Origin: Nocardioides sp. W7
GTDB taxonomy: Bacteria > Actinomycetota > Actinomycetes > Propionibacteriales > Nocardioidaceae
Length of the DNA stretch: 64,000 nt
Assembly: GCF_022919075.1 (NCBI RefSeq)
Contig: NZ_CP095078.1
Coordinates: 434,001-498,000, forward strand
Direction: 5' to 3'
Translations under genes and position numbers: made by a program
Shown here: piece after piece, positions 1-64,000 of the stretch
How positions within the stretch are numbered: the first letter of the stretch is position 1
How the letters are laid out: each line of letters begins with the position of its first letter
The notes under the pieces: model-generated
The model's input: the letters and a program-made list of their open reading frames with translations, nothing else
Database searches by the model: none
Told to the model about the DNA's origin: nothing

Positions 1-1
1 C

Positions 2-1168
2 CTCACCGAGCAGCTCCGGGCCTGGGGGCTGGAGCCGGTCGCCGTCGCCTCGTCCGACGAGGCGTTCGCGACGCTGCGCGAAGGCCTGCGCAGCAACCGC
101 CCCTACGCCCTGGCGATCCTCGACGTGATGATGCCCGGCACCGGCGGTCTCGAGCTGACCCGCCGGATCCGCGCCGACGCCGACCTCGAAGACCTCCGGT
201 TGCTGCTGCTCTCCTCCGACCACCACGTCGGACGCCGCGCCGCGGCGGAGTGCGGCGCCGACGGCTCGCTGAGCAAGCCCGTTCAGCACTCCGAGCTGTA
301 CGACGCCCTGGTCTCGACCCTCGCCGCCGAGGTGCCCGACGGACCCGGATCCCAGCCGTCGACGAGCGCGCCGACGCTCGACATCCGGGTGCTCGTGGTC
401 GAGGACAACCCGGTCAACCAGCTGGTCGCCACCGGCCTGCTGGAGCACCTCGGCGCCTCCGTCGTCGTGGCCTCCGACGGCGTGGAGGCCACCTCGCAGC
501 TGGCCCACCCGCACGGCTTCGACGCCGTGCTCATGGACTGCCGGCTGCCGCGCATGGACGGCTTCGACGCGACCCGCGCCATCCGGGCCGCCGAGCCCGA
601 CGGCGGCCGGGTCCCCATCATCGCGATGACCGCCTCGGCGCTGGAGGGCGAGCGCGAGCGCTGCCTGGCCGCCGGCATGGACGACTTCCTCACCAAGCCC
701 GTCGACGCCAGCGCGCTCGAGCGGGTGCTGCGTCGCTGGACCGGCCCGCAGGTCGAGCCGCAGCCGCTGCCCGCGACCGCCGTGACCGCCCCGGCAGCCG
801 CGGCAGCCGCGGCTCCTGCCTCGGGGATGGTCCTCGACCCCGCCCGGGTCCGGATGCTCGACGAGCTCCGCAAGGACGGCGTCAGCTTCTTCGATCGCAC
901 GGCCGCCTCCTTCATCGGCCGCATCGACGAGCAGGTGCGCGCCATCCAGGAGGCGATCGAGGCCGGCGACGCCAACCGGGTCTTCACCTCCTCCCACCTG
1001 GTGAAGGGCAGCGCGCTCAACCTCGGCCTCCCCCTCGTCGCCGCCGCCGCGGCCGCCCTGGAGGTGCACGCCGAGGCCGGCCGCACCGACCGGACCGAGC
1101 CGCTGATGGCCGAGCTGCACCGCGAGGTCGGCCGAGCCGTCACGGCGCTCCGGAACGCGACGTCTTGA
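2..1168 (+). CDS. C-terminal part of a hybrid sensor kinase: REC-REC-Hpt (partial)
   Basis: The gene enters from outside the window; the frame is open from base 2. The visible 388 residues hold two receiver domains and a histidine phosphotransfer domain. Receiver 1 shows the phospho-acceptor Asp at visible residue 41 (ILDVMMPG) and Lys 92 (SKP). Receiver 2 shows VVEDNPVNQ, Asp 179 (LMDCRLPRMDG) and TKP. After an Ala/Pro linker the Hpt domain has the HxxKGS motif (SHLVKGSALNLG), with the phospho-accepting His near residue 332. In this family the missing N-terminus usually carries sensor, HisKA and ATPase domains, so this is probably a BarA-like phosphorelay kinase. Its stop overlaps the TTG start of the next gene (TTGA), so the two are co-transcribed. 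The input signal cannot be seen. Confidence 0.88.
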   Translation, partial: LTEQLRAWGLEPVAVASSDEAFATLREGLRSNRPYALAILDVMMPGTGGLELTRRIRADADLEDLRLLLLSSDHHVGRRAAAECGADGSLSKPVQHSELYDALVSTLAAEVPDGPGSQPSTSAPTLDIRVLVVEDNPVNQLVATGLLEHLGASVVVASDGVEATSQLAHPHGFDAVLMDCRLPRMDGFDATRAIRAAEPDGGRVPIIAMTASALEGERERCLAAGMDDFLTKPVDASALERVLRRWTGPQVEPQPLPATAVTAPAAAAAAAPASGMVLDPARVRMLDELRKDGVSFFDRTAASFIGRIDEQVRAIQEAIEAGDANRVFTSSHLVKGSALNLGLPLVAAAAAALEVHAEAGRTDRTEPLMAELHREVGRAVTALRNATS

Positions 1169-2403
1169 GCCTGCTCACGACCCGGTTCGAGGTCGTCGCC
1201 CGGCGCCGACCGGTCGACCTGGTGCTGCCCGGCGACCTGCCGCCCGCGCCGTACGCCGCCGTCACCGGAACCGATGGCCCGCTCACCCTCACCAGTGGCG
1301 CGGTCCAGATCACCGCCGGGTACGACGGCCGCGGCTGGCTCAGCGTGGACACCGGAGCGCGACGCCCGACCCGACACCGCGCCCGGCGACACGGCCGAGC
1401 GACCGCCCCCGTCGACGCACTGGGCCTGACGCTGACCGGCACCCAGGCGACGCTGCTCACCCGGGAGGACGACCGCTGGGTCGCCCGCGCCCGGGTCGAC
1501 CTGGAGGGCCGGGTCGACACGCGTGACGAGGAGTGGCTGGCCGGGCTGAGCGCCACCGGCGGCACCGCGGGCCGGTTCGGACAGCTGGGGCTGCGCGACC
1601 TGCGGCTGGTGACCCACGCCGACGGCTCGCCGTACCGCCTCGGCCGGGTGCTGCTGCTGACCGCCACCAGCGCGGGGCCGGGCTTCTTCGCGACCGCGCA
1701 CACCTCGGTGTGGTCGCTCGACCCGGACACCCTGGAGCTGGCGCACCGTGCCGACCTGTTCTTCCGCCGGCCCGACGCCCCCGGCGTGTTCGGCGACCAC
1801 GCCACGCACCTGGTCCGCGACGAGGGCCGCTGGCTGGTCGCCACCAGCAGCTGGGGCGACTTCGACAAGTCGCGCCCGGTGCGGGTGCTGCTGGCGTCGT
1901 CGACGGCCGACCTGTCGACGGGGGTGCACGTCCTCGACACCGAGGTGCTGGCGCTGCCCACCGACGGGCTCACCTCGGTCGCGGTCTGGGACCCGCACCT
2001 GGTCCGCATCGACGACGGCTGGCTGGTCGGGTACGTCAGCGCCCGCCGCTACTTCCGCTTCCACCCGGTCCTGGCCGGCGGGCCGACCCTCGACGAGCTG
2101 CGGCTGCTCGGCGCCGACGAGTCGCGCCGAGCGTGCGAGGGGACCACGCTGCACCGCGACCCGGTCTCGGGCGCCTGGCAGGTGCTGGCGAGCGACCGCC
2201 GTGGCGAGTACCCCGTCTACGACCTCTCCCTCACCCAGACCGGCCGCCTCGACGCGCCGTACCCCACGAACCTCCCCTGGCCGAGCGTCGTCCCCGTCGA
2301 CGACGGCTGGCTGATGATCGCGTTCAACGGCCAGGGGTACGGCGGCCGGATCGCCGGCTACGGCACCCACGGCGACGTCATCCTGATGCGCTCCACCCGT
2401 TGA
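1165..2403 (+). CDS. Hypothetical protein resembling a glycosidase-type beta-propeller
   Basis: This 412-residue protein starts at a TTG that overlaps the stop of the upstream kinase gene; no other start lies near the junction. The second half has spaced blocks such as WDPHLVRIDDGWLVGY, GTTLHRDP and PWPSVVPVDDGWLMIAF. These resemble blades of five-bladed propellers seen in GH43/GH32-like proteins or other exported propellers. I see no signal peptide and no clear catalytic triad, so enzymatic activity is unproven. Translational coupling to a sensor kinase suggests a linked role, but that is inference. The last three codons and the stop lie inside a 31-bp inverted repeat that probably ends the transcript. 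Confidence 0.72.
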   Translation: MSLLTTRFEVVARRRPVDLVLPGDLPPAPYAAVTGTDGPLTLTSGAVQITAGYDGRGWLSVDTGARRPTRHRARRHGRATAPVDALGLTLTGTQATLLTREDDRWVARARVDLEGRVDTRDEEWLAGLSATGGTAGRFGQLGLRDLRLVTHADGSPYRLGRVLLLTATSAGPGFFATAHTSVWSLDPDTLELAHRADLFFRRPDAPGVFGDHATHLVRDEGRWLVATSSWGDFDKSRPVRVLLASSTADLSTGVHVLDTEVLALPTDGLTSVAVWDPHLVRIDDGWLVGYVSARRYFRFHPVLAGGPTLDELRLLGADESRRACEGTTLHRDPVSGAWQVLASDRRGEYPVYDLSLTQTGRLDAPYPTNLPWPSVVPVDDGWLMIAFNGQGYGGRIAGYGTHGDVILMRSTR

Positions 2404-2479
2404 GTCGTGTCCCCTGACGGTTGAGTCCGGAGTTCCGGGCCCGCCGCCGACTCAACCGTCAGGGGACACGACTCAACGG
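2397..2479. terminator. 31-bp perfect inverted repeat plus an extra half copy
   Basis: Arms 2397-2427 and 2449-2479 are perfect reverse complements (ends CCGTTGAGTCG / CGACTCAACGG) separated by 21 bases. A further partial copy of the right arm follows to about 2503. The repeat lies between convergent genes and covers the stop of the upstream one. There is no T-run, so it is a hairpin terminator without a U-tail or another kind of intergenic repeat. Confidence 0.7.
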
Positions 2480-2500
2480 TCAGGGGACACGACTCGACCG

Positions 2501-3058
2501 TTAGTCGGTGACGGCGAGGAGGGGGCGGACGGCGGTGCGGGCGGCGTGGATGCGCGACTTCACGGTGCCGAGCGGGATGTCGAGCAGCGCCGCGATCTCG
2601 GCGTACTCCAGCTCCTGCACGTCGCGCAGCACCAGGGGCTCGATGAGCTCCGGGTGGGAGCTGCCGACGACGTCGAGCGCGTCCAGCAGGTCGAGGCGGC
2701 TGCCGGCGATCACGCTCGTGGTGCGCGGGTCGGGCGCGGTGGGGAGCTCGTCGCTGAGCCGCTCGGCGGCCCGCCGCCGCAGCGTGCGGTACGTCGAGCG
2801 CGCACTGTTGGACGCGACCGCGTGCAGCCAGGTGGTGAACCGGCTGCGCCCGCCGAACTGACCGATCTTCGTCGCCACGAGCAGCAGCGCGTCCTGGGTC
2901 GCCTCCTCGGCGTCCTCGGGGTAGAGCAGCATCCGCCCGCAGGTACGCCGGACCCGCGGCTGCACCTGGGCCAGCAGCTCCTCCAGCGCGGCGCGGTCAC
3001 CGCCGGCGGCCCGCAGCGCGAGCTCGTCGAGCTCGTCGGCTCCGAGGGCCTCGCTCAC
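2501..3058 (-). CDS. ECF-type RNA polymerase sigma factor
   Basis: This 185-residue sigma-70 family protein has region 2 (EDAEEATQDALLL, FTTWLHAVASN) and region 4 (LRDVQELEYAEIAALL, LGTVKSRIHAAR) and no region 1 or 3, as in ECF sigma factors. I chose the GTG at 3058 because a good Shine-Dalgarno (CGGAGG) lies 8 bases upstream; an in-frame ATG at 3106 would run into the divergent promoter. No anti-sigma gene is adjacent. Instead a Ser/Thr kinase gene is transcribed divergently, an arrangement known for kinase-linked ECF groups. The acidic DAEE residues of region 2.2 are present, unlike phosphorylation-activated EcfP of Vibrio, so control by phosphorylation is only a possibility. Confidence 0.9.
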   Translation of the reverse strand: MSEALGADELDELALRAAGGDRAALEELLAQVQPRVRRTCGRMLLYPEDAEEATQDALLLVATKIGQFGGRSRFTTWLHAVASNSARSTYRTLRRRAAERLSDELPTAPDPRTTSVIAGSRLDLLDALDVVGSSHPELIEPLVLRDVQELEYAEIAALLDIPLGTVKSRIHAARTAVRPLLAVTD

Positions 3059-3114
3059 GTGTCGACCTCCGAGAGTCGTCCGGTTGTCCACTGGCCTGCG
3101 GCACAATACCCACC

Positions 3115-4068
3115 GTGTCCCTCCCCGAGCGTCTCGGCCGCCTGGAGCGGGTCGAGCGGATCGGGGCCGGCGGGTTCGCGACGGTCTGGCTCTACCGCGA
3201 CACCGAGCTGGACTCCGACGTCGCCGTGAAGGCGCTCGCTGACAACTGGGCGCAGCGCCTCGACGTCCGCGAGCGGTTCCTGGAGGAGGCGCGCATCCTG
3301 CGCCGTGCCGACTCCGACCACATCGTCCGCGTGTACGACGTCGGCGAGGTCGACGCGACGCCGTACTTCGTGATGACCTACGCCGACCGCGGCACCCTGG
3401 CGACCCTGACGGAGGCCGGCCGGCCGCTCCCCGCGGGCCGAGTCGCCGACCTGGTGGCCCAGGCCGGCGCGGGGCTGGCCGTGCTGCACGAGCTGGGCAT
3501 CGTGCACCGCGACGTGAAGCCGCAGAACCTGCTGCTGCGCAGCGGCGGGAGTGGCGGTGACCGGGTGCTGGTGGCCGACCTCGGGGTCGCGAAGGCGATG
3601 CTGCACGCCAGCGGCCTCACCCAGGTGGTCGGCACGCCGGCGTACATGGCGCCGGAGCAGGTGAGCGGCATCGGCATCGACCGGCGGGCCGACGTGCACG
3701 CGCTCGGCGCGGTCGCCTACCAGCTGCTCACCGGGCGGCCGGCGCGCAGCACCACCCTCAGCGAGCTCCTGGACGCGACCCTCCCGGAGCCCCCGTCCTC
3801 GCTCGTCGAGGCGTCCCCGGCCATCGACGCCGTGCTGCTGCGGGCCCTCCAGCCGGACCCGGAGGACCGCTGGCCCGACATCCCGTCCTTCGTCGACGCG
3901 CTCCGCGCCGCCGTCGAGGAGCCGACCCCGCCGACCCGGATCACCGAACCGCCGGCGCCCGAGCCGCGGCCGACCGGGGCGCTGACCCCGGCGTTCATCC
4001 TGCTCCTGCTGCTTGTCCTGGGCGGCGCGTTCGCCGCGGCGTACGCCGTCACCGCGGCCCTCCGCTGA
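3115..4068 (+). CDS. Serine/threonine protein kinase with one C-terminal membrane helix
   Basis: This 317-residue PknB-like kinase has a glycine loop ([10 protein letters not shown], about residues 16-25), ATP-binding Lys 39 (VAVKAL), catalytic Asp 133 in HRDVKPQN, and metal-binding Asp 155 in DLG, with DLG replacing the usual DFG. The activation segment ends [10 protein letters not shown]. After a Pro-rich linker, residues about 293-315 form one membrane helix, and only two residues follow it, so there is no extracellular sensor domain. The GTG start has no Shine-Dalgarno; a CACAAT -10 element ends 7 bases before it, which suggests a leaderless mRNA. The divergent neighbour is an ECF sigma factor, a likely partner or target. 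Confidence 0.93.
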
Positions 4069-4171
4069 GCTCCGACGAGCATGTCCTAACCTGGTTGTGA
4101 CCCGCGCCACCCCTGCGGGCCAGCCCACGCCACACCACCTCGTGGCCACAACCGAACAGGCGGACACCACC

Positions 4172-5260
4172 ATGACCGTTCCCTCCAGTGACCCCTTCGA
4201 GCTCGGCCCCGAGCACGAGCAGGTCGTCTTCGCGAACGACCCGGCCAGCGGCCTGCGAGCGATCGTCGCGATCCACTCGACGGCCCTCGGGCCGGCCCTC
4301 GGCGGCACCCGCTTCCACCCGTATCCGTCGACCGACGCCGCCCTCCGCGACGTCCTGGACCTCTCCCGCGGGATGTCCTACAAGGCCGCGCTCGCCGGGC
4401 TCGACCTCGGCGGCGGCAAGGCCGTCATCATCGGCGACCCGCGCACCCTGAAGTCCGAGGCGCTGCTGCGCGCGTACGGCCGGTTCGTGCGGTCCCTCGG
4501 TGGGCGCTACCGCACGGCCTGCGACGTCGGGACCGACAGCGACGACATGGACCACATCGCCCGCGAGTGCGCCTTCGTCACCGGTCGTACGACGGCACAC
4601 GGCGGGGCGGGCGACAGCTCCGTGCTGACGGCGTACGGCGTCTTCGAAGGCATGCGCGCCGCGGCCGAGGCCGCCTGGGGCAGCACCTCGCTGGCCGGCC
4701 GCACGATCGGGGTGGCGGGCGTCGGCAAGGTCGGTCGGCACCTGGTGGGCCACCTGGTCGAGGAGGGGGCGGACGTCGTCGTCACCGACACCTGGCAGCC
4801 CGCGCTCGACCGGGTGCTCGAGGAGCACCCCGGTGTCCGGGTCGCCTCGTCGACGCAGGCCCTGGTCGCGGGCCCCCTCGACGTGTACGCGCCGTGCGCG
4901 CTCGGCGGTGCGCTCACCGACGAGGTGGTCGAAGCGCTCACGGCCCGCGTCGTCTGCGGCGCGGCGAACAACCAGCTCGCCCACCCGGGGATCGAGAAGT
5001 CGCTCGCCGACCGCGGGATCCTCTACGCGCCCGACTACTGCGTGAACGCCGGCGGCCTCATCCAGGTCGCCGACGAGCTCGATCCTGCCGGCTTCCGGTT
5101 CGACCGTGCCCAGCAGCGCGCCAGCCGCATCTACGACACGACCCGCGACGTGCTCGCGCTCGCCGTCCGCGACAGCGTGTCTCCTGCCCTCGCCGCCGAC
5201 CGGCTCGCCGAGGCGCGGATGCGCGACGTGGGCCGGTTGCGAGGGATCTGGATCAGCTGA
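4172..5260 (+). CDS. Glu/Leu/Phe/Val dehydrogenase (branched-chain amino acid type)
   Basis: This 362-residue protein catalyses NAD-dependent oxidative deamination of an amino acid, probably valine or leucine, to the 2-oxo acid. The dimerisation/catalytic domain shows [25 protein letters not shown] (Lys 71 and Lys 83 as substrate-binding and catalytic lysines) and [12 protein letters not shown]. The Rossmann domain carries GVAGVGKVG, then GAANNQLA and YCVNAGG. Length matches actinobacterial valine and leucine dehydrogenases. I took the ATG at 4172; a GTG at 4097 is in frame. A -10-like TAACCT at 4087-4092 would give a leader of about 70 bases. Substrate choice cannot be settled from sequence alone. 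Confidence 0.92.
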
Positions 5261-5310
5261 CTCCCACCGCGAGGCGGTCCGCTCGCGCGGACCGCCTCGA
5301 CGGGTGCGAG

Positions 5311-5499
5311 TCAGTCGCGCTGGGGTTCTGAGTAGTCCGACCACTTCTCGAGGACCTCAGGGTCCACCGGGTCGGATTCGGCGTGGTTCTCACCGCCGTG
5401 CAGCTCCTGCGCCAACTTCCCGAAGTCCGTCTCGTGAGTGCGGTACTTCAGGTCGCGTGCGACCTTCGTCTGCTTTGCCTTCGCTCGGCCGCGCCCCAT
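5311..5499 (-). CDS. DUF3073 family small basic protein
   Basis: This 62-residue protein begins MGRGRAKAKQTKVARDLKY, the hallmark of DUF3073, a short actinobacterial family of unknown function usually found next to purM, as here. The N-terminal half is strongly basic and the C-terminal half acidic. The ATG at 5499 is preceded by GAGGGGG as ribosome binding site; an upstream in-frame ATG at 5532 is less likely. A TAGCGT hexamer at 5580-5575 could be a separate promoter giving a leader of about 70 bases. The 142 bases between this gene and purM hold that promoter and no other gene. Confidence 0.88.
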   Translation of the reverse strand: MGRGRAKAKQTKVARDLKYRTHETDFGKLAQELHGGENHAESDPVDPEVLEKWSDYSEPQRD

Positions 5500-5574
5500 A
5501 GGGTCAGCCCCCTCGCACGTTGGCCGGGGCACAGTGGCTCCCGGGCTGGTCCTGAAGATTTGCTCGTGGGGGGA

Positions 5575-5580
5575 ACGCTA
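5575..5580 (-). promoter_or_regulatory. Candidate -10 element for the DUF3073 gene
   Basis: TAGCGT on the minus strand, about 75 bases before the ATG at 5499. No convincing -35 is seen. The predicted leader is G-rich but shows no riboswitch I recognise. Confidence 0.35.
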
Positions 5581-5641
5581 CCTGCTCGCTGGCTGTTCCC
5601 GCACACCGAGCCTCCCGAATCGCCGCGCGACCGGACGGAAA

Positions 5642-6724
5642 TCACCAACCGGAGTGTTGACCGATGAGCCGGACCCGGCCTCCGTCGGTGTCGGAGACGC
5701 TCACCTCGCCGGCCGCCCAGGCCCGGATCCCGAACCCGTCGAGCAGCGCAACCGCGGCGTCGACGTCCTCGGCCGGCATCATCGCGACCATCCCCACCCC
5801 GCAGTTGAGCGTCATCTCGAGGTCGGGCTGCGAGACGTTGCCGACCTGGCGGACCAGGTCGAAGATCGGCTGAGGCGTCCAGGTGGTGCGGTCCAGGGTC
5901 GCGGTCAGCTCGACCGGCAGCACCCGCTCCAGGTTGGCCGCGAGGCCGCCTCCGGTGATGTGCGACATCGCGTGGGTCGCCGTCCGGTCGGCGAGCGCCA
6001 GGCAGGCCTTGGCGTAGATCCGGGTCGGCGTCAGCAGCTCCTCGCCCAGCGAGCCGCCCAGCTCCGGGACGTTGCGGTCCAGGGCCCAGCCGGCCTTCTC
6101 GAGCAGCACGTGGCGCACCAGGGAGTAGCCGTTGGAGTGCAGCCCGCTGGCCGCCATCGCCACCACCACGTCGCCCGGTCGGACCCGGCCGGGGCCGAGC
6201 AGCCGGTCCGCCTCGACCACGCCGGTGGTCGCGCCGGCGACGTCGTACTCGTCGGGGGCCAGCAGGCCGGGGTGCTCGGCGGTCTCGCCGCCGACCAGCG
6301 CGCAGCCGGCCTCGACACAGGCCTCGGCGATCCCCTTGACGATGGCCGCGATCCGCTCGGGGACGACCTTGCCGGTGGCGATGTAGTCGGTCATGAACAG
6401 CGGCTCGGCGCCGCAGACGACCAGGTCGTCGACGACCATGCCGACCAAATCGAAGCCGATCGTGTCGTGGACGTCCATCGCCTGGGCGATCGCGACCTTC
6501 GTCCCGACGCCGTCGGTCGAGGTCGCCAGCAGCGGGCGCTTGTAGGCGAGCAGGGCCGAGGCGTCGAAGAGCCCGGCGAACCCGCCGAGGCCGCCGATCA
6601 TCTCGGGGCGGCGGGCCTTCTCGACCCAGCCCTTCATCAGGTCGATCGCCCGGTCGGCGGCGTGGATGTCGACACCCGCCTCGGCGTACGCGTTGGACCC
6701 GGGGGTGGGGGCGTCCTGGTTCAC
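5642..6724 (-). CDS. purM: Phosphoribosylformylglycinamidine cyclo-ligase (AIR synthetase)
   Basis: PurM converts FGAM and ATP to aminoimidazole ribotide, step five of purine synthesis. The 360-residue protein has the family landmarks YAEAGVDIHAADRAID, STDGVGTKVAIA, IGFDLVGMVVDDLVVCGAEPL, LVGGETAEHPG and ITGGGLAANLERVLP. Length is normal for a bacterial enzyme. The GTG start follows AAGGA with correct spacing. It lies 25 bases behind purF on the same strand, so purF-purM is an operon, as in many bacteria. The DUF3073 gene follows downstream. Confidence 0.97.
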   Translation of the reverse strand: MNQDAPTPGSNAYAEAGVDIHAADRAIDLMKGWVEKARRPEMIGGLGGFAGLFDASALLAYKRPLLATSTDGVGTKVAIAQAMDVHDTIGFDLVGMVVDDLVVCGAEPLFMTDYIATGKVVPERIAAIVKGIAEACVEAGCALVGGETAEHPGLLAPDEYDVAGATTGVVEADRLLGPGRVRPGDVVVAMAASGLHSNGYSLVRHVLLEKAGWALDRNVPELGGSLGEELLTPTRIYAKACLALADRTATHAMSHITGGGLAANLERVLPVELTATLDRTTWTPQPIFDLVRQVGNVSQPDLEMTLNCGVGMVAMMPAEDVDAAVALLDGFGIRAWAAGEVSVSDTDGGRVRLIGQHSGW

Positions 6725-6749
6725 GGGTTGTCCTTCGTCCGGGGGTGTC

Positions 6750-8303
6750 TCACGGGTTGTTGAGCACGGGCAGCGCGCGACCGTGGGTCGGCGACTTCAA
6801 GGTGGCCTCGAGGAGGTGCTTGCCGAGCAGCGACTCGTCGGGCAGCTCGACGGGGTACTCGCCGGTGAAGCAGGCCCGGCACAGCGAGTCCTTCGGCTGG
6901 CGGGTCGAGTCGACCATCCCGTCGAGGGAGATGTAGCCGAGGCTGTCGGCGCCGACACTGGCGGCGATCTCCGCGGGGGTCAGGCCGTTGGCGATCAGCT
7001 CGGCCCGGGTGGCGAAGTCGATGCCGTAGAAGCACGGCCACTTCACCGGCGGACTCGAGATGCGCACGTGGACCTCGAGGGCGCCGGCCTCGCGGAGCAT
7101 CCGGACCTGGGCGCGCTGGGTGTTGCCGCGGACGATGGAGTCGTCGACGACCACGATCCGCTTGCCCCGGATCATGTGGTCCAGCGCGTTGAGCTTGAGC
7201 CGGATGCCGAGCTGGCGCAGGGTCTGGCTCGGCTGGATGAAGGTGCGGCCGACGTAGGCGTTCTTGACGAAGCCCTGACCGAACGGGATGCCCGACTCCT
7301 CGGCGTACCCGGCCGCGGCCGGCGTGCCGGACTCGGGGACCGGGATGACCAGGTCGGCCTCGACCGGGAACTCGCGGGCCAGCTGGCGGCCCATCTCGAC
7401 CCGCGACTCGTGGACGCTGCGACCGCTGATGGTGGCGTCGGGGCGGGCGAGGTAGACGTACTCGAACACGCAGCCCTTGCGGTCGGGCTCGGCGAACTTG
7501 TGGGAGCGCAGGCCGTTCTCGTCGATGACGAGCATCTCGCCCGGCTCGACCTCGCGGACGACGCTGGCGCCGATGGTGGCGAGGGCGGCGTCCTCGGAGG
7601 CCACCACCCAGCCGCGGTCCAGCCGGCCCAGGACCAGCGGCCGGATGCCTTGGGGGTCGCGGGCGGCGTACAGGGTGTTCTCGTTCATCCACACGAAGCA
7701 GAACGCGCCACGCAGCAGCGGCAGCACCTCGAGCGCCCGCTGCTCCAGCGAGGTGTCGGGGTGGTGGGCGAGCAGGGCGGTGACCAGGCCGGTGTCGTTG
7801 GTGGAGGACTCCTGCGGCCGCGTGTGCAGGTCGAGCTCGTCCTTCGGGCCGGGGAGCTCCTCGACCATCTGCGACAGCTCGTGGGTGTTGATCAGGTTGC
7901 CGTTGTGACCGAGCGCGATGGAGCCGTCCGCGGTCGGGCGGAAGGTCGGCTGGGCGTTCTGCCAGGTGCTCGCGCCGGTCGTGGAGTAGCGCGAGTGGCC
8001 GATCGCCAGGTGGCCGTTGAGCGAGGCCAGCGTGGTCTCGTCGAACACCTGGGAGACCAGGCCCATGTCCTTGTAGACCAGGATCTGGCGGCCGTTGGAG
8101 ACCGCGATGCCCGCCGACTCCTGGCCGCGGTGCTGCAGCGCGTAGAGCCCGAAGTAGGTCAGCTTGGCGACGTCCTCCCCCGGCGCCCACACACCGAAGA
8201 CGCCGCAGGCGTCCTGCGGGCCCTGGTCCTGGGGATCGAGGGCGGCGGTGAGCCGGCCGTCCCCTCCCCTGCGTGAGCTGCCACTGCTGCTGAGGTACGG
8301 CAC
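6750..8303 (-). CDS. purF: Amidophosphoribosyltransferase
   Basis: PurF makes phosphoribosylamine from PRPP and glutamine, the committed purine step. With the GTG start at 8303 the protein has 517 residues. A 32-residue propeptide precedes the glutaminase nucleophile Cys 33 (DACGVFGVW), as in Bacillus-type enzymes. The PRPP loop is RIVVVDDSIVRGNT. Cysteines in KGCVFEY, WPCFYGID and SLCRACF match the four iron-sulfur ligands of the Bacillus enzyme. The start has no Shine-Dalgarno; a TACAGT -10 element ends 6 bases upstream, suggesting a leaderless mRNA. An ATG at 8308 is out of frame. purM follows after 25 bases; a sensor kinase gene diverges upstream. Confidence 0.96.
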   Translation of the reverse strand: MPYLSSSGSSRRGGDGRLTAALDPQDQGPQDACGVFGVWAPGEDVAKLTYFGLYALQHRGQESAGIAVSNGRQILVYKDMGLVSQVFDETTLASLNGHLAIGHSRYSTTGASTWQNAQPTFRPTADGSIALGHNGNLINTHELSQMVEELPGPKDELDLHTRPQESSTNDTGLVTALLAHHPDTSLEQRALEVLPLLRGAFCFVWMNENTLYAARDPQGIRPLVLGRLDRGWVVASEDAALATIGASVVREVEPGEMLVIDENGLRSHKFAEPDRKGCVFEYVYLARPDATISGRSVHESRVEMGRQLAREFPVEADLVIPVPESGTPAAAGYAEESGIPFGQGFVKNAYVGRTFIQPSQTLRQLGIRLKLNALDHMIRGKRIVVVDDSIVRGNTQRAQVRMLREAGALEVHVRISSPPVKWPCFYGIDFATRAELIANGLTPAEIAASVGADSLGYISLDGMVDSTRQPKDSLCRACFTGEYPVELPDESLLGKHLLEATLKSPTHGRALPVLNNP

Positions 8304-8433
8304 GCCATTACTGTACCGACGCGGCCCCCCAGATCCCGCTTCGCGGTGTCGAAGGTCACCGGAGTCACTCCCCGCGCCCGAGGGTTGGCCGTACCATCGA
8401 CCCTGCTCCCTTCCCGGCACCTCTGGAGGCCTC

Positions 8434-10197
8434 GTGCCAGCCCCTGAACCAGCGGCACGTGTCGTCACCCGTTCCGGGTCCGGCGACGACGCGCTCCAGC
8501 TGATCGCCGAGGGGGTCACCGCGATCGCCGGCTGGGGTGTCGCGGCCATCAGTGTCGTGCGCGACGACGGCCAGATGCAGGTGATGGCGGTCGCGGGCAG
8601 CGAGGACGCCCGCCGCCAGCTGGAGGGGATCCGCACCCCGACCGAGAAGCTGCTGAACGAGCTCGAGAAGGCCGACGACTGGGGGATGCTGAAGTTCGTC
8701 CCCCACGAGCGCCTGGACCTCGGCGAGGGCGAGTGGGGCTGGGTGCCCGACATCGAGCCGCTCGACGTCCCGGACGCCTGGCACCCGATGGACCTCCTGG
8801 TCGCCCCGCTGCGCGACCAGGACGGCACCCTGCGCGGCAGCCTCTCCATCGACCTCCCCGCCGACGGGCGCCGCCCCGGCCCCGACCAGCGTCGGGTCCT
8901 CGAGGCGTACGCCGAGCAGGCCGCCCGCGCCGTACTCACCGCCCTGGAGCGCGAGGAGCTCGCCGCCCAGGTCCGCCTGGCCGACACCGCCCGACGGATC
9001 GTGCGCCAGGCCTCGGGCCAGCGGTCCCTCGAGCACATCCTGGAGACCTCCCGCCCGGCCCTGGTCGAGGGCTTCCGCGCCCTCGGCATGTGGATCCAGA
9101 CCTTCGACGAGGACGGCCTCGGCAAGGGCAGCATCTACTCCGCCGACGGCACCGTGGTCGTGCTGCCCGACGAGCTGGTGACGATCGCCGAGACCGCCGC
9201 CCGGGGTCTGTGGACCGAGCAGCAGGTCACGGTGATCGCCGAGGGTCGGCCGCTCGGCCCCCTCACCCCGCAGCAGGGGCGCATGATCGTCGACTTCCTG
9301 ACCTCCATCGACGTCGGCTCCATCCTCTTCGTCCCGCTCGGCGCCGGCCACGAGTGCCTCGGCAACCTGGTGCTGACCCGCCCGCTCTACGCACCCGACT
9401 GGACCGAGACCGAGGCGGCCGCCGCCCTCGACGTCGGCCGCGACCTCGGCGGTGCCATCCTCAACGTCCGCGCCTACGAGCGCGAGCACCAGCTGGTCAA
9501 GCAGCTGCAGGAGCTCGACACCTACCGCAGCCAGCTGATCGCGACCGTCTCCCACGAGCTGAAGAACCCCCTCACCTCCGTGCTGGGCCACCTGGAGATC
9601 CTCGAGTCCGTCGACGGGCTCCCCGGCCCGGTCCGGACCTCGCTGACCGCGATGGAGCGGGGCGCCCGCCGCCTCGGCCGGGTCGTCGACGACCTGCTGC
9701 TGCTCGCCCAGGTCGGCGACCCCGACAACCTCGTCGTCGCCCGCCCCGTCGACCTCCGCACGATCGTCGAGGACGTCGTCGAGCTGACCGCGGTCGAGGC
9801 CGAGCGACGCCAGCTGAGCGTGGAGGTCCTCGCCGGCGCCGAGCAGGTGCTGGCCAGCGGCGACGCGGTCGAGCTCGACCGGGTCGTGTCCAACCTGGTC
9901 AGCAACGCCCTGAAGTACACCCCCGAGGGCGGCCACATCTCCGTCTCCGTCACCCGCACCGACGACCAGGTCGAGCTGGTCTGCACCGACGAGGGGCTCG
10001 GCATCTCCCCCGAGGACCAGGACCAGCTCTTCACCGAGTTCTTCCGCTCCTCCAACCCCGCTGCCGTCGCCCAGCCCGGCACCGGCCTCGGCCTCGCCAT
10101 CGTCAGCCGGATCGTCCGGCGCCACGGCGGCCGCATCGCCGTCGAGTCCGAGCTCGGCAAGGGGAGCACGTTCCGCGTGTTCCTCCCGGCCGCCTAG
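8434..10197 (+). CDS. GAF-domain sensor histidine kinase
   Basis: This 587-residue kinase has no membrane segments, so it is cytosolic. Two GAF-like regions occupy about residues 1-165 and 190-350. Next comes a dimerisation/phospho-acceptor domain with the H-box SHELKNPLTSVLGH (His near residue 374), then an ATPase domain with N-box SNLVSNALKYT, G1 CTDEGLGIS and G2 GTGLGLAIV. The GTG at 8434 is preceded by TGGAGG with four-base spacing. No response regulator gene is next to it; the single-domain regulator at 62578 is a distant candidate. It is divergent from purF, but nothing shows that it controls purines. Confidence 0.92.
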   Translation: MPAPEPAARVVTRSGSGDDALQLIAEGVTAIAGWGVAAISVVRDDGQMQVMAVAGSEDARRQLEGIRTPTEKLLNELEKADDWGMLKFVPHERLDLGEGEWGWVPDIEPLDVPDAWHPMDLLVAPLRDQDGTLRGSLSIDLPADGRRPGPDQRRVLEAYAEQAARAVLTALEREELAAQVRLADTARRIVRQASGQRSLEHILETSRPALVEGFRALGMWIQTFDEDGLGKGSIYSADGTVVVLPDELVTIAETAARGLWTEQQVTVIAEGRPLGPLTPQQGRMIVDFLTSIDVGSILFVPLGAGHECLGNLVLTRPLYAPDWTETEAAAALDVGRDLGGAILNVRAYEREHQLVKQLQELDTYRSQLIATVSHELKNPLTSVLGHLEILESVDGLPGPVRTSLTAMERGARRLGRVVDDLLLLAQVGDPDNLVVARPVDLRTIVEDVVELTAVEAERRQLSVEVLAGAEQVLASGDAVELDRVVSNLVSNALKYTPEGGHISVSVTRTDDQVELVCTDEGLGISPEDQDQLFTEFFRSSNPAAVAQPGTGLGLAIVSRIVRRHGGRIAVESELGKGSTFRVFLPAA

Positions 10198-10311
10198 GCT
10201 TCCGCTCCCGCGGGGGGCTGTCCGGCTTCCTGGGCCCGTCGGGGGCGGTCGGGTGCTCGCCTGCGGCTGCGCCGGGAGGGCAGGTCCGGGCCTGGACCAC
10301 GGCGGAAGCGG

Positions 10312-11649
10312 CTACCGAGCCAGGTTCCGCAGCAGGAACGCCTCGGCGAGGACGACCCGCTCGAACTCGGCCAGGTGCAGACCCTCGTTCGCCCCGTGGG
10401 CGCGGGTGTCGGGGTCCTCGACGCCGGTGACCAGCACGCTGGCCTCGGGGAACGCCTCGAGGAACTCCGCGATGAAGGGGATCGAGCCGCCGACGCCCAT
10501 GTCGACCGGGGCGGTGCCGTCCCAGGCCTCGGCGAAGGCGGCGCGCGCGGCGTCGTACGCCGGACCCTGGGCCGGGAGCGCGATCGGCTCGCCCGTGTCG
10601 ACGACGGTGGTCGACAGCGACGCGCCCCACGGCACGTGCGCGCGCAGGTGCTCCTCGAGCCGGGCGACGGCATTCTCGGCGGTGTCGCCCGGGGCTATCC
10701 GGATGGTGACGCGGGCGCGGGCGACCGGGCTGAGGGTGTTGGAGGCGCCGGCGACCTTGGGAGCGTCGAAGCCGGTGACGGTGATGGCCGGCTGTGTCCA
10801 GAGCCGCTCCACGGCGGAGCCCTGGCCGACCCACGAGAGGCCGTCGATGGCGCCGGACTCGGCGCGCAGGCGCTCCTCGGGGTACTCCACGTCGGCCGCC
10901 GGGCCGCTCGCCAGGCCGGCGACGGCGGGGGCGCCGTCCTCGGTCCACAGCGAGTCGAGCAGCCGGATCAGCGCCATGATCGCGTCGGGGGCGAGGCCGC
11001 CCCACATGCCGGAGTGGACGGCGTGGGTGAGCGTGCGCAGCTCGACGTCGACGCGGATCAGGCCGCGCAGACTGGTGGTCAGGGCGGGTACGCCGATGTC
11101 CCAGTTGCCGGAGTCGGCGATCACGATGACGTCGGCTCTCAGCCGGTCCTGGTACTGCTCGAGCAGCTGGGGCAGCGTCGCGCTCGCGACCTCCTCCTCG
11201 CCCTCGATGAACAGCCGGACGGTGACGGGCAGGTCGTCGCCGAGTGCGCGGAGGGCGCCGACGTGGGCCATGATCCCGGCCTTGTCGTCGGCGGCGCCGC
11301 GGCCGTAGAGGCGGCCGTCGCGCTCGGTGGGCTCCCACGGCGGGGAGTCCCAGTCGGCGTGGTCGTTCTCGGGCTGCACGTCGTGGTGGGCGTACAGCAG
11401 CACGGTCGGGGCGCCCTGGGGCCCCTTCTTCTCCCCGACGACCGCGGGCGGGGCGCCGTCGAACGCGCGCACGATCTCGACGTCGACCCCCTCGGCCGCG
11501 AAGAGCTCGGCGGTGCGCTGCGCGCTCCGCTCGACCTCCGGGAGGCGCTCGGGGTCGGCGCTGACCGACTGGATCCGGACGAGGTCCTCGAGGTCTGCTC
11601 GGACCGAGGGGAGCACTGCCTGGACCCTGCCGCGGAGATCGTCGCTCAT
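10312..11649 (-). CDS. M20-family metallopeptidase (dipeptidase-like)
   Basis: This 445-residue zinc peptidase of the M20/ArgE/DapE group has metal-binding and catalytic motifs YAHHDVQPE, GRGAADDKAGIMAH and EGEEEVAS in the expected order. The lid/dimerisation domain follows after HSGMWGG, and the last metal ligand region is GANEGLHLAEFE. It probably cleaves short peptides or acylated amino acids in the cytosol; substrate unknown. The ATG at 11649 is preceded by TAGGGT ending 7 bases upstream, a leaderless-type promoter whose first bases are also the stop codon of the SCP-like gene. It may therefore be read both from its own promoter and from the upstream operon. The 10198-10311 gap holds no gene. 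Confidence 0.92.
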   Translation of the reverse strand: MSDDLRGRVQAVLPSVRADLEDLVRIQSVSADPERLPEVERSAQRTAELFAAEGVDVEIVRAFDGAPPAVVGEKKGPQGAPTVLLYAHHDVQPENDHADWDSPPWEPTERDGRLYGRGAADDKAGIMAHVGALRALGDDLPVTVRLFIEGEEEVASATLPQLLEQYQDRLRADVIVIADSGNWDIGVPALTTSLRGLIRVDVELRTLTHAVHSGMWGGLAPDAIMALIRLLDSLWTEDGAPAVAGLASGPAADVEYPEERLRAESGAIDGLSWVGQGSAVERLWTQPAITVTGFDAPKVAGASNTLSPVARARVTIRIAPGDTAENAVARLEEHLRAHVPWGASLSTTVVDTGEPIALPAQGPAYDAARAAFAEAWDGTAPVDMGVGGSIPFIAEFLEAFPEASVLVTGVEDPDTRAHGANEGLHLAEFERVVLAEAFLLRNLAR

Positions 11650-11659
11650 GCGCTCGACC

Positions 11660-12025
11660 CTAACGGCCGTCCAGCGGCAGGTACGGCGCCAGGTCGGCCC
11701 GCTGGCCGCTGGCGCGGACCCGGGCGGAGTGCTCGGCCTCGGCCCAGGGCAGCTCCCCGGTGGCGAGCGCGATCCAGGTGGCGGCGTCGGTCTCGACGAC
11801 GGCCGGCGGGGTGCCGCGGGTGTGCCGCACGCCGGGGATGACCTGGACGGCGGCGTACGGCGGGATCCGCACCTCGACGGAGTGCCCGGGCGCGCGGTCC
11901 TCCAGGACGGCGAGGAAGTGCTTGACCAGGAGCCGGAGGTCACCGCGCTCGGCGGTGTCGGCGGCGACCCGGGCGAGGGCGGCGGCCACGTCGGCCGGAT
12001 CCGCGGGGCGCAGTCGGGCGGCCAT
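11660..12025 (-). CDS. Sterol carrier (SCP2-like) family protein
   Basis: This 121-residue protein matches the actinobacterial sterol-carrier family: helical N-terminus, then RAPGHSVEVRIPPYAAVQVI, RHTRGTPPAVVETDAATWI and WAEA. Members have the SCP2 fold, which binds lipophilic ligands; the in vivo ligand is unknown. Its ATG overlaps the TGA of the upstream HTH gene by one base (TGATG), so the two are translationally coupled. The M20 peptidase gene follows after 10 bases. Confidence 0.85.
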   Translation of the reverse strand: MAARLRPADPADVAAALARVAADTAERGDLRLLVKHFLAVLEDRAPGHSVEVRIPPYAAVQVIPGVRHTRGTPPAVVETDAATWIALATGELPWAEAEHSARVRASGQRADLAPYLPLDGR

Positions 12026-12600
12026 CAGTCGGTCTCCCCGAGCTCCGGGTGGGGCAGCAGCACCGAGAAGTAGAGGTAGGTCCGCGTGGCGTCGTCGGAC
12101 CGCCCGCGGGTGCGCTCCCCCCAGGCGGCCAGCACCTCACCCAGCTCCTCCGAGAGCGCGGCGGCCTCCTCCTTGGTCAGCCGGAACGCCGCGTCGGTCA
12201 CCGACCGGTAGGTGCCCTCCTCGCGCTCGCCCCGGAGCGCGACATCGACGACCTGGTGGGCCCAGTCGCCCTTCGAGCGGCGGAAGACCGCCGCGGCGGC
12301 GCGACCGCCGGGTGCCTTCTCGAGCTCGCCCAGGTCGAGGGCGAGCCCGCCGGCGACACTCGACCGCCAGACCCGGTCGCGGCGGTCCCGCGCGGCCTCC
12401 GGGTCCTCCTCGACCAGGCCGTACTTCGCGAGCTGACGCAGGTGGAAGCTCGCCTGGTTGGCGGGGATGCCGAGCTCGCGGGCGATGTCGGCCGCGCGCA
12501 ACGACCCGGCCGCATCGAGCTCGGCGAGGATCCGGTTGCGGACCGGGTGGGCGATCGCGCGCAGCACCTTGGGGTCGTGGACGGGGCGTGACTCTGACAC
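12025..12600 (-). CDS. ArsR-like winged-helix transcriptional regulator
   Basis: This 191-residue regulator opens with a winged helix: HDPKVLRAIAHPVRNRILAEL, then the recognition region ADIARELGIPANQASFHLRQL and wing YGLVEED. The longer C-terminal half (to residue 191) is helical and may bind a ligand or dimerise. The GTG start at 12600 has no Shine-Dalgarno; TAGGAT ends 6 bases upstream, so the mRNA is probably leaderless. The intergenic region carries a nested TTGCGCAA palindrome between this gene and a divergent MFS pump. The layout suggests that it represses both itself and the pump. The SCP-like gene overlaps its stop. Confidence 0.9.
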   Translation of the reverse strand: MSESRPVHDPKVLRAIAHPVRNRILAELDAAGSLRAADIARELGIPANQASFHLRQLAKYGLVEEDPEAARDRRDRVWRSSVAGGLALDLGELEKAPGGRAAAAVFRRSKGDWAHQVVDVALRGEREEGTYRSVTDAAFRLTKEEAAALSEELGEVLAAWGERTRGRSDDATRTYLYFSVLLPHPELGETD

Positions 12601-12617
12601 GCGGCCATCCTAGCAAG

Positions 12618-12653
12618 TTGCGCACGCACTATTGCGCAACATTACGTGCGCAA
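12618..12653. promoter_or_regulatory. Nested 36-bp palindrome, likely operator of the HTH regulator
   Basis: Outer arms TTGCGCACG (12618-12626) and CGTGCGCAA (12645-12653) and an inner TTGCGCAA (12632-12639) share one centre. A looser copy, TGTTGCGGAACA, covers 12658-12669 at the MFS start. The region is markedly AT-richer than its surroundings and sits between divergent starts. Confidence 0.7.
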
Positions 12654-12668
12654 TATATGTTGCGGAAC

Positions 12669-13898
12669 ATGACCGGATACCGCCGCCTGCTCGGCAACCA
12701 CGACTTCACCGCCCTCTGGATCGGCCAGACGATCAGCGAGCTCGGCACCCGCACGAGCCTGTTCGTCTTCCCGCTCCTCGCCTACGCCCTCACCGGCTCG
12801 GCCCTGCTCGCCGCCCTCGTCGAGGCGGTGCACCTGCTCGGGATGGCCGCAGCCCTGCTGCCGGCCGGCGTCGTCGCCGACCGCGTGGACCGGCGCGCGA
12901 TGATGCGCTGGGCCAGTGCCGCGGGCGTGCTGCTCTACGCCTCGCTCGCGCTCGCCGGCTGGTACGACGCCCTGACGCTCCCCCACCTGTTGACCGTCGC
13001 GCTGCTCACCGGGGCGGCGGCCGGCGTGTTCGCGCCGGCCGAGATGGCGGCCGTGCGGGCCGTCGTACCGACCGAGGACCTGCCGACGGCGCTCAGCCAG
13101 CAGCAGGCCCGCCAGCACGTCGCCGTCCTGCTGGGCGCACCGCTCGGCGGCGCGCTCTACGGGGTGGCCCGCTGGCTGCCGTTCGCGGCGGACGCCGTGA
13201 CGTTCGCCGTCTCGTGGGTGCTGCTGGGCCGGATCCGCGCGGACCTGCGCCCGCCCCGGTCGAGCACGCCGCGCAACCCCCGGCGCGACCTCTCCGCGGG
13301 ACTCCGGTTCATCGCCGACAGCCCGTTCTTCCGGGTGCTGACCGGGTGGGCCGCGTGCACCAACCTGGTCGTCAACGCGCTCTTCCTGGTGGCGGTGCTG
13401 CGGCTGATCGAGGCCGGCTTCCCGCCCCTGCAGATCGCGCTCGTCGAGGTCGCCGCCGGTGCCTGCGGGATCGCAGGCGCGATCGTGGCGCCCTGGCTGA
13501 TCGACCGGGTGCCGACCGGCCGGCTGACGGTGGCGGTCGCCTGGAGCTTCGTCCCGCTGCTGGTGCCGATGCTCTTCTGGAACAGCCCGCTCGTGGTCGC
13601 CGTCGCCCTCTCCGTCGGGCTGTTCCTCAACCCCGCCGGCAATGCCGGGATCGGCTCCTACCGGGTCGCGGTCACGCCGACCGAGCTGCAGGGCCGCGTG
13701 CAGTCGGCCTCGCAGTTCGTGTCGATGTCGATGCTCCCGCTCGCGCCGCTCCTCGGCGGAGTGCTCCTGGAGTCCCTCGGCGGCCCCGGCGCGATCGCGG
13801 TCCTGGCCGTCCTGACCGCGGTCGTCGCACTCATCCCGACGCTGGCCCGGTCGGTGCGGTCCGTCCCGCGGCCGGTCGAGTGGGTGGTGGCGGCGTGA
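12669..13898 (+). CDS. MFS transporter (12-TM type)
   Basis: This 409-residue major facilitator protein has alternating hydrophobic stretches consistent with about 12 helices. The loop after helix 2 has VVADRVDRRAMM, a variant of the MFS signature. The N-terminus LLGNHDFTALWIGQTISELGTR is typical of the EntS/MdfA-like drug or siderophore exporter group. An ATG at 12657 is in frame and could add four residues; neither start has a clear Shine-Dalgarno. The promoter region contains the nested TTGCGCAA palindrome, so the divergent HTH protein probably controls it. The substrate cannot be read from sequence. Confidence 0.88.
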   Translation: MTGYRRLLGNHDFTALWIGQTISELGTRTSLFVFPLLAYALTGSALLAALVEAVHLLGMAAALLPAGVVADRVDRRAMMRWASAAGVLLYASLALAGWYDALTLPHLLTVALLTGAAAGVFAPAEMAAVRAVVPTEDLPTALSQQQARQHVAVLLGAPLGGALYGVARWLPFAADAVTFAVSWVLLGRIRADLRPPRSSTPRNPRRDLSAGLRFIADSPFFRVLTGWAACTNLVVNALFLVAVLRLIEAGFPPLQIALVEVAAGACGIAGAIVAPWLIDRVPTGRLTVAVAWSFVPLLVPMLFWNSPLVVAVALSVGLFLNPAGNAGIGSYRVAVTPTELQGRVQSASQFVSMSMLPLAPLLGGVLLESLGGPGAIAVLAVLTAVVALIPTLARSVRSVPRPVEWVVAA

Positions 13899-13987
13899 GC
13901 CGGCTGAGGTCGAGCTGCCATCTCGGGTGCACCACCGGCGGCGCCGGCATTCACCCGTCGTTCACGGACCCTGCCTACGCTCACGCG

Positions 13988-14452
13988 ATGAGCACCCTCG
14001 CCACCAGCCTCCGCACCGAGGACGCGCGGACGACCCTGTGGCGCCGGGCCCGGGGCGCGCTCGACTGGGACGTCGTCCTCGAGGCCGGTGTCGGGAGTCC
14101 GGCCCTCGACGAGCTCCTGGGCGAGACCCCCGGGTCGTTCTGCGTGCGGGTCGACGCCGGCGGGCTCGAGCGCGCGGTCGTCGCCGGCGCCCGTCGCTCC
14201 CTGGCGGCGCCCGTCCCGTGGGCGCTGAGGCTCCGGGTCGAGCAGCTGCCGGTCGACGTGCTCGAGGGCCTGGCGGCCGAGTACGCCGTACTGCTGCTGG
14301 CGCCGGGCGCCTCGCCGGCCGGGGACCGGTTCGTCCGGGTCCATCCCGACCATCTCGAGGACCTGCTGCCCTCGGGCCGGGTCCACGGGCAGGACTGCCT
14401 GCTGGCCGGGCCGCTCGCCGTCGGGCCGTTGGTCAGCGCGCCGCGCGGCTGA
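13988..14452 (+). CDS. Hypothetical protein, 154 residues
   Basis: I do not recognise this protein. It has strong GC3 bias over its full length, no signal peptide and no membrane helix. A Cys sits at about residue 50 (GSFCVRVD), and the middle is rich in Leu, Val and Arg. The ATG start is preceded by TACGCT ending 6 bases upstream, the same leaderless pattern as other genes here, which supports it being real. It converges on the WYL regulator and overlaps the last 20 bases of that gene. Confidence 0.6.
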   Translation: MSTLATSLRTEDARTTLWRRARGALDWDVVLEAGVGSPALDELLGETPGSFCVRVDAGGLERAVVAGARRSLAAPVPWALRLRVEQLPVDVLEGLAAEYAVLLLAPGASPAGDRFVRVHPDHLEDLLPSGRVHGQDCLLAGPLAVGPLVSAPRG

Positions 14453-15380
14453 ACCGCTCGGCCGCGTCGGCGACCTTGTCCCGGAGCTCGGATGGGCCCT
14501 CGATCGTGAAGTCCGCGCCGACCTGGGCGAGCACCATCAGCGGCCAGCGCAGGTCGTCGACGTTCATCTCCAGCAGGCAGCCGTCCTCGTCGGGCGTGGT
14601 CGTGCCCCACTGCTGGACCACCCGCTGCACGACCTCGGTCGGCGCCTGGACGCGCACCCGGACGGCGTACCGCTGCGGCATCCGGCGGATCCCCGACTGC
14701 ACGAAGGTCAGCGCGTCCTGGGCGGGCAGCTCGCGCGGGCGGAACCGGCCGCCGGACAGCTGGGGGCCGGAGATCCGGTCGACCCGGAAGCTGCGCCAGT
14801 CCTGGCGGTCGCGGTCGTAGGCGACGAGGTACCACCGCCGGCCGAGCGAGACCAGCCGGTGCGGCTCCACCCAGCGCTCGGTGGGCTCGGCGTCGCGGGC
14901 GGTGTAGCCGAAGCGCAGCGGCTCGTCGTCGCGGCACCCCTGCGCCAGCGTGGTCAGCACCGTGGCGTCCACGACCGGCCCGCCGCCCCAGGTGAAGTTC
15001 TCGGTCTGGGTGCGCAGCGCGTCGAGCTGGCGGCGCAGTCGCGGCGGCATCAGCGCGATCACCTTGGTGAGCGCCTGCACGGAGGTCTCCTCCATGCCGG
15101 CGACCGCGCCGGCGGCGGCCGTCCGGAGCCCGACCGCGATCGCGACGGCCTCCTCGTCCTCGAGCAGCAGCGGCGGCAGCTGGCCGCCCGCCCGCAGCTG
15201 GTAGCCGCCGGACACCCCGCGGACCGCGTCGACGGAGTACCCGAGCTCGCGGAGCCGGTCGATGTCGCGACGCAGGGTGCGGGGGCTGACGTCGAGCCGC
15301 TCCGACAGCTCGCCGCCGGGCCAGTAGCGGTGGGTCTGCAGGAGCGAGAGCAGCCGGAGCATCCGGGCGCTGGTGGTCAT
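14433..15380 (-). CDS. WYL-domain transcriptional regulator (HTH_11/YafY type)
   Basis: This 315-residue regulator has an N-terminal winged helix (ARMLRLLSLLQTHRYW, LSERLDVSPRTLRRDIDRLRELG) and a WYL ligand-sensing domain (RFGYTARDAE, VEPHRLVSLGRRWYLVAYDR, FRVDRI). The C-terminal WCX extension covers about residues 230-315. The ATG start lacks a Shine-Dalgarno; TAACCT ends 6 bases upstream. That -10 element overlaps one arm of a 10-bp inverted repeat, so the protein probably represses itself and the divergent ABC transporter genes. Homologues often respond to small ligands or nucleic-acid signals; the ligand here is unknown. Confidence 0.93.
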   Translation of the reverse strand: MTTSARMLRLLSLLQTHRYWPGGELSERLDVSPRTLRRDIDRLRELGYSVDAVRGVSGGYQLRAGGQLPPLLLEDEEAVAIAVGLRTAAAGAVAGMEETSVQALTKVIALMPPRLRRQLDALRTQTENFTWGGGPVVDATVLTTLAQGCRDDEPLRFGYTARDAEPTERWVEPHRLVSLGRRWYLVAYDRDRQDWRSFRVDRISGPQLSGGRFRPRELPAQDALTFVQSGIRRMPQRYAVRVRVQAPTEVVQRVVQQWGTTTPDEDGCLLEMNVDDLRWPLMVLAQVGADFTIEGPSELRDKVADAAERFSRAAR

Positions 15381-15385
15381 GACGC

Positions 15386-15420
15386 CAGGTTAGTTCCGAT
15401 TGCGGCCAGAAACTGACCTG
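15386..15420. promoter_or_regulatory. Inverted repeat between WYL regulator and ABC transporter
   Basis: CAGGTTAGTT (15386-15395) and AACTGACCTG (15411-15420) match as an inverted repeat with one mismatch and a 15-base spacer. The left arm covers the -10 element of the WYL gene; the right arm ends 9 bases before the TAGCGT -10 of the ABC gene. This is the expected place for a shared operator. Confidence 0.6.
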
Positions 15421-15442
15421 ATTGCTTTCTAGCGTGGCTCTC

Positions 15443-16432
15443 ATGATGATCCGAACCCGCGGACTGACCCGCCACTTCACGCGTCACCAGCAGACGGTCG
15501 AAGCCGTGCGCGGCCTCGACCTCGACGTCACCGACGGCGAGCTCGTCGCCCTCCTCGGCCCCAACGGCGCCGGCAAGTCGACGACGCTGCGCATGCTCAC
15601 CACCCTGATCGCCCCGACGTCCGGCACCGCCGAGGTGGCGGGGTACGACGTCGTCCGCGACCGCCGCGACGTACGCCGCAGCATCGGGTACGTCGGCCAG
15701 GGCAACGGCGCCGGCCACCAGCAGCGCGGACGCGACGAGCTGGTCAGCCAGGCCCGGGCCTTCGGCATGTCCCGGTCGGCCGCCCGCTCCCGCGCCGAGG
15801 AGCTGCTCGAGGCGTTCGACCTCACCGAGCAGGCCGGCCGCCCCGTCTCCACGCTCTCCGGCGGCCAGCGCCGGCGTCTCGACGTCGCGATCGGGCTGGT
15901 GCAGTCGCCGCGGGTGCTGTTCCTCGACGAGCCGTCCACCGGGCTCGACCCGCAGAACCGGGTCAACCTGCAGGAGCAGGTCCGTCGGCTGCACCGCGAG
16001 CAGGGCACCACGATCGTGCTGACCACGCACTATCTCGAGGAGGCCGACGCGATCGCCGACCGGGTCGTCGTCATCGACCGCGGCGTGGTGATCGCCGACG
16101 ACACCGCGACCGCGCTGAAGTCCGGCCTCGGCGACCTGGTCACGCTCACCCTGCCGTCCGGGGCCGACGCCGTCACGGCCGCCGAGCACGGGGCGCGCGT
16201 GCTGCCCGGCGTGAGCGTCGAGCGCGCCGGCTGCGTCGTACGGCTCCGGGCACCGCGGGCCTCGGAGGCCGCGCCCGGTCTGGTCACCGACCTCGCCGGT
16301 GCGGGCGTCGCGATCGCCCGGCTGGAGGTCGCGAGCGCCACCCTCGACGATGTGTTCCTCGAGCTGACCGGCCGCAGCCTGCGCGAGACCGACGAGACCA
16401 CCACCCCCGCGCTCGAAGGAGCCGTCGCATGA
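15443..16432 (+). CDS. ABC transporter ATP-binding protein (DrrA-like)
   Basis: This 329-residue ATPase has Walker A GPNGAGKST (residues 39-47), the signature LSGGQRRR (near 138), Walker B VLFLDEPSTGLDP and the H-loop LTTHYLEEAD. The C-terminal 80 residues form the extension typical of DrrA/daunorubicin-resistance exporters. The ATG at 15443 is chosen because TAGCGT ends 7 bases before it. Its last four bases overlap the permease start (ATGA), so the two subunits are co-translated. They form an ABC-2 exporter probably controlled by the divergent WYL regulator. The exported compound is unknown. Confidence 0.94.
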   Translation: MMIRTRGLTRHFTRHQQTVEAVRGLDLDVTDGELVALLGPNGAGKSTTLRMLTTLIAPTSGTAEVAGYDVVRDRRDVRRSIGYVGQGNGAGHQQRGRDELVSQARAFGMSRSAARSRAEELLEAFDLTEQAGRPVSTLSGGQRRRLDVAIGLVQSPRVLFLDEPSTGLDPQNRVNLQEQVRRLHREQGTTIVLTTHYLEEADAIADRVVVIDRGVVIADDTATALKSGLGDLVTLTLPSGADAVTAAEHGARVLPGVSVERAGCVVRLRAPRASEAAPGLVTDLAGAGVAIARLEVASATLDDVFLELTGRSLRETDETTTPALEGAVA

Positions 16433-17208
16433 GCACCGCCACCACCCACCCCGCTTTCCCCGCTCCCGGGTTCCTCCTCGACACCTGGAACGTGATGACC
16501 CGCGAGCTGCGGCCGGTCGTCCGCGAGCCGGCCTCGGTGCTGTTCGCGATGGTGCAGCCGCTGGTCTTCCTGGCGCTGTTCGCGCCGCTGCTCCCCGACA
16601 CCGGCGACGGCTCGGCGCTGCAGTGGTTCGTGCCCGGCATCGTCGCGATGACCACGCTGATGGGGGCGTCGTTCACCGGTGCCAACCTGATGCAGGAGAT
16701 GGTCACCGGCTCCCACGAGCGGCTGCTGGTCTCGCCGCTGTCGCGCTCCTCGCTGCTGGTCGGCCGGGCGCTGAAGGAGATCGTGCCGATGCTGATGCAG
16801 ACGGCGATCATCGTCGTCGTCTGCACGCCGTTCTCCTTCGACCTGCACCTCGGCGGCGTACTGCTCGCCGTGCTGATCCTGTCGGGCTTCAGCATCGGGA
16901 TCGGGGCGCTGTCGTTCGCCCTCGCGCTGGCGGCCAAGGACCAGGACTGGCTGTTCTGGACCGTCCAGCAGACGCTGATCTTCCCGCTGCTGCTGCTCGC
17001 CGGCGTCCTGCTGCCGCTCGAGGGTGCACCGGGCTGGCTGCGGTTCCTCTCCGACCTCAACCCGCTGACGTACGTCGTCGAGGCGGTCCGGCCGCTCTTC
17101 GCCGGGTCCTACCCCCTCGACACCGTCGGCGCGGGCCTGCTCGCCTCCGCCCTGGTCGCCGCCCTGGGACTGGTGGTCGGCCTCCGGGCGATGCGCGCGT
17201 CGAGCTGA
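16429..17208 (+). CDS. ABC-2 type transporter permease (DrrB-like)
   Basis: This 259-residue membrane protein has about six helices: LFAMVQPLVFLALF, IVAMTTLMGASFTGAN, IVPMLMQTAIIVVVC, LLAVLILSGFSIGIGALSF, LIFPLLLLAGVLLPL and LLASALVAALGLVVGL. The segment LNPLTYVVEAVRPL matches the conserved end of DrrB permeases. It overlaps the ATPase gene by four bases and is its obligate partner. A 15-bp inverted repeat follows immediately and probably ends the transcript. Confidence 0.93.
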   Translation: MSTATTHPAFPAPGFLLDTWNVMTRELRPVVREPASVLFAMVQPLVFLALFAPLLPDTGDGSALQWFVPGIVAMTTLMGASFTGANLMQEMVTGSHERLLVSPLSRSSLLVGRALKEIVPMLMQTAIIVVVCTPFSFDLHLGGVLLAVLILSGFSIGIGALSFALALAAKDQDWLFWTVQQTLIFPLLLLAGVLLPLEGAPGWLRFLSDLNPLTYVVEAVRPLFAGSYPLDTVGAGLLASALVAALGLVVGLRAMRASS

Positions 17209-17212
17209 CCCG

Positions 17213-17260
17213 GGTCGTGCCCCTGAGCGCGTGCTCCGCCGCACCCTCAGGGGCACGACC
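17213..17260. terminator. 15-bp perfect inverted repeat after the ABC permease
   Basis: GGTCGTGCCCCTGAG (17213-17227) pairs with CTCAGGGGCACGACC (17246-17260). The -10 element of the next gene (TACGCT, 17264-17269) starts 3 bases after the right arm. No T-run. Confidence 0.6.
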
Positions 17261-17276
17261 GCCTACGCTGCCAGCC

Positions 17277-17981
17277 GTGAGTCTCGACAAGCTCGGCGCC
17301 GAGCACGTCCGCGCGACCGTCGTCGCGCTGGAGCGCCGGATCGACGCACGCTTCCCCGAGCGCGGGTTGCACCAGGTCGCCCTCGAGCTGGTGACCATGG
17401 TCGACCGGGTCGCCGGCGTCGCGGTGGTCAACCGGCGGCGCATCGACACCGCGAGGACCGTCTCCCGGGCGCTGATGGCGCTGGTCGTCCTGGCCACCGC
17501 GATCGCCATCGGCATCGCCGCGCGCGACGTGTTCCGCGACGGCGGGCCGGACAGCGGCGTCGGCTGGGTGCCGCTGATCGAGTCCGCGATCAACGACCTG
17601 GTCTTCGCCGCGCTCGCGGTGTTCTTCCTGTGGTCCTTCCCCGAGCGGGTGCAGCGCGGGCAGGTCCTGAAGCTGCTGCACCAGCTCCGCTCCCTGGCCC
17701 ACATCATCGACATGCACCAGCTCACCAAGGACCCCGAGCGGCTCCGCCCCGGCTTCGTGCGCACGCCGGTCAGTCCCGAGCCGCACCTGGACCGCGACCA
17801 GCTGGAGCACTACCTCAACTACTGCTCCGAGCTGCTCAGCCTGGTCGGCAAGGCCGCCGCGCTCTGCGCCGAGGAGTCGCGCGACAACGTCGTACTCGAC
17901 ACCGTCAGCACCATCGAGTCGCTCACTACCGGCATGTCCCGCAAGATCTGGCAGAAGATCTCGGTGCTCCCGAAGGCCTGA
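17277..17981 (+). CDS. Hypothetical membrane protein with two helices
   Basis: This 234-residue protein is unfamiliar to me. Residues about 1-55 are soluble and basic. A first helix (ALMALVVLATAIAIGIAA) and a second (LIFAALAVFFLW-like stretch) follow, separated by a short polar loop. The C-terminal 110 residues are soluble, with several His and Asp residues in LAHIIDMHQLTKDP. The overall shape resembles actinobacterial proteins of unknown function with paired helices. The GTG start has no Shine-Dalgarno; TACGCT ends 7 bases upstream. It stands alone and converges on the hydrolase gene. Confidence 0.72.
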   Translation: MSLDKLGAEHVRATVVALERRIDARFPERGLHQVALELVTMVDRVAGVAVVNRRRIDTARTVSRALMALVVLATAIAIGIAARDVFRDGGPDSGVGWVPLIESAINDLVFAALAVFFLWSFPERVQRGQVLKLLHQLRSLAHIIDMHQLTKDPERLRPGFVRTPVSPEPHLDRDQLEHYLNYCSELLSLVGKAAALCAEESRDNVVLDTVSTIESLTTGMSRKIWQKISVLPKA

Positions 17982-17998
17982 CCTCCGGTCGTCAGGAG

Positions 17999-18703
17999 CT
18001 ATCGGACCGGCAGGTCGTCCAGGATCGCCAGCGTCCGCGCCCAGGCCGCGGAGTCGGGGTCGATGACGGCGAAGTGGTCGCCGTCGACCGCCACCAGCTC
18101 CGCGCTCCCGCCGGCGGCCGTCACGTACGCCTCGGACTGCGAGATCGGCACGGTGTCGTCGTCGCGGCCGTGCACGCACCACACGGGTACGCCGACGGGC
18201 GCCTGCCGGATCGGGTCGACCTCGGCGTCACCCCGGCCCGGTGGGTGGCCGAGGAAGGCCTCGACGGCCCCGCCCCCGAGGCCCGCGTCGTGGGCGGCGA
18301 CCAGGTCGAGCACGCCGGCCTGCGCGACCACGTGGGTGAGCCCGACGTCCTGACCCGCGGCCCAGGTCGCCAGGTGCCCGCCGGCGGAGTGCCCGATCCC
18401 GACCATCGTCTCGGCCTCCACCGGGCAGGCCGCGATCGCGGCGCGCACGTCGGCGAGCGTGTCGGCCGCGCCGGTGCCGCGGCGGTACTCGACCGCCCAC
18501 GCCGCCCACCCCGCCGCGACCAGGCTCGGCACCAGCGGGCGGGCGTACTCGACGCCGTACTCCGGTTTCCAGAACCCGCCGTGCACCACCACCGCCACCC
18601 CTCGCGCCTCACCGGCCGGCCGGGTCAGCTCGGCGTACTGGCTCGGGTCGTCGCCGTACGACGTCCGCTGCGACTCGGGCTGCTCGGGCTGCTCCGCCGT
18701 CAT
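17999..18703 (-). CDS. Alpha/beta hydrolase
   Basis: This 234-residue alpha/beta hydrolase fold protein has an oxyanion motif VVVHGGFWKP, nucleophile elbow GIGHSAGGH, an acid region HGRDDDTVP and the catalytic His in DGDHFAV. It resembles arylformamidase-like or esterase-like enzymes; the substrate is unknown. I chose the ATG at 18703 because GGAGG lies 8 bases upstream. A GTG at 18784 is in frame and would add 27 residues that look like an export signal (VRRRTLLS, then a hydrophobic stretch ending LLAEC). That raises the question whether the enzyme is secreted. Confidence 0.85.
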   Translation of the reverse strand: MTAEQPEQPESQRTSYGDDPSQYAELTRPAGEARGVAVVVHGGFWKPEYGVEYARPLVPSLVAAGWAAWAVEYRRGTGAADTLADVRAAIAACPVEAETMVGIGHSAGGHLATWAAGQDVGLTHVVAQAGVLDLVAAHDAGLGGGAVEAFLGHPPGRGDAEVDPIRQAPVGVPVWCVHGRDDDTVPISQSEAYVTAAGGSAELVAVDGDHFAVIDPDSAAWARTLAILDDLPVR

Positions 18704-18834
18704 GGCCGCATCCTCCCCGCACTCGGCCAGCAGCGCACCTGCCGCGCTCAGGACGGGCAGGCTCAACAGGGTCCTCCGGCGCACACGAGTGGTTCGGAGC
18801 GGGCGAGCGCACGGATGGCCGGCCCGCGGGTCGG

Positions 18835-19260
18835 TCAGTCGAAGCGGCCCTGCCGCCCGCGCTTGGTCTCGCCGCGACGCTTCTTGGCCGACAGCCGCCG
18901 CTCCTTCGACCCGCGGGTCGGTCGGGTGGGCCGCCGCGACGGCGGGGGCGGGGCGGCGGCCTCGCGGAGCAGCTGGGCGAGCCGTTCGCGAGCGGCCCGG
19001 CGGTTGGCCAGCTGGGTGCGGTGCTCGCTGGCCGCGATGGTCACCACCCCGTCGACCAGCCGCGACGAGAGCCGCGCCAGGAGCCGGTCCCGCAGGTGGT
19101 CCGGCACCGAGGGCGAGCCGGCGACGTCGTACGACAGCTCGACCCGGCTGTCGGCGGTGTTCACGCCCTGGCCGCCCGGGCCGGAGGAGCGCGAGAACCG
19201 CTCGGTCAGCTCGGCCGCGGGCACCGCCCACGAGCCGGTGACCTGCAGGCCGTCGTCCAT
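18835..19260 (-). CDS. arfB: Alternative ribosome-rescue factor, peptidyl-tRNA hydrolase ArfB
   Basis: This 141-residue protein has the release-factor catalytic loop GPGGQGVN (Gly-Gly-Gln), preceded by ELTERFSRSSG, and ends in a Lys/Arg-rich tail (SKERRLSAKKRRGETKRG) like the ArfB/YaeJ tail that enters the empty mRNA channel. It lacks the codon-recognition domain of RF1/RF2. It frees peptides from ribosomes stalled without a stop codon. The ATG is preceded by GATGCT ending 6 bases upstream. It stands alone, downstream of purL. Confidence 0.95.
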   Translation of the reverse strand: MDDGLQVTGSWAVPAAELTERFSRSSGPGGQGVNTADSRVELSYDVAGSPSVPDHLRDRLLARLSSRLVDGVVTIAASEHRTQLANRRAARERLAQLLREAAAPPPPSRRPTRPTRGSKERRLSAKKRRGETKRGRQGRFD

Positions 19261-19340
19261 CCGCTCAGCATCGCGGACGGGCGGACGTCAGGCGAACCGG
19301 CGGTCAGGGTCGCCAGGTCGTACGACGTCCGGGACGCGCC

Positions 19341-21581
19341 TCAGCCCAGTGCTGCCGGCAGGGTCGCCATCCACGCCGACCGCACCTCGAGCAGCGGGGC
19401 CTCGAACTGGCCCTCGACGACCAGGCTGTCGCCGCCGGTGACGCCCAGCGGGGTGAGGGGTACGCCGTGCTGCGCGGCCAGGTCGGTGAGCCGGCCCTCG
19501 TCGCCCGGGGCGACGGTGACGACGACCCGGCCGGCCGACTCGGCGAACAGCCCGACGAACGCGTCGCCCGGGATGCTCACGGAGACCCCGACCAGGTGTC
19601 GCAGCGAACCCTCGACCAGGGTCTGGGCCAGGCCGCCGTCGGAGACGTCGTGGGCGGAGGTGAGCAGCCCGACGCCCTCGCCGAGCAGGGAGGCGAGCGC
19701 CTTCTCGGCGGCCAGGTCGACCCGCGGCGGCCGGCCGCCCAGGTGCCCGTGGACGACGTGCGCCCACTCCGAGCCGGAGAGCTCCTCGCGGGTCTCGCCG
19801 AGCAGGAAGACCTGCTCGCCGGCGGTGCTCCACGCCGACGGCGTCCGGCGAGTGACGTCCTCGATGACGCCCAGCACGGCCACGACCGGCGTCGGGAGGA
19901 TCGCGGTGTCGCCCGTCTGGTTGTAGAGGCTCACGTTGCCGCCGGTGACCGGGATGCCGAGCTCCAGGCAGCCGTCCTTGAGGCCGCGGCAGGCCTCGGC
20001 GAACTGCCACATCACGTCGGGGTCCTCGGGCGAGCCGAAGTTCAGGCAGTCACTGATCGCGAGCGGGGTCGCACCGCCGGTCGCGACGTTGCGGTACGAC
20101 TCGGCGAGCGCGAGCCGGGCGCCGACGTACGGGTCGAGCTTGGCGAACCGGCCGTTGCAGTCGGTGGAGACCGCGACGCCGAGGTTGGTCTCCTCGTCGA
20201 CGCGGATCATCCCGCTGTCGCTGGGCTGGGAGAGGACGGTGTTGCCGCGGACGTAGCGGTCGTACTGGTCGGTGATCCAGGACTTGTCGCACAGGTTCGG
20301 CGAGGCGACCAGGCGCAGCAGCGTCTCGAGCAGCTCGGCACCGGTCGTCGGGCGGGCGAGCGCCTCGGCCCCGTCGGCCTGCAGCGCGTCCTGCCAGGAC
20401 GGACGGGCGAAGGGGCGCTGGTACGTGGGGCCGTCGTGGGCGACCGAGCGCGGGGGTACGTCGACGACCCGCTCGCCGTGCCAGTCGATGTGCAGCCGGC
20501 CGGTCTCGGTGACCTCGCCGATCACGACCGCCTCGACGTCCCACTTGGCGCAGATCGCCAGGAAGGCGGCGACGTCGTCGGGCTCGACGACGGCCATCAT
20601 CCGCTCCTGCGACTCGCTCATCAGGATCTCCTCGGGCGCGAGCGTGGAGTCGCGCAGCGGGACCCGGTCGAGCTCGACGTGCATGCCGCCGTCACCGGCG
20701 GAGGCCAGCTCGGAGGTGGCGCAGGAGAGCCCGGCACCGCCGAGGTCCTGGATGCCGGCGACCAGGCCGGCCGCGAAGATCTCCAGCGTGCACTCGATGA
20801 GGAGCTTCTCCATGAACGGGTCGCCGACCTGGACGCTGGGCCGCTTGGCCGGGCCGTCCGCGTCGAAGGTCTCGGAGGCGAGCACGCTCACGCCGCCGAT
20901 GCCGTCGCCGCCGGTGCGGGCGCCGTACAGGATCACCTGGTTGCCGACACCGCTCGCCTTGGCGAGGTGCAGGTCCTCGTGGCGGAGCACGCCGACACAG
21001 AGTGCGTTGACCAGCGGGTTGCCCAGGTAGGACTGGTCGAAGACCGCCTCGCCGCCGATGTTGGGCAGGCCCAGGCAGTTGCCGTAGCCGCCGACGCCGG
21101 CCACGATCCCGGGCAGCACCCGGTGGGTGTCGGGGGCGTCGAGCGGGCCGAAGCGCAGCGGGTCCATCACGGCGACCGGGCGGGCGCCCATCGCGAGGAT
21201 GTCGCGGACGATGCCGCCGATCCCGGTCGCGGCGCCCTGGTACGGCTCGACGTACGACGGGTGGTTGTGCGACTCGACCTTGAAGGTGACGGCGTAGCCC
21301 TGGCCGATGTCGATGACGCCGGCGTTCTCGCCGATGCCGGCCAGCATCTTGCCGGCGGGCGTCTCCTGCGGGATCTCGGAGAACTGCTTGAGGTGCACCT
21401 TGGACGACTTGTAGGAGCAGTGCTCGCTCCACATCACGGAGTACATCGCGAGCTCCGAGCTCGTCGGCCGGCGCCCGAGGATCTCGCGGATCTCCTGGTA
21501 CTCGTCGGCCTTCAGGCCGAGGTCAGCCCAGGGCTGGTCGCGGGTGGGGTCCTCGGCAGCGGCGGTGACGGTGTCCAGCAC
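19341..21581 (-). CDS. purL: Phosphoribosylformylglycinamidine synthase, large subunit (small-PurL type)
   Basis: This 746-residue protein is the synthetase subunit that makes FGAM from FGAR, ATP and ammonia supplied by PurQ. Landmarks are [47 protein letters not shown] and [19 protein letters not shown]. It lacks a glutaminase domain, which agrees with separate purQ and purS genes at 26.0-27.0 kb. The GTG start has no Shine-Dalgarno; TAGATT ends 6 bases upstream, so the mRNA is probably leaderless. A tetR gene lies 55 bases upstream on the same strand. The 80 bases downstream hold nothing I recognise. Confidence 0.97.
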
Positions 21582-21636
21582 GACGCCAATCTACCGGCGA
21601 TCACACCGCGTCCCGACCGCGGCCCTGACGTCCGGC

Positions 21637-22197
21637 TCAGCCGGCGGCCGGACGCAGGAGACCGTCGGCGACGACCTCGAGCATCGGGCGTACGGCGGCG
21701 TCGTCGAGCTCACCCTGGTCGGCGACGGTCGCGATGCCGCCGACGAGCCGGGCGACGTGCAGCGCCGAGACGTCGTCCTTCAGGGCGCCCTCGGACCTCA
21801 GCTGGTCCAGGACCCGGTCGCCGGCCCCGCGGAGCACCTCGCACTTGGTGCGGATCGGGGACTGCTCGTCGCCCATCGCGCAGGTGATCTTCGCCGGGCC
21901 GCCGCGATGGACGCTGATCAGCCGGACGTACTCCTCGAACCACGCGAGCAGCAGCTCGCGCGGGCCGCCCTCGTGGGCGAGCGCCCGGTCGGCCGTCTCC
22001 TGCACGCGATCGACCCAGCTCTGCATGATCGCGTCGAGGAGGTCGTCGCGGGTCGGGAAGTGCCGGTAGAGCGTGCCGGCGCCGACGCCCGCCCGCTTGG
22101 CGACCAGGTCGAGAGAGGCGTCGTACCCCTGCTCGCGGAAGACCTCGCGGGCCACCTCGACGATGCGCTCACGGTTGCGCTTGGCGTCGGCGCGCAC
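21637..22197 (-). CDS. TetR-family transcriptional regulator
   Basis: This 186-residue repressor has a TetR helix-turn-helix: RERIVEVAREVFREQGYDASLDLVAKRAGVGAGTLYRHFPTRDDLL in continuous register (given here in parts: helix 1 RERIVEVAREVF, turn VAKRAGVGAGTLYRHF). The C-terminal half would bind a drug-like ligand. The GTG at 22197 has GGAGG four bases upstream. It diverges from a 14-helix MFS exporter, and the 121 bases between them contain two small palindromes. The simplest reading is a local repressor of the pump. Confidence 0.92.
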   Translation of the reverse strand: MRADAKRNRERIVEVAREVFREQGYDASLDLVAKRAGVGAGTLYRHFPTRDDLLDAIMQSWVDRVQETADRALAHEGGPRELLLAWFEEYVRLISVHRGGPAKITCAMGDEQSPIRTKCEVLRGAGDRVLDQLRSEGALKDDVSALHVARLVGGIATVADQGELDDAAVRPMLEVVADGLLRPAAG

Positions 22198-22224
22198 AGG
22201 TCCTCCAAGAATTCTCTTGCTAAC

Positions 22225-22262
22225 CGGAGAGCATCTCCGTATCGTCTCCGAAGGAAGCGGAG
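22225..22262. promoter_or_regulatory. Palindromes in the tetR/MFS intergenic region
   Basis: CGGAGA-gca-TCTCCG (22225-22239) is a perfect 6-bp palindrome. CTCCG-aaggaag-CGGAG (22246-22262) follows. Both share the GGAGA/TCTCC core and lie between the divergent starts, where a TetR operator is expected. A TAATGT at 22277-22282 may be the -10 of the pump gene. Confidence 0.5.
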
Positions 22263-22318
22263 CCATCCTCCGGATCTAATGTACCTCGGCCCGCCGGGCC
22301 AGAACAGGACGTCCCCTC

Positions 22319-23785
22319 ATGTCCACCGACACCACCGTCTCTCCCACCCGCACCACCCCCGCGGGCAGCCCCGACCTCCCGACCGACCGGCCGACCGAGC
22401 TGCCCGAGAACGCCGGCCGCGCCGCCGCCGGCATCGCGATCGTCCTGGTCGCGCAGCTGATGCTGATCCTCGACGCCACCGTGGTGAACGTCGCCCTGCC
22501 GCACATCGACGCCGACCTCGGCTTCGGCCCGGCCTCGCTCTCGTGGGTGCTCAACGCCTACACGCTCGCGTTCGGCGGACTGCTGCTGCTCGGCGGCCGG
22601 CTCGGCGACGTCTTCGGCCGGCGCCGGATGTTCGAGACCGGCCTCGCGGTCTTCACCCTCGCCTCGCTCCTGGGCGGCCTCGCCCAGACCCCCGAGGTCC
22701 TCGTCGGCGCCCGCGCCCTCCAGGGGGTCGGCGCCGCGATGGCCGCACCCGGCGTCCTGGCCCTGCTGACCACCAGCGCGCCCGACCAGGCCGCCCGCAA
22801 CCGCGCCCTGGCCCTCTTCGGCGCCGTCTCCTCCGGCGGCATGTCGCTCGGACTGCTGCTCGGCGGCTTCCTGACCGACGTCGGCTCCTGGCGCTGGACG
22901 ATGTTCATCAACGTGCCGATCGGCCTGGCGATGCTGGCCCTGACCCGGCGGTACCTCGACGAGACAACCCGCCGACCCGGGCGCTTCGACCTGGTGGGCG
23001 CCGTGAGCGCCACCGGCGGCGCCGTCGCGATCGTCTGGTCGTTGATCGGCGCCCCCGAGCACGGCTGGACCTCCGCACGCACCCTGATCGGGCTCCTCCT
23101 CGGGCTCGCGCTCGTCTGCGCCCTCGCCGTCACCGAGACCCGGGTCGCGCACCCGCTGCTGCAGCCGGCGCTGCTGCGCAGTCGCAGCCGGGTCGGCGGA
23201 CTGCTGATGATCGCCCTGATCGTCGGCGGCCAGTTCACGATGTTCTTCCTCGCCGTGCAGCTCATCGAGCAAGAGCTGGGCTTCGGCCCGATGCGGACCG
23301 GCCTGGCCTTCCTGCCGCTGACCCTCGGCATCTTCGGGATGTCCCGGGTCACGCCGCGACTGCTGGGTCGGGTCGGGGTCGTGCCGATGATGGTCGTCGG
23401 CTCGCTCGGCCTCGCCACCAGCTTCGCCTGGCTCAGCACGTTCTCGGCGGGCGACGGCTACCTCGGCGGTGTCTTCGGCCCGATGCTCCTCAACGGGCTC
23501 GCGGCCGGCCTGGTGTTCATGCCGCTGACCGCCACGATCCTGGCCGGGGTCGAGCCCGAGCACGCCGGCGCCGCGTCCGGCCTGCTGCAGACCTTCCAGC
23601 AGCTCGGCGGCGCGATCGGCCTCGCCGTGATCGTGTCCGTGTACGCCGCGGGCGCCGAGCCCGGTCGGTTCCTCCCGGGCGCGCAGGCGGCGTTCCTGAC
23701 CTCGTCGGCGTTCGCACTGCTGGCGCTCGTCGCCGCGGTCGTGCTCGTACGACGCCGCCGCGAGCCGGAACCGGGCACCGCCTGA
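22319..23785 (+). CDS. MFS transporter, DHA2 (14-TM) drug exporter type
   Basis: This 488-residue exporter has the 14-helix DHA2 pattern. Helix 1 carries LMLILDATVVNVALPHI, the loop after it LSWVLNAYTLAFGGLLLLGGRLGD, and motif A appears as GGRLGDVFGRRRMF. The segment ALQGVGAAMAAPG belongs to motif B/C. Relatives (EmrB, QacA) expel hydrophobic drugs with proton antiport. The N-terminal 35 residues are polar and Pro/Thr-rich. A TetR gene is divergent and probably represses it. A GC-rich inverted repeat follows the stop. Confidence 0.92.
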   Translation: MSTDTTVSPTRTTPAGSPDLPTDRPTELPENAGRAAAGIAIVLVAQLMLILDATVVNVALPHIDADLGFGPASLSWVLNAYTLAFGGLLLLGGRLGDVFGRRRMFETGLAVFTLASLLGGLAQTPEVLVGARALQGVGAAMAAPGVLALLTTSAPDQAARNRALALFGAVSSGGMSLGLLLGGFLTDVGSWRWTMFINVPIGLAMLALTRRYLDETTRRPGRFDLVGAVSATGGAVAIVWSLIGAPEHGWTSARTLIGLLLGLALVCALAVTETRVAHPLLQPALLRSRSRVGGLLMIALIVGGQFTMFFLAVQLIEQELGFGPMRTGLAFLPLTLGIFGMSRVTPRLLGRVGVVPMMVVGSLGLATSFAWLSTFSAGDGYLGGVFGPMLLNGLAAGLVFMPLTATILAGVEPEHAGAASGLLQTFQQLGGAIGLAVIVSVYAAGAEPGRFLPGAQAAFLTSSAFALLALVAAVVLVRRRREPEPGTA

Positions 23786-23805
23786 CCGCTCCCGACGCGA
23801 CCCGC

Positions 23806-23843
23806 GCGACCCGGGCGCCGGCTCCGGCCGGCACCCGGGTCGC
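23806..23843. terminator. GC-rich hairpin after the MFS gene
   Basis: Arms 23806-23822 and 23827-23843 pair with one mismatch (GCGACCCGGG ... CCCGGGTCGC) around a 4-base loop. It begins 20 bases after the stop. No T-run. Confidence 0.6.
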
Positions 23844-23912
23844 GTCGTCCGCGGCGCCCGCCAGGCCTCGGACGATCCTGCCGAACACCTCGCTGACCTG
23901 CGGAAACGCGAA

Positions 23913-23940
23913 TCGTGAACTACAGCATTGTAGTTCACGA
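23913..23940. promoter_or_regulatory. Perfect 12-bp palindrome of low GC, operator-like
   Basis: TCGTGAACTACA (23913-23924) and TGTAGTTCACGA (23929-23940) flank GCAT. The low GC content and short spacer are unlike the terminator hairpins here and like a repressor site. It lies 84 bases before the start of the DUF1906 gene. A direct repeat ACTGGTG-tg-ACTGGTG follows at about 23952-23967. No regulator gene is adjacent other than tetR at 21.6-22.2 kb. Confidence 0.5.
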
Positions 23941-24024
23941 CCGACCCTGTTACTGGTGTGACTGGTGAGGTTATGGTGGCGCCGACCCGACGGTTCCGCC
24001 CCCTCTTCCCCCGGGAGCTCCTCC

Positions 24025-25452
24025 ATGCGCCGCCCCGCCCGCCTGCCCGTTCGCGCCGCCCTCGCGGCGACCCTGACCGGCCTGCTCGTCGCCACCACCG
24101 GCGTCGTCCTGGCCGTCGGCGGGAGCAGCACGCTCGCCGCCGAGGACGCGACGGCGTCGTACCCCGTCTCGAGCGCCGTGGCGGCGAAGAGGTCGACGAA
24201 CCCGGTGACACCGGGCGACTTCACCGGCTACGGGTTCGACCAGTGCCTGACCCCGGACCAGGCGAAGATGAACCGCTGGCTGGCCCGGTCGCCGTTCCTC
24301 GCCGTCGGGATCTACATCTCCGGCAAGTCGCGCGCCTGCCGCAGCCAGCCGAACCTCACGCCGACCTGGGTCGCCACCCAGCTGCGCAAGGGCTGGCGGC
24401 TGCTGCCGATCACGCTCGGTCCGCAGGCGTCCTGCCAGCCCCGGTTCCCGCGCTACAGCGACGACGTCCGGATCGACCCGCGCCCCGGCACCGGCACCTA
24501 CGGCCGGGCCTACCGGATGGGGGTCGCCGAGGCGGAGACCACCGTGGTGGACGCCCAGGCGCTCGGCATCGTCGCGGGCAGCACCCTCTGGTACGACCTC
24601 GAGGGCTACGACAGCAAGAACACCCACTGCCGCGAGTCCGCGCTGCGGTTCCTCAGCGGCTGGACGGTGCGGATCCGCGAGCTCGGCTACGTCTCGGGCG
24701 TCTACTCCAGTGCCGGCTCGGGCATCCGCGACCTCGACAACGCCCGGGTCGACCGTCCGGGGATGTACGTGATGCCGGACCGGATCTGGGTGGCCCGCTG
24801 GGACGGCAAGGCCAACACCTCCACGTCGTACCTCCGCCCCGACGGCTGGCTGCCCGGTGGCCGGGTCAAGCAGTACCAGGGCGGTCACGACGAGACCTGG
24901 GGCGGCGTGCGGATCAACATCGACCGCAACTTCCTCGACGTCGGTCACGGCTCGATCGCCGCGGCCGAGCTGCGCTGCGGCGGCGTCCGGCTCGACCTCC
25001 GCGCCTTCCGGGCCATCCGGCGCGCGGCCGCCCCGACCGCCGGCTCGCGACTCCAGGTCAAGGCGCTGCAGTGCCTGCTGAAGGAGAAGGGCCTCTACCA
25101 GGGCAGCGTGACCGGCCGCTACAACAAGCGCACGGTCCGCGCCGCCCGCACCTGGCAGGCGACCCACAGCCTGCGGGTCTCCGACAACTGGTCCCGCCCG
25201 AGCTGGATGTCGCTGCTCGGCGACGGCTCCCGGACCCTGCTGAAGTACGGCTCCGCCGGCGAGGGGGTACGCCGGCTGCAGCGCGCGTTGAACGCCGCCG
25301 TCCCGACCGCCAAGCTGACCGTGAGCGGGGTGTTCGGCGCGACCACGGACCGGGCGCTGAAGACCTACCAGTCCCGGGTCGGCCACGCCGCGAGCGGTGT
25401 CGCCACCGCCGCCACCTGGCGGGCCTTCAGCGTGGGCAAGCGCCGCCGCTGA
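24025..25452 (+). CDS. Secreted DUF1906 (glycosidase-like) protein with two peptidoglycan-binding domains
   Basis: This 475-residue protein starts with a signal peptide (MRRPARLPVRAALAATLTGL, then VATTGVVLAVGG). Residues about 55-320 match the DUF1906/Rv2525c-like TIM-barrel family: GFDQCLTPDQAKMNRW, VGIYISGKSRAC, LWYDLEGYD and VYSSAGSGI. Two PG_binding_1 repeats follow (VKALQCLLKEKGLYQG and VRRLQRALNAA, the second ending YQSRVGHAASGVA). It probably acts on or binds cell-wall polymers outside the cell; no hydrolase activity is proven for the family. The ATG at 24025 has GGGAG upstream. A low-GC 12-bp palindrome lies in its promoter region, so it may be tightly regulated. Confidence 0.9.
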   Translation: MRRPARLPVRAALAATLTGLLVATTGVVLAVGGSSTLAAEDATASYPVSSAVAAKRSTNPVTPGDFTGYGFDQCLTPDQAKMNRWLARSPFLAVGIYISGKSRACRSQPNLTPTWVATQLRKGWRLLPITLGPQASCQPRFPRYSDDVRIDPRPGTGTYGRAYRMGVAEAETTVVDAQALGIVAGSTLWYDLEGYDSKNTHCRESALRFLSGWTVRIRELGYVSGVYSSAGSGIRDLDNARVDRPGMYVMPDRIWVARWDGKANTSTSYLRPDGWLPGGRVKQYQGGHDETWGGVRINIDRNFLDVGHGSIAAAELRCGGVRLDLRAFRAIRRAAAPTAGSRLQVKALQCLLKEKGLYQGSVTGRYNKRTVRAARTWQATHSLRVSDNWSRPSWMSLLGDGSRTLLKYGSAGEGVRRLQRALNAAVPTAKLTVSGVFGATTDRALKTYQSRVGHAASGVATAATWRAFSVGKRRR

Positions 25453-25503
25453 CTCCGGCGCTGCCGGCCGGGCGGCGGGCAAGCCCGACGCGCGCCGGGT
25501 CCC

Positions 25504-25597
25504 GCAGGTTCATCACGGTATGCAGACGAGCCCGCAGTTGCCACGGCGTACCCACCATGGGAGGTGTGAACTGATCTGCATACCGTGATGAACCTGC
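25504..25597. repeat. 23-bp perfect inverted repeat, 48-bp spacer
   Basis: GCAGGTTCATCACGGTATGC (start of the left arm, 25504-25526) is the exact reverse complement of 25575-25597. The arms have about 50% GC, far below the genome, and the loop is long. It lies between convergent genes in a 180-base gap that holds no coding sequence. It could be a hairpin terminator or the ends of a very small mobile element. Confidence 0.7.
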
Positions 25598-25632
25598 AGC
25601 CGCACTCATCCACACCCGAGCAGAGCCACGGC

Positions 25633-26076
25633 TCAGGCGGGCGGGCCGACGAGCAGCGCGACGCCGGTCAGCACCACGACCGCGGCCGCACCGGCCGCGA
25701 GGCCCTGGAGCGGTCGGCGGAGCAGCCAGGAGACGAGCTTCTGGGCCGGGCCAGTCGGCTGCTCGGTGCGCAGCCGCCAGGCGTCGCCGAGCAGGCCGCG
25801 GCGCTCGGCGTACCGGTCGAAGAGCACGGTGAAGAACGGCGGGACCGCCGCGAGCAGGCCCAGCAGCGTGCGGCCGACCGACCACTTCTGGTCGACGGCG
25901 ACGACCACGGTGGTCACGCAGTAGGCGACGAAGACGACCCCGTGGAGCATGCCGCCGACCCGGACGCCGAGCTCGGTGGTCTCGGTGACGTACTTCAAGA
26001 ACATGCCGGAGAGCAGCAGCGCCCAGGTGATCGCCTCGGCGACGGCAACGGCGCGGAAGAGCTTCAGCGGGCTCAT
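25633..26076 (-). CDS. DUF3817 integral membrane protein
   Basis: This 147-residue protein matches DUF3817 (YdzA-like): it opens [26 protein letters not shown] and has [17 protein letters not shown] plus two later helices, four in all. The family function is unknown. Its ATG overlaps the stop of purQ by four bases (ATGA), so it is the last gene of purS-purQ-DUF3817. It adds one extra helix ([18 protein letters not shown]) at the end. Confidence 0.88.
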
Positions 26077-26741
26077 GCGAACGCCGCGGCGGCGAGCGAG
26101 GTGAAGAAGCCCAGCCCGTCGGTGCCGGTGCCGGTGAGGTCCTCGACCGAGTGCTCGGGGTGCGGCATCAGCCCGACGACGTTGCCGGCCTCGTTGCAGA
26201 TGCCGGCGATGTCGCGCAGCGAGCCGTTGGGGTTCTCGCCGAGGTAGCGGGCCACGACCCGGCCCTCCCCCTCCAGGCGGTCCAGCGTCTCGGTGTCGGC
26301 GACGAAGGAGCCCTCGCCGTTCTTCAGCGCGATGACCACCTCGGCGCCCTCGGCGTACGCGGAGGTCCAGGGGGTCCGGTTGTTCTCGATGCGCAGCGTC
26401 TGGTCGAGGCAGAGGAACTTCTGGCGCTGGTTGCGGATCAGCGCGCCCGGCAGCAGGTGGGACTCGCAGAGGATCTGGAAGCCGTTGCAGATGCCGAGCA
26501 CCGGCAGGCCACGACCGGCCGCCTCGATCACCTCGGTCATCACCGGGGAGAAGCGGGAGATCGCGCCGCAGCGCAGGTAGTCGCCGTACGAGAAGCCGCC
26601 CGGCAGCACCACCGCGTCGACGCCGCGCAGGTCGTGATCGCCGTGCCACAGCGCGACCGCCTCGTGGCCGCCGATCCGGACCGCGCGCTGGGCGTCGGCC
26701 TCGTCGAGGGAACCGGGGAAGGTGACGACGCCGACCTTCAC
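26073..26741 (-). CDS. purQ: Phosphoribosylformylglycinamidine synthase, glutaminase subunit
   Basis: PurQ (222 residues) hydrolyses glutamine and passes ammonia to PurL. It is a class I glutamine amidotransferase: [14 protein letters not shown], nucleophile Cys in [10 protein letters not shown], and the His/Glu pair in MPHPEHSVE. It begins [19 protein letters not shown], typical of the family. It overlaps purS by four bases at its start and the DUF3817 gene by four at its end, so the three are translationally coupled. Confidence 0.97.
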
Positions 26742-27007
26742 GCGAGGACCTCGGCGCCCGCGGCGTCCTCGACGCGGACGGTGAAGTTCTCGATGACCGG
26801 GTTGGACAGCAGCGTCGCGGCCATCTGGTGGACCTGCTCGAGCACCTCGGCGGTCACCTCGCCGTCGACGGTGAGCTCGAAGCGCTTGCCCTGGCGGACG
26901 TCACTCACGCCGGTGAAGCCGAGTCGGGGCAAGGCACCCTGCACGGCCTTCCCCTGCGGGTCGAGGATCTCGGGCTTGGGCATGACGTCGACGACGACTC
27001 GGGGCAT
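26738..27007 (-). CDS. purS: Phosphoribosylformylglycinamidine synthase, PurS subunit
   Basis: PurS (89 residues) is the small dimeric subunit that bridges PurL and PurQ. Family landmarks are [28 protein letters not shown] and [12 protein letters not shown]. The ATG start at 27007 has no Shine-Dalgarno; TAGGAT ends 6 bases upstream, so the purS-purQ-DUF3817 mRNA is probably leaderless. The general stress protein gene diverges 36 bases upstream, so two promoters face away from each other in this short gap. Confidence 0.96.
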
Positions 27008-27043
27008 GGCCCCATCCTAGGCGGGACCGGCACACTGATCAGT

Positions 27044-27556
27044 ATGAGCATGCCCACCTCCGGCGCCGGCCGCGGCGACACCACCTCACCGCTGCGGCTG
27101 GAGTTCCCCCAGTCGCTCGCGGTGTACGACGACTACGCCGCCGCCCAGAAGAGCGTCGACTACCTCGCCGACCAGAAGTTCCCGGTCGAGCAGCTGATGA
27201 TCGTCGGCACCGACCTGAAGCGGATCGAGCGGATCACCGGCCGGCTGAGCTGGAACCGGGTCGCCATGGGCGGGGTCCTCTCTGGCCTCTGGCTGGGCCT
27301 CTTCGTCGGTGTGATCCTGTCGCTGTTCTCCGGCGAGGGCTTCGTCACGATCATCTCCACGATGCTCTTCGGCGCGCTGTTCGGACTCGTCTGGGCGCTC
27401 GCCGGGTACGCCGCCACCCGCGGCCGGCGGGACTTCTCCTCGGTCACCCAGGTGGTGGCGACGAGGTACGAGGTGCTCGTCGAGCACAAGTCGGCCGCGC
27501 AGGCGCGCGAGCTGCTGGCCGGCCTGCCGGGCGCCCTGCCGAACCCCTTCGCCTGA
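27044..27556 (+). CDS. General stress protein 17M-like, two-helix membrane protein
   Basis: This 170-residue protein belongs to the group annotated as general stress protein: a soluble N-terminal part (SLAVYDDYAAAQKSVDYLAD, FPVEQLMIVGTDL), two helices with Gly zippers (GVLSGLWLGLFVGVILSLF and MLFGALFGLVWALAGYAA), and a soluble tail (VVATRYEVLVEH). Its biochemical role is unknown. The ATG at 27044 is preceded by CACACT ending 7 bases upstream; a second ATG at 27050 is possible. It is divergent from purS and followed by a large inverted repeat element. Confidence 0.8.
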   Translation: MSMPTSGAGRGDTTSPLRLEFPQSLAVYDDYAAAQKSVDYLADQKFPVEQLMIVGTDLKRIERITGRLSWNRVAMGGVLSGLWLGLFVGVILSLFSGEGFVTIISTMLFGALFGLVWALAGYAATRGRRDFSSVTQVVATRYEVLVEHKSAAQARELLAGLPGALPNPFA

Positions 27557-27573
27557 CCCAAGCCCCCCGACCA

Positions 27574-27694
27574 CCGGTGGTTGAGCAGCGAAGCCGCGCC
27601 AGCGGGTGAGCGTGTCGAAACCCCCGCACCCGGGCGCCGACGTCGGGTGCGGGGGTTTCGACACGGTTGCCAGCGCAACCTGCTCAACCACCGG
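27574..27694. repeat. REP-like element pair arranged head to head
   Basis: Outer arms CCGGTGGTTGAGCAG (27574-27588) and its exact complement (27680-27694), and inner arms GTGTCGAAACCCCCGCACCC (27612-27631) and its exact complement (27645-27664), form a nested inverted pair. Each half reads GGTTGAGCAG ... GTGTCGAAACC, the same ends as the elements at 45.8 and 56 kb. It fills the gap between convergent genes. Confidence 0.75.
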
Positions 27695-27700
27695 CGGGGG

Positions 27701-29275
27701 TCAGGTGAGCTCGCGCTTGAGGATCTTGCCGGTGGCGGTCATCGGGAGCGAGGCGACGATCTCGACCAGGCGCGGGTACTTGTACGCCGCCATCTGCTCC
27801 TTGGCCCAGGCGACCAGCTCGGCGGGCGGGATCGAGGCGCCGTCGGCGAGGATGACGTAGGCCTTGATCTCCTCGCCGTGGCTCTCGTGGGGTACTCCGA
27901 CCACGGCGGCCAGGGAGACCGCGGGGTGGGTCAGCAGGACCTCCTCGATCTCGCGCGGGTACACGTTGTAGCCGCCGCGGATGATCATGTCCTTGGACCG
28001 GTCGACGATGTAGTACCAGCCGTCCTCGTCGCGGCGCCCCAGGTCGCCGGAGCGGAACCAGCCGTCGCGGATCACCTCGGCCGTCGCCTCGGGCCGGCCG
28101 TAGTAGCCCCGCATGATGTTGTGCCCCCTGATCGCGATCTCGCCGATCGCCTCGGGGGTCCACTCGACCTCGTCCCAGCTGTCGGGCTGCAGCAGGGCCA
28201 TCTCGACGCCGGGGATCGGGAGGCCGATCGAGCCGACCCGCACCGGCTCGCCGTACACCGAGAACGACGCGACGGGCGAGGTCTCCGAGAGGCCGTACCC
28301 CTCGAGGATGGTGACGCCGAACCGGCGCTCGAACTCCTTGTGCACCTCGACCGGCAGCGCCGCACCGCCGGAGACCGCGACCCGGAGGTTCCGGGCGATG
28401 GTCTCGACGCCGACCTCGGGGGTGAGGGCGCCGAGCAGGCCCCAGTACATGGTCGGGACGCCCGCGAAGAACGTCACGCGCTCCTTCAGCATCAGGTCCA
28501 GCGCGGGGCCGGCCTCGAAGCGCGGCAGCATCACGACGGTGCCGCCGAAGGCGAACGCGCCGTTCTGGATGACCGTCTGACCGAAGGAGTGGAAGAGCGG
28601 GAGCACGCACAGGTAGGTGTCGGGCGAGCCCGGGTCGGCGCCGAAGAGGTCCTCGCTCGCCAGTGCGTTGTCGCGCATGTTGCGGTGCCGCAGCTCGGCG
28701 CCCTTGGGCTGCCCGGTGGTGCCGGAGGTGTAGAGCACGACCGCCGTGTCGTCCTCGTCGGTGGCCACGCTCTCGAACGTCGCCGGCTGGGTGGCGATCG
28801 CCGCGCCCATCGTCTCCACCGGATGCTCGGGGGTGCCCTCGATCGGTGAGGGCGCGGCCGGGTCGGCGGTGATCACGAAGAAGTGCTCGCACCCGTCGGC
28901 CTGGCGGAAGCCGGCGTACCCCTCCTCGCCGATGGGCAGCTCGGGGGTGCCCTGGAAGCAGAAGTAGGCCTTCGCGTCGGAGTCGCCGAGGTGGTAGGCC
29001 ACCTCGCGGCCCTTCAGCAGCACGTTCAGGGGTACGACGGTCGCGCCGGCCTTGAGGATGCCGAAGTAGACGATCGAGAAGTACGGCAGGTTCGGGCAGC
29101 TCAGCGCCACCTTGTCGCCGTGCCCGATGCCCCGCGAGGTCAGCAGGTTGGCCACCATGTTGGCCGCTCCGTCGACCTGCGCGTAGGTCAGCCGGGTGCC
29201 CCCGAAGACGATCGCCTCGCGGTCGGCGTACCGCTTCGCACTGTTTTCCAGCAGGGTCGAGAGGTTGAAGCTCAC
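27701..29275 (-). CDS. Long-chain fatty acid--CoA ligase / AMP-dependent synthetase
   Basis: This 524-residue ANL-superfamily enzyme activates a carboxylic acid with ATP and transfers it to CoA. It has the AMP-binding P-loop VVLYTSGTTGQPKGA, the core motif EGYGLSETSP, the YGRPEATAE/GWFRSGDLG region, and the catalytic Lys near the end (MTATGKILKREL). The GTG start follows GGAGG. The chain length of its substrate is not evident. It stands alone, bounded by the REP-like element downstream and a divergent PAP2 gene upstream. Confidence 0.93.
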   Translation of the reverse strand: MSFNLSTLLENSAKRYADREAIVFGGTRLTYAQVDGAANMVANLLTSRGIGHGDKVALSCPNLPYFSIVYFGILKAGATVVPLNVLLKGREVAYHLGDSDAKAYFCFQGTPELPIGEEGYAGFRQADGCEHFFVITADPAAPSPIEGTPEHPVETMGAAIATQPATFESVATDEDDTAVVLYTSGTTGQPKGAELRHRNMRDNALASEDLFGADPGSPDTYLCVLPLFHSFGQTVIQNGAFAFGGTVVMLPRFEAGPALDLMLKERVTFFAGVPTMYWGLLGALTPEVGVETIARNLRVAVSGGAALPVEVHKEFERRFGVTILEGYGLSETSPVASFSVYGEPVRVGSIGLPIPGVEMALLQPDSWDEVEWTPEAIGEIAIRGHNIMRGYYGRPEATAEVIRDGWFRSGDLGRRDEDGWYYIVDRSKDMIIRGGYNVYPREIEEVLLTHPAVSLAAVVGVPHESHGEEIKAYVILADGASIPPAELVAWAKEQMAAYKYPRLVEIVASLPMTATGKILKRELT

Positions 29276-29358
29276 CAGGGACCTCCATCACGATCGGGTA
29301 TGGCCAACTTACGTCCTTCCCCGAGGCCGGCCTCGGGGTCCGGTCCGGGAGAACTCGG

Positions 29359-30534
29359 ATGCGCACGGGCGAGAACGTCGCCAGGCTGATGGTCATGGCC
29401 GTGTCCATCGCCTCCGCCCACTCGCGCGCCGTGCCCGCCGCCGTCGTCGAGCTCGCGTCCGTGCTGGCCCTGATGGGCGCCTACAACCTCGGCCGGATGC
29501 TGGCCACCGGTCGGGTCGACTCGGCCGACGACAACGCGCTGCGCATCCTCGACCTCCAGGCGGCGGTGCGGCTGCCCTCCGAGGCCGTCCTCCAGGCGGC
29601 GGCGCTGGACGTGCACCACCTGGTCGGGATCGCGGACCGCTACTACCTGCTGCACTTCCCGGTCACCATCGGCGTCCTGCTCTGGCTCTGGCGGCGCGAC
29701 CGGTCGGCGTACCGCTGGACCAAGCACGCGCTGGTGCTCGCCACCGGCGTGGCGATGGTCGTCCACCTGGTGGTGCCGGTGACCCCGCCCCGGCTGCTCG
29801 CGGCGTCCGGCGCGGTCGACACCGGACAGCAGGCCGGCGCGAGCGTGTACGACGGGTCGCCGATGGCCGGCCTCGCCAACGAGTACGCCGCGCTGCCGAG
29901 CCTGCACGTGGGCTGGGCGCTGCTGGTGGCGTTGGTGCTGGTCGTGACCTTGCGCAGCCGGTGGCGCTGGTGGTGGCTGCTGCACCCGGCGTTCACCACG
30001 GTCACCGTCGTGGTGACCGGCAACCACTACCTCCTCGACGCGGCCGCCGGGGCCGCCCTCGTCCTGCTCGCCCTGCTGGTCACCCAGCGGGTGCGCTCAG
30101 CGGCGGTCGCCGAGGAGCCGAGCCGCGTGGCGCAGGTCCGCGCGGACGGCGTACGGCGCGACTGCGGACAGCGCGAGGGCCAGCGGGCGGGCCGCACCGG
30201 CGGCGCGCAGGGTCATCGTGGGCTCGACCACGCAGCCGCCCGGGGCGGGTGCGAACTCCAGCGTGAGCTCGGCGGCGAAGCCCCGCCAGGTGCCGCGCTC
30301 GGTCCAGCGGTGCGGCCGGTCGAGCTCGGTGGTCTCCATCAGGGGGCGCAGCCCGGGGCTGGTGACGTCGACCCAGGTCTGGCCCACGGCCGGCCCGGGC
30401 GTCACGTCCGCGACCCGCGCCAGGCTGGACTGCCACGCGGGCCGGTTGCGCGGCTCGACCAGGAAGTCGAAGACCTCCTCGACCGGCGCCGCGAAGTGCA
30501 CGATCAGAACGACTGTCCCGTGAGCAGCTCGTAG
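29359..30534 (+). CDS. PAP2-superfamily membrane phosphatase, with long 3' overlap
   Basis: This protein is 391 residues if read to the first stop. Residues 1-250 form a PAP2 membrane phosphatase with about six helices. Conserved motifs are [14 protein letters not shown] and [11 protein letters not shown] (motifs 2 and 3); motif 1 is weak. It may act on a lipid or isoprenoid phosphate, or on inositol lipids as in related actinobacterial proteins. From about base 30095 the frame continues for 145 codons that are polar, Gly/Arg-rich and exactly opposite the SRPBCC gene. The tail is therefore probably non-functional, or the true stop was lost. The ATG is preceded by GGGAG. Confidence 0.8.
30097..30501 (-). 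CDS. SRPBCC-family (START-like) protein
   Basis: This 134-residue protein has the SRPBCC opening [22 protein letters not shown] and the internal strands typical of polyketide-cyclase/START-like ligand pockets ([25 protein letters not shown]). The ligand is unknown. The GTG start is 2 bases after the stop of purC on the same strand, so purC-SRPBCC is an operon. The whole gene lies opposite the 3' extension of the PAP2 frame. The strong family match on this strand shows this is the real gene in the overlap. Confidence 0.82.
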   Translation of the reverse strand: MHFAAPVEEVFDFLVEPRNRPAWQSSLARVADVTPGPAVGQTWVDVTSPGLRPLMETTELDRPHRWTERGTWRGFAAELTLEFAPAPGGCVVEPTMTLRAAGAARPLALALSAVAPYAVRADLRHAARLLGDRR

Positions 30535-31388
30535 GCCTGGACGTAGCGGGCGCGGGTGCGCTCGACGACCTCGGCGGGCAGCGGCGGCGGCGCCTCGCCG
30601 GACGTGCGGTCCCAGCCGGACTCAGGAGAGGTCAGCCAGCCGCGCACGACGTCCTTGTCGAAGGACGGCTGCGGGGTGCCGGGCACCCACCGGTCGACCG
30701 GCCAGAAGCGCGAGGAGTCCGGGGTGAGCACCTCGTCGGCCAGCACGGTGGTGCCGTCGGGACGACGGCCGAACTCGAACTTCGTGTCGGCCAGGATGAT
30801 GCCGCGCTCGCGGGCCAGGTCCTCGGCCCGCGTGTAGACGGTGAGGGTCAGGTCGCGCAGCCGCTCGGCCGGGTCCGCGCCGACCTCCGCGACGACGGCG
30901 TCGAAGGAGACGTTCTCGTCGTGGTCGCCGACCGCGGCCTTGGTGGCGGGCGTGAAGATCGCCCGCGGCAGCCGGCTCCCGTCGACCAGGCCGGCCGGCA
31001 GCGGGATCCCGCAGACCTCGCCGGACTCGTCGTACTCGCGCAGGCCGGAGCCGGTCAGGTAGCCGCGGGCCACGCACTCGACCGGGAACATCTCCAGCCG
31101 CTCGCACACCACCGCCCGGCCGCGCACGGCCTCCGGGACGTCGGTGGAGATCACGTGGTTGTCGACCACGTCGCGCAGTTGGTCGAACCACCACAGGGAC
31201 ATCCGGGTCAGGATCTCGCCCTTGTCGGGGATCGTGGTGTCGAGGACGAAGTCGTACGCCGAGATCCGGTCGCTGGCGACCATCAGCAGGTCGCCGGAGC
31301 CGAGCACGTAGAGATCGCGCACCTTGCCCGAGTGCAGGTGCTCCGCCCCGGGGATCGCAGGGGCGTCGGGGATGTTCAGGTCGGCCAC
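30504..31388 (-). CDS. purC: Phosphoribosylaminoimidazole-succinocarboxamide synthase
   Basis: PurC (294 residues) joins CAIR and aspartate with ATP to give SAICAR. Landmarks are [70 protein letters not shown] and [11 protein letters not shown] chose the GTG at 31388 ([14 protein letters not shown]), because TAGGCT ends 7 bases before it and because relatives begin [10 protein letters not shown]. An ATG at 31406 would add six residues. The SRPBCC gene follows after 2 bases. Confidence 0.96.
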
Positions 31389-31497
31389 GAGCGTCAGCCT
31401 AGACATGCCCGGGGCCGGTTCCCCGCCGAGGATCCTCCCGGGCACCCGGGACTCCGCGCCCTGACCCCCAGGACGCCGGGCGCACCAGGCTCCGGGA

Positions 31498-34400
31498 ATG
31501 CTCAGCCGCCTCTCGTCCTCCACGCTCCTCGCGCTCGCCGCCCTCCTCCTCGGACTGGTCCTCGGTGGACCACCCAGTCCGGCCTCGGCCTCGGCGTCGG
31601 CAGCGACGGCGGCCGCGCCGGAGTGCGGCTGCGCCGAGGCCGGCCCCTACCGGGCCCCCGGCGGGCTCGAGGAGCCGTACGTCGGCGGCGACGGCTCGTC
31701 CGCTCCCACCGCACCGAAGTACCGGATCGAGGCAGCCGGCACCTTCCCGTCGGTCGCCCTGACGGTGCGCCGGACGAGCGGCAGCGCGGTCGTCGCCACC
31801 GTTCACACCGGCCACACCGACTGGGGCTTCAGCCCGGACCAGGAGCGGCTGGTGACCTGGCGGGTCAGCGGCCCCAACCTGGAGGTCGCGCTGTACGACC
31901 TCACCGGCTCGCGACCCGCGACACCGGTGCTGGTGCGGACCGTCACGACCGGTGACGCCCGGATCGCCTTCTCGTCCGGCGGGCGCTGGCTGAGCCTGAC
32001 TTGGCTGGTCACCAACACCACCAACCAGGCCGGCATCGAGATCGTCGACGCCACGAGCGGCGACACCGCCTACACGACCACCTTCTCTTTCTTCCTCGCC
32101 CCCGCGGGCAAGCGGTTCGGCGAGGCCGGGTGGGGCTTCTCGCCGGACGAGGGCCGGTTCTTCCACGCCCACACCAGCTCGGCCCAGCAGGTCCAGCTCG
32201 CCCTCGTCGACCTCGACCAGGAGAAGCGGACCTGGTCGACGACGATGACCGGCACCGGGCACTGGGCCTTCAGCCCCTGCGGCACCAAGCTCGCCGTGGT
32301 CGAGCAGACCAGCGCCACCCAGATGCACACCCGGCTCGTCGACACCCGGACCGGCACCGTCGACGCCACCCGGACCGATCCGGTCTCCGGCATCGCGTTC
32401 TCGGCGGCGCCGACCGGCCATCTCGCCACGATCGGCGGCACCGCCCACGTGCTGGCCCCGAACCCGCCGAACGACTGCCCCGACGAGGAGGCGCCCACCT
32501 GGCCCTCGGGCAAGACCCTGACCGCCGGCGAGGTCGGGCGGCGCTCGCTCACCCTGAGCTGGTCGGCCGCGGTCGACGACCGGGCCGTCACCGGCTACCG
32601 GGTCTACCGCGGCGCGACCCTGGTCGACACGGTCACCGCGCGGACGCTGAAGGTGACCGGGCTGGCCGCCGACACGTCGTACACCTTCCGGGTCGAGGCC
32701 GGCGATGCGGCCGGGAACTGGAGCACGGGCGGTCCGACGCTGCAGACGCGCACCGCCGCGGGCCTGCCGACCTGGCCGGACCGGTGGGTCGTCGCCGATC
32801 GGATCACGAGCTCCTCGGCCCGGCTGCGCTGGCCGGCGGCGGCCGACGAGGACGAGATCGCGGGCTATCGGATCCTGGTCGACGGCACCGAGGTCGCGAC
32901 TACCGACGGGGAGACCCGCACGCACCGGCTGACCGGGCTCACCGCGAACACGTCGTACGACGTCCGCGTCGAGGCGGAGAACGAGATCGGTGGCGTCAGC
33001 ACCACCGGTCCCGCCCGGACCTTCATCACACCCGAAACCACCGTCCTGGAGGTCCCCGAGGTCACCGGCACCGTCTACCTCGACGCGAACGACAACGGTC
33101 GACGCGACGAGGGCGAGGGTCCCGCGACCGTCGCCACGGGCTGGGGCTACAGCGTGGTGCTGACCCGGGTCGGTGGCGGCCAGGAGGACTTCTCCTGGTC
33201 CGACGACGCCACCGGGGTGTGGATCGCGCGCGACGTCCCGGACGGGACCTACTGGGCCTCGCTCGCCGTGGTGGACGAGGACATCCAGCGCACCGTGCAG
33301 AGCGCTCCCCGCGACAACCAGCCGTACCTGGTCGACGTGGTCGACGGCCGGGGTGTCGGCCGGGTGGACTTCGGGGTCAAGCCGGGTCTCCTGTGGCAGA
33401 CCGGACGCTCCAGCGTGCACGGCACCGTGTTCGTCGACAGCGACCTCGACGGCGTGCGCGACGCGGGCGAGCGTGGCTACGGCGAGACCGCGATCCAGTG
33501 CTGGTCCCGTCCCCACACGCGGACCTGCAACCTGGCCGTGGCCTGGTCCGACGAGGACGGCAGGTACCACGTGGGCGACCGAGCCCCCGGGCAGTACGAG
33601 ATCGCCACCTCCGGAATGCCCAAGGACTGGTACGCGACGACCCTGGAGGCTCCCGTCGTCCTGGGTCCGGAGGAGAGCGCGGAGCACGACCTGGGCGTCG
33701 TGCAGGGCACCAGCACGCTGACCGGGGTGCTGTTCCGCGACGACGACGCCGACGGCGACCGGGACGCCGGGGAGCCGACCCGCCGTGGAGTGGTGTGCGT
33801 GCAGTACGGCTTCGGCCACCGGACGGAGCACTGCGTCCATCCCGGCGAGGACGGGCGGTGGAGCCTCGTCAAGGTGCCCCCGGGTCACCACACCTTCAGG
33901 ATCATCGGACCGGGACCGGGCTGGCACGTCACCGCCGGTACGCCCACCACCGTCGACGTCGCGCCCGAGTCGTCGTACGACCTGGAGCTCGGTGTCGACG
34001 GACCCGACGGCGCCGTGGCCGGCACCTTCTTCGTCGACCTCGACCTCGACGGCGCCCGCGACCCGGGAGAGCCCGGGCTGCCTCGCCTCGACTACTGCGT
34101 GACGGGACCCGCCGGCGAGAGCTGCGGGGAGACCTCGCGCGACCGGACCGAGACCACCGAGGTGGACGAGCGCGGGGACTACGACCGACCCTTCCTGGCC
34201 CCGGGCGACCACACGGTGACCCTGCCCGAGGGCTTCGAGGCCACCGACCCGGACACCCTCACGTTCACCCTCGGCGAGGACGAGCTGCTGCACCACGACG
34301 TCGCGCTCGCGCCCGGACCGCCCGCGATGCCTCGCGCGCTCGACGCGTCGGCCGGCGCGAGCGGCAGCATCGAGCTGCGCTGGACGGCGCCCGAGCACGA

Positions 34401-35796
34401 CGGCGGCGTCGCCCTGAGCGACTACGTCGTCGAGCGGGCGCTCGTCGAGGACGACCAGCTCGGTCCGTGGGCGGCCGTCACCGAGCCGGTCACCACCACG
34501 ACGGGATCCATGGTCACCGACCTCACGGTCGGCCGGCGCTACGCCTTCCGGGTCGCCGCCGTCAACGACCGCGGCCGGGGACCCTGGACGGAGCCGGTCC
34601 GCGAGACCGTCGTGGGCCTGCCGACCGCACCGACCGGCCTGTCCGCGGAGCCCGACGGCCCGGGCGGCGTCGCGCTGGAGTGGTCCGAGCCGGACGACCT
34701 GGCCGGAGGGCGGATCCGGGGCTACCTGGTCCAGCACCGGCTGCCGGGCGGCGACTGGGCCTTGATCGGGGACGACGACGACGAGACGTCACGGCTGGTC
34801 GACGGTCTTCCCGGCGCCACCACCCAGGAGTTCCGGGTGGCCGCGCTGACCGAGGGCGGGCAGGGCCCGTGGAACGAGCCCGCGAGCGCGGTCGTGCCCG
34901 ACAGCGTCCCGACCGAGCCCCGGACGCCGGGCGCCGCTGCGACCTCCGACGGCACCGTGGTCCTGACCTGGACCGCGCCCGAGCACCCGGGCGGTCCCGA
35001 CGTCGTCGACTACCTCCTCGAGCACGCGGACTCGGCCGAGGGTCCGTGGGAGCCGGTCGCCGACGAGGAGGGCGACGCCCTCACCCACACCGTCACCGGG
35101 CTGGCCCCGCGCAGCACCCACCACTACCGGGTCGCCGCGGTCAACGAGATCGGACAGGGCCCGTGGAGCCCGGTCGCCACCGCGACGGTGCCCGACCCGG
35201 TCGTCGCCCCGTCCGCCCCGTCCGCGCCGCTCGGGCTCACAGCCGGAGGGGGAGTCGGCCGGGCGAGCCTGACCTGGCGGGCACCCGCCGAGGACGGCGG
35301 CGCACCGCTGACCGGGTACGTCGTGCAACAGGCCGGCGGCGACGGACCCTGGACGACGGTCGGCACCGTCACGTCGCCCCAGCTGGCGGTCACCGGGCTG
35401 GCGGCCGGCACGTCGTACCGCTTCCGGGTCGCGGCCGTGAACTCAGCCGGCACCGGTGCCTGGAGCGCGGAGGCGCGCGTCGTACCCGTATCCCCCGTCA
35501 CCCGGCCGAGCGCCCCGCGGGGCCTGCGGGCCGACGTGGCCCGAGGACCCCGAGGACGTGGCGTGGTCCGGCTGAGCTGGCGGGTCCCGGCCGCCACCGG
35601 CGGGGCGCGGGTGAGCGACTACGTCGTCCAGCGCCGCGTCGGGAACCGGTGGCGGACCGTGGCGGACGGTCGTGGCGCCCGGGTCGCCGCGACCGTCACG
35701 AAGGTCCCGGCCGGACGTACGTCGTTCCGGGTGGCCGCGGTCAACGCGGCCGGCCAGGGACCCTGGGCGACGGTGCGGGCGCGGGTGCGCCGGTGA
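31498..35796 (+). CDS. Large secreted protein: propeller, FN3 and SdrD-like repeats
   Basis: This 1432-residue protein has a signal peptide ([19 protein letters not shown], cleavage near ASA). Residues about 75-320 contain four propeller-like blades with FSPD or FSPC motifs ([37 protein letters not shown]). Two FN3 domains follow (about 335-515). Four SdrD/Cna-B-like modules then each open with an Asp-rich loop: [36 protein letters not shown] and [12 protein letters not shown], probable calcium sites. Five more FN3 domains end the protein. There is no LPXTG, PKD or membrane anchor, so it may be released or bound non-covalently. Function is probably adhesion or surface structure. It stands alone. 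A CAGGCT hexamer ends 6 bases before the ATG. Confidence 0.87.
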
Positions 35797-35851
35797 GGGC
35801 CACCGGCTGACGCCGTTGGCGGACCGTTGCCGGCCCTGCGAGGCTGGTCGC

Positions 35852-36469
35852 GTGGCTGAGTCAGCGGAAGAGGTCTATGCCCGGGTCATCGCGGCGGTCG
35901 GGGAGGGCGGGCGGCTGCCGCTGCCCTCCCTGGGTGACTGGGACGTGTTCCCCTGGGAGGCGGTGGGCGACCGGGTGGTCCCGAAGGTGCTCGCGGCGCC
36001 GGCGGACGAGCCGCCACGCTGGGGCGAGTCGGAGTCGAAGCCGTGCCCGACCTGTCAGGGCCTCGACCCCGACCGGGTGGTGTGGGAGGACGAGCGCTGG
36101 GTGCTGACCCACCACGGCGCCCCGTCCGGGCTGCCGCTGGTCGTCATGCTGCACACCCGCGAGCACCTCGACATGGCCGACCTCAGCGACGACCTCGCCT
36201 CCGAGCTGGGCCGGATCACCGTCCGGCTCACCCGGATCATCGGCAGCCTGCCGAACATCGGCCGCGTGCACGTCGACCGCTGGGGCGACGGCGGCTCGCA
36301 CTTCCACCTGTGGTTCTTCGCCCGGACGGCCCGGCTGGGCCAGGTGCTCGGGTCCTACGCCGTCGAGTGGGACGCCGTGCTGCCGCCGGGCCCCGAGGAC
36401 GTCTGGCGCGCCGACCTGCACACCGTCGGGGCCAAGCTCGCCAATTGGGGCGGTCACGCGCGAGCCTGA
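35852..36469 (+). CDS. HIT-like protein with N-terminal zinc-ribbon-like CPTC
   Basis: This 205-residue protein has a HIT-like C-terminal half: VVMLHTREHLDM, then NIGRVHVDRWGDGGSHFHLWFFAR, where HFHLW resembles the HxHxH/HxHxQ core of the HIT superfamily. Before it, KPCPTC could be half of a metal site, and WEDERWVLTHHGAP matches the first strand of the fold. HIT proteins usually hydrolyse or transfer nucleotidyl groups; this diverged group is uncharacterised. The GTG start has no Shine-Dalgarno; GAGGCT ends 6 bases upstream, a weak leaderless-type -10. Confidence 0.8.
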   Translation: MAESAEEVYARVIAAVGEGGRLPLPSLGDWDVFPWEAVGDRVVPKVLAAPADEPPRWGESESKPCPTCQGLDPDRVVWEDERWVLTHHGAPSGLPLVVMLHTREHLDMADLSDDLASELGRITVRLTRIIGSLPNIGRVHVDRWGDGGSHFHLWFFARTARLGQVLGSYAVEWDAVLPPGPEDVWRADLHTVGAKLANWGGHARA

Positions 36470-36475
36470 CCAGCT

Positions 36476-36563
36476 CGGATGACGTCGCGCGGGGCGGGGG
36501 GGCGCGCGGCGGACGTCGTACGACGTGGTCGCCAGATCGGGTGACGTCCGCGGACGTCATCCG
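36476..36563. terminator. Inverted repeat between convergent genes
   Basis: CGGATGACGTC (36476-36486) pairs with GACGTCATCCG (36553-36563); smaller GACGTC palindromes lie between. The right arm includes the stop of the monooxygenase-like gene. It may serve as a two-way terminator. Confidence 0.5.
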
Positions 36564-37156
36564 GTCGGGGCAGGTGCCCGCCGGCGCCAGGGCGCGGGCC
36601 GGCCGTGCAGCCACCACTCCATCCGCCGGGTGATCCACGGCAGCGCGGCGTACGTCATCACCGGCGTCATCACCGCGATCGTCACGAAGACCCGGAGCGG
36701 GAGCGGCCAGTCCGGGATCAGCCGGCCGGTGAGCACGTTGACGATCAGGCTGAGCGGGAAGAAGACGAGGAAGATCACGCAGGCCTGCTTCCAGCGCGGC
36801 GGCGCGACCGGCGCCGGGCGGAGGTCCTCGACGTCACGGGTGGCCGGCGGGTCGAACCAGCCCTCGATGCCGGTACGACGCTCGACGCGGGACTCGACGA
36901 TCCCCAGCCCGGCGGCCGAGGAGCGCCACCACTGCCGCTCGTGCGACTGCTCCCAGGCCAGCAGCGAGTCGTGGTCGGCGAACCGGTAGAGCATGTGCCA
37001 CTCGGTCGACCCGACCTCCGGGCGCACCCAGCCGGACCCGAGGAACCCCGGGAACTGCTGGGCGAGCGTGGTGCCCGCCTGCAGCCAGCTGAGCATCTCC
37101 GGCTCGTGTCCCGGCTCGAGATGGCGGGTGATCGCGACGGTGACCGGCTCGCTCAT
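36557..37156 (-). CDS. Antibiotic biosynthesis monooxygenase-like protein with two membrane helices
   Basis: This 199-residue protein has an N-terminal ABM-like ferredoxin fold (VTVAITRHLEPGHEPEMLSWLQ, WHMLYRFADHDSLLAWEQS) and a C-terminal pair of helices (VIFLVFFPLSLIVNVL and VFVTIAVMTPVMTYAALPW). This combination is common in proteins of unknown function tied to quinone or haem stress; no monooxygenase activity is shown. Its ATG overlaps the stop of acyP by four bases (ATGA). Confidence 0.82.
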   Translation of the reverse strand: MSEPVTVAITRHLEPGHEPEMLSWLQAGTTLAQQFPGFLGSGWVRPEVGSTEWHMLYRFADHDSLLAWEQSHERQWWRSSAAGLGIVESRVERRTGIEGWFDPPATRDVEDLRPAPVAPPRWKQACVIFLVFFPLSLIVNVLTGRLIPDWPLPLRVFVTIAVMTPVMTYAALPWITRRMEWWLHGRPAPWRRRAPAPTG

Positions 37157-37425
37157 CCGCGGACCTCGAACCGGGTCGCGCCGGTGGCCTCGCCCGCTCG
37201 GACGTCGACGCCGCTCACCCGGGCGTACGACGGCCCGGTGCGGCACCAGGCGACCAGCTCGCGCACGCCGTCCTCGCTGCCCTCGAAGTGCCCCGCGACC
37301 GAGCCGTCCGGCTCGTTGCGGACCCAGCCGACGACGCCGAGGCGGCGGGCCTCCTGCTCGGTGTACATCCGGAACGAGACGCCCTGCACCCGTCCGGTCA
37401 CGGTCACGTCGACGGCTGTGGTCAT
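37153..37425 (-). CDS. acyP: Acylphosphatase
   Basis: This 90-residue enzyme hydrolyses acyl phosphates such as 1,3-bisphosphoglycerate or carbamoyl phosphate. Signature motifs are GRVQGVSFRMYTEQEARRLG (with the phosphate-binding Arg) and GWVRNEPDGSVAGHFEG (with the catalytic Asn). Length is standard. The downstream ABM-like gene overlaps it by four bases. An MFS gene diverges upstream with 69 bases between starts. Confidence 0.95.
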   Translation of the reverse strand: MTTAVDVTVTGRVQGVSFRMYTEQEARRLGVVGWVRNEPDGSVAGHFEGSEDGVRELVAWCRTGPSYARVSGVDVRAGEATGATRFEVRG

Positions 37426-37494
37426 GCCTCCATCATCACGCGCCTTTCGAGACCACCCCCAAACCCCGCTGCGGGTTCGGGGTACAACGGTCGG

Positions 37495-38946
37495 GTGAGC
37501 GAGCACGCCGTCGACGACCGGCCCCACCAGGAGTCGGGCGACCCGGCGTACGAGCCGCATCCGCGCCGGTGGCGGATCCTGGGGGTCTCCCTGGTCGTCG
37601 GCTTCATGTCGCTGCTCGACGTCTCGATCGTCAACGTCGCGATCCCGTCGATGCAGGAGGGCCTGCACACCTCGGCCGGGACCATCCAGTGGGTGGTCTC
37701 GGGCTACACGCTGGCCTTCGGGCTGACCCTGGTCGCCGGCGGCCGGCTCGGGGACGCCTACGGTCGCCGTCGGATGATGCTGATCGGCCTGGCCGGCTTC
37801 ACGCTCGCGAGCGCCGCCGTCGGCCTGGCCCCCAACGCTGCGCTGGTGATCCTCGCGCGGTTGCTCCAGGGGGCGTTCGCCGGGCTGCTCACCCCGCAGA
37901 ACACCGGGATGATCCAGCAGCTCTTCCGCGGTCGCGAGCGGGCCAAGGCGTTCGGGCTGTTCGGGTTCACGGTGTCGACGGCCTCGGCCACCGGGCCGGT
38001 GCTCGGCGGACTGATCATCGCCCTGGCCGGTGAGGAGGACGGCTGGCGCTGGCTGTTCCTCGTCAACGTGCCGATCGGCCTGGTGGCCGCCGTCGCCGTG
38101 CTGCGGATGGTCCCGAAGCGTCGGCCCGACCCCGAGCCGACCGACCACCGCATCGACGTACCCGGCGCGGTGCTGCTGGGCCTGACCGTGCTGTCCCTGC
38201 TTTACCCGGTGGTGTCGCTCGAGGGCGGCGAACGGCTGCCACTGGCGCTGCTCGCGGGCGTGCCGCTCTTCGGCTGGGCCTTCGTCGCGTGGGAGCGTCG
38301 TACGACGAGCCGCGGCCATCCGCCCCTCATCGACGTGGGACTGCTGCGCACGCTGCCCAGCTACGTCAAGGGGCTGGCGATCGGGGCGCTCTACTTCACC
38401 GGCTTCACCGGGCTGCTGCTGGTGATCTCGATCCACCTGCAGGTCGCGCTCGAGCTCTCGGCCCTGCAGGCCGGGCTGGCGATCATGCCCTTCGCGGTGG
38501 GCTCCGCGGTGAGCGCACCACTGGGTGGGCGCTACGTCTCCGACGCGGGCCGCCGGCTCACCGTCGCCGCGCTCGCGGTGATGATGACCGGCGTCGTGCT
38601 CGTCGCGCTGCTCGCCCCCGGCCGGGACCCGATCTGGCCCTGGCTGCTGCCGACGCTGCTGCTCACCGGGCTCGGCGCCGGTGCGGTCGTCTCGCCCAAC
38701 ATCACGCTCACCCTCGCCGACGTACCGCCCCGGATGGGCGGCGCCGCCGGCGGCGGGCTGCAGACCGGGCAGCGGATCGGCGCCTCGATCGGCGCCGCCC
38801 TGCTGGTCACCGTCTACCAGCTCACCTCGGACTCGATGTCCACCGACGCCGCGCTGCGCGCCGCCCTGCTCACCGGTGCCGGACTCGTGCTCCTGGCCCT
38901 GCTGATCGCCGTACGGGCGGCGCGTCCGCCCTCGCGCGTCGAGTGA
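37495..38946 (+). CDS. MFS transporter, DHA2 (14-TM) type
   Basis: This 483-residue exporter shows SLLDVSIVNVAIPSM, IQWVVSGYTLAFGLTLVAGG and motif A as GGRLGDAYGRRRMM, then LLQGAFAGLLTPQN. Hydrophobic stretches agree with 14 helices. The substrate is unknown and there is no local regulator. The GTG start has no Shine-Dalgarno; TACAAC ends 6 bases upstream. The last codons and the stop lie inside a 23-bp perfect inverted repeat. Confidence 0.92.
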   Translation: MSEHAVDDRPHQESGDPAYEPHPRRWRILGVSLVVGFMSLLDVSIVNVAIPSMQEGLHTSAGTIQWVVSGYTLAFGLTLVAGGRLGDAYGRRRMMLIGLAGFTLASAAVGLAPNAALVILARLLQGAFAGLLTPQNTGMIQQLFRGRERAKAFGLFGFTVSTASATGPVLGGLIIALAGEEDGWRWLFLVNVPIGLVAAVAVLRMVPKRRPDPEPTDHRIDVPGAVLLGLTVLSLLYPVVSLEGGERLPLALLAGVPLFGWAFVAWERRTTSRGHPPLIDVGLLRTLPSYVKGLAIGALYFTGFTGLLLVISIHLQVALELSALQAGLAIMPFAVGSAVSAPLGGRYVSDAGRRLTVAALAVMMTGVVLVALLAPGRDPIWPWLLPTLLLTGLGAGAVVSPNITLTLADVPPRMGGAAGGGLQTGQRIGASIGAALLVTVYQLTSDSMSTDAALRAALLTGAGLVLLALLIAVRAARPPSRVE

Positions 38947-38999
38947 CATGGATTGGCCCCGCAAACCGAGCTCCTGGGGGCCAATCCATGTCACTCGAC
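38938..38999. terminator. 23-bp perfect inverted repeat over the MFS stop codon
   Basis: Arms 38938-38960 and 38977-38999 are exact complements (GTCGAGTGACATGG ... CCATGTCACTCGAC) around a 16-base loop. The convergent gene ends 16 bases further on. The stem is long and less GC-rich than neighbouring hairpins. Confidence 0.65.
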
Positions 39000-39015
39000 G
39001 GTGCCGGGCTGGTGC

Positions 39016-40044
39016 TCAGCCCTCACAGCCCAGTCCGTCGGTGTAGTTCCTCGGCACCCGGCCGGCGGCCACCTCGTCGGCGAGTCCCCAGATGAACTGG
39101 GGGTACTCGCCGTCGGCCGCCATCTCCCGCAGCACCGGCCACTGGCGGGTCGTCGCGATGGCCTCCGCGGCGAGATCGGCGCGCGCCTCGTCACCGGCTC
39201 GCACCGCGAGCCGGAACTCGGTGATCCACTCGCACGCCAGCTGACCGGCCACGTCGGCGCCGAGCTGGTACGGGTCGTTCTGCTCCGACGAGAAGCCCGT
39301 CCGGGTGCTGCCCGGCGGGAGCAGCGGGTCGACGTGGGCGCGAATGCCGTCGAGCAGCTCCTCGATCTCCGCGTCCCGCTCGGTGCCGTCCACGAAGTCC
39401 GGTGGCAGCGCGGCCTCGAAGGTGGCCCGATCGACCTGGCGGAGCCGGCCGAGCAGGTCGAGGTACGCGTCCTCGTCCATGCCGCTGCCGCGGACCTCGA
39501 CCCAGCTGCCGTTCTGCACCTCGCGAATCACGGTGTGGTCCCGGGCGCTGTAGGCCCAGATCTGGGCGGGCCGGCCCAGCACCTCCACAGGCACGCCGTC
39601 GGCCGGCGGCTCCGTGATGTGCCGGCGGTCCTCGACGTACTCCTCGTAGCTGGCGGCGTCCTGCCAGGACACGTCGAAGGACGCGTCCCCCTTCTCGAAG
39701 ATGACCTCGCCACCGCGGCTGTCCACGTAGGCGTAGGAGGCCACCCAGCCGGGGGCGTCGAGCACGGTCCACCCGGCCTCGACGGTGGGATCGACGGGAC
39801 CGGCCGGCTGGGCGGACCCGCCGGCGCCCGGGCCGGCGCCGCCCCACCAGGCCGCGCCCGCCGCCAGCGCGGCGACGGCGGCGGCCGCGGCGACCGGCAC
39901 CAGCCAGGTACGCCGGCCACGGGGGCGCGTGCGGACCGGACGGTCGTCGAGGACGGGACTGCGCATGATCTCCTCCAGGAGCTCGGCCCGCCCGTGGTGC
40001 AGGGGCAGGGCGACGACCTCGTCGTCGGTGAGGTGACTGCTCAT
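39016..40044 (-). CDS. Membrane-anchored partner of the ECF sigma gene (anti-sigma-like)
   Basis: This 342-residue protein has a short cytoplasmic N-terminus (residues 1-45, LTDDEVVALPLHHGRAELLE), one helix (WLVPVAAAAAVAALAAGAA, about 47-66) and a 270-residue extracytoplasmic domain with two Cys. There is no canonical zinc-binding HxxxCxxC motif, so it is not a ZAS-type anti-sigma factor. Position and topology still fit a sensor or regulator of the sigma factor. Its ATG overlaps the stop of the sigma gene by four bases. I do not recognise the outer domain. Confidence 0.75.
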   Translation of the reverse strand: MSSHLTDDEVVALPLHHGRAELLEEIMRSPVLDDRPVRTRPRGRRTWLVPVAAAAAVAALAAGAAWWGGAGPGAGGSAQPAGPVDPTVEAGWTVLDAPGWVASYAYVDSRGGEVIFEKGDASFDVSWQDAASYEEYVEDRRHITEPPADGVPVEVLGRPAQIWAYSARDHTVIREVQNGSWVEVRGSGMDEDAYLDLLGRLRQVDRATFEAALPPDFVDGTERDAEIEELLDGIRAHVDPLLPPGSTRTGFSSEQNDPYQLGADVAGQLACEWITEFRLAVRAGDEARADLAAEAIATTRQWPVLREMAADGEYPQFIWGLADEVAAGRVPRNYTDGLGCEG

Positions 40045-40610
40045 GGCTGCTCCCTCCGGGCGAGCTGTGGGTGTCTGGAAGGGAGATGTCCGGGTGGGTC
40101 GGGATCGTTGCCACCGTCCTCGCCCAGCAGCTCCCGCAGTCGCGCCCGGGCACGCGAGAGCCGGGGCCGAACCACGGTCGTGGACAGCCCGAGCACCTCG
40201 GCGATCTCGCGCGGCTCGAGTCCCTCCCACAGGTGCAGCTCGAGGATCTCCTGGTCCCGGCCGCTGAGCCGGCGCATCGCCACGGCGACGTCGGTGCGCC
40301 CGGCGACCTCCACGCTCGCGTCCGGCACGGCGACAGCCAGCTCGGCGCGCAGCCGCTCGCCGAGCAAGCTGCGCCGCCGGTCGCCGCGCCGGCGGTTGGC
40401 CAGCACCCGGCGGGCGACGCCGTACAGCCAGGGCCGGGTCTCCGGCCCGTCCGGCACGTGCGCCAGCCGCCGCCACGCGACCAGGAAGGTCTCCGCCGTC
40501 ACGTCAGCCGCGTCCTCGGGCCGGTCCGTGCGGCGCAGCGCGTAGCCGAGGATCGCGTCGAAGTGCCCGGCGTAGAGCCGGCTGAAGGTCTCCTGCCGAG
40601 CCTCGCCCAT
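40041..40610 (-). CDS. ECF-type RNA polymerase sigma factor (SigE-like)
   Basis: This 189-residue sigma factor has region 2 (FSRLYAGHFDAILGYALRRT, DRPEDAADVTAETFLVAWRRL, PWLYGVARRVLANRRR) and region 4 (LSGRDQEILELHLWEGLEPREIAEVLGLS, given in two parts: LSGRDQEILELHLWEGLE and PREIAEVLGLS, then RLSRARARLRELL). The ATG at 40610 has GAGG five bases upstream; a GTG at 40616 is also in frame. The overlap with the downstream membrane protein gene (ATGA) shows one operon. The upstream gap to purB is only 45 bases, so read-through from purB is possible. Confidence 0.9.
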   Translation of the reverse strand: MGEARQETFSRLYAGHFDAILGYALRRTDRPEDAADVTAETFLVAWRRLAHVPDGPETRPWLYGVARRVLANRRRGDRRRSLLGERLRAELAVAVPDASVEVAGRTDVAVAMRRLSGRDQEILELHLWEGLEPREIAEVLGLSTTVVRPRLSRARARLRELLGEDGGNDPDPPGHLPSRHPQLARREQP

Positions 40611-40655
40611 GCTCACCTCATGTCCGGCAGCCGCACGGGCGTTGCAGGCGAGCGG

Positions 40656-42074
40656 CTAGAGGATCTCGCCTGGGGAGTACGCCGCCGCCTCCGGGTGGCG
40701 GGCGGTCACGTCGGCGACCTGTCGTACGACGGCCTGCACCTGGTCGACGGCGGCACCGGTGAAGGTGATCGGCTCGGCCACCAGGCCGGCCAGCTGGTCG
40801 GCGGTGAGCCCCAGCCGCTCGTCGGCTGCGAGGCGGGCGAAGACGTCGTTCTCGGCCTGCCCCTTCCGCATGTCGAGGGCGGTGCCGACCGCGGCCTCCT
40901 TGATCGCCTCGTGCGCGGACTCGCGCCCGACGCCGTTGCGCACCGCGGCCATCAGCACCTTGGTGGTGGCCAGGAACGGCAGGTAGCGGTCCAGCTCGCG
41001 CTGGATCACCGCCGGGAACGCGCCGAACTCGTCGAGCACGGTCAGGAAGGTCTGGAAGAGCCCGTCGGTGGCGAAGAACGCGTCGGGCAGCGCGACCCGG
41101 CGGACGACGGAGTCGGAGACGTCGCCCTCGTTCCACTGGTCGCCGGCGAGCTCGCCGACCATGGAGACGTAGCCGCGGACGACCACCGCGAGGCCGTTGA
41201 CCCGCTCGCAGGAGCGGCTGTTCATCTTGTGCGGCATCGCCGAGGAGCCGACCTGACCCTCCTTGAAGCCCTCGGTCACGACCTCGTTGCCGGCCATCAG
41301 CCGGACCGTCGTGGCCAGGTTGGACGGGCCGGCGACCAGCTGGGCGAGGGCGGTGACGACGTCGTAGTCGAGCGAGCGCGGGTAGACCTGGCCGACGCTG
41401 GTCAGCACCCGGTCGAAGCCGAGGTGCGCGGCGACCCGCTGCTCCAGCTCGGCCAGCTTCGAGCCGTCGCCGTCGAGCAGGTCGAGCATGTCCTGGGCGG
41501 TGCCCATCGGGCCCTTGATGCCGCGCAGCGGGTAGCGGCCCAGCAGGTTCTCGATCCGCTCCAGCGCGATCAGCATCTCGTCGGCCACGGTCGCGAACCG
41601 CTTGCCGAGCGTCGTCGCCTGGGCGGCGACGTTGTGGCTGCGCCCGGCCATCACGGTGGCCTCGTGCTCGGCGGCGAGCCGGGCCAGACGGGCGAGCGTG
41701 GCGACGGCCCGGTCGCGGAGCAGCCCCAGGGACTGCTTGATCTGGAGCTGCTCGACGTTCTCGGTGAGGTCCCGCGAGGTCATGCCCTTGTGGATGTGCT
41801 CGTGACCGGCGAGGTCGGCGAACTCCTCGATCCGGGCCTTCACGTCGTGGCGGGTGATCCGCTCGCGGGCCGCGATCGAGCCGAGGTCGACCTGGTCGAC
41901 GACGGCCTCGTGGGCCTCGACGACGCCGTCCGGCACCTCGATCCCGAGGTCGCGCTGGGCCTTCAGCACGGCGATCCAGAGCTGCCGCTCCAGGACGATC
42001 TTGTGCTCGGGCGACCAGATGGCTGCGAGATCGGCTCCGGCGTACCGGGTGGCGAGGACGTTGGGGACGGTCAC
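40656..42074 (-). CDS. purB: Adenylosuccinate lyase
   Basis: PurB (472 residues) cleaves SAICAR to AICAR and adenylosuccinate to AMP. Landmarks are NVLATRYAGADLAAIWSPEHK, SRDLTENVEQLQI, HNVAAQATTLGKRF, the catalytic signature GSSAMPHKMNSRSCE and NEGDVSDSVVRRVALPDAF. I chose the GTG at 42074; GAGAAT and GGGAG lie 8-14 bases upstream, so the mRNA could be leaderless or use that weak ribosome site. An upstream in-frame GTG at 42146 lies in a repeat region. The repeat array separates it from purD. Confidence 0.95.
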   Translation of the reverse strand: MTVPNVLATRYAGADLAAIWSPEHKIVLERQLWIAVLKAQRDLGIEVPDGVVEAHEAVVDQVDLGSIAARERITRHDVKARIEEFADLAGHEHIHKGMTSRDLTENVEQLQIKQSLGLLRDRAVATLARLARLAAEHEATVMAGRSHNVAAQATTLGKRFATVADEMLIALERIENLLGRYPLRGIKGPMGTAQDMLDLLDGDGSKLAELEQRVAAHLGFDRVLTSVGQVYPRSLDYDVVTALAQLVAGPSNLATTVRLMAGNEVVTEGFKEGQVGSSAMPHKMNSRSCERVNGLAVVVRGYVSMVGELAGDQWNEGDVSDSVVRRVALPDAFFATDGLFQTFLTVLDEFGAFPAVIQRELDRYLPFLATTKVLMAAVRNGVGRESAHEAIKEAAVGTALDMRKGQAENDVFARLAADERLGLTADQLAGLVAEPITFTGAAVDQVQAVVRQVADVTARHPEAAAYSPGEIL

Positions 42075-42117
42075 GGTGGGTGATTCTCCCATGCCCGTTG
42101 AGTCGTGCGTCCCGGCG

Positions 42118-42223
42118 GTTGAGTCGGGAGACGGTGTCGGACTCAAGCGTCAGAACTCCCGGCTCAACGGTCTGGGGGACCGACTCAACGGTCTGGGGGA
42201 CCGACTCAACGGTCTGGGGGACC
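42118..42223. repeat. Inverted repeat followed by three 21-bp tandem copies
   Basis: GTTGAGTCGGGAG (42118-42130) pairs with CTCCCGGCTCAAC (42156-42168) with one mismatch. From 42161, three direct copies of a 21-bp unit (GACTCAACGGTCTGGGGGAC plus one base) run to 42223; a fourth begins GACTCGACG. The GTTGAGTC/GACTCAAC ends are shared with the repeat at 2397-2479. It fills the purD-purB gap. Confidence 0.75.
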
Positions 42224-42232
42224 GACTCGACG

Positions 42233-43468
42233 TCAGACCGAGGCGGCGATGTCGGTGCGGTGCTGCGCGCCGGGGAAGTCGATGCGGGCGACCCCGGCGT
42301 ACGCCGCCTGCCGGGCGGCGGTGAGGTCGGTGCCGGTGCCGACGACGGCGAGCACCCGCCCGCCGGCGGTGACGAGCTGGCCGTCGGCGATGGCGGTGCC
42401 GGCCTGGATGACGTGTACGCCGGCGAGCGCCTCGGCGGCGTCCAGCCCGCTGATGACGTCGCCCTTGCTGGCGGTCTCGGGGTAGCCCTTGCTGGCCAGC
42501 ACGACCCCCACGGCCGAGCCCGGCTTCCACGCGGGCGGGGGGACCTCGGCGAGGGTGCCGGTCGCCGCGCCGAGCAGCAGCGGGCTGAGCGGGCTGTCGA
42601 GCAGCGCGAGGAGGGGCTGGGTCTCGGGGTCGCCGAAGCGGGCGTTGAACTCCACCACCCGCACCCCCTGCGAGGTGAGCGCGAGACCGGCGTACAGCAA
42701 CCCCGCGAACGGGGCGCCGCGCCGGGCCATCTCGTCGACCGTCGGCTGCAGGACCGTCGCGAGGACCTCGTCGACGAGCCCCTCGGGCGCCCACGGGAGC
42801 GGCGTGTAGGCGCCCATGCCGCCGGTGTTGGGGCCGGCGTCGCCGTCGAAGATCCGCTTGAAGTCCTGGGCGGGCTGGAGCGGGTAGACCGTGCGTCCGT
42901 CGGTGATGGCGAACAGCGAGACCTCGGGGCCGTCGAGGTACTCCTCGACCAGCACCCGCTCGCACTGCGCCGCGTGGTCGAGCGCCGCCTGGCGGTCGTC
43001 GGTGACGACGACGCCCTTGCCGGCAGCCAGGCCGTCGTCCTTCACGACGTACGGCGCGCCGTACTCGTCGAGGGCGGCCGCCACCTGCTCGGCGGTGGTG
43101 CAGGAGCGCGCGGCGGCGGTGGGCACGCCCGCGGCGGCCATCACGTCCTTCGCGAAGGCCTTGGACCCCTCGAGCCGGGCCGCGGTGGCGGACGGGCCGA
43201 AGACCGGGATGCCCCGGGTCGTCACCGCGTCGGCGACGCCGGCGACCAGGGGGGCCTCCGGGCCGACGACGACCAGGTCGACGCCGAGGTCGAGGGCCAG
43301 GGCGGCGACCGCCTCGCCGTCCATCGGGTCGACGTCGTGCAGGGTGGCGACCGCGGCGATGCCGGGGTTGCCGGGGGCGGCGTGCACCTCGCTCACCCCG
43401 GGATCGCGGGACAGGGCGCGGGCCAGGGCGTGTTCGCGGCCACCGGTGCCGATCACGAGCGTCTTCAC
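42233..43468 (-). CDS. purD: Phosphoribosylamine--glycine ligase (GAR synthetase)
   Basis: PurD (411 residues) joins phosphoribosylamine and glycine with ATP. It has the N-terminal VIGTGGREHALARAL, VVGPEAPLVAGVADA, the ATP-grasp core (EGSKAFAKDVM, VVKDDGLAAGKGVVV, EEYLDGPEVSLFAI) and FNARFGDPETQPLL. The GTG at 43468 has TAGGCT ending 8 bases upstream. It follows purA by 25 bases on the same strand, so purA transcription may continue into it. Its stop is next to the tandem repeat array. Confidence 0.96.
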   Translation of the reverse strand: MKTLVIGTGGREHALARALSRDPGVSEVHAAPGNPGIAAVATLHDVDPMDGEAVAALALDLGVDLVVVGPEAPLVAGVADAVTTRGIPVFGPSATAARLEGSKAFAKDVMAAAGVPTAAARSCTTAEQVAAALDEYGAPYVVKDDGLAAGKGVVVTDDRQAALDHAAQCERVLVEEYLDGPEVSLFAITDGRTVYPLQPAQDFKRIFDGDAGPNTGGMGAYTPLPWAPEGLVDEVLATVLQPTVDEMARRGAPFAGLLYAGLALTSQGVRVVEFNARFGDPETQPLLALLDSPLSPLLLGAATGTLAEVPPPAWKPGSAVGVVLASKGYPETASKGDVISGLDAAEALAGVHVIQAGTAIADGQLVTAGGRVLAVVGTGTDLTAARQAAYAGVARIDFPGAQHRTDIAASV

Positions 43469-43493
43469 GGGCTGAGAGCCTAGACGTCCTCGC

Positions 43494-44777
43494 TCAGACC
43501 AGCTCGTGGCGCACGATGGTCGCGGCCCGCGAGGGCCCGACGCCGACGACCGAGATCCGGGCTCCGGACATCTTCTCGACGGCCAGCACGTAGTCCCGGG
43601 CGTTCTTCGGGAGCTCCTCGAAGGTGCGCGCCTCGCTGATGTCCTCCCACCAGCCGGGGAAGTACTCGTAGATCGGCTTCGCGTGGTGGAAGTCGGACTG
43701 GTTGACCGGCATCTCGTCGTGGCGCACGCCGTTGACGTCGTACGCCACGCAGACCGGCACCTGGTCCAGGCCGGTGAGCACGTCGAGCTTGGTGAGCACG
43801 AAGTCGGTGACCCCGTTGACGCGGGCGGCGTAGCGGGCAATGACGGCGTCGTACCAGCCGCAGCGGCGCGGACGACCGGTCGTGGTGCCGTACTCCGCAC
43901 CGACCTTGGCGAGGTGCGCACCGAAGTCGTCGAACAGCTCGGTCGGGAACGGGCCCTCGCCGACGCGGGTCGTGTAGGCCTTGACGATGCCGATGACCCG
44001 GTCCAGGCGCGACGGCGGGATCCCCGAGCCCGTGCACGCGCCACCGGAGGTGGCCGAGGAGGAGGTCACGAACGGGTAGGTGCCGTGGTCGACGTCGAGC
44101 AGCGTGGCCTGGCCGCCCTCGAGGAGCACGACCTCGCCGCGGTCGAGGGCCTGGTTGAGCAGCAGACCGGTGTCGCAGACCATCGGGCGCAGGCGCTCGG
44201 CGTACTCCAGCAGCTCCTCGACGACGCCCTCGACGGTCGCCGCGCGGCGGTTGTAGATCTTGGAGAGGACCTGGTTCTTCAGCTCCAGGACGCCCTCGAC
44301 CTTCTGGGTGAGGATCTTCTCGTCGAAGATGTCCTGGACCCGGATGCCGACCCGGTTCATCTTGTCGGCGTACGTCGGGCCGATGCCGCGACCGGTCGTG
44401 CCGAGGCGACGGCTCCCGAGGAACCGCTCGGTGACCTTGTCGAGCGCCCGGTTGTAGCTGGCGATCACGTGGGCGTTCGCGCTGACCTTGAGGCGGCTGA
44501 CGTCGACGCCGCGGGCCTCCAGCGCGTCGAGCTCCTGGAACAGCACCTCGATGTCGATCACGACGCCGTTGCCGATCACGGGCACGACGTTCGGGCTGAG
44601 GATGCCGCTCGGCAGCAGGTGCAGGGCGTACTTCTCGTCGCCGATGACGACGGTGTGACCCGCGTTGTTGCCGCCGTTGAACTTGACGACGTGGTCGACG
44701 CGGCTGCCGAGCAGGTCGGTCGCCTTGCCCTTCCCCTCGTCACCCCACTGGGCGCCGATGATGGCGATGGCGGGCAT
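43494..44777 (-). CDS. purA: Adenylosuccinate synthetase
   Basis: PurA (427 residues) uses GTP to join IMP and aspartate, the first step to AMP. It has [18 protein letters not shown] with the GTP loop, [44 protein letters not shown] and the later [19 protein letters not shown]. The ATG at 44777 has GAGGAG five bases upstream; a GTG six bases further up is possible. Unlike most pur genes here it has a leader of about 70 bases, and that leader contains a complete intrinsic terminator. purD follows after 25 bases. Confidence 0.97.
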
Positions 44778-44815
44778 GAGCACTCCTCGTCACACTGTGT
44801 TCGTCTCGGACAAAC

Positions 44816-44843
44816 AAAAAACCCCGGCAACAGCGCACCGGGG
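44816..44843 (-). terminator. Intrinsic terminator inside the purA leader
   Basis: On the minus strand, CCCCGG (44843-44838) pairs with CCGGGG (44827-44822) around a 10-base loop, followed at once by six T and then GTTTG. This is the only U-tailed terminator I see in the window. It points toward purA and ends about 38 bases before the purA ATG, so it is either an attenuator or a barrier to upstream transcription. Confidence 0.8.
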
Positions 44844-44856
44844 CTCTTGCGGCGTC

Positions 44857-44862
44857 ACGCTA
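44857..44862 (-). promoter_or_regulatory. Candidate -10 element of the purA leader
   Basis: TAGCGT on the minus strand. Transcription from it would start near 44850, only about 7 bases before the terminator stem. A weak TGAGGT 18 bases further upstream may be the -35. Confidence 0.45.
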
Positions 44863-44911
44863 CCAAACGAACCTCCCCCGACCTCAGGCCGCGCGGGATA
44901 TGGTCCGCCGC

Positions 44912-45826
44912 GTGGACCCCCTCCTCGTCATCACCAACAACGGCGCCGGCCCATCCGACGAGGAGCCGCTGGAGCGCGCGCTGGCCGTGCTGCGCGAGCA
45001 GGCCTCGGTCGAGGTGGTCGGCACGTCGAACCCCGGCGAGCTCGACGGGGCGCTGACCCGGGCGGGGTCGCGCCGGATCGTGGTCGCCGGCGGGGACGGG
45101 AGCTTCCACGCGGTGGTGGCGGCGCTCTACCGGCGCAACGACCTGGCCGGCAGCGTGCTGGGCTTGCTGCCGCTGGGCACCGGCAACGACTTCGCCCGCG
45201 GCACCGGGATCCCGCTGGACGTCGAGGACGCCGCCAAGGTCGTGCTCGAGGGCCGGGTCGCGCCGATGGACCTGATCGTCGACGAGGTCGGCGAGATCGT
45301 CGTCAACAGCGTGCACGCCGGCGCAGGCGCCCAGGCCAGCCGCCGCGGGGCACGCTGGAAGACCCGCCTGCACGCCGTCGGGGTCGGCAAGGCCAACCTC
45401 GGCAAGCTCGGCTACCCCATCGGGGCGGCGCTGGCCGCCCTCGAGCCGCCGTACGTGCGGGTCCGGGTCGAGGTCGACGGCCAGGTCGTGTGCGACTTCG
45501 ACCAGCCGGTGCTGATGGTCGCCGTCGGCAACGGCTCCTCCGTCGGGGGCGGCACCGAGCTCACCCCGGACGCCGACCCGAGCGACGGCCGGGTCGACGT
45601 GATGATCTCGCGCGCGATCGGCCCGCTGGCGCGGTTCGGGTACGTCGCCCAGCTGGTCCGCGGGACGCACGGGAACCGCGACGACGTGATCGAGCTGCGC
45701 GGGTCGACGGTCTCGATCCGCGGCGAGGAGTTCTGGTGCAGCGCCGACGGGGAGATCTACGGCCCGGAACGCTCCCGCACCTGGCGGGTCGAGCCCGCGG
45801 CGTACTCGATGATCCTGCCCACCTGA
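44912..45826 (+). CDS. Diacylglycerol kinase-family lipid kinase
   Basis: This 304-residue protein has the DAGK catalytic fold: nucleotide-binding GGDGSFHAV (residues 60-68), LPLGTGNDFARG and the C-terminal FWCSADGEIYG, where the acidic residue acts as general base. It probably phosphorylates diacylglycerol or a sphingoid lipid at the membrane. I chose the GTG at 44912 because TATGGT ends 7 bases before it; an ATG at 44900 would overlap that -10. The gene is divergent from purA with 134 bases between starts. Confidence 0.9.
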   Translation: MDPLLVITNNGAGPSDEEPLERALAVLREQASVEVVGTSNPGELDGALTRAGSRRIVVAGGDGSFHAVVAALYRRNDLAGSVLGLLPLGTGNDFARGTGIPLDVEDAAKVVLEGRVAPMDLIVDEVGEIVVNSVHAGAGAQASRRGARWKTRLHAVGVGKANLGKLGYPIGAALAALEPPYVRVRVEVDGQVVCDFDQPVLMVAVGNGSSVGGGTELTPDADPSDGRVDVMISRAIGPLARFGYVAQLVRGTHGNRDDVIELRGSTVSIRGEEFWCSADGEIYGPERSRTWRVEPAAYSMILPT

Positions 45827-45837
45827 CCCACCCCGAC

Positions 45838-45880
45838 GGTCGAGCAGCCACCGGTGGTCGAGCAGCCCGTCGAGACCCCC
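45838..45880. repeat. REP-like element, GGTCGAGCAG ... CGTCGAGACC
   Basis: GGTCGAGCAG occurs twice (45838-45847, 45856-45865), flanking CCACC. CGTCGAGACCCCC follows at 45868-45880. Ends and orientation match the elements at 27.6 and 56 kb. It lies between convergent genes. Confidence 0.65.
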
Positions 45881-45902
45881 GCAGCCGGCGAGCGACGGTG
45901 CG

Positions 45903-46892
45903 CTAGATCCACCCGCGCCGAGCCGCCTCGACCCCGGCCTGGAAGCGGCTGTCGGCGCCGAGCTCGGTGAGGATGTCGGCGACCCGGCGGCGGACCGTTC
46001 GCAGGCTGACCCCGAGCCGCCGCGCGATCTGCTCGTCCTGGGCGCCGCTGGCAAGCTGCTGCAGCAGGAAGCGCCGCAGGTCGGGCCGGGCGACGGGGTG
46101 GTCCAGCCCCACGACGGGCGTGGCGCGGTCCCACATCGACTCGAACCACAGGGTCAGCGCGTCGACCAGCCCGCGCTGCCGGATCAGGGTGCGCGGCTCG
46201 TCGGTGAAGCCGAGCGGCTCGGGGAGGATCGCGTGCGTCGTACCGATGACGAACATCCGGGTCGGCAGCTCCGGCAGCACCCGCAGCTCCTCGCCCACCT
46301 CGGCCCGGTGCGCGAGCGTCTCGCGGGCGTCGGTCAGCGCCCGGACCGGGTAGATGGCCCGGGAGCGGCGGCCCTGCGCGACCGCCTTGCGTACGACGTC
46401 GGCCATCGCGTCCTCGCGGGGCCTGTGGAACTGGTCGGGTCGCAGCCACATCAGCTCGCCCTTGCTGGCCCCGATGAGGGCGCTCAGCAGCGCGACCGGC
46501 CGGCCGCCCGAGCTGATCTCCCCGTCGATGGGCAGGACCTCGGAGACGTCACCCGGCCCGGGCCCCGCGGCCGGGGCGGTCAGGAACGGGATCGAGGCGG
46601 CCACCGCGTCGAGCTGGGCATGGGCCCGCGCGGCAGAGGCGGCCGTCTCGCTCAGCATCCGGCCCACGGCCTCGACCGGGTTCGCCACGAAGAGCCGCGA
46701 CTCCTCGATCCGCGCGATGCCGTGCTCCAGCAGCGGCCCGAGCTGGGTCTCGAGCTCCTCGGCCGTCAGCAGCAGCGAGCTCGCCACCGAGACGAGCTCG
46801 CGCCCGGACTGGGCGAGCACCCGGTGGTAGAGCCGGTCGACCGCGCGCGGGAATCCGAGTGCGGTCATCAGGGTGGCGGACTGGCGGGCCAT
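45903..46892 (-). CDS. LuxR-like HTH transcriptional regulator
   Basis: This 329-residue regulator has a C-terminal HTH of the LuxR/GerE type (LASGAQDEQIARRLGVSLRTVRRRVADILTEL in register; key part RRLGVSLRTVRRRVADI) and an N-terminal winged-helix-like part (residues 1-75, LMTALGFPRAVDRLYHRVL) as in TrmB-like fused regulators. The middle region (SRAIYPVRALTD, RVLPELPTRMFVIG) resembles a phospholipase-D-like sensory fold found in that group. The signal is unknown. The ATG has no Shine-Dalgarno; TAAGTT ends 7 bases upstream. No obvious target is adjacent. Confidence 0.87.
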   Translation of the reverse strand: MARQSATLMTALGFPRAVDRLYHRVLAQSGRELVSVASSLLLTAEELETQLGPLLEHGIARIEESRLFVANPVEAVGRMLSETAASAARAHAQLDAVAASIPFLTAPAAGPGPGDVSEVLPIDGEISSGGRPVALLSALIGASKGELMWLRPDQFHRPREDAMADVVRKAVAQGRRSRAIYPVRALTDARETLAHRAEVGEELRVLPELPTRMFVIGTTHAILPEPLGFTDEPRTLIRQRGLVDALTLWFESMWDRATPVVGLDHPVARPDLRRFLLQQLASGAQDEQIARRLGVSLRTVRRRVADILTELGADSRFQAGVEAARRGWI

Positions 46893-47018
46893 GGTTGGCA
46901 ACTTAGGGTCACCGGCCCTCGAGAGCCAGTGGCAGGGAGTGGTCAGTGCCACGATCAGGAGACGCCGGCCGGTCCGCCGCCCCGTCTCGGGGGAGCGGTC
47001 GCACCGGACGAGCGGTCG

Positions 47019-47088
47019 CCCCCCCGCGGGGGGGGCCCGACGACCGGCGTCCGCGAGGGCGTCGGAGCCGCCACAGGGGACGGCTCCG
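47019..47088. other. GC palindromes upstream of lysS
   Basis: The 280-base gap 46893-47172 has no gene. It holds a C7-GC-G8 palindrome at 47019-47035 and an inverted repeat CGGAGCCG (47063-47070) / CGGCTCCG (47081-47088). Both are upstream of a TAGCGT -10-like hexamer at 47123-47128, so they are outside the likely lysS leader. I see no T-box. Confidence 0.45.
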
Positions 47089-47172
47089 GCGCCCTTCCCG
47101 GTCTCCGCCGCCGGATGCCCTAGTAGCGTGATCCGCTCAGCCGACCAGCACGACCCAGGAGACGACGCGGAC

Positions 47173-48897
47173 ATGGCACGAGGCAGCAACCAGGGCGAGC
47201 CCACGGACTGGGTGACCCGCGCCGCCGACGACGCCGTCCGGCACGCACGGGAAGGCGGCGACGACCGGGTCATCACCTGCGCCTCCGGCGCCAGCCCGTC
47301 GGGGCCGATCCACCTCGGCAACCTGCGCGAGTTCCTGACCCCGCACCTGGTCGCCGAGGAGATCCGCCGCCGCGGGATCCCGGTGCGCCACCTGCACAGC
47401 TGGGACGACTTCGACCGGTTCCGCAAGGTGCCGGCGGGCGTCGACCCGTCGTGGAGCGAGCACATCGGCCGGCCGCTCTCCGCCGTGCCTGACCCGTGGG
47501 CCTGCCACGAGTCCTGGGCCGAGCACTTCAAGGCGCCGCTGCGCGAGGCGCTCGCCGAGCTCGGCGTGGAGATGCTCGAGATCTCCCAGACCGAGCAGTA
47601 CCGCGCGGGCGCCTACACCGAGCAGGTCCTGCACGCGATCCGGCACCGCGACACCATCGAGGACGTGCTCGCCAAGCACCGCACCAAGAAGGCCGAGCCG
47701 GTCGCGGAGACCGAGCAGGAGGCCGAGGCGCTCGCCGACTCGGTCGCCGGCCTCGACGACACCGACGAGAGCACCGGCAGCGGGTCGCTGGCCCGGTTCC
47801 CCTACAGGCCGTACTGCCGCGACTGCGGCCGGGACACCGTCGAGGTCACGGCGTACGACGACGACACCACCGACCTGTCCTACACCTGCTCCTCGTGCTC
47901 GTTCACGGGCGTCACCAACGTCGCGACCCAGCACGAGGGCAAGCTCGTGTGGAAGGTCGACTGGCCGATGCGCTGGGCCTACGAGGGCGTCGACTTCGAG
48001 CCCGGCGGGCTCGACCACTCGACGCCCGGCTCGTCGTACACCGTCGGCAAGGAGCTGGTGAAGCGGGTCTTCGACTTCCGCGCGCCGTCGTACGTCGCCT
48101 ACGCGTTCGTGGGCTTCGCCGGCATGCAGAAGATGTCGTCGTCGGCCGGTGGCGTGCCGACCGCGGCCGACGCGCTGCAGATCCTCGAGGCGCCGATCCT
48201 GCGCTGGCTCTACGCGCGCCGCCAGCCCAAGCAGGCCTTCGACATCGACTTCGGCGCCGAGGTCGTGCGGCTGTACGACGAGTGGGACGCGCTGGGCCGC
48301 AAGGCCGCGAACCCGGACAAGCGGGACGCGCAGGTGCTCGCCTTCGAGCGCGCCTCCTCGACCGCGGCCGCCGGAGTCCTGCCGACGCCCCGCGTCGTGG
48401 TTCCCTTCCGACTGCTGTCGTCGGTGGCCGACGTGACCGCCGGCAGCACCGAGCAGGTCAGCCGGATCGTCGGCGAGGTCGGGCACCCACACGACTCGGT
48501 CGACGACCTGCAGCCGCGGCTGGGCAAGGCGGCGACCTGGGTGACGGAGTTCGTGCCCGACTCCGAGCGCACGACGGTCCGCACGTCGCCCGACGTCGAG
48601 CGTCTCGCCGCGCTCGACGAGGACGAGTCGCGCTGGCTGGACCAGCTGCTCGACCGGCTACCCGACTCCCCCGGCCCCGACGAGCTCACGACGCTGATCT
48701 ACGGCGTCCCGAAGCTCGCCCGCGGGCTCGATCTCGACGACGCCCCGACCGACGAGGTCAAGGACGACCAGAAGCGGTTCTTCAAGCTGCTCTACAACCT
48801 GCTGGTCGCCGCCGACCGCGGTCCGCGGCTCCCCACGCTGTTCCTCGCGCTGGGCTCGGAGCGGGTGCGCGGGCTGCTGCGGCCGGCGGCGGCCTGA
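47173..48897 (+). CDS. lysS: Lysyl-tRNA synthetase, class I (archaeal type)
   Basis: This 574-residue enzyme charges tRNA-Lys. It is a class I synthetase, not the common class II form: HIGH-like SGPIHLGNLREF at residues about 43-54, KMSKS-like MQKMSSSAGG near 320, and a CRDCGRD ... CSSCSFTG zinc ribbon between them. Actinobacteria are among the few bacteria with this form. The ATG is preceded by GGAG at 11 bases. A polar insert at about residues 185-210 (ETEQEAEALADSVAGL) is unusual compared with archaeal homologues. The gene stands alone. Confidence 0.94.
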   Translation: MARGSNQGEPTDWVTRAADDAVRHAREGGDDRVITCASGASPSGPIHLGNLREFLTPHLVAEEIRRRGIPVRHLHSWDDFDRFRKVPAGVDPSWSEHIGRPLSAVPDPWACHESWAEHFKAPLREALAELGVEMLEISQTEQYRAGAYTEQVLHAIRHRDTIEDVLAKHRTKKAEPVAETEQEAEALADSVAGLDDTDESTGSGSLARFPYRPYCRDCGRDTVEVTAYDDDTTDLSYTCSSCSFTGVTNVATQHEGKLVWKVDWPMRWAYEGVDFEPGGLDHSTPGSSYTVGKELVKRVFDFRAPSYVAYAFVGFAGMQKMSSSAGGVPTAADALQILEAPILRWLYARRQPKQAFDIDFGAEVVRLYDEWDALGRKAANPDKRDAQVLAFERASSTAAAGVLPTPRVVVPFRLLSSVADVTAGSTEQVSRIVGEVGHPHDSVDDLQPRLGKAATWVTEFVPDSERTTVRTSPDVERLAALDEDESRWLDQLLDRLPDSPGPDELTTLIYGVPKLARGLDLDDAPTDEVKDDQKRFFKLLYNLLVAADRGPRLPTLFLALGSERVRGLLRPAAA

Positions 48898-48947
48898 GGG
48901 TGCATTCCTAGGCGCTCACTGCCCACGCCTGCGAGCTCGGCGAGTGG

Positions 48948-50168
48948 CTACCGCGGTGCACCCCGGCGGCCCGCACGGGCGGCGAACTCGTCGAGCGCCC
49001 CGAGCACGCGGTCGGCGACCCAGACCCGATTGCGCCGGTTCGCCGACGCAGGGCTCAGGACGCCGGCTTCGACGAGCCGATCGATGGCGGCCGCGGCTGC
49101 CGTGTCCGACACCCCCGTCGCCTCCCTCACGAACGCGACGTTGACGGCCGGTTGGGCGACCAGGTGGGGCAGCACCCGCCAGACCGTCGCGTGGCGGCGG
49201 GCGTGCACGACCTCCTCCCACTCGGCGTAGATGTCAGCCAGGTCGAGGTCCAGCCGACGCCCTTTGTCCACCGCGGCGAAGGCCGCCGAGGTGAACTGCT
49301 CGACGATGGGGACGGCGTCTCCATGTCGGTAGGCGGTCAGCGCGGCGAAGTAGGAGTCCACCTCGACCAGCAGCCCCGCCGAGACCGGGATCGTCAGGCG
49401 GGTCGTCGCGCCCGCCCGGCGCAGCATCACGTGCACGAGCGCGCGTCCGGTGCGACCGTTGCCGTCGGCGAACGGGTGAATCGTCTCGAAGTGGGCGTGG
49501 GCGAGCGCGGCGTGCACCAGGACGGGCAGGTCCGTGCGCTCGCCGAACACGAACAGGTCCTCCATCGCGTCGACGACCCGGCTGTCGTGGGGTGGCACGA
49601 ACGACGCGGTGTGCGGCGTGGGGGCATGCCCTCCGATCCACACCTGTCCCTCCCGGTAGCGCCCCGGCTGCGCCTGCTCCTGCCCGGCGGTGAGAACCCC
49701 CTGGATGGCCTGGACCTCGGCGTGACCGAGTCGTTCGGTCAGGTCGATCGCCCGGCGCATGGCCTCGACGTTCGCTGCGACCAGACGCGCGTTCTCACCG
49801 GCCCCCTCGTGGATGACCGCCAGGGCCAGCGCCTTCGCTCCCGCCGTGACGTTCTCGATCTGGGAGGAGGACGCCGACTCGGTGCGCAGGAGCACGGCAG
49901 CGAGCGGAGCGAACTCGACCCCGTAGGTCCCCTGACGGCTGGACAGCTCGGCGTCGAACCGGGTGATCTCGTTGAGGGCGTCCCCAGCCTCGGCCGCGAC
50001 GCTTGCCGGAAGATCGAACACGGCATCGGCGATCGGCGGAACCAACGCGGCTTTGTAACGGCCCCGGGCCTGCAGTCGCGCGCGGCGCGACATCGCCGTG
50101 CCGTCGGCATCCCACGGTCGTTCCTCGTAGCTGACGGCACTCGGTCCCGGCGCAGCTTCCTGGCTCAC
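48948..50168 (-). CDS. Fic-domain protein (AMPylase), class II, with winged helix
   Basis: This 406-residue protein has the Fic core HPFADGNGRTGR (catalytic His 231), used to transfer AMP from ATP to a target hydroxyl. A class II inhibitory helix is present upstream: SSQIEN (residues 101-106) fits the (S/T)xxxE(G/N) motif, with Glu 105 blocking ATP until displaced. The last 100 residues form a winged helix (ATGVSDTAAAAAIDRLVEAG), as in Fic proteins that bind their own promoter. The GTG start has TAAGAT ending 6 bases upstream, overlapping a 10-bp palindrome. The promoter is AT-rich, a possible sign of transfer. No antitoxin gene is adjacent. Confidence 0.93.
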   Translation of the reverse strand: MSQEAAPGPSAVSYEERPWDADGTAMSRRARLQARGRYKAALVPPIADAVFDLPASVAAEAGDALNEITRFDAELSSRQGTYGVEFAPLAAVLLRTESASSSQIENVTAGAKALALAVIHEGAGENARLVAANVEAMRRAIDLTERLGHAEVQAIQGVLTAGQEQAQPGRYREGQVWIGGHAPTPHTASFVPPHDSRVVDAMEDLFVFGERTDLPVLVHAALAHAHFETIHPFADGNGRTGRALVHVMLRRAGATTRLTIPVSAGLLVEVDSYFAALTAYRHGDAVPIVEQFTSAAFAAVDKGRRLDLDLADIYAEWEEVVHARRHATVWRVLPHLVAQPAVNVAFVREATGVSDTAAAAAIDRLVEAGVLSPASANRRNRVWVADRVLGALDEFAARAGRRGAPR

Positions 50169-50176
50169 CAGCAGAT

Positions 50177-50210
50177 CTTATCCAAGCTTTCTGCCAAAAC
50201 CTTGGATAAG
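50177..50210. promoter_or_regulatory. Perfect 10-bp inverted repeat over the fic promoter
   Basis: CTTATCCAAG (50177-50186) pairs with CTTGGATAAG (50201-50210), spacer 14. The first arm overlaps the -10 element (50180-50175). It is AT-rich in a GC-rich region and sits where autorepression by the Fic winged helix would act. Confidence 0.65.
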
Positions 50211-50234
50211 ACCCGGCCGGGACACGCGTGCCGG

Positions 50235-50654
50235 TCAGGCGCCGCCGAGCAGCTCGTCGTACGCCGTCGGGCTGGAGTCGCGCAGGAACTCCGAGCAACG
50301 CTCCCACTCGGCGGTCTCGCCGATCGCCTTGGCCGACAGGGCGAGCAGGGCCAGCGCGCTGAGGAAGCCGCGGTTGGGCTCGTGCTCCCACGGCACCGGG
50401 CCGTGGCCCTTCCAGCCGTTGCGGCGCAACAGGTCCAGGCTGCGGTGGTAGCCGACCCGGGAGTAGGCGTAGACGGTCACCGGGTCGAGTCCCTCGTCGG
50501 CGGCCTTCGCCGCGAGGGTCGCCCAGGCGAGCGGTGACTCGGGGTGGCGTCGTACGACGTCGACGGGCTCGACCGAGCCGGTCAGCTCGGCGCTCGCGGG
50601 GTCGACGGGGAGGTGGGTGGGCGGGGGTCCGGCCATCAGATCGACGTGGCTCAT
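50235..50654 (-). CDS. DUF3151 family protein
   Basis: This 139-residue protein matches DUF3151, an actinobacterial family of unknown function found near fba. Typical segments are SPLAWATLAAKAADEGLDP, YAYSRVGYHRSLDLLRRNGW and GHGPVPWEHEPNRGFLSALA. It is all-helical and cytosolic. The ATG has GACACT ending 6 bases upstream. A divergent MFS gene starts 36 bases away, so the two promoters are packed back to back. Confidence 0.9.
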   Translation of the reverse strand: MSHVDLMAGPPPTHLPVDPASAELTGSVEPVDVVRRHPESPLAWATLAAKAADEGLDPVTVYAYSRVGYHRSLDLLRRNGWKGHGPVPWEHEPNRGFLSALALLALSAKAIGETAEWERCSEFLRDSSPTAYDELLGGA

Positions 50655-50690
50655 GGTCCCAGTGTCCACGGTGTGGTGTTCAGTAGGACC

Positions 50691-52208
50691 GTGACCCGTC
50701 CCGCTGCCCCGACGACCGTCCCCGCCACGGAGGAGAAGGACCCCTGGCCGGCACTGTTCGCGCTCTGCCTCGGCTTCTTCATGATCCTGGTCGACTCGAC
50801 CATCGTGTCGGTCGCGACCCCGGCGATCATCGCCGACCTCGACGCCGACGTGAACTCCGTCGTCTGGGTGACCAGCGCCTACCTGCTGGCGTACGCCGTG
50901 CCGGTGCTGATCACGGGCCGGCTCGGTGACCGGTTCGGGCCGAAGCGGCTCTACCTCATCGGCCTGACCGTCTTCACGCTGGCGTCGCTGTGGTGCGGAC
51001 TCACCGGCTCCATCGAGGGACTGGTCCTCGCACGGGTCGTGCAGGGCCTCGGTGCCGCGATGATGACGCCGCAGACGATGGCGATCATCACCCGCATCTT
51101 CCCGGCGCAGCGCCGGGGCAAGGCGATGTCGCTGTGGGGTGCGACGGCCGGGGTCGCGACGCTGGTCGGCCCGATCCTCGGCGGCGTGCTGGTCGACGGC
51201 CTCGGCTGGGAGTGGATCTTCTTCATCAACGTCCCGGTCGGGATCGTCGGGTTCGCGCTGGCCTGGCGGCTGGTGCCGACGCTCCCGACCAACCAGCACC
51301 GCTTCGACTGGCTCGGCGTGGCCCTGAGCGGGGTCGGCATGTTCCTGCTGGTCTTCGGCATCCAGGAGGGCCACGAGCTCGACTGGAGCACCGCGGTGAT
51401 CGCGATGATCGTCGGGGGCGTCGTGGTGCTCGGCGCCTTCGTCCTCTGGCAGGCGCGCAACACCCGGGAGCCGCTGGTGCCGCTGGAGCTGTTCCGCGAC
51501 CGCAACTTCTCGCTCGCCAACGTCGCGATCTCGGTGATGGGCTTCGCCATCACCAGCATGGCGATCCCGCTGATGCTCTGGGCCCAGGTGGTGCGCGGGC
51601 TCAGCCCCACCCGGGCCGCCCTGCTGCTGGTGCCGATGGCGATCATGACGATCGCGCTCGCCAAGCCCGTCGGGGTGCTGACCGACCGGGTCCACCCGCG
51701 GGCGATCACCGGCGTCGGCTTCGCGCTGCTGGTGGGCGCCACCACGGGCATCGCCGCGGTGATGGCGTCGGGCGCCGCCACCTGGTGGCTGGTGCTGCCG
51801 ATGGTCGTCTTCGGCATCGGCAACGCCTCGGTCTGGGCGCCCAACTCCGCCACCGCCACCCGCAACCTGCCCCTCCACCAGGCCGGCGCCGGGTCGGGGG
51901 TCTACAACGCGACCCGCCAGGTCGGCGCCGTCATCGGCTCCGCCGCGATCGCGGTGCTGATCGACGCCCGACTGGCGGCGGAGGGCCTGCCGTCGTTCTC
52001 CGGCGCCACCGAGGGCGCCTCCGGCGGCGCACTGCCCGCGGCCGCGCTCGACCCGTTCGCCGACGCGATGGCCGCGTCGGTGCTGCTGCCGGCCGCGGTG
52101 CTCGTCATCGGCCTGGTCGCCGTGCTGTTCTTCGAGCGCCCCGACCACGCCGGATTCGGGGCTGCGGCGCGCCCCGCCCCGCAAACGGCCGCCGAGCTGC
52201 CCGACTGA
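50691..52208 (+). CDS. MFS transporter, DHA2 (14-TM) type
   Basis: This 505-residue exporter has MILVDSTIVSVATPAII, VVWVTSAYLLAYAVPVL, motif A GRLGDRFGPKRLY and VVQGLGAAMMTPQT. The 14-helix DHA2 pattern fits EmrB/LfrA-like drug pumps. The GTG start has TTCAGT ending 6 bases upstream. No TetR gene is adjacent, unlike the pump at 22.3 kb. A strong hairpin follows the stop. Confidence 0.92.
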   Translation: MTRPAAPTTVPATEEKDPWPALFALCLGFFMILVDSTIVSVATPAIIADLDADVNSVVWVTSAYLLAYAVPVLITGRLGDRFGPKRLYLIGLTVFTLASLWCGLTGSIEGLVLARVVQGLGAAMMTPQTMAIITRIFPAQRRGKAMSLWGATAGVATLVGPILGGVLVDGLGWEWIFFINVPVGIVGFALAWRLVPTLPTNQHRFDWLGVALSGVGMFLLVFGIQEGHELDWSTAVIAMIVGGVVVLGAFVLWQARNTREPLVPLELFRDRNFSLANVAISVMGFAITSMAIPLMLWAQVVRGLSPTRAALLLVPMAIMTIALAKPVGVLTDRVHPRAITGVGFALLVGATTGIAAVMASGAATWWLVLPMVVFGIGNASVWAPNSATATRNLPLHQAGAGSGVYNATRQVGAVIGSAAIAVLIDARLAAEGLPSFSGATEGASGGALPAAALDPFADAMAASVLLPAAVLVIGLVAVLFFERPDHAGFGAAARPAPQTAAELPD

Positions 52209-52215
52209 CCCCGCA

Positions 52216-52259
52216 ACGTCATGCGCCCCGAGCCCTCCAGGGCTCGGGGCGCATGACGT
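52216..52259. terminator. 21-bp perfect hairpin between MFS and fba
   Basis: ACGTCATGCGCCCCGAGCCC plus T (52216-52236) pairs exactly with 52239-52259 around a 2-base loop. It serves convergent genes; no T-run on either strand. Confidence 0.75.
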
Positions 52260-52273
52260 CGGACAGGTGGGGC

Positions 52274-53305
52274 TCAGCCCAGGGACTTGCCGGCGGAGCG
52301 CAGGTTCTCGCAGGCCTCGACGATCCGGGCCGCCATGCCGGCCTCGGCGGCCTTGCCCCAGGCGCGCGGGTCGTACTGCTTCTTGTTGCCGACCTCGCCG
52401 TCGACCTTCAGCACGCCGTCGTAGTTGCGGAGCATGTGCTCGGCGACCGGGCGGGTGAAGGCGTACTGGGTGTCGGTGTCGACGTTCATCTTCACGACTC
52501 CGTAGTCGACCGCCGCGGCGATCTCCTCGGGCGTGGAGCCCGAGCCGCCGTGGAAGACCAGGTGGAACGGCTTGCTGCCGGCCTCGAGCCCGAACTCGCC
52601 GACGACGGCCTCCTGGGCCTCCATCAGCACCTCCGGGCGGAGCTTGACGTTGCCCGGCTTGTAGACGCCGTGCACGTTGCCGAAGGTCAGCGCGGTCATG
52701 TAGTAGCCGCGGTCGCCGTACCCCAGCGCCTTGGCCGTCGCGATCGCATCGGCCGGGGTCGAGTAGAGCTTGTCGTTGATCTCGTGGGCGACGCCGTCCT
52801 CCTCGCCGCCGACGACACCGACCTCGATCTCGAGGATGATCTTGGCCTTGATGCAGCGCTCGAGGAGGTCCTCGGCGATGACGAGGTTCTCCTCCAGCGG
52901 CACGGCCGAGCCGTCCCACATGTGCGACTGGAACAGCGGCGCCTCGCCCCGGGCCACCCGCTCGGCGGAGATCGCGAGCAGCGGGCGGACGAAGCCGTCG
53001 AGCTTGTCCTTCGGGCAGTGGTCGGTGTGCAGCGCGATGTTGACGGGGTAGTTCTTCGCGACCTCGGCGGCGTACGCCGCGAACGCCACCGAGCCGGCGA
53101 CCATGTTCTTGATCGACGGGCCGGAGAGGTACTCCGCACCGCCGGTCGAGACCTGGATGATGCCGTCGGAGCCCGCGTCCGCGAAGCCCTTCAGCGCCGC
53201 GTTCAGGGTCTGCGACGACGAGACGTTGATCGCGGGGAACGCGTAGGCGTTGCCCTTCGCGGCGTCGAGCATCTCGGCGTACTTCTCGGGGGTGGCGATG
53301 GGCAT
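52274..53305 (-). CDS. fba: Fructose-bisphosphate aldolase, class II
   Basis: This 343-residue zinc aldolase cleaves fructose 1,6-bisphosphate to glyceraldehyde 3-phosphate and DHAP. Landmarks are YAFPAINVSSSQTLNAAL, the zinc/catalytic HTDHCPKDKLDG, EIEVGVVGGEEDGV, VHGVYKPGNVKLRP and FHGGSGSTPEE. Length is typical of the long class II form in Actinobacteria. The ATG has GAGGAG upstream; TAGGCT at 53347-53342 gives a leader of about 30 bases. The neighbouring SpoU methyltransferase gene is upstream on the same strand with 139 bases between. Confidence 0.96.
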   Translation of the reverse strand: MPIATPEKYAEMLDAAKGNAYAFPAINVSSSQTLNAALKGFADAGSDGIIQVSTGGAEYLSGPSIKNMVAGSVAFAAYAAEVAKNYPVNIALHTDHCPKDKLDGFVRPLLAISAERVARGEAPLFQSHMWDGSAVPLEENLVIAEDLLERCIKAKIILEIEVGVVGGEEDGVAHEINDKLYSTPADAIATAKALGYGDRGYYMTALTFGNVHGVYKPGNVKLRPEVLMEAQEAVVGEFGLEAGSKPFHLVFHGGSGSTPEEIAAAVDYGVVKMNVDTDTQYAFTRPVAEHMLRNYDGVLKVDGEVGNKKQYDPRAWGKAAEAGMAARIVEACENLRSAGKSLG

Positions 53306-53341
53306 CTCAGGCTCCTCGGGCGACGACGGCGATCACCCGCC

Positions 53342-53347
53342 AGCCTA
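53342..53347 (-). promoter_or_regulatory. Candidate -10 element of fba
   Basis: TAGGCT on the minus strand, about 37 bases before the ATG. Unlike many genes here, fba thus has a leader with a Shine-Dalgarno. Confidence 0.4.
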
Positions 53348-53398
53348 GTCCCAGCCCGGGGTCGTCCGCCGCCGCCCCGGACCGTCGGGCACGTCACC

Positions 53399-53417
53399 GA
53401 CCTCCGAGCCGGAGGTC
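53399..53417. terminator. Short hairpin between the SpoU gene and fba
   Basis: GACCTCCG (53399-53406) pairs with CGGAGGTC (53410-53417), loop of 3. It lies after the stop of the methyltransferase gene and before the fba promoter. A second small AGGGG/CCCCT stem is at 53433-53445. Confidence 0.45.
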
Positions 53418-53444
53418 TCGGCGGACGATGTCAGGGGACGCCCC

Positions 53445-54146
53445 TCAGCCGCGCCAGGCCGACCCGCCGCCCAGGTCGGCGTGCGCGCGGACCCAGGCGT
53501 GCATGGCGATCGCGGCGGCCGCCGAGGCGTTGATCGAGCGGGTCGAGCCGAACTGCGCGATCGAGAAGGTGCCGTCGCACGCCTCGCGCGCGCCGGGCGA
53601 GAGACCGGGGCCCTCCTGGCCGAACAGGAAGCACACCCGCTCCGGCAGCTCCATCGTCTCCAGGTGCTCCGAGCCCGGCAGGTTGTCGATGCCGAGCAGC
53701 CGCACCGGGCCCCCGGGCAGCCCGGCGAGGTACGCCGCGAGCGCCGGCACGTCCGGGTGGTGCCGCACGTGCTGGTAGCGGTCGGTCACCATCGCGCCGC
53801 GACGGTTCCACCGGCGGTTGCCGACGATGTGCACCTCGGCCGCGAGGAACGCGTTCGCCGAGCGCACGATCGTGCCGATGTTGAAGTCGTGCTGCCAGTT
53901 CTCGATGGCGACGTGGAACCCGTGTCGCCGGGTGTCGAGATCCGCGACGATCGCCTCGAGGCTCCAGTAGCGGTAGCGGTCCACCACGTTGCGCCGGTCG
54001 CCCTCGGCCAGCAGCTGCTCGTCGTACACCTCGGAGCCGGGACCGGTGGGCCGGACACCCTCCCAGGGGCCCACCCCGACCTCGGCCGGGCCGTGCGGCA
54101 TCGGGTCGTACGGCGCCCGCCGCTCGTCGTCCGTCTCGTGACCCAC
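53445..54146 (-). CDS. SpoU (TrmH)-family RNA methyltransferase
   Basis: This 233-residue SPOUT enzyme transfers a methyl group from SAM to a ribose in tRNA or rRNA. The three SpoU motifs are present: NIGTIVRSANAF, LFGQEGPGLS and STRSINASAAAAIAMH. The N-terminal 70 residues are an extension rich in Pro/Gly. The target nucleotide cannot be told from sequence. The GTG at 54146 has TAGTCT ending 7 bases upstream. The DedA gene diverges 56 bases away. Mycobacteria have the same gene near pyrE and clpB. Confidence 0.92.
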   Translation of the reverse strand: MGHETDDERRAPYDPMPHGPAEVGVGPWEGVRPTGPGSEVYDEQLLAEGDRRNVVDRYRYWSLEAIVADLDTRRHGFHVAIENWQHDFNIGTIVRSANAFLAAEVHIVGNRRWNRRGAMVTDRYQHVRHHPDVPALAAYLAGLPGGPVRLLGIDNLPGSEHLETMELPERVCFLFGQEGPGLSPGAREACDGTFSIAQFGSTRSINASAAAAIAMHAWVRAHADLGGGSAWRG

Positions 54147-54202
54147 GTCGCAGAGACTAAAGACGGGTCCGGGTCGCGCGCACGGGCAGGTACCGTAAGC
54201 GG

Positions 54203-54955
54203 GTGATCGCCGGCCTCGACCTGACCCCACTCCTGTTCGGGATCAAGTGGCTGGACCCGGAGTGGCTGCAACACGAGTACGGCGGCTACTTCATCTGGAT
54301 CAGTCTGGCGATCGTCTTCGTCGAGTGCGGGCTGTTCTTCCCGTTCCTGCCCGGCGACACGCTGCTGTTCGCCCTCGGCCTGTTCATCGCCGGCGGGCAG
54401 ATCCACCTGCTCGGGATCGAGCACGAGATCGTCGAGCTGGTCATCGCGATCGCGCTGCTCAGCCTGGCGGCGTTCCTCGGCAACGTCGCGGGCTACGAGA
54501 TCGGGCGCAAGATCGGCCCGCCGCTCTACGAGCGCGACGGGCGGCTGCTGAAGAAGAAGTACCTCGACCAGACGTCGGCCTTCTTCGACAAGCACGGCAG
54601 CAAGGCCCTGGTCGGTGGCCGGTTCGTGCCCTTCGTCCGCACCTACATCACGGTCGTCGCGGGCATCACCCTGATGGACCGTCGCCGCTTCTTCTTCTGG
54701 AGCGCCATCGGGGCTCTGCTGTGGGTCACCAGCATCACCCTGCTGGGCTTCTTCCTCGGCGCCGCGTTCCCCGCCATCGGCGAGAACATCGACTACGTCA
54801 CCCTGGCGATCCTCGCGTTCACCGTCGTCCCGCTCGCTTACGAGTGGGTGCGGCACCGTCGTACGTCCGGCCCGCGCGGCGACGACAACGACGGCGACGG
54901 CCGCCCGGACGTGGACATCGCCGGGTTCGACAACACCGGGGCCCACGGAGGCTGA
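54203..54955 (+). CDS. DedA/VTT-family membrane protein
   Basis: This 250-residue protein belongs to the DedA (SNARE-associated/VTT) family, which in other bacteria flips phospholipids or undecaprenyl phosphate. Landmarks are FVECGLFFPFLPGDTLLF, FLGNVAGYEIGRKIGPPLY, and the conserved Arg region GGRFVPFVRTYITVVAGI. It has five to six hydrophobic segments. The last 35 residues are acidic (DDNDGDGRPDVDI). The GTG start has TACCGT ending 6 bases upstream. It converges on a second DedA gene only 3 bases beyond its stop. Confidence 0.92.
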   Translation: MIAGLDLTPLLFGIKWLDPEWLQHEYGGYFIWISLAIVFVECGLFFPFLPGDTLLFALGLFIAGGQIHLLGIEHEIVELVIAIALLSLAAFLGNVAGYEIGRKIGPPLYERDGRLLKKKYLDQTSAFFDKHGSKALVGGRFVPFVRTYITVVAGITLMDRRRFFFWSAIGALLWVTSITLLGFFLGAAFPAIGENIDYVTLAILAFTVVPLAYEWVRHRRTSGPRGDDNDGDGRPDVDIAGFDNTGAHGG

Positions 54956-54958
54956 GCC

Positions 54959-55609
54959 TCAGGCGGTACCCCGGTGCCGGACCCGCAGCACGATCCACCG
55001 GGTGACCAGGACGGCGACCACCGCCAGCACCACCCACTGCAGCCAGCCGACCACGGGCTCGACGCGGTGCCACTCGTGGCCGAGCAGGTAGCCCGCCAGC
55101 ACGAACGTGGTGTTCCAGATCGCGCTGCCGATCGTGGTCAGCAGCCCGAACTGCCACAGCGGCATCCGGTCGACGCCGGCCGGGATCGAGATCAGGCTCC
55201 GGAACAGCGGGAGCATCCGGCCGAAGAAGACCGCCTTGCGGCCGTGCCGGCCGAACCACTGCTCGGTGCGCTCGAAGTCGTGCTGCTCGACCAGCGGCAG
55301 CCGCAGCCAGAGCGCCAGCACCCGTTCGCGGCCGAGCGAGCGGCCGAGCAGGTACAGCACCAGCGCACCCACGACCGACCCCGCCGTGGTCCACACGATC
55401 GCGCCGGTCAGCGAGAAGCTGCCGCGGCTGGCCGCGAACCCGGCCAGCGGCAGGATGATCTCGCTCGGCAGCGGCGGGAAGAGGTTCTCCAGCGCGATGA
55501 GCAGCCCGGCACCGGGACCGCCGAGCCGCTCCATCACCTCGACCGCCCACCCCGCGACCCCGGTCAGGTCGTCGGAGCTCTGGGCGGTCGACGAGGCGGC
55601 GGCGTACAT
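54959..55609 (-). CDS. Second DedA/VTT-family membrane protein
   Basis: This 216-residue DedA protein has ALENLFPPLPSEIILPLAGF (family motif E-x-x-x-P-x-P-x-E), GSVVGALVLYLLGRSLG and the Arg motif FFGRMLPLFRSLISIPAG. It differs clearly from its convergent neighbour, so this is not a recent tandem duplication. The ATG at 55609 has TACGGT ending 7 bases upstream; an in-frame GTG at 55636 lies beyond that promoter. Two DedA genes meeting tail to tail could balance different lipid carriers, but that is inference. Confidence 0.9.
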   Translation of the reverse strand: MYAAASSTAQSSDDLTGVAGWAVEVMERLGGPGAGLLIALENLFPPLPSEIILPLAGFAASRGSFSLTGAIVWTTAGSVVGALVLYLLGRSLGRERVLALWLRLPLVEQHDFERTEQWFGRHGRKAVFFGRMLPLFRSLISIPAGVDRMPLWQFGLLTTIGSAIWNTTFVLAGYLLGHEWHRVEPVVGWLQWVVLAVVAVLVTRWIVLRVRHRGTA

Positions 55610-55638
55610 GTCCCCGACCGTAGGGGCAGCTCTCAACC

Positions 55639-56184
55639 TCAGACGGAGGCGGCGTCCCGAGCGGCGTCGAGCTGAGCCTTGGTGAGCACCGGGCGGACCT
55701 CGAGGCCGACGTCGGCGAGCGGGTTCTCGCCCGCCGGGCTGCGGTCGATGGCGCAGACGACGACCTCGACGATCGCCCCGGCCTCGCGCAGCGCGCGCGT
55801 GGCGTCGCGTACGGCGCCGCCGGTGGTGATGACGTCCTCGATCAGGGTGACCCGCCGGCCGGCCACGTCCGGGCCCTCGGCGAGCTTGCAGGTGCCGTAC
55901 TCCTTGGCCTTCTTGCGCACGAACAGCGCCGGGTGGCCGGTCAGGTAGCTCACCATCGTCGCGATCGGGACCCCGCCGAGCTCCAGCCCGCCGAGCATCT
56001 CGGTGTCGGCCGGCAGCAGCTGCACCATCTCCCGCGCCACCCGCGACAGCAGCGCCGGGTCGGCCTCGAAGAGGTACTTGTCGAAGTACTCCGACGCCAC
56101 CTGCCCTGAGCGGAGCGTGAAGGTGCCGGTCAGCCGGCAGCAGGCGTCGATGTCGGCAGCGAGGTCAGTGTCCACGGTCGTCAC
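55639..56184 (-). CDS. pyrE: Orotate phosphoribosyltransferase
   Basis: PyrE (181 residues) makes OMP from orotate and PRPP in pyrimidine synthesis. Landmarks are SEYFDKYLFEADPALL, GGLELGGVPIATMVS, FVRKKAKEYGTCKL and the PRPP loop VTLIEDVITTGG. I chose the GTG at 56184 because GATGAT ends 6 bases before it; a GTG at 56175 is a second option. The gene stands apart from other pyr genes, as it does in mycobacteria. Confidence 0.94.
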   Translation of the reverse strand: MTTVDTDLAADIDACCRLTGTFTLRSGQVASEYFDKYLFEADPALLSRVAREMVQLLPADTEMLGGLELGGVPIATMVSYLTGHPALFVRKKAKEYGTCKLAEGPDVAGRRVTLIEDVITTGGAVRDATRALREAGAIVEVVVCAIDRSPAGENPLADVGLEVRPVLTKAQLDAARDAASV

Positions 56185-56210
56185 CCGCCCATCATCCCGC
56201 ACCACGACTC

Positions 56211-56259
56211 CTCGCCGGTCGAGTAGCCCCGCGAGGAACGAGCGGGGTGTATCGAGACC
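56211..56259 (+). repeat. REP-like element, copy left of the GIY-YIG gene
   Basis: This 49-bp unit starts CTCGCCGGTCGAGTAGC and ends GTATCGAGACC. It is 46/49 identical to 56730-56778 and in the same orientation. Only 66 bases separate it from the GIY-YIG start; that gap shows no clear Shine-Dalgarno. Confidence 0.8.
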
Positions 56260-56325
56260 ACCCTTCTCCACAGGCGCTCCACGACCGATTGCACTCGCCC
56301 GGCCCGCCGCCCACCATCGGGCGGC

Positions 56326-56622
56326 ATGGCCTTCACCTACATGCTCCGCTGTTCGGACGGAACGTTCTACGTCGGTAGCACCCGCGACCTCGAGCGCCGT
56401 CTGTACGAGCACCAGATCGGCGAGGGGGCGACGTACACGCGCTGGCGGCGACCGGTGGAGCTCGTCTGGCACGAGGAGCACGAGAACGTCGGCATCGCCT
56501 TCGCGCGCGAGAAGCAGATCCAGAACTGGAGCAGGGCCAAGCGACTCGCCCTGATCCGCCAGGACTACGCCGGCCTCCCGGCCCTGGCCAAGAAGGACTT
56601 CGAGCGGCGGCGGCAGGAGTAG
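56326..56622 (+). CDS. Small GIY-YIG nuclease-domain protein
   Basis: This 98-residue protein is a single GIY-YIG domain (YhbQ/UPF0213-like). It has YMLRCSDGTFYVGSTRDLERRL, where YML and YVG take the GIY and YIG places and Arg follows, then HQIGEGATYTRWRRP, and the catalytic Glu in FAREKQIQNWSRAKR. No DNA-binding domain is attached. In other bacteria such proteins are linked to DNA repair or to mobile introns. The gene lies between two same-direction 49-bp repeats and its last base touches the start of the right-hand repeat array. CACCAT ends 8 bases before the ATG, a possible -10. Confidence 0.9.
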   Translation: MAFTYMLRCSDGTFYVGSTRDLERRLYEHQIGEGATYTRWRRPVELVWHEEHENVGIAFAREKQIQNWSRAKRLALIRQDYAGLPALAKKDFERRRQE

Positions 56623-56778
56623 GTCTCGATACGCTCGCTGGCGCTCGCTACTCGACCAACGAGGCGCCACTCGCTCGCTACTCGACCAACGAGGCGCCAC
56701 TCGCTCGCTACTCGACCAACGAGGCGCCACTCGCCGGTCGAGTAGCACCGCGAGGGACGAGCGGGGCGTATCGAGACC
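56622..56778. repeat. REP-like composite: 13-bp ends, three 30-bp tandem copies
   Basis: GGTCTCGATACGC (56622-56634) and GCGTATCGAGACC (56766-56778) are perfect inverted ends. Between them lie three 30-bp tandem units (56641-56670, 56671-56700, 56701-56730; core CTACTCGACCAACGAGG) and a full 49-bp REP-like unit (56730-56778). The element starts inside the stop region of the GIY-YIG gene. Confidence 0.85.
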
Positions 56779-56800
56779 CGTGCGTCGTACGCTCGCCCGC

Positions 56801-57967
56801 ATGGCTACGCAGCGACTGGCCCAGCGCCTGCACGGGATCGCGCCGACGATCTTCTCGGAGATGTCGGCGCTGGCGGTGCGGACGCAGTCGGTCAACCTGG
56901 GGCAGGGGTTCCCGGACGTGGACGGGCCGCCGGAGGTGATCGCGCGGGCGGTGCAGGCGCTGGAGGGCGGGCACAACCAGTACGCACCGGGGGTCGGCGT
57001 ACCGGCGCTGCGCCACGCGGTGGCGCGGCACCAGCAGCGGCACTACGGCATCGAGCTCGACCCCGACAGCGAGGTCGTCGTGACGACCGGCGCCACCGAG
57101 GGGATCGCGGCCGCGCTGCTCGGGCTGGTCGACCCCGGTGACGAGATCGTCGTGCTGGAGCCGTACTACGACTCCTACGTCGCGATGATCCAGATGGCCG
57201 GCGGGGTACGTCGGCCGGTCACCCTGCGCGCGCCCGACTTCCGGCTCGACGTCGACGAGCTGCGCGCCGCCGTCACCGACCGCACCCGCTACGTGCTCCT
57301 CAACAGCCCGCACAACCCGACCGGCACCGTGCTGACCCGGGCCGAGCTGCAGGCGGTCGCCGACGTCGCCGTCGAGCGCGACCTCGTCGTGATCACCGAC
57401 GAGGTCTACGAACATCTCGTGTACGACGTCGAGCACGTCCCGATCTCGACCCTGCCCGGCATGGCCGAGCGGACGCTGACCCTCTCGAGCGCCGGGAAGT
57501 CGTACTCCTTCACCGGCTGGAAGGTCGGCTGGGCCACCGGGCCGCGCGAGCTGGTGCAGGCGGTGCTGGCCGCCAAGCAGTGGCTGACCTTCACCTCGGG
57601 CTCACCGCTGCAGCCGGCGGTCGCGCACGCGCTCGACGACGAGCCGGACTACCCGGCCCGGCTGGCCGCCGAGCTCCGCGAGCGGCGCGACCTGCTCTGC
57701 GCCGGACTCGCGAAGGTCGGGCTGGAGGTCCGGGTGCCCGAGGGCACCTACTTCGCCACCACCGACGTCGGCGGCCTTGGCTGGCCGGACGGGATGGCCT
57801 TCTGCCTCGCGCTGCCCGAGCGGGCCGGGGTGGTCGCGATCCCGAGCCAGGTCTTCCACGACGACGCCGACGCGGGTCGTCACCTCGTGCGGTGGGCGTT
57901 CTGCAAGCAGCCCGAGATCATCGAGGAGGGGCTGCGCCGCCTCGCGGCGGCGCAGCTCCACGCCTGA
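56801..57967 (+). CDS. PLP-dependent class I/II aminotransferase
   Basis: This 388-residue enzyme is a fold-type I aminotransferase. It has VNLGQGFPDVDGPPEVI, NQYAPGVGVPALRHAVA, TTGATEGIAAALLGL, NSPHNPTGTVL, ITDEVYEHLVYD and the PLP lysine (near residue 233) in SSAGKSYSFTGWKVGW. This pattern is close to methionine/kynurenine aminotransferases and to N-succinyldiaminopimelate aminotransferase DapC of Actinobacteria; the substrate is open. I chose the ATG at 56801 because TACGCT ends 7 bases before it. It lies just after the REP-like array. Confidence 0.93.
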   Translation: MATQRLAQRLHGIAPTIFSEMSALAVRTQSVNLGQGFPDVDGPPEVIARAVQALEGGHNQYAPGVGVPALRHAVARHQQRHYGIELDPDSEVVVTTGATEGIAAALLGLVDPGDEIVVLEPYYDSYVAMIQMAGGVRRPVTLRAPDFRLDVDELRAAVTDRTRYVLLNSPHNPTGTVLTRAELQAVADVAVERDLVVITDEVYEHLVYDVEHVPISTLPGMAERTLTLSSAGKSYSFTGWKVGWATGPRELVQAVLAAKQWLTFTSGSPLQPAVAHALDDEPDYPARLAAELRERRDLLCAGLAKVGLEVRVPEGTYFATTDVGGLGWPDGMAFCLALPERAGVVAIPSQVFHDDADAGRHLVRWAFCKQPEIIEEGLRRLAAAQLHA

Positions 57968-57970
57968 GGC

Positions 57971-58642
57971 TCAGCCCCAGGGCTGGGTGGTGCCGACCGG
58001 CAGCTCGGGCTGCTGACCGCGCCGGGCGAACCACTCGTTCGCGCCGCCGGTGAACAGCAGCACGATCACCACGATCCCGGCGATCAGGGTCAGCCCGCTC
58101 ACGACCGAGGTGATGATGAGCAGGCTGACGATGGCGGTCATCGCGGCCGAGATCACCAGCAGGATCCGCGCGACGTTGGAGCGCCGCATCGCGAAGATCG
58201 CCAGCACGAGGGCGACCAGGCACCAGACGGCGAAGGCCACCACGATCACCGTGATGACGGTCGCGAGGTCGTCGCCGTTGAAGACGTCGCGCTGGGAGGC
58301 GGTCATCTCGTCCTCCATCGCGTCGATCAGGTCGTCGCGGGCCACCATGATGAGCAGCGCGAGCAGGGCGCACAGCAGGAAGCTCACCCCGGAGGACACC
58401 ATCGTCACGATGGCCGCGGCCGTGACCGTGCCCGGCCGGCGGTCGGGGTCGCGGGCCGGCTGGCCGTACGGCGCGCCGGGCTGGCCGTAGGGGCTGGCCG
58501 GCGGCTGCTGGCCGTGCGGGTTGCCGGGCTGCTGGCCGTACGAGCCGGCCGGCGGCTGCTGGCCGTAGGGGTTCGCGGGCGGCTGCTGACCGTAGGGGTT
58601 GTCCTGCGGCGGCGGGCCCCAGGGCGGGTGCGGATCGCTCAT
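57971..58642 (-). CDS. Membrane protein with Pro/Gly/Gln-rich repeats
   Basis: This 223-residue protein begins with about 70 residues of repeated PYGQQPP-type units (NPYGQQPPANPYGQQPPAGS), a low-complexity cytosolic tail common in actinobacterial envelope proteins. Four helices follow (AAIVTMVSSGVSFLLCALLA, VITVIVVAFAVWCLVALVLA, ILLVISAAMTAIVSLLII, LTLIAGIVVIVLLF). A polar loop (DLIDAMEDEMTASQ) lies between helices 1 and 2. Function unknown. It ends 3 bases from the aminotransferase gene and has a similar membrane protein gene 3 bases upstream, so the two form an operon. Confidence 0.8.
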   Translation of the reverse strand: MSDPHPPWGPPPQDNPYGQQPPANPYGQQPPAGSYGQQPGNPHGQQPPASPYGQPGAPYGQPARDPDRRPGTVTAAAIVTMVSSGVSFLLCALLALLIMVARDDLIDAMEDEMTASQRDVFNGDDLATVITVIVVAFAVWCLVALVLAIFAMRRSNVARILLVISAAMTAIVSLLIITSVVSGLTLIAGIVVIVLLFTGGANEWFARRGQQPELPVGTTQPWG

Positions 58643-58645
58643 GGG

Positions 58646-59725
58646 TCAGATCGTTCCACGAGCGGCGTACCAGGCGCGCACCTCGGGCCGCAGCAGCAGC
58701 GAGAACGTGACCGCACAGGCGGCCAGCGGCACCAGCAGCGGGAAGGTCCCGACCCCGGCGCCGAGCAGGCAGCAGGCCGCGGCGGCCCCCGCCGAGACCA
58801 GCAGACTGACCTGCGCCCACTGGGCCCGGCGGAACGCGAACCACGCGAGGACGGCCGCCGCCACGCACCACAGCACCACGATCGCGGCCATCGCGATCGC
58901 CGTGCCCACCAGCATGTCCTCGGTGATGTCGTCGGCCATGGTCGGCTCGCGGCGGCGTACCTCGTCGAGGACCAGCTCGGGCGAGAGCCCGACCACGACG
59001 GCGGTCAGCAGCATGCCGCCGGCGATCAGGGTGGTCAGCACCCAGGTCAGCACGCAGGCCCACAGCACGGCCGGCGGCCGTGGCCCGGGCGCGCCCGGGC
59101 GGGCGGCGCCGTGCGGCTGGTACGGCGCGGGCGCGCCCGGTGCCAGCGGCGCCTGGTGCGGCTGCGGGGCGTTGCCGAACCCGGCGTAGGGGCGGGGCTC
59201 GCTCGTCGACGGGACGGACGCCGGCGGGGGCGGCTGCTGCCAGGGCGTCGGCGGCTCGGGATCCGGAGTCCGCTCGGGACGCCGCTCGGGCGCCGGCCGC
59301 GGCGCGACGCCGTTGAACCAGTCCCGGGACGGCTGCAGCCAGAGCATCACGATGGCGACGGCGACGGCCGAGGAGAGCATCCCCCCGAGGACCAGCCCGC
59401 TGACCGCCAGCAGCGGAGCGAGCACGGTGAGCGCCAGCCGGGCCGGGCGGGAACGCTGCAGGGCGTAGACCCCGAGCACCGCGATCGCGGCGGCGCTGGC
59501 CGCGGCCACCATGGCGAGCCCGCGCATGATCCCGAGGACCTGCTCGACGTCCAGGCCCATGCCCTCACCGGGCGGGCGGGCGACGAACTCCTCGACCGCC
59601 TGACGGGTCTCCAGGGACCGGAGGCCCGAGACGGTCTCGAACGCGAACAGCACCAGCAGGACCGAGCCGCCGATGGCCAGGCCCGCCGCGAAGGTGGCCT
59701 GTGGGGGGCGGGTCGGGCTGCTCAT
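58646..59725 (-). CDS. Hypothetical multi-helix membrane protein
   Basis: This 359-residue protein has three N-terminal helices (FAAGLAIGGSVLLVLFAF, GLAMVAAASAAAIAVLGVYA, LTVLAPLLAVSGLVLGGMLS), a Pro-rich cytosolic linker (about residues 145-235) and a C-terminal four-helix part (VLWACVLTWVLTTLIAGGML onward). The C-terminal part has the same pattern as the downstream protein: a polar ITEDMLVG loop, then three helices. The two may be distant paralogues. Function unknown. The ATG at 59725 is preceded by GAGAG. Its stop is 3 bases from the next start. Confidence 0.78.
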   Translation of the reverse strand: MSSPTRPPQATFAAGLAIGGSVLLVLFAFETVSGLRSLETRQAVEEFVARPPGEGMGLDVEQVLGIMRGLAMVAAASAAAIAVLGVYALQRSRPARLALTVLAPLLAVSGLVLGGMLSSAVAVAIVMLWLQPSRDWFNGVAPRPAPERRPERTPDPEPPTPWQQPPPPASVPSTSEPRPYAGFGNAPQPHQAPLAPGAPAPYQPHGAARPGAPGPRPPAVLWACVLTWVLTTLIAGGMLLTAVVVGLSPELVLDEVRRREPTMADDITEDMLVGTAIAMAAIVVLWCVAAAVLAWFAFRRAQWAQVSLLVSAGAAAACCLLGAGVGTFPLLVPLAACAVTFSLLLRPEVRAWYAARGTI

Positions 59726-59766
59726 AGCTCTCATTCCATCAGAGGACCGGTCGGGGCCGGACGGTC

Positions 59767-59806
59767 GTGTGCCCCAGCACGCGCCGGAACGCGTCCTGGG
59801 GCACAC
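59767..59806. terminator. Hairpin downstream of clpB
   Basis: GTGTGCCCCAG (59767-59777) pairs with CTGGGGCACAC (59796-59806); an inner ACGCG/CGCGT extends the stem. It lies 20 bases after the clpB stop. Confidence 0.65.
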
Positions 59807-59826
59807 CACTCGGGATCAGGCCGGGG

Positions 59827-62424
<2,598 letters not shown>

Positions 62425-62494
62425 GTGCGTGATCTCCTGGTCTCGAGCGGTGCTGCGAGGAGTCTCCCTCGTCATCGGGTTCAACGCAGCAGAA

Positions 62495-62515
62495 CTTGAG
62501 TCTGTTCCACTCAAG
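62495..62515. promoter_or_regulatory. HAIR operator (HspR site) upstream of clpB
   Basis: CTTGAGT-N7-ACTCAAG at 62495-62515 matches the HspR-associated inverted repeat of Streptomyces and Mycobacterium exactly; the symmetry extends to AACTTGAGT/ACTCAAGTT. It sits in the 153-base gap between clpB and the divergent response regulator gene. Confidence 0.93.
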
Positions 62516-62577
62516 TTTGGAAAAGTTCGGCGAACGCCACCCGCGAGGCTCTCCCCTTCCCTAACGTTCGTCTCGAG

Positions 62578-62976
62578 ATGAAGCAGACGCTTGGCGCCGG
62601 ATCCATGCGGGCCGTGATCGTCGACGACACCGACGACATCCGGGCCCTGCTCCGCCTCGCCCTGACCCGGGCTGAGCACCGGGTGGTCGCCGAGGCCGCG
62701 GACGGCCGGGAGGGCATCGAGGTTGTCACCGAGCACCGCCCGGACCTGGTGCTCCTCGACCTGTCGATGCCGGTCATGGACGGCCTCGAAGCCCTGCCGA
62801 CGCTGCGCCGGCTGGTCCCCGACGCGACCATCCTCGTGCTCTCCGGCTTCGGGGCGGAGCAGATGGCCGACCGCGCCCTGGCCGCCGGCGCCGACGGGTA
62901 CGTCCAGAAGGGCGAGTCGCTGGTCGTGATCCTCGGCGTGATCCGCGAGCTGAGCGCCGCTAGGAGCGCTGGGTGA
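62578..62976 (+). CDS. Single-domain response regulator (CheY-like)
   Basis: This 132-residue protein is only a receiver domain: acidic pair in IVDDTDD, phospho-accepting Asp 61 in [13 protein letters not shown], Ser in [11 protein letters not shown], and Lys in YVQKGES. With no output domain it must act by protein contacts, like CheY or Spo0F. A second ATG at 62605 would remove nine residues. A TAACGT lies 10 bases before the ATG. The partner kinase is not adjacent. It is divergent from clpB and might share the HAIR region. Confidence 0.9.
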
Positions 62977-62986
62977 CAATGGGCCG

Positions 62987-63604
62987 GTGCCCGTCACCCG
63001 TGGATTCACCGGCAAGCGCCGCGACGCCGGCGCGCGCTCCGACCGGCTGCCGCCCGGCCAGTACGACACCGGCCCGGGGTGGCCGACGCTGACCGCGGAG
63101 GTCACCCCCCACCTGGTGCCCGAGGAGTGGACGATGAGCGTCGACGGGCTGGTCGAGACGCCTCGCAGCTGGTCGTGGCGCGAGATCCATGCGCTGCCCG
63201 GGTCGTCGTACTTCGGCGACATCCACTGCGTGACCACCTGGTCGAAGTTCGACACGACCTTCGCCGGCGTCAGCGTCGACACCCTGCTCGAGGCGGCCGG
63301 TCCGCTGCCCGAGGCGGCGTACGTGATGGCTCACTCCACGACGGGATACACGACGAACCTCCCGATCGCCGACGTCACCGGCGGCAAAGCCTGGGTGGTC
63401 TGGGAGTACGACGGCAAGCCGCTGCCGGTCGAGCACGGCGGGCCGGTGCGGCTGCTGGTCCCGCACCTGTACTTCTGGAAGTCCGCCAAGTGGGTGACCC
63501 GGCTGGAGCTGATGGCCCGCGACCGGCCGGGCTTCTGGGAGCAGAACGGCTACCACGACCGCGGCGACCCGTGGCTGGAGCAGCGCTACCAGGGCGACCC
63601 GTGA
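62987..63604 (+). CDS. Sulfite oxidase-like molybdopterin oxidoreductase
   Basis: This 205-residue protein matches the oxidoreductase molybdopterin-binding domain (YedY/sulfite oxidase type): [27 protein letters not shown] with the Mo-ligand Cys at residue 81 (in IHCVTTW), then [11 protein letters not shown] and [20 protein letters not shown]. No signal peptide or dimerisation domain is present, so it is the short cytosolic form. The GTG start has GACAAT ending 6 bases upstream. It overlaps the next gene, a flavin reductase, by four bases (GTGA), suggesting that the two form one electron-transfer system. Confidence 0.92.
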
Positions 63605-64000
63605 CCTCACCGTCGAGGCTGCCCAGGAATGAGACTGCACCTGCTGGCGCCTGGACGACGGGCCGGTTGATCGAGGTCGAGAGACCCACCGACCGCCTGG
63701 TCCGGCTGCGCTTCCACGTCGAGGACCGCGTCGACCACTGGCCGGGTCAGCACTACGTCCTGCGCCTGCGCGCCCCCGACGGCTACACCGCCCAGCGGTC
63801 GTACTCCATCGCCTCCGACCCGCACGACCCGCTGCTGGAGCTGATGATCGAGTGCCTGCCCGACGGGGAGGTCTCCGGCTTCATGCACGACGTCGCCGAG
63901 GTCGGCGACGTGTTCGAGCTGCGCGGACCGATCGGCGGCTGGTTCACCTGGACCGGCGAGCAGCCGGCGATCTGTGTGGTGGGCGGCTCCGGCGTGGTGC
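63601..64000 (+). CDS. FAD-binding oxidoreductase (ferredoxin-NADP reductase type), partial
   Basis: The frame runs from the GTG at 63601, which overlaps the stop of the upstream gene, to the end of the window. The visible 133 residues show an FNR-like FAD domain: GQHYVLRLRAPD, the flavin motif RSYSIAS, and the start of the NAD(P) domain (FELRGPIGGWFTW, ICVVGGSGVV). It probably passes electrons from NAD(P)H to the molybdopterin partner. The C-terminus, perhaps with a [2Fe-2S] domain, lies outside the window. Confidence 0.88.
   Translation, partial: MTSPSRLPRNETAPAGAWTTGRLIEVERPTDRLVRLRFHVEDRVDHWPGQHYVLRLRAPDGYTAQRSYSIASDPHDPLLELMIECLPDGEVSGFMHDVAEVGDVFELRGPIGGWFTWTGEQPAICVVGGSGVV

Follow-up and report, generated by a model that had tools for sequence, protein, structure and literature searches.

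The 64,000-nucleotide stretch of DNA analyzed here (the window) contains the gene of a class II Fic protein that joins an SSQIEN inhibitory helix, a HPFADGNGRTGR core, and a C-terminal winged helix. Sequence comparison makes it highly likely that the product is a single-gene, self-inhibited Fic nucleotidyl-transferase that would also serve as its own repressor by way of a 30-bp operator. The comparative support for self-recognition and autorepression is strong, and in all likelihood the protein turns off the gene that encodes it. Palindromes precede most of the genes in both sets of homologues that were compared, and the predicted recognition helix co-varies with the operator, in favor of the autoregulation put forward in the original prediction.

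The Fic gene and its upstream palindrome

The Fic-wHTH protein gene occupies positions 48948..50168 of the minus strand and is a 406-amino acid open reading frame with a GTG start, assigned from the list of open reading frames, a Pfam Fic match, a structure model, and a match in the PDB. In a profile search the 406-residue protein scored 61.6 bits with the Pfam Fic family, for which the cut-off is 24. Matches to Fic_N and MarR_2 were both below the Pfam cut-offs, the MarR_2-like match covering residues 328-372. The HPFADGNGRTGR core at residues His-231 to Arg-242 conforms to the active HxFx(D/E)GNGRxxR motif. The structure model, based on a 21-row alignment, had a mean pLDDT of 80.6 and a pTM of 0.81, with residues 1-40 mostly below 50. 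In the model the inhibitory motif S101SQIEN106 terminates a helix of residues 86-104 that is N-terminal to the Fic core, and both its sequence and its position agree with the (S/T)xxxE(G/N) motif of class II. The C-terminal winged helix is modeled as helices 344-351 and 355-367 with short strands, the second of these being the predicted recognition helix. The three elements that the original prediction had named, at residues 101-106, 231-242, and 344-367, were thereby located in the protein. Its proposal of self-inhibition by the N-terminal helix is supported by motif conservation, Ser-101 and Glu-105 being kept in 142 of 142 operator-bearing homologues, and by the analogy of the named precedents discussed below.

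No separate adjacent antitoxin gene of the kind found in two-gene type II toxin-antitoxin systems was detected in the flanks of the Fic gene. An adjacent antitoxin is excluded because only 50 bp lie between the gene and the stop of a convergent open reading frame downstream, and 66 bp between the gene and the next open reading frame upstream. The predicted lack of an antitoxin therefore holds for the adjacent genes.

The putative self-operator is a 30-bp sequence at 50179..50208 on the minus strand, in which the half-sites TATCCAAGGTTT and (inverted) TATCCAAGCTTT are separated by a 6-bp spacer. The full inverted repeat, to which no strand is assigned, spans 50176..50211 and has 15-nt arms, paired at 14 of 15 positions (93% complementary), around the 6-nt spacer. 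It had been described as a perfect AT-rich palindrome overlapping the -10 element; the base composition (GC 0.40 over the 30 bp) and the overlap stand, and perfection is confined to the outer 11 nt of each arm, with one mismatch in 15. In the orientation of the gene the order is TATCCAAGGTTT-tggcag-AAAGCTTGGATA, then AGAT, which completes the hexamer TAAGAT, followed by CTGCTG and the start codon GTG. A search of the window for the spaced motif TTATCCA..TGGATAA gave a single occurrence, and 100 shuffled versions of the window gave none. The 5.5-Mb genome, searched with the 30-bp frame and with up to three mismatches allowed, contained no second full site, and a regulon of full operator sites was rejected on this count.

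The -10-like element TAAGAT (50175..50180, minus strand), which we read from the sequence, has the outer TA of the operator as its first two bases; a generic sigma-70 scan did not find a promoter at the operator region. The GTG start codon (50166..50168, minus strand) is 10 nt beyond the operator. Because the GTG is only 6 nt past the -10 hexamer, the mRNA is probably leaderless, with a transcript that starts at the GTG itself. Counted from this inferred +1 position, the operator would cover about -41 to -11.

In the original prediction, AT-rich flanks were taken to suggest acquisition. Only the operator departs from an otherwise flat composition, the surrounding 500-base windows having a GC content of 0.69-0.73, and this sign was rejected. 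Acquisition of the Fic gene is supported instead by a patchy distribution and by empty sites. At E 1e-60 the gene is present in 19 of the 215 genus genomes, 29 of the 245 family genomes, and 45 of the 394 class genomes, and at E 1e-50 in 24 of the 346 phylum genomes; the genome of the window is counted in each of these samples, which overlap. The upstream neighbor gene is present in 58 of 59 genus genomes. In seven of 29 relatives this neighbor adjoins the downstream gene (within about 160 bp) with no Fic gene between them, and no Fic match was found in the stretches from any of the 29, each of up to 1.5 kb on either side. Relatives were found on 25 of 72,556 plasmid records (E 1e-30). A tRNA-linked insertion was rejected, as the window has no tRNA. 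A link to phage was also rejected: phage records gave no match at E 1e-20, and among the listed loci from viral contigs (at least 80 in all) only L247, at 44%, is more than 40% identical across most of its length.

Conservation of the palindrome and of its distance from the start codon

The gene was compared at 213 loci, the window's own included, from genomes of the same genus, family, order, class, and phylum; 133 of these form a first set and 80 a fresh set. The fresh set was drawn around other centers, yet some families are common to both, so that it provides a replication that is not wholly independent. L001 and L003 were dropped ahead of the analysis, and nine of the 213 alignment rows contain an in-frame stop, written X. 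The counts treat related genes as separate, except in the weighted co-variation analyses and the distance-corrected scan described in the next section.

Palindromes were scored with no sequence preference, as 12-nt arms with at least 10 of 12 positions paired in a span of 28-36 bp between -75 and +10, and rates were taken only from genes whose match begins no later than residue 20. In the first set 63 of the 104 genes (60.6%) are preceded by a compact palindrome; the rate was 1.3% in dinucleotide shuffles (n = 520) and 7.2% in neighboring stretches (n = 1033). The fresh set gave 49 of 66 genes, against five of 330 shuffles and 45 of 660 control stretches.

Operators were called by a procedure that favored TA ends, searched spacers of 4-8 bp only, and dropped palindromes of more than 55% GC. 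After 22 of the 213 loci had been left out of the counts on account of a match starting beyond residue 50, an operator was called in 142 of the 191 eligible loci and in none of the other 49. Following the choice of register, the spacer was 6 bp in 97 of the 142 operators, 5 bp in 31, and of other lengths in 14. The spelling of the operator differs among clades (for example TACACCACTTTA, TAGCATCGGATA, TACCAACACTTA, and TACCAAAGGCTA). Because both arms change together as the sequence varies by clade, the conserved feature is the 2-fold symmetry. The palindrome was also found upstream of the closest homologues, on which the original prediction had staked its refutation: L035, 67% identical to the window protein, has nearly the same palindrome (TATCCAAGGTTA/TATCCAAGGATA), and L002 (from a Nocardioides metagenome-assembled genome) and L034, both 68% identical, have a diverged palindrome pair of the same geometry, the operator of L034 being that of L002.

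No operator was called in any of the nine testable members of the HPFIDGNGRIGR group, the 12 members of which are L010, L011, L012, L014, L015, L018-L021, L023, L030, and L031; a GC-rich palindrome at L011 is outside the limit. Since none of the nine has a called operator, control must differ in this group. Four other loci (L075, L098, L042, and L009) have much longer palindromes near the start, with arms of 24-26 nt and scores of 19 to 26.

The genome of the window carries two more Fic-wHTH genes. Three alternating half-sites of the TTCCGACTT type are found upstream of one of them (L028, G000:C1:196546-200703), and only a less clear palindrome near the other (L327, G000:C1:2376465-2379526). 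The idea that paralogues in one genome have specially different operators was rejected: all 12 testable paralogue pairs differ, and the difference is not larger than that between other pairs at similar identity (mean 4.67 versus 4.73 of 8).

The distance from operator to start codon is also conserved. In 86 of the 142 homologues the operator is followed, at a distance of exactly 10 nt, by an in-frame ATG, GTG, or TTG, and every other offset up to 59 nt accounts for 0-12 genes; when only the first in-frame ATG or GTG was considered, 82 of 142 were at 10 nt. Among the 112 palindromes found with no sequence preference, an in-frame ATG or GTG is 25 nt from the center in 57 and 24.5 nt in 10, and the next commonest distance accounts for nine. 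The pattern TANNNT occurs at the -10 position in 95 of 142 homologues. In the class with a 10-nt distance and a 6-bp spacer (n = 69), T at -7 is found in 96%, A at -10 in 71%, and G at -9 in 64%, none of which played a role in operator calling; TA at -12/-11 was favored in the calling and so provides no independent evidence. Between -6 and -1 no base of this class exceeds 64%, the maximum being C at -1.

Many relatives have further half-sites, whereas the window gene has the two central ones only. In the first set the best further flanking half-site scored at least 9 of 12 at 43 of 86 operators, compared with 6.5% of shuffles; 41 of these 43 are in alternating orientation, and 27 are at a distance of 11 nt from the palindrome. 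In a second count, such half-sites accompanied 42 of 84 first-set operators (69 of 840 shuffles) and 17 of 58 fresh-set operators (36 of 580 shuffles). A downstream half-site 11 nt away begins at the TG of a start codon located 10 nt away. In L052, L054, and L058-L060 the first codons, (A/G)TG GCA TCG GAT A, spell the half-site (A/G)TGGCATCGGATA. Since this third half-site overlaps the start and first codons, the operator partly determines the N-terminal residues of these five proteins.

Distant SoFic-type genes (25-33% identical) were surveyed in an exploratory way: 44 were picked by hand from 79 other viral-contig loci, their starts were guessed, and some are near copies. A compact palindrome with at least 11 of 12 positions paired occurs near the start in 10 of the 44, compared with one of 220 shuffles. 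L248, L249, L254, L256, L261, and L293 are such viral-contig genes with compact palindromes before the guessed start. Palindromes of 44-48 bp like that of CccR (discussed below) were found in five of the 44 and in three of 220 shuffles at 9 of 10 pairs; two of these five are identical in sequence, and two overlap compact palindromes.

Co-variation of the operator with the protein

Mutual information between protein columns and operator bases was calculated for 134 genes of both sets. L034 (which has the operator of L002), L027 (below 33% identity), and six loci with fewer than nine pairs (L074, L080, L118, L176, L197, and L200) were left out. The top residue:base pairs in the combined set were 360:7, 356:5, and 357:7, followed by 373:7, 360:8, and 357:6; residue 373 is in or near the wing, and the pair 355:4 ranks twelfth. 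Contacts of this kind would run colinearly along the recognition helix (residues 355-367). Of the 20 top pairs, six in the discovery set, four in the test set, and six in the combined set fall inside residues 350-366, where 0.9 was expected. Columns 350-366 exceeded the rest of the protein with p values of 0.015 (discovery), 0.00016 (test), and 0.00018 (combined). When overall protein distance was removed in a scan of 8-residue segments, those of 350-361 took the top four places among 351 (discovery set), and those of 353-367 the top eight among 368 (test set).

A clade signal remains in these data, because columns and pairs outside the winged helix, as well as the segment 236-243, also score. 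The pairs 121:6, 252:7, 27:3, 129:8, and 400:3 are interspersed in the ranking, and 400:3, 151:5, and 51:8 score in the test set. In the distance-corrected scan the Fic-motif segment 236-243 takes fifth place in both the discovery set and the combined set; the leading single columns are 155 and 118 (discovery) and 243 (combined). The correlation of residues 236-243, and of column 243 above all, with the operator could reflect contact, a clade effect, or coupling.

A code in which Asn-357 pairs with TC at operator positions 6-7 was dropped, as it held in 20 of 22 cases in the discovery set but in only four of 16 in the test set. Ala-357 occurs with A at position 7 in 37 of 39 cases (discovery) and 12 of 14 (test), with the arms counted as halves. 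The co-variation implicates the recognition helix in reading the predicted operator.

Proposed autorepression and comparison with known systems

The comparison of homologues shows a predicted operator, a conserved geometry, and co-variation with the recognition helix, to which homology would add dimerization, repression, self-inhibition, and transferase activity. We propose that the protein would bind the 30-bp operator as a dimer, with one C-terminal winged helix on each of the inverted half-sites. So placed, the dimer would cover the promoter from about -41 to -11, including the first bases of the -10 box, and would block RNA polymerase, keeping the Fic protein scarce; transcription would begin at the GTG itself. 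The N-terminal inhibitory helix, through Glu-105, would be a second restraint on activity. Loss or reshaping of the dimer would open the promoter and raise the level of the enzyme, and the released enzyme would probably modify a cellular target, as the SoFic-type toxins do.

The alternative that carries most weight, unlikely as we judge it although far from negligible, is that the DNA is an allosteric switch. On the operator, dimers would be kept in a single catalytic state (silent or deAMPylating), and transfer would be turned on once the operator or the dimer is lost, so that repression and enzyme control would be one event. In keeping with this, ATP binding is reported, in the part of PMC12249575 available, to move the C-terminal domain of Sofic, and DNA is reported to dimerize CbFic2 and alter its (de)AMPylation; those CbFic2 assays used random DNA, according to the available portion of PMC10628234. 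A possible link between DNA binding and AMPylation, as raised in the original prediction, takes its support from CbFic2, a distant relative. Repression and catalysis are separable in CccR, in which a mutation of the dimer interface abolished repression with only marginal effects on toxicity and AMPylation, according to the excerpted PMC9755527.

It is improbable that the palindrome is the site of a different regulator of the Fic gene, the winged helix of the protein itself serving, for example, to hold the catalytic domain. Such a role for the domain has a precedent, as the toxicity of EcSofic needs an interaction between its C-terminal and catalytic domains (PMC12249575, from the text available), and the accessible passages of PMC10628234 state that DNA binding by SoFic had not been shown. 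Co-variation of the operator with the protein's own recognition helix in two sets argues against this reading, and, unlike the site of a shared regulator, the sites differ between clades and have no second genomic copy at up to three mismatches. We consider an operator mainly for activation or fine tuning to have a similarly small chance of being correct. Some relatives have three or four half-sites in an array, which could allow co-operative or dual control, but an operator that reaches from the start of the -10 element up to -41 fits occlusion, and CccR is a repressor in the available text of PMC9755527. That the repeat is an RNA hairpin, or a chance or mobile repeat, is highly improbable. 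A long inverted repeat beside a patchily distributed gene invites the idea, yet this repeat lies upstream of the inferred leaderless start and would not be transcribed from this promoter; its lack of a second copy (at up to three mismatches) and the retention of symmetry across homologues as the sequence changes are likewise at odds with it. Autorepression by the Fic protein itself remains the preferred reading.

A bolder version of the autorepression proposal, which we offer tentatively and regard as doubtful, is a widespread one-gene closed circuit of Fic enzyme, inhibitor, repressor, and operator. Helix and operator would form lineage-specific pairs, some with a half-site in the start and first codons; operator occupancy would set the catalytic state, the DNA taking the role of the missing antitoxin, and loss of the bound dimer, for example during phage attack, would release both gene and enzyme. 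Anti-phage toxins include some Fic proteins that have a winged helix at the C terminus, and among the Fic literature matches listed, in the text available, an operator is known only for CccR. The analysis provides a predicted operator, promoter, and DNA-reading residues for 142 Fic-wHTH genes, and makes specific binding, repression, and coupling to catalysis directly addressable with cognate and swapped sites.

The closest solved relative of the window protein is a Fic protein of Mycobacterium marinum (PDB 7cb8), with 36% identity, a VIA Z-score of 44.6, and a root mean square deviation of 2.9 over 373 residues; literature searches for the paper on this structure gave none that fits. CDP is present in the 7cb8 structure, so this branch may use a nucleotide donor other than ATP, and it is an assumption that the window enzyme is an AMPylase rather than a user of another nucleotide.

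The anti-phage toxins SoFic and EcSofic (PDB 3eqx and 3zcn) resemble the window protein in fold. The PADLOC SoFic model matched residues 53-392 (214 bits, E 9.7e-64), but the NCBIfam SoFic equivalog scored 47.8 bits, well short of the cut-off of 550. SoFic 3zcn aligned with a Z-score of 37.5 and a root mean square deviation of 2.4 over 347 residues at 18% identity, with the inhibitory glutamate and the Fic motif common to both proteins. SoFic is inhibited by its helix glutamate, as stated in the portion of PMC3667792 available. EcSofic is described in the available part of PMC12249575 as a dimeric toxin with a separate antitoxin, the 47-amino acid AS1, encoded downstream. No small antitoxin like AS1 was found downstream of the window gene, where the Fic stop and that of the convergent open reading frame are 50 bp apart and leave no room for one.

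Coxiella burnetii CbFic2 (PDB 8cil), likewise a class II Fic protein with a wHTH domain, matched with a Z-score of 25.8 and a root mean square deviation of 8.8 over 330 residues at 18% identity. It targets histones and has no specific operator known, whereas the window gene has a specific predicted operator.

CccR and the window protein have in common a class II Fic domain, an inhibitory helix, and a C-terminal HTH, and by this closest analogy the window protein would be a dimeric self-repressor with a built-in inhibitory helix. PDB 7xux, which we take to be CccR, gave a fold match with a Z-score of 24.4 and a root mean square deviation of 7.1 over 329 residues, and is 21% identical to the window protein. 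CccR is a secreted effector. The CccR of Yersinia pseudotuberculosis represses itself by binding AGATAATCAT-N26-ATGATAATCT over its own -35/-10 region, as given in the available part of PMC9755527. The window palindrome at 50179-50208 likewise lies over the promoter of its own gene, overlapping TAAGAT. The CccR operator consists of two 10-bp boxes 26 bp apart, whereas that of the window consists of two 12-bp half-sites with a 6-bp spacer and a start codon 10 nt away. In literature searches on DNA control of Fic proteins, and on leaderless promoters, palindromes, and Fic, the accessible text of the matches listed contained no report of a family-wide self-operator. Self-repression through palindromes is already known, as in Yersinia CccR; what differs from CccR, and is new, is the compact operator common in the family, the leaderless geometry, and the start-codon half-sites in relatives.
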